This document shows, one piece after another, positions 1 through 19,227 of a stretch of DNA of 19,227 nt. The stretch is from Oehlia diaphana (Eukaryota > Glomeromycota > Glomeromycetes > Glomerales > Glomeraceae): assembly GCA_003833135.1 (NCBI GenBank), contig QZLH01000072.1, positions 50,465 to 69,691 on the forward strand, given 5' to 3'. The number at the start of each line of letters is the position of its first letter. Within the stretch, counting starts at the first letter, position 1. The notes under the pieces were generated by a model. The model was given only the letters and a program-made list of their open reading frames with translations, ran no database searches and was not told the origin of the DNA. The position numbers were made by a program, and so were the translations under genes.

Positions 1-48
1 TTTACTGCTTCCCAAGAGGTCTGAGAATACTTTGATTAGTTTAGTTGT

Positions 49-135
49 AGTGTGATTCTAGTGTAATGTCTTTTTTATTCACTGTGATCTAAGTGTGATT
101 CTAGTGTGATTCAAGTGTGATTCAAGTGAGATCTT
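49..135. repeat. 11-bp minisatellite
   Basis: Units resembling AGTGTGATTCT begin at 49 and 60, and again at 81, 92, 103, 114 and 125, all on an 11-bp period. A short T-rich break lies at about 71-80. Units differ mainly at their last two bases and the final unit is degenerate (AGTGAGATCTT). This is a plain tandem repeat without unique spacers, so it is not a CRISPR array. No function can be assigned. Confidence 0.75.
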
Positions 136-1119
136 GGAGTTAAAGAGTAAAAATATCAGTCTATTTTTGACTAAACCTTACAAACTTATAGTATACACAC
201 GTGTTTATTGAAATATTAAAAGAAAAATATAGTAGAACTATAAAAAATTTAGACTTTAAATATAAAGAATAAAAATTTTTTTTCATATATAAAATTTTTT
301 TTGTGTTACATGATGGATATCGATTTCAACCATTTTGAAAACCGCAATAATTACACAGATATTCTTAAAAAGTTTTTTTTACATATTTATTTTTTTAATT
401 TTACGTATTAAGTATTATATAATAAAATTGTATTGTCTGTAATAAAATTGTACATGTCTGTATAATGAAAATTTATGTGTCTGTGTAATAAACTTTGTGC
501 TAAAAATAGTATATAATAAATTTTACAAAATCATAAATTTTACCTTATAATTACAAGAAGATTCTGGAAACTATATATAAAGGTTGTTTTAAAAAACCAA
601 AAATTTTATATGAACTTTACCCAGAATCCTATTGGCTAATTGATAAAAAGGAAAAAATTCATAATAAAATTGGTATTACATTCCTTTTATGTATTTAATT
701 TAACTAAATATAGCAAGATCTTTAAAAAAATTTTCTTATAGCTTTCTATCTATAGAGTTTCTGAGATTCTATTACAAGTTATATTTAAAAATTCTGTTTG
801 ATTTTACCATATACTTAACAATTACATAAAAAAAATTTACCACAGAATTACATATACATTTTTTAATTTATAAAGAATTTTACTTTACAAATTTAACCAG
901 TTTTTTTGATTTTTCTATGTAATTTTTACCTTAAGCTTGTAGGTGACCTCTATTAGAAGTAAGCGGGTTTTTAAATAGCTTTCAGATTGTACCAATTTTT
1001 GCATATCACTCAAATAACCTTAAACAAATTTAAATAGCATGAGTTTTACTATAAAGTTTAAAGTGTTGTTCATTAAATTACCTGTTAAATAATAATATTC
1101 TTAAATTCTGTTAACATAA

Positions 1120-1490
1120 CTGTGCAAATTCATTAGTCATAATGTAGAATTTATATTTCTGGGTGCTGATAAATTTTTTTAGAACAGTATTATTTATAGT
1201 AAAGAATTCGTCGTAATTATTTAATAAAGGAGCTTAGCAAGAACTGCATATATACCAGATTTCATCTAGATTTACAAAGAATCCTGACAAATAAATATAT
1301 TTGGAAAATTCTGGCCAATTTGTAAAAAAAATGGGAAATTTACCTTTATATATATATATACGTGAGCAGACTGAACCTACCTAAGTTCACTATCCTCATA
1401 GGTTATTACTTATTACCAAATCTGTGCACAAAAATTCAGTCATAACGTAAAAATTATATGTCTGGGCTTCACTAGCGCTGATAAATTTGT
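1120..1490. repeat. Diverged direct repeat pair (about 302 bp apart)
   Basis: The stretch 1120-1171 (starts CTGTGCAAATTC, contains AGTCATAATGTA and TTTCTGGGTGCTGATAAATTT) matches 1422-1490 (starts CTGTGCACAAAAATTC, contains AGTCATAACGTA and GTCTGGGCTTC, then GCTGATAAATTT). Small indels separate the copies. They look like remnants of one old dispersed element or a local duplication. No coding potential is visible. Confidence 0.4.
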
Positions 1491-2172
1491 CATAATTACG
1501 TAATTATCAAAGATAATTAATTCAGTGAGAACTGAACGGCTGAACCCCAGTTTTACCAAGATTATAGATATCCAGAATATTTCGTCACTTGTCATCATTA
1601 TTAATATAAATTCAATCAAACGATTCATCTTTATTTGACATTTTACTGAAAAGTGGATTTTTTGACCCTTATTTTTATAGAAAAATCGTCAACATCATGG
1701 GCTACGTCCCGAGCTATGTATTTATTTTTCGCATGTAATAATAAAAAATTTTTCTTGGCAAATTTCGCTGACGGCCGTCGGGAAAAATACGTGATATTGA
1801 TTCTTCACAGTCGCACTTATGCATATGCATTTTCAATATTTTCCCGAATGGATTCCATCGTGTGATAATTTCGTAGTTAGCAATATTAACAATAGAAAAA
1901 ATCAACTCCGAAAATGTAAGAGAACAAAGAAACAGGGACTCGCATTAAATGGCCTAGGATCCGCGTACTCCCTTCTTACGTGCTCCATGTCATATATTTT
2001 GTTTGCTAAAAATTAATAAATATACTGTATATGCGTTATTGTTTCTTTAAATTTTATGGCTGTTACGGAATTTCTTTGAGCATCAAATACTTTAACTGAT
2101 GCTGTAATAAATTTAATTAATCAGTAAATTCTGAACCAGTAAATACAAATGCAAAAAAATATTACAATTAAT

Positions 2173-4300
2173 CTATTCGAATAAGGAAAAATTTAATTCT
2201 TTTCTGTCAAGGGAATTAGGTTCATAGGTGAATTCCTGAATTCCAACACCACTGATTATTCGAGTTTCTGTTGAAAAAACACAGCCGATAGCACATTTAG
2301 TCTTACTATAAAATTCCCGTTGTGCTGTAAGAGTAACAAAATATTTCTTTTCGAATATTTGATTTGTCGCTTCTTCTATTAATTCCTTAACATTTCCTCC
2401 TTCCCAACGCTTGTACTCCAATGAAATATAAACTTCCCAACGTCTCTATCCTCATGTCGGTTCGACCTTTACAACTAACATCCTCACTGCGAAATGGTAG
2501 GCCAATATAACGTACTAACATATGTACTAACATATGCATATGTGAGTGATAGTAACCTTCGTATTTTGATGCATGTTGGCTTTCGAAATAAGGGATAGAA
2601 GCCAAATCGTTATTAAATTCCTTCAGAAATGACAAGAGTTTATCGTTTTTAGGAGTTCCGCAAGTAATTCAATTCGTTTAAATGCATTTTCTACTGGAAT
2701 GCAAAAAGTATTGGCCCATAGTTCACCCATCAAAGAATTTCGCACTTCAATTTCAAGGATCAGATACTCCGTTTCTTTATTAACTATTTCTACTTGCTTG
2801 ATGGTTAAGTAACCTGTTTGAAAAAATAATGACACGGGTAGTTCTGAATTCTGTATATTCTCAATACTAACAGGAATGATACAATCTCTATTGATTCGGA
2901 TTTCATGTTTTGCAATGTCTTTGATATGTTCTAGTCTTTTTAGTCCAAAAATTCTCTAGCTTATTCCCATAAAAAAACTGCATATACTAAATGGATTGTA
3001 AACTCTGATGTTGCCGTCCCAAGAGTAGCCATTGTATTTTTCCTCAAGTTTATTCATCGTTTCTGATACATTTGAATACTCTCCTAAAAATTTACTTTCA
3101 AAAAGTTGTTTCTATCTCATTATTTGCAAAGCCATATGCCCCGGATAGCTTGTCACTTAATGTCAAATCAACAAGTTGATTTGCCCCTGAAAATAATTGC
3201 ATAGTTGAAAACATTGTGACGCCAGTGTTGCAATGATTTGATTATTTCGAAGAAGCCCTTCAATATCTCACGGTTTTCATCCGCAACTTTCAAACTCTCT
3301 TTCGTAGCATTAAAGACACTTAGTATTGGTGAATCATACTCATCCACGAGAATTACCACTTTTTCATATACATGTTCTTCATGATTGGCAAGTTTTGTAA
3401 TTAATTCTTCGATCATACTTTAAATTCAAACCATAACTATCTCCAATCGATCTTAGCTCTCGAATAAGTCCCTTTTCTAACGCCTTCGGTCCCTTAACTT
3501 AGAGAAATCAAGTCGGATGACAGGAATTGGAAGCAAATCTTGTTCATTCCATTTCTTTACTGTACCCTTAACATAAATTTCTGGCGGATGTTGATAGATG
3601 TATAAATCCTTAAAGAGATCATGCTGGATCAAAAAAAGGATTCAATCATATTAAGAAACATTGATTTTCCAAATTTTCGAGGTCTTGATACGAAGTATTG
3701 GCCAGAATTTAGATCAAGCTTAGCCAGCCAAGAAGTTTTGTCCACGTATAATAGATGATTCTCGCGCACTAATTTGAATTCCGATTGTGATACATGAACT
3801 CGCCGAACCTCATTACTCGAACCGTGAACGATAGATGTTTCCTTAGGATCTCTATGCTTAAGTTTCCTTTTCTTTTGTATGTGCTCTTTGTGGGAGTAGG
3901 CAAAAAAATGGAAAGAGAAAACAAGACGATTAATAAAAGATGTGAGATAACGCGAATTTCTTGTTCGAGAGGTAAACCATTGGGAGATACTTACCAGTGG
4001 CGGGCAACTCCACAATGATGTGGATGTGCTCACTAGGAGGTTGTTTTTTGAATTCTTGTCCAATAGTTTTGAGGTCGCTGACCAATTTCTCACCTCCGAA
4101 CTTTTCTTCGATATTGATTCCCTCATATATCTCATGTTTTTCATTTTCAGGAATATTAACATGCCATAATATCAGTTTGTGTGCGGTTCAGCCAATCCTG
4201 CCTGCTCCTTGATGGCTCCCTTGAGATGCCCAATGGTCTTATTTGTATCGAAATCAACAGGAAATGCGTTCTCTTCGCCTAAAACGATACAGCCTAACAT
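2173..4300 (-). pseudogene. Decayed Crinkler (CRN) gene: CRN domain, AAA-ATPase-like domain and PD-(D/E)XK nuclease domain
   Basis: The best start is the ATG at 4300 (protein begins MLGCIVLGE). Exon 1 runs to 3995 and encodes a CRN-type ubiquitin-like N-terminus, with IKEQAGL, then LILWHVNIP, ending EHIHIIVELP, as Crinkler N-domains do. A good intron (3886-3994, GTAAGT...CAAAG) joins phase 1 to the second exon. Exon 2 carries the AAA-ATPase-like domain: YVDKTSW, Walker A RPRKFGKS near 3662-3690 and Walker B VVILVDEYDSP near 3325-3365. A PD-(D/E)XK-like nuclease domain follows, with GRTDM near 2455-2470 and LEYKRWEGG near 2399-2424, ending at the stop 2173-2175. The frame is broken near 4172, 3632, 3487 (stop), 3420, 3195, 3113, 2955, 2635 and 2440. 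CRN proteins are known as host-nucleus-targeted effectors in oomycetes and also occur widely in early-diverging fungi. This copy cannot make a full protein as read. Frame-break positions are approximate and family calls are by motif recognition. Confidence 0.85.
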
Positions 4301-5008
4301 AATGTCGGTAGATCTGATAAATCAATTCGAGAGTAAAACAAGGTTCAACAAGGTAATTTTTCAGTATAATACACGTAAAACACTACAACTTTGGAGAATT
4401 TTCCTCGAATTTAGTTTGTACCCGGGATGGCGAAAGTACTCGAAATAGCGAAGAATAGTTCGACATTTTGATTATTTATCATATATATATATGTTTCCAT
4501 AAACGATTGTTGACTAATTACTACGAACTGTGAGTCAGTAATACTACGAACTGAGTCAGCGATGTGTCAAGGATCAAAAAAAATTTATCAATCGAAAATC
4601 AGCCACATGTCACAATGTCACATGAGAGTGCCAATCAAAATAATTTCTGGTCGGGCGCGGAGACCATAAACTTTCGGTGAGTTTAACTAAGGTCAATATT
4701 GTTGATTTATTTGACTCTGCATGTTCTATGCATAACTGACGACCATTTTATTTTATCCAGTTGGGGACAACTGAAATCGGATGAGTTATGTTAGTATAAA
4801 GATAGCTTAGCTTTAGATGAACGAGACATTAGTATAGCAGATAGGAAACTCTATTTCACTTTGTAAAACAAGTTTATGTAATGCCGAACTTGTAATTTAT
4901 TTTTTACATCAATAAATCAGTAATTCCGATGAGGATATTACCTCGTTTTTTATCTACACTAACAGACTTTTGAATTATTCCATCTTATATAAAAAATTAT
5001 TATCGAAC
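4301..5008. other. Intergenic region between two divergent pseudogenes
   Basis: This stretch separates the minus-strand Crinkler remnant from the plus-strand coiled-coil remnant, so it would have held both promoters. It contains a TA run at about 4479-4492, a short direct repeat at 4520-4559 and a locally GC-richer patch near 4650-4670. No gene is supported. Confidence 0.5.
4520..4559. repeat. Short direct repeat
   Basis: ACTACGAACTGTGAGTCAG at 4520-4538 is followed by ACTACGAACTGAGTCAG at 4543-4559. The copies differ by a 2-nt TG indel. The TGAGTCAG core resembles a bZIP (AP-1/Gcn4-type, TGASTCA) site, so a regulatory role is possible but untested. Confidence 0.5.
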
Positions 5009-5680
5009 ATGCAATCCATTGATTCATTGAGAGAATTAAATTCCAAGCTCTTAGCTGAGATTGCCGAGCTTAGAAAGAAGAACGATAAGATTCCTGTACT
5101 TGAAAAGAAATTTGCTGAAGTTGAGGCTGAGAATGCGAGGTTGAAGCAAATTTTGAAGAGAATGCAAGGCGTGATGCTGAGAATGCTGAACTCAAGTCTA
5201 GCGTTGGAGAGCTTGAGGCTAGACTTGCATTATTAGAACAAGGTTCAGCAGTGGATGGGATGGCGTTGTCATTTGGCCAGACACAAAATGATGAAGAAGC
5301 GATGCCAGTGGTGATGATACCAACTGTTGATGTACCCGATTCTGTAATAGACCAACTCAATAATGAAGTAGGATGAGTACCTAGTGACCTTGATGGTAAC
5401 GATGAGGAGATGGTTGATTTCTTGGATGAAGCGTATAAGAAAAGCATTAGCAATGAGATTAGAGAGAAGAGGCGGGAAAAGAAGCAGAGAGATCAAGAGG
5501 CACCTGTAATTTCTCAGGACGTGACTAAAATTCCTGAGGTCACAGACATATTAATTTCAGAGCAAGACGAGCAAGACTTATCACGATCTTATGAGGCTAG
5601 TTCTGAGAGCATAAGATCCACATCTTATGCCTTACCAAAGCAACCGCAAGTTAATGCATCCAAATTAACATATAATCTTG

Positions 5681-5718
5681 AAAACCATGAAGATTCTTCA
5701 TGATCGGAGTCATGTGAC
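5681..5718 (+). repeat. 38-bp direct repeat, copy 1 (carries TGA)
   Basis: This 38-bp segment starts AAAACCATGAAGATTCTTCA and ends GAGTCATGTGAC. It matches 6242-6279 with three differences. The codon at 5701-5703 is TGA here and CGA in the second copy, so this copy most likely lost an arginine codon by a C-to-T change. Confidence 0.8.
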
Positions 5719-6241
5719 ATGGAGGAACTTAAATCTGATTTGCATGATGAAGTTATTGCCAAGTTGGATAAAAATGTAATTGTGAAACAGGAGTTAAAGC
5801 AACAGTTATCATCACCTGCACATACATCTACCTCAGATCAATCTTCAGAAGAACAGGATCCATCTTCAGATATCACACAAAATATAGTTTGCATGTTCAG
5901 GAAAGCTAATAAGCTTGATCAAGAAGCAATTTTGTACTGGTACTACTTTATAGAAAAATATGACAAAAAGATTGATAACGTTGTTGCTGGTGGAGTTAAG
6001 AAAAAAACTGCAACATCTATGGTATATCATGAAATCAAACAGCTTTTACCTGATATAACAGATGTGAATTTGTGTCAAAAAATCCTTAGAGCTAGAAAAT
6101 TATATAAATTATTCAATACATTGGGACTAGAGACAATTAAACAGGTCTCTTATAGCACAGATGCCATTTTGAGCCTCAATTACCTACAAATACAAACAAA
6201 ATATTATAGATCATGTGAATTCAGCGACAAGTTCACACAAT

Positions 6242-6279
6242 AAAACCATGAACATTCTTCACGATCAGAGTCATGTGAC
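6242..6279 (+). repeat. 38-bp direct repeat, copy 2 (carries CGA)
   Basis: This is the second copy of the segment at 5681-5718. It begins one base after the first T of the TAA stop at 6241. It encodes HEHSSRSESCD where copy 1 has HEDSS-stop-SESCD. The repeat brackets the 5719-6241 open stretch. Confidence 0.8.
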
Positions 6280-6856
6280 TTCAAAAATTAATCTGACTAA
6301 TGCATATATTCCTCCAAAAGCTGAGGCAAGTACATCAGCCAATGTATTATCTGCAACCTAATTTAAGCCAATTTATGACCGATTCTATTTTTGCAACAAG
6401 ATATTGGATCAATATCCTAATCTATATAGAGAATGTAGTAGTGAAAATTTTGATTATTATAGGATTACTAACTATAAAGAGGTTTAGGAGTTCACTCGCT
6501 ATATTCGTTTAAGTTTGCCTGTAGAAGTCAGGCGATTCATTAGTCTCCAATACAATAACCCTATTTAACTAGTTCCTATACTAGGCTCTACATGTCCTAA
6601 AGAATCATTGCACAAAAAGATTTCTCAGTTTAATCAATTTTTAGGGACAATAGTTGATATCCACAGGAATGAATTCTTATTTATCCTATACCTATAGCTG
6701 ATAATATGATAAATAAATGTATCCTATCTAAGGTTGTCTGCCTAAACCTCTTCAAAATCCTACAATTAGTTTTGTCAAAATTTTACTATAGATTTATTAT
6801 AGTTAAAACTCCATTTTCAGTTCTTTTCTGATTGGTCAGAATCTGTTTTGTGCAAT

Positions 6857-6956
6857 AACTCGCCATCCACCTGATCAATAGCTCGTTGGAATCGTCTTGT
6901 CAAGACGGTTTGAATGGTACCAAAATCATCTTTCTAGCATCAATAGATGGTGAGTT
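6857..6956. mobile_element. Candidate foldback/MITE-like element
   Basis: AACTCGCCATC at 6857-6867 is the inverted partner of GATGGTGAGTT at 6946-6956 (10 of 11 bases pair). Close to the middle is a 15-bp hairpin, CGTCTTG-T-CAAGACG (6893-6907), with looser pairing around it. The whole could fold into one imperfect stem of about 100 bases. I see no clear target-site duplication, so a structured regulatory or accidental hairpin is also possible. Confidence 0.35.
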
Positions 6957-7457
6957 AATTTTGCCAATTTACCATAATGAACCACCAAAATGTAGGTGTT
7001 CAATAAAACATACTGACAGAATACAAAAATACTAACTGATTAGTTGGTTTTTAGTTTTTGTGATCAAAATGACAATTTGAAGTAGATAAAAAATCTTTTT
7101 ATTACATTTAAAATTTGATATATATTATTATTACACATACAATAACATACATTAATTAATTTTTTTTGTGACAGTCCCACAAATTTGATTGATTGTTTAA
7201 TGTCCAGAATTTATAAAGAGTTTGAGAGGATATTTTTAAAAACATATTTATTACTATATGTTTAATAAAATTGAAAAATAGAGGGGTGAGGGGTACGTTA
7301 AATTGGAGTGGCCTAATGCTACAATGTAAAAAACCTGATAAAGTGATAATACTTTTATTAGAATTATTAGAATCTACAATTATACAATACCACATGATTT
7401 TTCTTCGGGTCCCAATTAGGAAATGTTTTCATTGCATTTAATTAAAATCAAAGGTTG

Positions 7458-7536
7458 GTGTCCGTGAGAAAGATAATCAATTTGCTGATTGTCTATCAAA
7501 AATTTTCATGCAAAAAAATTGGGCATTTCTATTATA
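7458..7536 (+). pseudogene. Possible retroelement RNase H-like scrap
   Basis: A short plus-strand frame reads VREKDNQFADCLSK and then MQKNWAFLL before a TAA at about 7534-7536. The pattern 'x-E/K-D-N-x-x-A-D-x-L-S-K/R' followed by a W-containing segment resembles the C-terminal RNase H edge of DIRS- or gypsy-type reverse transcriptases. Only about 25 residues are legible and the upstream sequence gives no RT motifs, so this could be chance. Confidence 0.2.
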
Positions 7537-7625
7537 AAACGTATATGTTTTAATTATTAAATGAATTTTTTAGGGGATGGAGGGACCTTATTACGTAGTA
7601 TACATTGATAATTACACGCGACAGA

Positions 7626-7714
7626 CAAAATCATGCAATGTTGTCTGTTCGCACATGTGTGTTGCTTGGATATTATGTTCAAAATCATACAATGTTTGTT
7701 TGTTCATACATGTG
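7626..7714. repeat. Diverged direct repeat, about 34 bp per copy
   Basis: CAAAATCATGCAATG...ACATGTG at 7626-7659 is followed 54 bp later by CAAAATCATACAATG...ACATGTG at 7680-7714. The visible substitutions all go from C/G in copy 1 to T/A in copy 2, plus one T insertion. Confidence 0.6.
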
Positions 7715-7830
7715 ATAGACTTTACTTTTTAATGTTTTTAATGCAGGGTAGGAACAGGAAGGAGAGCTTAGGCCAGTTGATTAAACTTTAATAATTTAGA
7801 TATTCACTGAAATATTAGGAGATGCCAAGA

Positions 7831-7840
7831 ATGACGTCAT
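7831..7840. promoter_or_regulatory. CRE-type palindrome (ATGACGTCAT)
   Basis: A perfect 10-bp palindrome contains the TGACGTCA core bound by ATF/CREB-type bZIP factors in fungi. It lies about 770 bp upstream of the amidase start, which is far for a compact fungal promoter. Binding is inferred from the motif alone. Confidence 0.3.
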
Positions 7841-7880
7841 TAAGTTTAGATGTATTAAATTACTAGAGTTTCTCGTTTCT

Positions 7881-7900
7881 CAGAAATTACGTCATTTCTG
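7881..7900. promoter_or_regulatory. CRE-like half site inside a 7-bp inverted repeat
   Basis: CAGAAAT (7881-7887) and ATTTCTG (7894-7900) are perfect inverted arms around TACGTC, giving TACGTCAT, close to a CRE site. It lies 50 bp downstream of the perfect CRE palindrome. The pairing of two such sites is suggestive, not proof of regulation. Confidence 0.25.
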
Positions 7901-8563
7901 ACCCAAACAGTCATCGGAAATATCGGTATATCAATATTAATAATAACAAATGTATAATTAATGCACTCTTATATAATTTTACATATCAAAAATCCGCTTA
8001 AAAATTTTTAAAAAAATTTTTAAAAGCTTTCAAAATTTAAATATCACAAATTCAATAAACCGTTTTTTACCTTATATTTATTATATATACGATCATTTAT
8101 TTAAATTATAAAGAAAAAAATATATATATATATATGTGTACAACTCCGCTTTTATCAAAATATTAATCTAAATGATGGAGATGTATAGGATTATTTCTCC
8201 ATAACAAAGCATTTTTTGCGCATAATAATTATAGCTAGTATCTGTTGGTATAATTATCCATTATGAAACTATTTTTCTTTGTGTAAAATTTTTTGTTGTA
8301 TGAAATTTAATAATGTTGGCTCAAATTAGTAAAGTCGGAATAACTCCGTTATAATGAAATACGATAAAAAAATCCGGTACAATGATATATGACAAATAAG
8401 GAAGATACATGAAACAATTATAGCATAAACTCGTGACACTGGATACAATATTGACGTACAAATTTACATAATCAAAATAGTAGCTTCGGAGATTCCGATA
8501 TTTAAGTCTAACGCCTAAAGTAAAGTAATATTTAAAACATTACTAATCATGTAATATAAAAAG

Positions 8564-8569
8564 TATAAA
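8564..8569 (+). promoter_or_regulatory. Candidate TATA box of the amidase gene
   Basis: TATAAA lies 45 bp before the ATG at 8609. In such AT-rich DNA TATA-like strings are common, so only its position supports the call. Confidence 0.3.
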
Positions 8570-8608
8570 TGAATGTTGGAATATTTGAGAGTTTATTTTT
8601 GAACCAAA

Positions 8609-9310
8609 ATGTCTCAAATTCCACTGGAAAAAAATAATGCTTTCATCTTTAATGGGAAAGAATATAAGGTTCCATTCCCCACCATTAATTTTAATGATAA
8701 ACAACGAGGAATGAGTTTTCATACTCCTCTTCTCAAGGATCACTGGGACGAACGAACAGACCCAACTGGATCAAAAATTGATACTATAGTTTTACATTGG
8801 GATGTTGCTAAATCTTCTAAAGATTGTTTTGACGTATTAGTTAAACGAGGTCTATCAGTTCATTTGATGATTGATCGTGATGGAACAGTTTATCAATCTC
8901 TCGATTTTACTAAAAGAGCATGGCAAGCAAAAGGAGTTAATGATCATTCAATTGGAATTGAAATTAATAATCAATTTTATATTAATCAACAAGATCCAAA
9001 GTGGCCTCGTAAAGAAGTTTATTCAAGAGACCCAAGGTCAGGTGTACCTTATAAACATCTTGATTTTACAGAAAAACAAAAAACTAGAGTTGTTCAAGTT
9101 GTTGAAACTTTATGTAAAATTGTGCCAACAATTCCAAGAATATTACCTCCCAAAGGAAAAGATGTAAAAATTATTACTAGATTATTAAATGAAAATGAAG
9201 TAAAAGGTGTTGTAGGTCATTTCCATACTTCTGTAGAAAAAATTGATCCTGGAGATACTTTATGGCCTCTTTTATATGATTCTTTCTCTAAACCTTCTCC
9301 AAAGTTATAA
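8609..9310 (+). CDS. N-acetylmuramoyl-L-alanine amidase-type zinc hydrolase (Amidase_2/PGRP-like), 233 aa
   Basis: Members of this fold cut the bond between N-acetylmuramic acid and the first L-alanine of peptidoglycan stems, using zinc. The domain fills most of the protein. IDTIVLHWD supplies H63, the HLMIDRDGTVYQ strand starts at H85, SIGIEIN contains E118, and VVGHFHTSVEKIDPG supplies H204, K211 and D213. H63, H204 and D213 fit the usual His/His/(Cys or Asp) zinc triad, and K211 sits where the T7 lysozyme lysine lies, two residues before the third ligand. There is no signal peptide or membrane segment, so a cytosolic enzyme is predicted. The gene is one exon; ATG 8609 follows a stop-rich leader and has an A at -3. 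Fungi make no peptidoglycan and such genes are uncommon in them to my knowledge, so bacterial origin is plausible. Its AT-rich codon use matches its neighbours. It faces the MFS gene, with 226 bp between the stop codons. Confidence 0.85.
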   Translation: MSQIPLEKNNAFIFNGKEYKVPFPTINFNDKQRGMSFHTPLLKDHWDERTDPTGSKIDTIVLHWDVAKSSKDCFDVLVKRGLSVHLMIDRDGTVYQSLDFTKRAWQAKGVNDHSIGIEINNQFYINQQDPKWPRKEVYSRDPRSGVPYKHLDFTEKQKTRVVQVVETLCKIVPTIPRILPPKGKDVKIITRLLNENEVKGVVGHFHTSVEKIDPGDTLWPLLYDSFSKPSPKL

Positions 9311-9455
9311 TTTTTTAAAAAAAATGATTTTAAAAAGGTGTTGTAGGTCATTTCCATAATTCTGTAGAAAAAATTGATCCTGAAGATTCTTTATGGCCTC
9401 TTTTATATGATTCTTTCTCTAAACCTTCTCCAAAGTTATAATTTTTAAAAAAAAT
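9201..9455 (+). repeat. Tandem duplication of the amidase gene 3' end (period 131 bp)
   Basis: The last ~110 bp of the amidase gene plus about 20 bp of trailer are repeated immediately downstream. GGTGTTGTAGG starts at 9206 and again at 9337, and the TAA stops are at 9308 and 9439. Over 9206-9310 versus 9337-9441 I count three substitutions. Read in the gene's frame all three change the residue (T to N, G to E in the DPG motif, T to S). The second copy is not in frame with the gene and has no start of its own, so it is best read as a 3'-trailer relic. Confidence 0.9.
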
Positions 9456-9536
9456 AATTTTTCTTCTTAAATCTTATTTATTTACTTTATTTATTAAATT
9501 ATATTATTATTAAATTATTTGTCTATTCATATTTTT

Positions 9537-11322
9537 TCAACAATTTGTTCGTTTTAATATATAACGCATTATGATGGCAAGTAATATGACCAATCCAAGT
9601 AAGGACGCATTAAAAATGTTTCCAAAAACTATGATAATTATTAAAATGAAATTATTAACATCATATTATATTTAAATAAAGTAATTTTTTATACTTACAA
9701 TAGGTTGGTCCATCACTTTTTGGATAAAGGTTCGATGATATTATACCTACAAAATATAATATAATATACCATTATATAAAACTACATTACTACATATTGT
9801 AAATATTAACATAAATTTATTTTACCTGATAGATTAGAAAGAGTGAGAACCATTGCTTGAGCAACCAAACGTTTTTCTTTTGGGAAAGCAAAAATATCTG
9901 TTATCCAAGTTAATAATATTGGGGAAAGACTCCATAATCCTGATGTACATAAAAATGTTGCAAGATAAGATACAACGATATCATTAGAAGTTCCTAAAAT
10001 TATAAATCCTATTAAACTTATAATAGCAGCTATTGAAAGATGAATTGGACGTTCTTTAGTTTTATCGGAATGTAAAGCCATTAATAAAGAAAATCCACAT
10101 GCGAATATATAAGGAGGGACCGTTAAAATTTGACTTTTTAATGTATCATATATCATTGAATTAATTAATGTTGGTAAATGTAAAGCTATAGAATTTAATA
10201 CAACTCCACTAAAAGTTTTCATTATCATCATATAATAAGTTTTCCAATCTGAAAATGCAAGTATAATTCCATCTTTTGAAAATTCTTTAGAAGATCTATT
10301 ATCATTTTCATATGATCCATTATTTGAAGGTTCTAACCGATTAAGAATTAAATTTCGTTCATTTGTTGTAAGGAATTTTGCTCTTGATGGAAAATCTGGA
10401 AGTAAGAAATAAGCGATTATTGAAATAAATAATGAACAAATTCCTTCAATGAGTAATAACCATCTCCATCCTTCCATTCCCAAGATTCCGTTCATATTTC
10501 CTGTAACTACAAATGAAATAAATCCACTGAAAAATTTTACAAAAATGTTAATTAAAATTACCATATATAATGTTAAAAAAAAGTTCTATTAAAATTACCC
10601 AAATGCTCCTGCAAGAGCTCCTCCGCAATAAAAGATTGTAAGACGTGTTGCCAAATCTTCAGGATTATACCACATACTTAACAAGTACATTACTCCTGGT
10701 AACATACCTACATATATATACAGTATGTATATATATATATTAGTATATTAGTAGAATTTATATTAATAAAATTCTTTTATAAAAAAAAAATTACCAACCA
10801 GCTTCTGTTAATCCTAAAAATAAACGTGTAAAGCATAATTCTTCAAAGTTTTCAACGACAGACATACAACATGTTGTAATGGACCATAAAAACATTATGA
10901 ATGGGATCCATACGGATGGTGTGAATTTATGCAATAACTAACAAGAGGACAAAAAATAATGAATATTTTTTGAATAATATTTTAATAAAAAAAAAAAAAA
11001 AAATTTAAATATTTACAAGATTTGATGGAATTTTCATTGTCACTTCTCCCACAAAAAACATTGCGAGAACAATTTGAAATTGTTGATCGTTCATGTTTAA
11101 ATCCTTTTCTATACCAGCGAGTCGAGCGTTACCAATATTACTTCGATCCAAACAAGCGACGAAAAAAGAAGCGAGAATTATAGGTAATAATCTAAAATCT
11201 ATCTTTCTTAATAATTGCTTTTCGAATTTAATCTGATCAGAGATTTCCATGACGACAAGGTCATCATAACTTTCCGTGGATTTACGATCACTAATATCAT
11301 GTATTAATTTTTCTTGTTCCAT
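9537..11322 (-). CDS. MFS transporter, anion:cation symporter (allantoate/nicotinate permease-like) family, six exons
   Basis: Exons on the minus strand are 11322-11017, 10937-10799, 10708-10599, 10526-9826, 9746-9699 and 9628-9537, all with GT...AG introns. The start MEQEKL precedes RKIDFRLLPIIL, FLDRSNIGNARLAG and KIPSNL, typical of the ACS/Dal5-Tna1 group. Exon 2 holds LWSITTCCMS and LFLGLTEAG, exon 4 holds GWRWLLLIEG and FPSRAKFLT, and the last exon ends in a transmembrane helix. The length without frame error would be about 464 aa, near the usual 480-500. Substrate cannot be named from sequence; the family moves organic anions such as allantoate, nicotinate, biotin or pantothenate into the cell. 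Oddity: exon 3 has one base too many near 10680-10683, and all three frames stop. Splicing from 10794 to 10677 would restore an open frame of about 455 aa but lose the PGVMYLL helix. So this is either a sequencing indel, a recent pseudogene or an altered splice form. AATAAA-type signals follow the stop on the minus strand. Confidence 0.85.
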
Positions 11323-12584
11323 ATTTTATTGTATTTCTATATTTCTTGTAATTTTTATTTATTATTTTTTTTTTTTTTTATAAAAACAGAAATATTCTAT
11401 CAAAACTTTACCACATTCATTATTTTCGCTAGACTTATAATAATTTATTAAATTTTAACTTAACAATTTTTTGTTACGTTTAAACTCGTATGATCTTAAT
11501 GCATGTCACGAGAAAAAATGGTACGATTTTTTTTAATGTTAAACAGTATGGTCGTACAAATTAATATAAATTCTATTTTTAGTAAATCCAAAAAAAGAAT
11601 TTTCTTAAAATAGGCAATTTTTGCTTTTTCATTAATTTAAATTCATTTTATACCGATCAAAATTACACTAATATTTCACAAATATTCGATCACCACAATC
11701 TTTTGAAATTGCTACATTTCAAGATTTTTTTATTTTCCTTTACCTAATTAAATTAATTAACGTTCTCTTTCGAAATATCTTTATTTACTTTTTCAGAATA
11801 TAATAATTCTTGAATTAGGTAAATTAAAATTAAATGGAGGAATTTGTAAAGAATTAGAATGAACATCAAAAAAAAAAAAATCATTTATTCAAAACATCAA
11901 AATTATAATGAAATTATTTTTTATCATTTGATTTCTTTCTCGTTAGTAAAAAATCCAAAATGTTATGAATATGATAACGATTCAATTAATAATCTGCCTG
12001 AAAAATTGATAAAGGTTAAAGATTCGCTTTTCAAAATAAAAAACCATATTAACTTTCATATATGTTCACTCTTTGGTAATAACTTTCTTGATGATTTCAC
12101 CTTGTGAACCTGTGATCAGGCCGTCAGGGGTTTTTTTGATCGTATGATGCATAATTACAGTAGATAAATAATTTATAATTATGATGCAAATTATTAATAA
12201 TGACTATCTTATGCGATCCTAATATTGGATCATGATCAATTCTCGGTATTCTTTTATTCTGACGATAAGATATTTCAAATAAAACTGCAATTATCGTACG
12301 TTGATTAACATCCATCCAATTTTTTTACTTTGAAAAAATTCGGGAAAAAAAATTTTTCCTTGGGGTGGAATAAAATGATTGTGATATCAAAACGGTTTAA
12401 TGTGAAAATTACTAAAATTAATAAAAATTATTGAGGTAAATGTCACATGGGTTAAACATGATGTGCATAACTCCCTACCTCATGTTTTTTAGTTTGTACA
12501 CACCAAAAAAAGGTTTCGCTTTGTTATTTTTTTTTTTTTTAAAAAAAAATAAAATAAATTTCTTTGGTAATTTAATCTACTTTG

Positions 12585-12608
12585 TTATTATTATTATTAT
12601 TATTATTA
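12585..12608. repeat. (TTA)n microsatellite, 8 units
   Basis: Eight uninterrupted TTA units lie between A/T homopolymers. No associated gene or function is visible. Confidence 0.85.
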
Positions 12609-14405
12609 AAAGTTCTAAGAATAAAAAAAAAAAGTATAACGAAAGATCATTCGTGTTTAAAATTTATTTTTTTATAATTGGCGTAAATCTTGAAAAAAAA
12701 AAAAAAAAATATTTCAAATACTATAAATAGTTTTATTTTTTTATTTTTTTACTTTTCGTAATTTCATTTAATTGGGAAGAGAAAAATTAGCGTTAAAAGG
12801 GAAACAAAAAAGTCAATCAAGCAAGTAAAAGCCACACTGCGCCGAATATTTAATAAATATATAAGCAAACTTATTATAAGGACGTATGATATTCTTTTAT
12901 TAAAAATATATTGAACCATATATGTGGTTAGGATTTTTTGTCGATCTCGTCCGAATATCCGAACAATAGTCGAAAATATTACCGGGAATCAAATTATTTT
13001 ATTATATCGTTATAATGTAATCTAATTTTAATATGTTTCAATATAATAGTTCAACTAGTATTAGTATATTCGCTTTTTCCGTGAACTATTAGATATCGAA
13101 CGATATGATGCACTCTTTGATTAAAAGAAATTAAAAATTTTCTAATAAGAAAAATATTATATTTTCCGATTGTGTCAATCGTGTCATTTGTGTCATAGTA
13201 CGATAATAGTAATATTCATTTCTCAATAAATCGTACCTGCAGATCTTTGGAAAGTTCTTTGAAACAGTTTGTTAGTTAACATACATATTTAAATGTTTTT
13301 TATTTTTAAAGTTGTTTATTATACTTTGTTGGCATAAAAAAAGAAGTTTCTCTTTAGAAATTTAATGATTAAAAAATCTAATCATTTTTTTTTTAGATCA
13401 TTTCTCGCAACGAGTAAAAGATATTGTGGTCCGAGCATTATTTTGCAGCTGTAAAAGTTGTAAAACAAGAAAAAAGGGGAAACTCTCTATGCATCAACAC
13501 GATCCTTAGATTAAATTTTGTTAATCTTCCCCGATATTGAAACAAAGGAATGACAGAACATCATCTATAAATGTATAAATTGCATAATTCTATAAATGGT
13601 AATAGTAATTTATTCTTCTCCGTTGTTTGTTTTAATGATTTTTTTTTTTAAGTGGCGTGATATTGTTTTTTTTAAAAAAAAAATAATCCCTCTTCATTAA
13701 TATTTTACTTAAAATAGTAAAATAAGAAAAGAACATTCTTCGGAGTTGTATTCCAGTAAAGGTTGTTTACTTTAAAATTATTTCTTTCGTTGTTAAAAAT
13801 AACTTATTAATTTAATTAATAATTTCATTTTCACCACTCATTTTTAAAAGTAATCCCTTTTGTATAATTCTATATTATTTTATTCCCTTTGTTAATAATA
13901 AAAAAAAAATCAGTTCATTTTCAGGTTGAGACTTCAAAATCTTTGTCAATTCATTATTATTGGTTAAAATTTTCTATTTTTGCCAAGAAATTACAATTCT
14001 TTTTTTAAAATCGCATGCAATCCTATCCATGAGTTTAATTTTTTTTTTTTTTTTATTATAAAAAAATACAATAGGAAAATCATTAAAAAAAATATAAAAG
14101 AAGAATAATTAATTTATTTTTATCCCATTACGGAGTGAATTCTAATTGGTCCTCGAAAAAATCATGCATATTGTTTATATTTTTGTAGTTTCAATTTTAA
14201 TTTTACCTGGATCTCATCCGATATATACATATATATATATTTTTTTTTATATACATATTACATTAAGCCACAATTAATCTAAATTTAGTTTTACCTCATT
14301 TCTCCCCGAAATTTTTTTTCCGTGTAAATCATAATTTTTTTTTTTGTTGCCTCTGTATATCATTATTTATATTAACTAGTAATGATTTCTTATGATTCAA
14401 AACTT

Positions 14406-14413
14406 TATAAATA
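14406..14413 (+). promoter_or_regulatory. Candidate TATA box upstream of the copper oxidase gene
   Basis: TATAAATA lies about 460 bp upstream of the ATG, followed by a C-rich, T-rich stretch (CATCAACTTTCCAAC) that looks like a fungal transcription start region. If used, the gene would have a long leader or a leader intron. The call is weak because TATA strings are frequent here. Confidence 0.25.
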
Positions 14414-14874
14414 CCCAATGTAACATACATCAACTTTCCAACTTTTTCTTTGACATTTTGTTAGCCCTTTGAAAAAGAGAAAAAATCAAATATTTACGAA
14501 GCTTTTTTGCTATTCAAGTAAAAGTTATATTTTTTTTTATCTTGGTTACAAATTTGCTATACGAACTTGCGTATTTTATACGAGCGATTCTAAAGTCTCA
14601 TCAATTGTCAAAGAAAAAGTTATCAACGATTAATCAAAACGAGAAACGCCTTTAAAAAAATTTTAAAAAAACACAAATTTTTTATTTTATTTTTTTTTTA
14701 ACAATTATTATTTTTTTTCATAAACGAACATTTTTTTTTAAATTTTTAAATTTTTAATATTTTTTTTTTTACGTTATAAATTTTCTAAGATTTTTTTTTT
14801 ATTTTCTAAGATTTTATTATATTTTTATTTTTCTTTTTTATTTTTCTTCTTTAATAAGATAAAAAATAATAATT

Positions 14875-16944
14875 ATGAAGTTTAATAATTTATTATTAAT
14901 CATAAACGTTTTGGTAACGTTCTCGTTCGTTGCTAATAATATTATTATTGATGCTGTCCCACTAATATTAAGAGATGCTTCCAATGCTACTGATGCTAAT
15001 GATGGTAAATGGGAATTCGTTGGAAAGTAAGTACAAGAATTTTTTTTTTTTAGAAACTTATCAAATTTATCTATATGCCTTATTTAGTAATCACTAATTA
15101 TTAAATTAAACAAAATAACAAAATAGAACCGGTGTATCTGCTATGCATTTGACCCTTATTCGACCAACAAAAGTTTTAATTATTGATAAAGGTAATTATG
15201 ATCTGCAATTATGGTTACACATAATATATTATTATTATATAATTTTATATTATATTAATATACATATTGTATTATACATATTGTATATTTTGTATATTAT
15301 TTATATTATTGTATTATTATTGTATTATTATTATATATCCTATTATATTTATTATATTATAAAATAATTATATTATTATTTATTTTATTTACTAAATTTT
15401 TAAATTTTTTCCTTCCTTCTTTTTTTATAGCCGGTATAAACCCAGAAGCTTTAATTGCAAATGGAAAGTATGCTTATTCGACATTATACGATTTGACCAC
15501 AAATACGTATCGTATATTGAGTTTACACACAAATACGTTTTGTTCGGCTGGTGCTTATTTGGCCAATGGAACAATGGTGGAAACTGGTGGTGCTGAAGAT
15601 ACTGCTGGTGAAAAAAATGGTTTTCAATCAGTTCGTTTGATTGATGGTTGTGATGATGGTAGTTGTGATTGGTTAGAATTTCCTTATGAATTGGATTCTG
15701 CTAGATGGTATAATACTATGGCTTCTTTACCTGATGGTCGTGTATTTAATCTTGGTGGTTCAATAAAAGCTTGTGCTATAAATAGAAAAGATATTGAAAA
15801 TCCAACTTATGAATTTTTCCCAAAAGAACATGAAAAAGGTCAAAAAATTCAATTTTTAGAGGATTCTTTCCCATTTAATCTTTATCCTACTGTTATAGTT
15901 TTACCTGGTCCAAAAGGTCAAACTTGGTTATTCTTAGCTGCTAATAAGAAAGCTCAAATTTGGGATTATACATCAAAAGAAGTTGTAAAACATTTACCTG
16001 ATATACCAGGTGGTCCTCGTACTTATCCTCTTACTGGTACAGGTGCTTTGATTCCTTTATCTTATAGAAATAATTATCAAGCTGAAATTATTGTTTGTGG
16101 TGGTGGTACTGATATGAAAAATCGTAATGCTCCTGCTGAAAATACTTGTGAAAGAATTAATCTTGCTGATAAAAATCCTCAATGGGATGAAGATGAATTT
16201 GGACCTAATATGGAAACTGGTCGTTTAATGCCTGATGTTATTCATTTACCTGATGGTAAATTATTATATGTTAATGGTGCTGGAACTGGTATGGCAGGAT
16301 GGGATAAAAAAGCTACAAATAAAACTCCAAGACTTCATACTGCTGGTAAACCAACAAGGAATCCTCTTTTATATAATCCTCATGTAAAGAAAGGTTCAAG
16401 ATGGAGTAAATTTGCTGAAGATCCAATTATAAGAGTTTATCATTCATCTGCTACTTTAGTTCCTGATGGTACAGTTTTCGTTGCTGGTAGTAATCCAAAT
16501 AGATATTATTGTGGTATGGATCAATGTGAACATCCAACTGAACATAGAGCTGAAAAATTCTATCCACCATACTTATTAAATGGAGTATCTCGACCAACAA
16601 TTACAAAAGTTGCTGGACAAACAAAACTTAATGATGTTGAAGCAATTCCTGTTAAATATGGACAAACAATTTCTGTAGAAGTTGAAATTGATTCACCAAA
16701 CCCTCAATTTACTTCATCATTATCACATATGGGTTTCGTAACACATTCACAACATATGTCCGCTAGAGTTGTTGAATTAAAAGTTGATAATGTAAAAAAA
16801 TCAGATTCAGGTTATACAATGGATATCACATTACCACCACATGCCAATATTTTCACACCAGGAAGACATAATTATTTGTTCGTTCTAAACAAGGGTACTC
16901 CTGGTAAAACCGCCATTGAATTACATTTAGAAACAGAAGATTAA
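14875..16944 (+). CDS. Secreted glyoxal oxidase-type copper radical oxidase (CAZy AA5 family), 576 aa, three exons
   Basis: Exons are 14875-15026, 15127-15191 and 15431-16944; introns are GTAAGT...TAG and GTAATT...TAG and the phases join cleanly. The protein starts MKFNNLLLIINVLVTFSF, a signal peptide, so it is predicted to be secreted. The mature part begins WEFVGKTGVSAMHL, as in glyoxal oxidases. All active-site residues of the galactose/glyoxal oxidase fold are visible: C110 in NTFCSAG (forms the thioether crosslink), Y166 in ARWYNT, Y409 and H410 in RVYHSS, and H511 in THSQHM. The Kelch-like propeller repeats (LPDGRVFNLGGS, LPDGKLLYVNGAG, VPDGTVFVAGSNP) precede a C-terminal domain with the last histidine. 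The reaction is oxidation of aldehydes or primary alcohols with O2, giving H2O2. Length is close to the 559 aa Phanerochaete enzyme. No WSC, PAN or carbohydrate-binding module is seen. The substrate is unknown; roles in cell-wall or extracellular peroxide chemistry are inference. Confidence 0.93.
15198..15405. repeat. AT-only low-complexity tract inside intron 2 of the copper oxidase gene
   Basis: Intron 2 (15192-15430, 239 nt) is mostly a scrambled TAT/TTA/ATAT repeat with a T-rich stretch before TTTTTTATAG. It is more than twice the length of intron 1 (100 nt), apparently through microsatellite growth. A 74-codon open frame runs into it from exon 2, but past the splice site it is only a product of low complexity. 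Confidence 0.75.
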
Positions 16945-19076
16945 TTTTTTGTTCATGAAAAATTAATTAGAAAAAAACATTTTTTTCGATTTAATTTTTT
17001 TCTTGTTAAATAATTTGTTTTTAAATTGTATTTTACATTTTTGCATACTTTTTTTTTTGCATTAACTTTTTCATCTAGAGAAAACCATTTTTTTTTCATG
17101 TAATTTAATTTCTGGGTGTTTTATTGTGTAAATTTTTATCATAGAAAGCATTTCTTTAGAGCATTAATAATTAATAATTTAGTTTTATGATCGATGATAT
17201 ATTATTATTTTTAATATTTTTTTTTTTCAAATTTCATTTATATTTAGAAAAAATCACAAAAAAAAAAAAAAAAATTACACATAAAACATTCAAATTTTGC
17301 AAAACATTTTTAACTAGTTAATACTTTATTTTAGTTCACACTTTTTTTTTTTTCTTTCAAATGTATTCGCAGTTGTGAATTCAATAAATTATTTCAAGAA
17401 AAAAAATCAATTGATTTAAAAATAGAACTTTTTTTTTTTCAAAATTCGTGTCTATCACCCAAAAGGGCGAGACCGAAATAAAACATGAAAGTAAACGGAA
17501 TCTATTAATAATATTCTAACCAATTTTGTCATAAAAGATCCAAACACATAATCATAAAAATGTCGTGCGACATTTACATGCGATTAAATCGGAATCATAT
17601 GGTTCACTTTTTTTAAAGTTGATTTTCATAACTATTTAGTGAAACAAAAGGTACAAACCAGTCATATTCGGGATAATAAATTAATAATTTATTACACAAA
17701 TCTGTTTAAAAAAAAAAAAAAAAAGGAACAAAAAAAGTATTTTCTTTCTTGGCATTTTCCGTCTCTTTTGTAATATAATCTTGCATTTTTATTTATGTAA
17801 GAAATTAATTAAATAGTACTTAAATTAGTATGTTAAAATGGGAACATACGTTGTTTGTTTGGTAACAAAGAATGTCAATAATAATAAAATTTAAAAATTT
17901 TTTTTTCTTCTTTTTTGGTTAAACCGATAAAAGAAAAATTTTCTTTAAACTTACTTATTTTGGATAAGTGTTAAAAAAGTTAGGGAGAAAAAAAAAAAAT
18001 ATCATTTTAGAAAGAAGAAAGGAAATTTCTTTCTTTTATCCAATATATTTTCATGATCCCTTTTTGAAATCGTCAAAAATAAATAAGAAGTACAAAAAAG
18101 TAAATAATCACGTTATTTTAGTAAATCTTTTTGATTTTGATTATTATATTCTTTTTTATTTTTTTATTTTATTTTATTTTTTTTTTTTAAAAAAAAAAAT
18201 TCTCATTCCCTTTGTTGATATATATCGTTAGTATGACTGTTTACGTTTTCGAGTTACGTTATATGCGTTTATATGAGTTTATACACTATATTTGATACCC
18301 GATATAACATCCTAGTTATTCATCATTTTCATGGGTAAAAAAGGTTGTGCCACCTTAACTCGGGTCATAAGTTAGTAACCGACAAAATTTCCTATTTCCT
18401 ATTTTAAATCAGAGACATCAATGATCTATTTGGTTAATAAAACGGATAATAAACAAATTTTTATGATATTACTTTAAAAGGTAAGCAAACTTTTATATAA
18501 ATAGATTTAACGTTTTCGAGATTTATTTGTTTGGATTGAAAAAATAAGGGAAAGAATAAATAGGCAATTCAATATATTTAAATCAAAACCTAATGAAGAT
18601 GGATACGGTATTTTCTAAATGGGATTAAACTGAAAAGTCGATGAAATCAAAAGAAAATAAACTAAAATGCATGTAATTAAATATGTTTGTTGTTATTCGA
18701 AAGAGAAAAAAAAAAAAAAAAAGGAGAGAGAAAGAAATGAAATTTTGATCTTTTACTATTATCACGTGAAAAAAAAATGGGATGATGCATTTCTGCGCAT
18801 TGATGCAACTCATACAGCAAAATATCTCAAAATATCTTTTTTGAATACAACTTTTTGTATCCTCATGTTTTCTTTATGGTAAACATGAAACTTTTCAAAA
18901 ATCATATTTCAAAAATAACTTTATTGGCTTCATTGGATTTATTGGTTTCGTCTTTAATCATATGACGAATTCACTTAAAAGTGTGACGACAGGACGGGAC
19001 ATCAATTACAGGTCAATTTTTTTTTTTAAAGTTTTCTTTTATTGCGCTCATTACATTTGTTGTAATTTATCGTTTC

Positions 19077-19107
<31 letters not shown>

Positions 19108-19180
19108 TTTACATTTTTTTAAAAAAAAAAAAAAAAAAAATATTTTTTGAAAAAAATTTTAAAAAAAAAAAAAAAAAAAA
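16945..19180. other. AT-rich intergenic region with long homopolymers
   Basis: No gene is supported. The first few hundred bases are the trailer of the copper oxidase gene; AATAAA strings lie at 17383-17388 and about 17477-17482. Long A or T runs recur near 17220, 17260, 17341, 17708, 18178 and 18713. The segment 18230-18660 is slightly less AT-rich but shows no readable protein or RNA. Short frames at 17968-18231 and 18667-18882 consist mainly of lysine, phenylalanine and similar homopolymer-derived residues and are not credible. Confidence 0.6.
19020..19180. repeat. Poly-A/T tract before the right edge
   Basis: Runs of about 20-27 A's near 19081-19107, then 18 A's after 19122, then 20 A's at 19161-19180 dominate this stretch. 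The part 19139-19180 (ATATTTTTTGAA...TTTTAA, then poly-A) also resembles 10963-11003 inside intron 1 of the MFS gene, only more A-rich. Confidence 0.7.
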
Positions 19181-19227
19181 TTTAAATATTTACAAGATTT
19201 GATGGAATTTTCATTGTCACTTCTCCC
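19181..19227 (-). CDS. Fragment of a second MFS transporter copy (exon 1 end and intron 1 start), cut by the window edge
   Basis: The last 47 bases are identical to 11004-11050. On the minus strand they give the end of exon 1 (GEVTMKIPSNL, bases 19227-19194) followed by the intron donor GTAAATATTTAAA. Both copies are preceded on the plus strand by a poly-A run. To the left I do not find the next exon (LLHKFTPSVW in the first copy), so within the window this copy stops in its intron. It may be a real tandem paralogue, a partial duplication or an assembly joining error through poly-A. Confidence 0.5.

Follow-up and report, generated by a model that had tools for sequence, protein, structure and literature searches.

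Fungi lack peptidoglycan. The window analysed here, a 19,227-nucleotide stretch of DNA from the mycorrhizal fungus Oehlia diaphana, nevertheless encodes a protein resembling peptidoglycan amidases. Mycorrhizal fungi coexist with bacteria, both on and inside their hyphae. To our knowledge, the mechanism by which fungi perceive bacteria is largely open. What might such a gene do in this setting, and how did it come to be there?

An amidase gene in a fungal locus

The gene is a forward-strand open reading frame of 233 residues, running from ATG to TAA without an intron (Table 1). The encoded protein matches Pfam family Amidase_2 (PF01510) across residues 54–215 (E 5.9e-19). The score of 69.1 bits exceeds the curated cut-off of 26 and so places the protein within the family. 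H63 and E118 align with AmpDh2, a zinc amidase, in a significant segment of a PDB sequence search (best E 3.3e-4). H204, K211 and D213 align with AmpDh2 in a further segment, which by itself falls short of significance. All five residues are shared by every row of a 16-row family alignment. Five AlphaFold models spanned pLDDT values of 59.4–86.0, and the best structural matches of the window protein model (best pLDDT 86.0) were AmpD and AmpDh2. Hence, the sequence-only reading, which had proposed an amidase-type enzyme with a full catalytic site, is borne out. It had also noted the absence of a signal peptide. Consistent with this, inspection by eye found no hydrophobic stretch at the N-terminus, and there is no obvious export signal. 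The 3' end of the gene is repeated in tandem. The repeated unit spans the final 109 bases of the gene together with its trailer; the second copy lies past the stop codon and would not form part of the protein.

Table 1. Positions in the window of the amidase gene, its key codons and the adjacent repeat
Feature	Position	Strand	Remark
Group A amidase CDS, 233 aa, stop included	8609..9310	+	single open frame; full-length match G000:C72:59073-59771
H63 codon, zinc ligand by homology	8795..8797	+	kept in groups A and B
E118 codon, catalytic Glu by homology	8960..8962	+	lost in 13/13 group B rows
H204 codon, zinc ligand by homology	9218..9220	+	Asn in 5/12 group B rows
K211 codon, catalytic Lys by homology	9239..9241	+	lost in 12/12 testable group B rows
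D213 codon, zinc ligand by homology	9245..9247	+	Gly in 12/12 testable group B rows
Tandem copy of gene 3' end, 97% identical	9333..9454	+	copy 1 = 9202-9323; repeats codons 197-233

The genes flanking the amidase match MFS_1 (an MFS transporter) and Glyoxal_oxid_N in Pfam. Both consist of coding pieces in differing frames, as would be expected of genes with introns. The amidase coding sequence has a GC content of 31.6%. At third codon positions (GC3) the value is 13.7%, compared with 9.4% for the adjacent oxidase gene and 57–83% in four bacterial or viral-contig relatives that we measured. The nearest protein, from Rhizophagus irregularis, is 94% identical and belongs to a cluster of 13 sequences whose longest contig is 1.24 Mb. 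Clusters of close relatives are named R. irregularis, R. clarus, Glomus cerebriforme and Diversispora epigaea, and their longest contigs range from 0.39 to 1.35 Mb. With relatives on long fungal-named contigs, host-like GC3 and split eukaryotic-type neighbours, we rejected contamination. The earlier description of a fungal-type locus, with intron-bearing neighbours and AT-rich codon use, therefore stands.

Two further regions of the window deserve mention. Two reverse-strand open reading frames (3168-4162) match separate parts of AAA-ATPase_like (PF09820); these are either exons or parts of a split or decayed gene. A glyoxal/galactose-oxidase-type open reading frame occupies positions 15574-16944 of the forward strand, preceded in that region by additional coding-like pieces.

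A sister group lacking catalytic residues

Fungal members of the family fall into two groups: A, containing the window protein, and B. We searched 108.8 Mb of the O. diaphana genome, in 1672 contigs, for further copies; the resulting counts are lower bounds. There are at least three full copies, namely the window gene and those on contigs C1471 and C574, together with the 3' fragment just past the window gene. The two additional copies belong to group B.

Group A comprises ten rows, one of them a fragment. H63, E118, H204, K211 and D213 are kept in all nine rows covering them. Hence, group A, including the window protein, has the zinc ligands and the catalytic Glu and Lys of an Amidase_2 zinc enzyme. 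Group B does not, since E118, K211 and D213 are lost in every row that could be scored (Table 1). K211 is replaced by Thr, Arg (4/12), Ser or Ala. H63 is retained throughout and H204 in 7 of 12 rows. H206, which is not counted as catalytic, is Asn in all 12 group B rows and in one group A row. Among the other, non-fungal rows, 94 of 97 have all five residues.

We scanned the alignment for positions that are invariant in group A (8 rows), carry the same residue in at least 90% of the other rows (97) and have lost it in every group B row (12). The scan yielded only E118, K211 and D213. Conversely, 24 conserved positions, H63 included, stay invariant in group B. Hence, group B appears to have given up the chemistry while preserving the scaffold. 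Group B proteins P0099, P0101 and P0107 match PF01510 with 57.6, 54.1 and 45.6 bits, respectively (cut-off 26). The fold is likewise preserved in a structural model of a group B protein (pLDDT 89.2). Some capacity to bind metal, or some activity, may persist in group B, given the retention of H63, the frequent retention of H204 and the replacement of K211 by Arg in some rows. This conserved non-catalytic sister group is a feature beyond the claims of the sequence-only reading.

Group B is not a functionless relic. Between the two group B copies of O. diaphana, a codon-frequency model gave an omega of 0.22 and an omega of 1 was rejected (2dL 42.8), indicating purifying selection. Counting by NG86 gave dN/dS values of about 0.56 within group B and 0.64–0.65 between groups; we prefer the codon-frequency model because NG86 ignores the strong AT bias. 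The A–B omegas from the codon-frequency model (0.06–0.07) are not relied on, since the distances are near-saturated. A relic was likewise rejected for group A, as 220 of 233 residues are common to the window protein and R. irregularis P0001. The group B copy L003 is about as conserved relative to its R. irregularis counterpart, P0101 (223 of 229 residues identical).

Diversispora epigaea has at least four group B genes with neighbouring locus numbers (P0107, P0108, P0109 and P0134; Glove_126g13-g21). These probably form a local cluster, given the nearby locus numbers and equal contig size (146,418). The contigs of Glomus cerebriforme P0009 and P0105 are likewise of equal size (105,270). Protein P0102 is assigned in its record to a plant, Anthurium amnicola, but groups with Rhizophagus and G. 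cerebriforme group B proteins in a 51-row tree. We infer that P0102 represents fungal RNA inside a plant transcriptome and, hence, hints at expression.

Proposed roles of the two groups

We consider it likely, reading from sequence, that group A proteins are cytosolic zinc amidases, that group B proteins are non-cutting peptidoglycan binders and that the family stems from one ancient transfer. Group A enzymes would cleave the MurNAc-L-Ala bond, either in peptidoglycan or in muropeptides, once these reach the cytoplasm. Family membership alone suggests peptidoglycan as the substrate. It might come from walled bacteria entering the hypha or from fragments taken up. Group B proteins would bind these ligands but leave them uncut, serving as a sensor, a scaffold or a decoy. 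As a pair, the two groups may both process and sense peptidoglycan in an organism that has none of its own.

The sequence-only reading had suggested action on wall fragments of symbionts or invaders. According to passages of a review, Rhizophagus harbours Mollicutes-related endobacteria, and cell-wall synthesis genes are missing from the first genome of such an endobacterium, obtained from Dentiscutata heterogama (PMC13315312). This weakens the case for symbiont walls and makes walled bacteria that invade the hypha, or fragments taken in from outside, more probable targets.

Alternatively, group A proteins could leave the cell by a leaderless route and lyse bacteria in soil or on the hyphal surface, for defence or nutrients. 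Group B would then supply a wall-binding competitor or coat protein. The window protein does match phage wall-lysis families (amidase phrog_1794, E 1.7e-14; endolysin phrog_1493, E 1.3e-10), and a peptidoglycan-binding domain accompanies the amidase in 9 of 98 matches. However, no wall-binding domain is present in the fungal proteins and the N-termini of the group A and B rows inspected by eye are not signal-like. We regard export as unlikely.

Less likely still, the family acts on an amide outside peptidoglycan, and the group B changes reflect a new substrate with catalysis intact. Such a shift would suit an organism without peptidoglycan and the low identity to solved amidases. These include the bacterial Amidase_2 enzymes AmpD, AmpDh2 and AmiD, to which the window protein is at most 33% identical. 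It also falls outside the NCBIfam AmpD equivalog (NF008758), scoring 33.9 bits against a cut-off of 143. Nevertheless, the catalytic set of group A is the same as that of nearly all non-fungal rows, and the joint loss of Glu, Lys and the zinc Asp fits lost chemistry better than retargeting.

Origin of the family and its parallels

Two trees were built. The first, built quickly from 117 rows, took its non-fungal members from the listed matches; those below 190 aa were dropped and P0008, P0132 and P0134 were excluded as short or partial. Long branches were flagged, as was an odd composition of several fungal rows. The second tree, a 51-row subset, had a composition flag on P0106 only. In this tree all 20 fungal rows form a single clade (bootstrap 100, SH-aLRT 97), nested among bacterial, viral-contig and other non-fungal rows. 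The set of rows placed closest to the fungi has low support (90/74). The fungal clade divides into A (99/97) and B (100/97), both of which contain a Diversispora-type and a Glomerales branch. According to NCBI taxonomy, G. cerebriforme belongs to Glomerales and D. epigaea to Diversisporales. The quick tree recovered the same clades, with SH-aLRT values of 97, 95 and 94–95. In an AU test, for which rows were picked after inspection of the first tree, a topology placing group A and 12 near non-fungal rows apart from group B was rejected (p-AU 0.00012). The A/B root is less certain than the single fungal clade because the B branch is long.

The family is most simply explained by one ancient transfer, in which an N-acetylmuramoyl-L-alanine amidase of bacterial or phage origin entered an ancestor of the sampled Glomerales and Diversisporales. 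In the simplest history, the transfer preceded the split of these orders and an early duplication followed. An origin outside fungi, as the sequence-only reading supposed, is thus supported by the nested position of the fungal rows. The phylogeny it called for goes against a recent event, which we rejected because groups A and B each span both orders within one fungal clade. Separate or recent transfers, or contamination, might explain a patchy fungal range, but are very improbable sources of these genes given the single clade, the Glomerales/Diversispora split in both groups and the AU test, as well as the long contigs, host-like GC3 and split neighbours described above. Among the matches listed (best 120 of 429 in one search), named fungal relatives come from Rhizophagus, Glomus cerebriforme and Diversispora. 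So narrow a range does not distinguish between losses in other Glomeromycotina, gaps in sampling and gene transfer from one fungus to another.

Named and contextual relatives suggest that the non-fungal rows nearest the fungi are bacterial or phage in nature. Direct relatives of the window protein include Hoch_1554 of Haliangium ochraceum (P0014; 45% identity over 94% of the window protein) and three viral-contig proteins, L088-L090 (37–44% identity). The four relatives measured differ from the window gene in GC3, as noted, and some relatives add an N-terminal PG_binding_1 domain. Among 84,980 species genomes scanned, 80 loci were kept. One was strong, in a Myxococcales MAG (L008; 39% identity, E 3e-42), and the remaining 79 were weak (E 3e-11 or worse). 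The phylum of this MAG contributed 282 genomes, 26 of them with a match at E 1e-20 or better; in the 25 other than the MAG itself, the match falls within an open frame of at least 658 aa and so probably belongs to another architecture. A scan of viral contigs returned eight loci. L089 and L090 bear phage-type replication genes, with a replication initiation gene in both and a primase/helicase in L090. For L088, no clear phage gene was found among the two neighbours examined. PG_binding_1 is present in L008 and L088 and absent from L089 and L090. The 238-aa amidase of L089, without a Pfam wall-binding domain, resembles the fungal form. Known phage and plasmid records gave partial matches only (7 of 50,697 and 1 of 72,556 records, respectively). 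Selected genes next to the relatives, scanned against Pfam and PHROG, revealed no clear system.

Titles and abstract openings of the open-licence papers listed (25 of 1,355 in one search) yielded no report of this family in fungi. The words 'amidase' and 'peptidoglycan' do not occur in the main texts of a survey that covered gene transfer in 44 early-diverging fungi (PMC11291939) and a R. irregularis transfer paper (PMC5982333). The present amidase is also unmentioned in matching passages of PMC10507103, PMC10234402, PMC8778642 and PMC13315312, and in the passages on peptidoglycan and horizontal gene transfer in PMC7732545. Peptidoglycan-type enzymes have a precedent in fungi: passages of one paper report fungal GH24 phage-type lysozymes and call their role there not obvious (PMC8778642). 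These differ from the amidase in Pfam family (PF00959) and in the bond concerned. The closest published analogue that we found is aphid amiD, a peptidoglycan amidase gene of bacterial origin in a eukaryote hosting bacteria, highly expressed in bacteriocytes (PMC9116674). The host belongs to another kingdom and the abstract makes no mention of a non-catalytic sister lineage (PMC9116674).

Animal PGRPs have the same fold as the fungal family, with 9–19% identity in structural alignments. They exist both as amidases and as non-catalytic receptors. Catalysis in PGRPs is typically lost at a zinc Cys, whereas group B lost E118, K211 and D213. No animal sequence was among the named matches listed (best 120 of 429 in one search), and animal PGRPs were not among the rows of either tree. 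The parallel would be direct in fold and, judging from general knowledge, in history.

A further proposal, which we put forward tentatively, is that arbuscular mycorrhizal fungi evolved a PGRP-like system from one captured bacterial or phage amidase. Group A would be a cytosolic enzyme that clears peptidoglycan fragments, and group B an old non-catalytic receptor lineage sensing them. If so, fungi would have an innate-immunity-like perception of bacteria, paralleling animal PGRPs, and the family would be an independent instance of the path from amidase to receptor known from those proteins. A conserved, bacteria-derived peptidoglycan enzyme and its non-catalytic sister group offer concrete candidate genes for bacterial recognition in mycorrhizal fungi.
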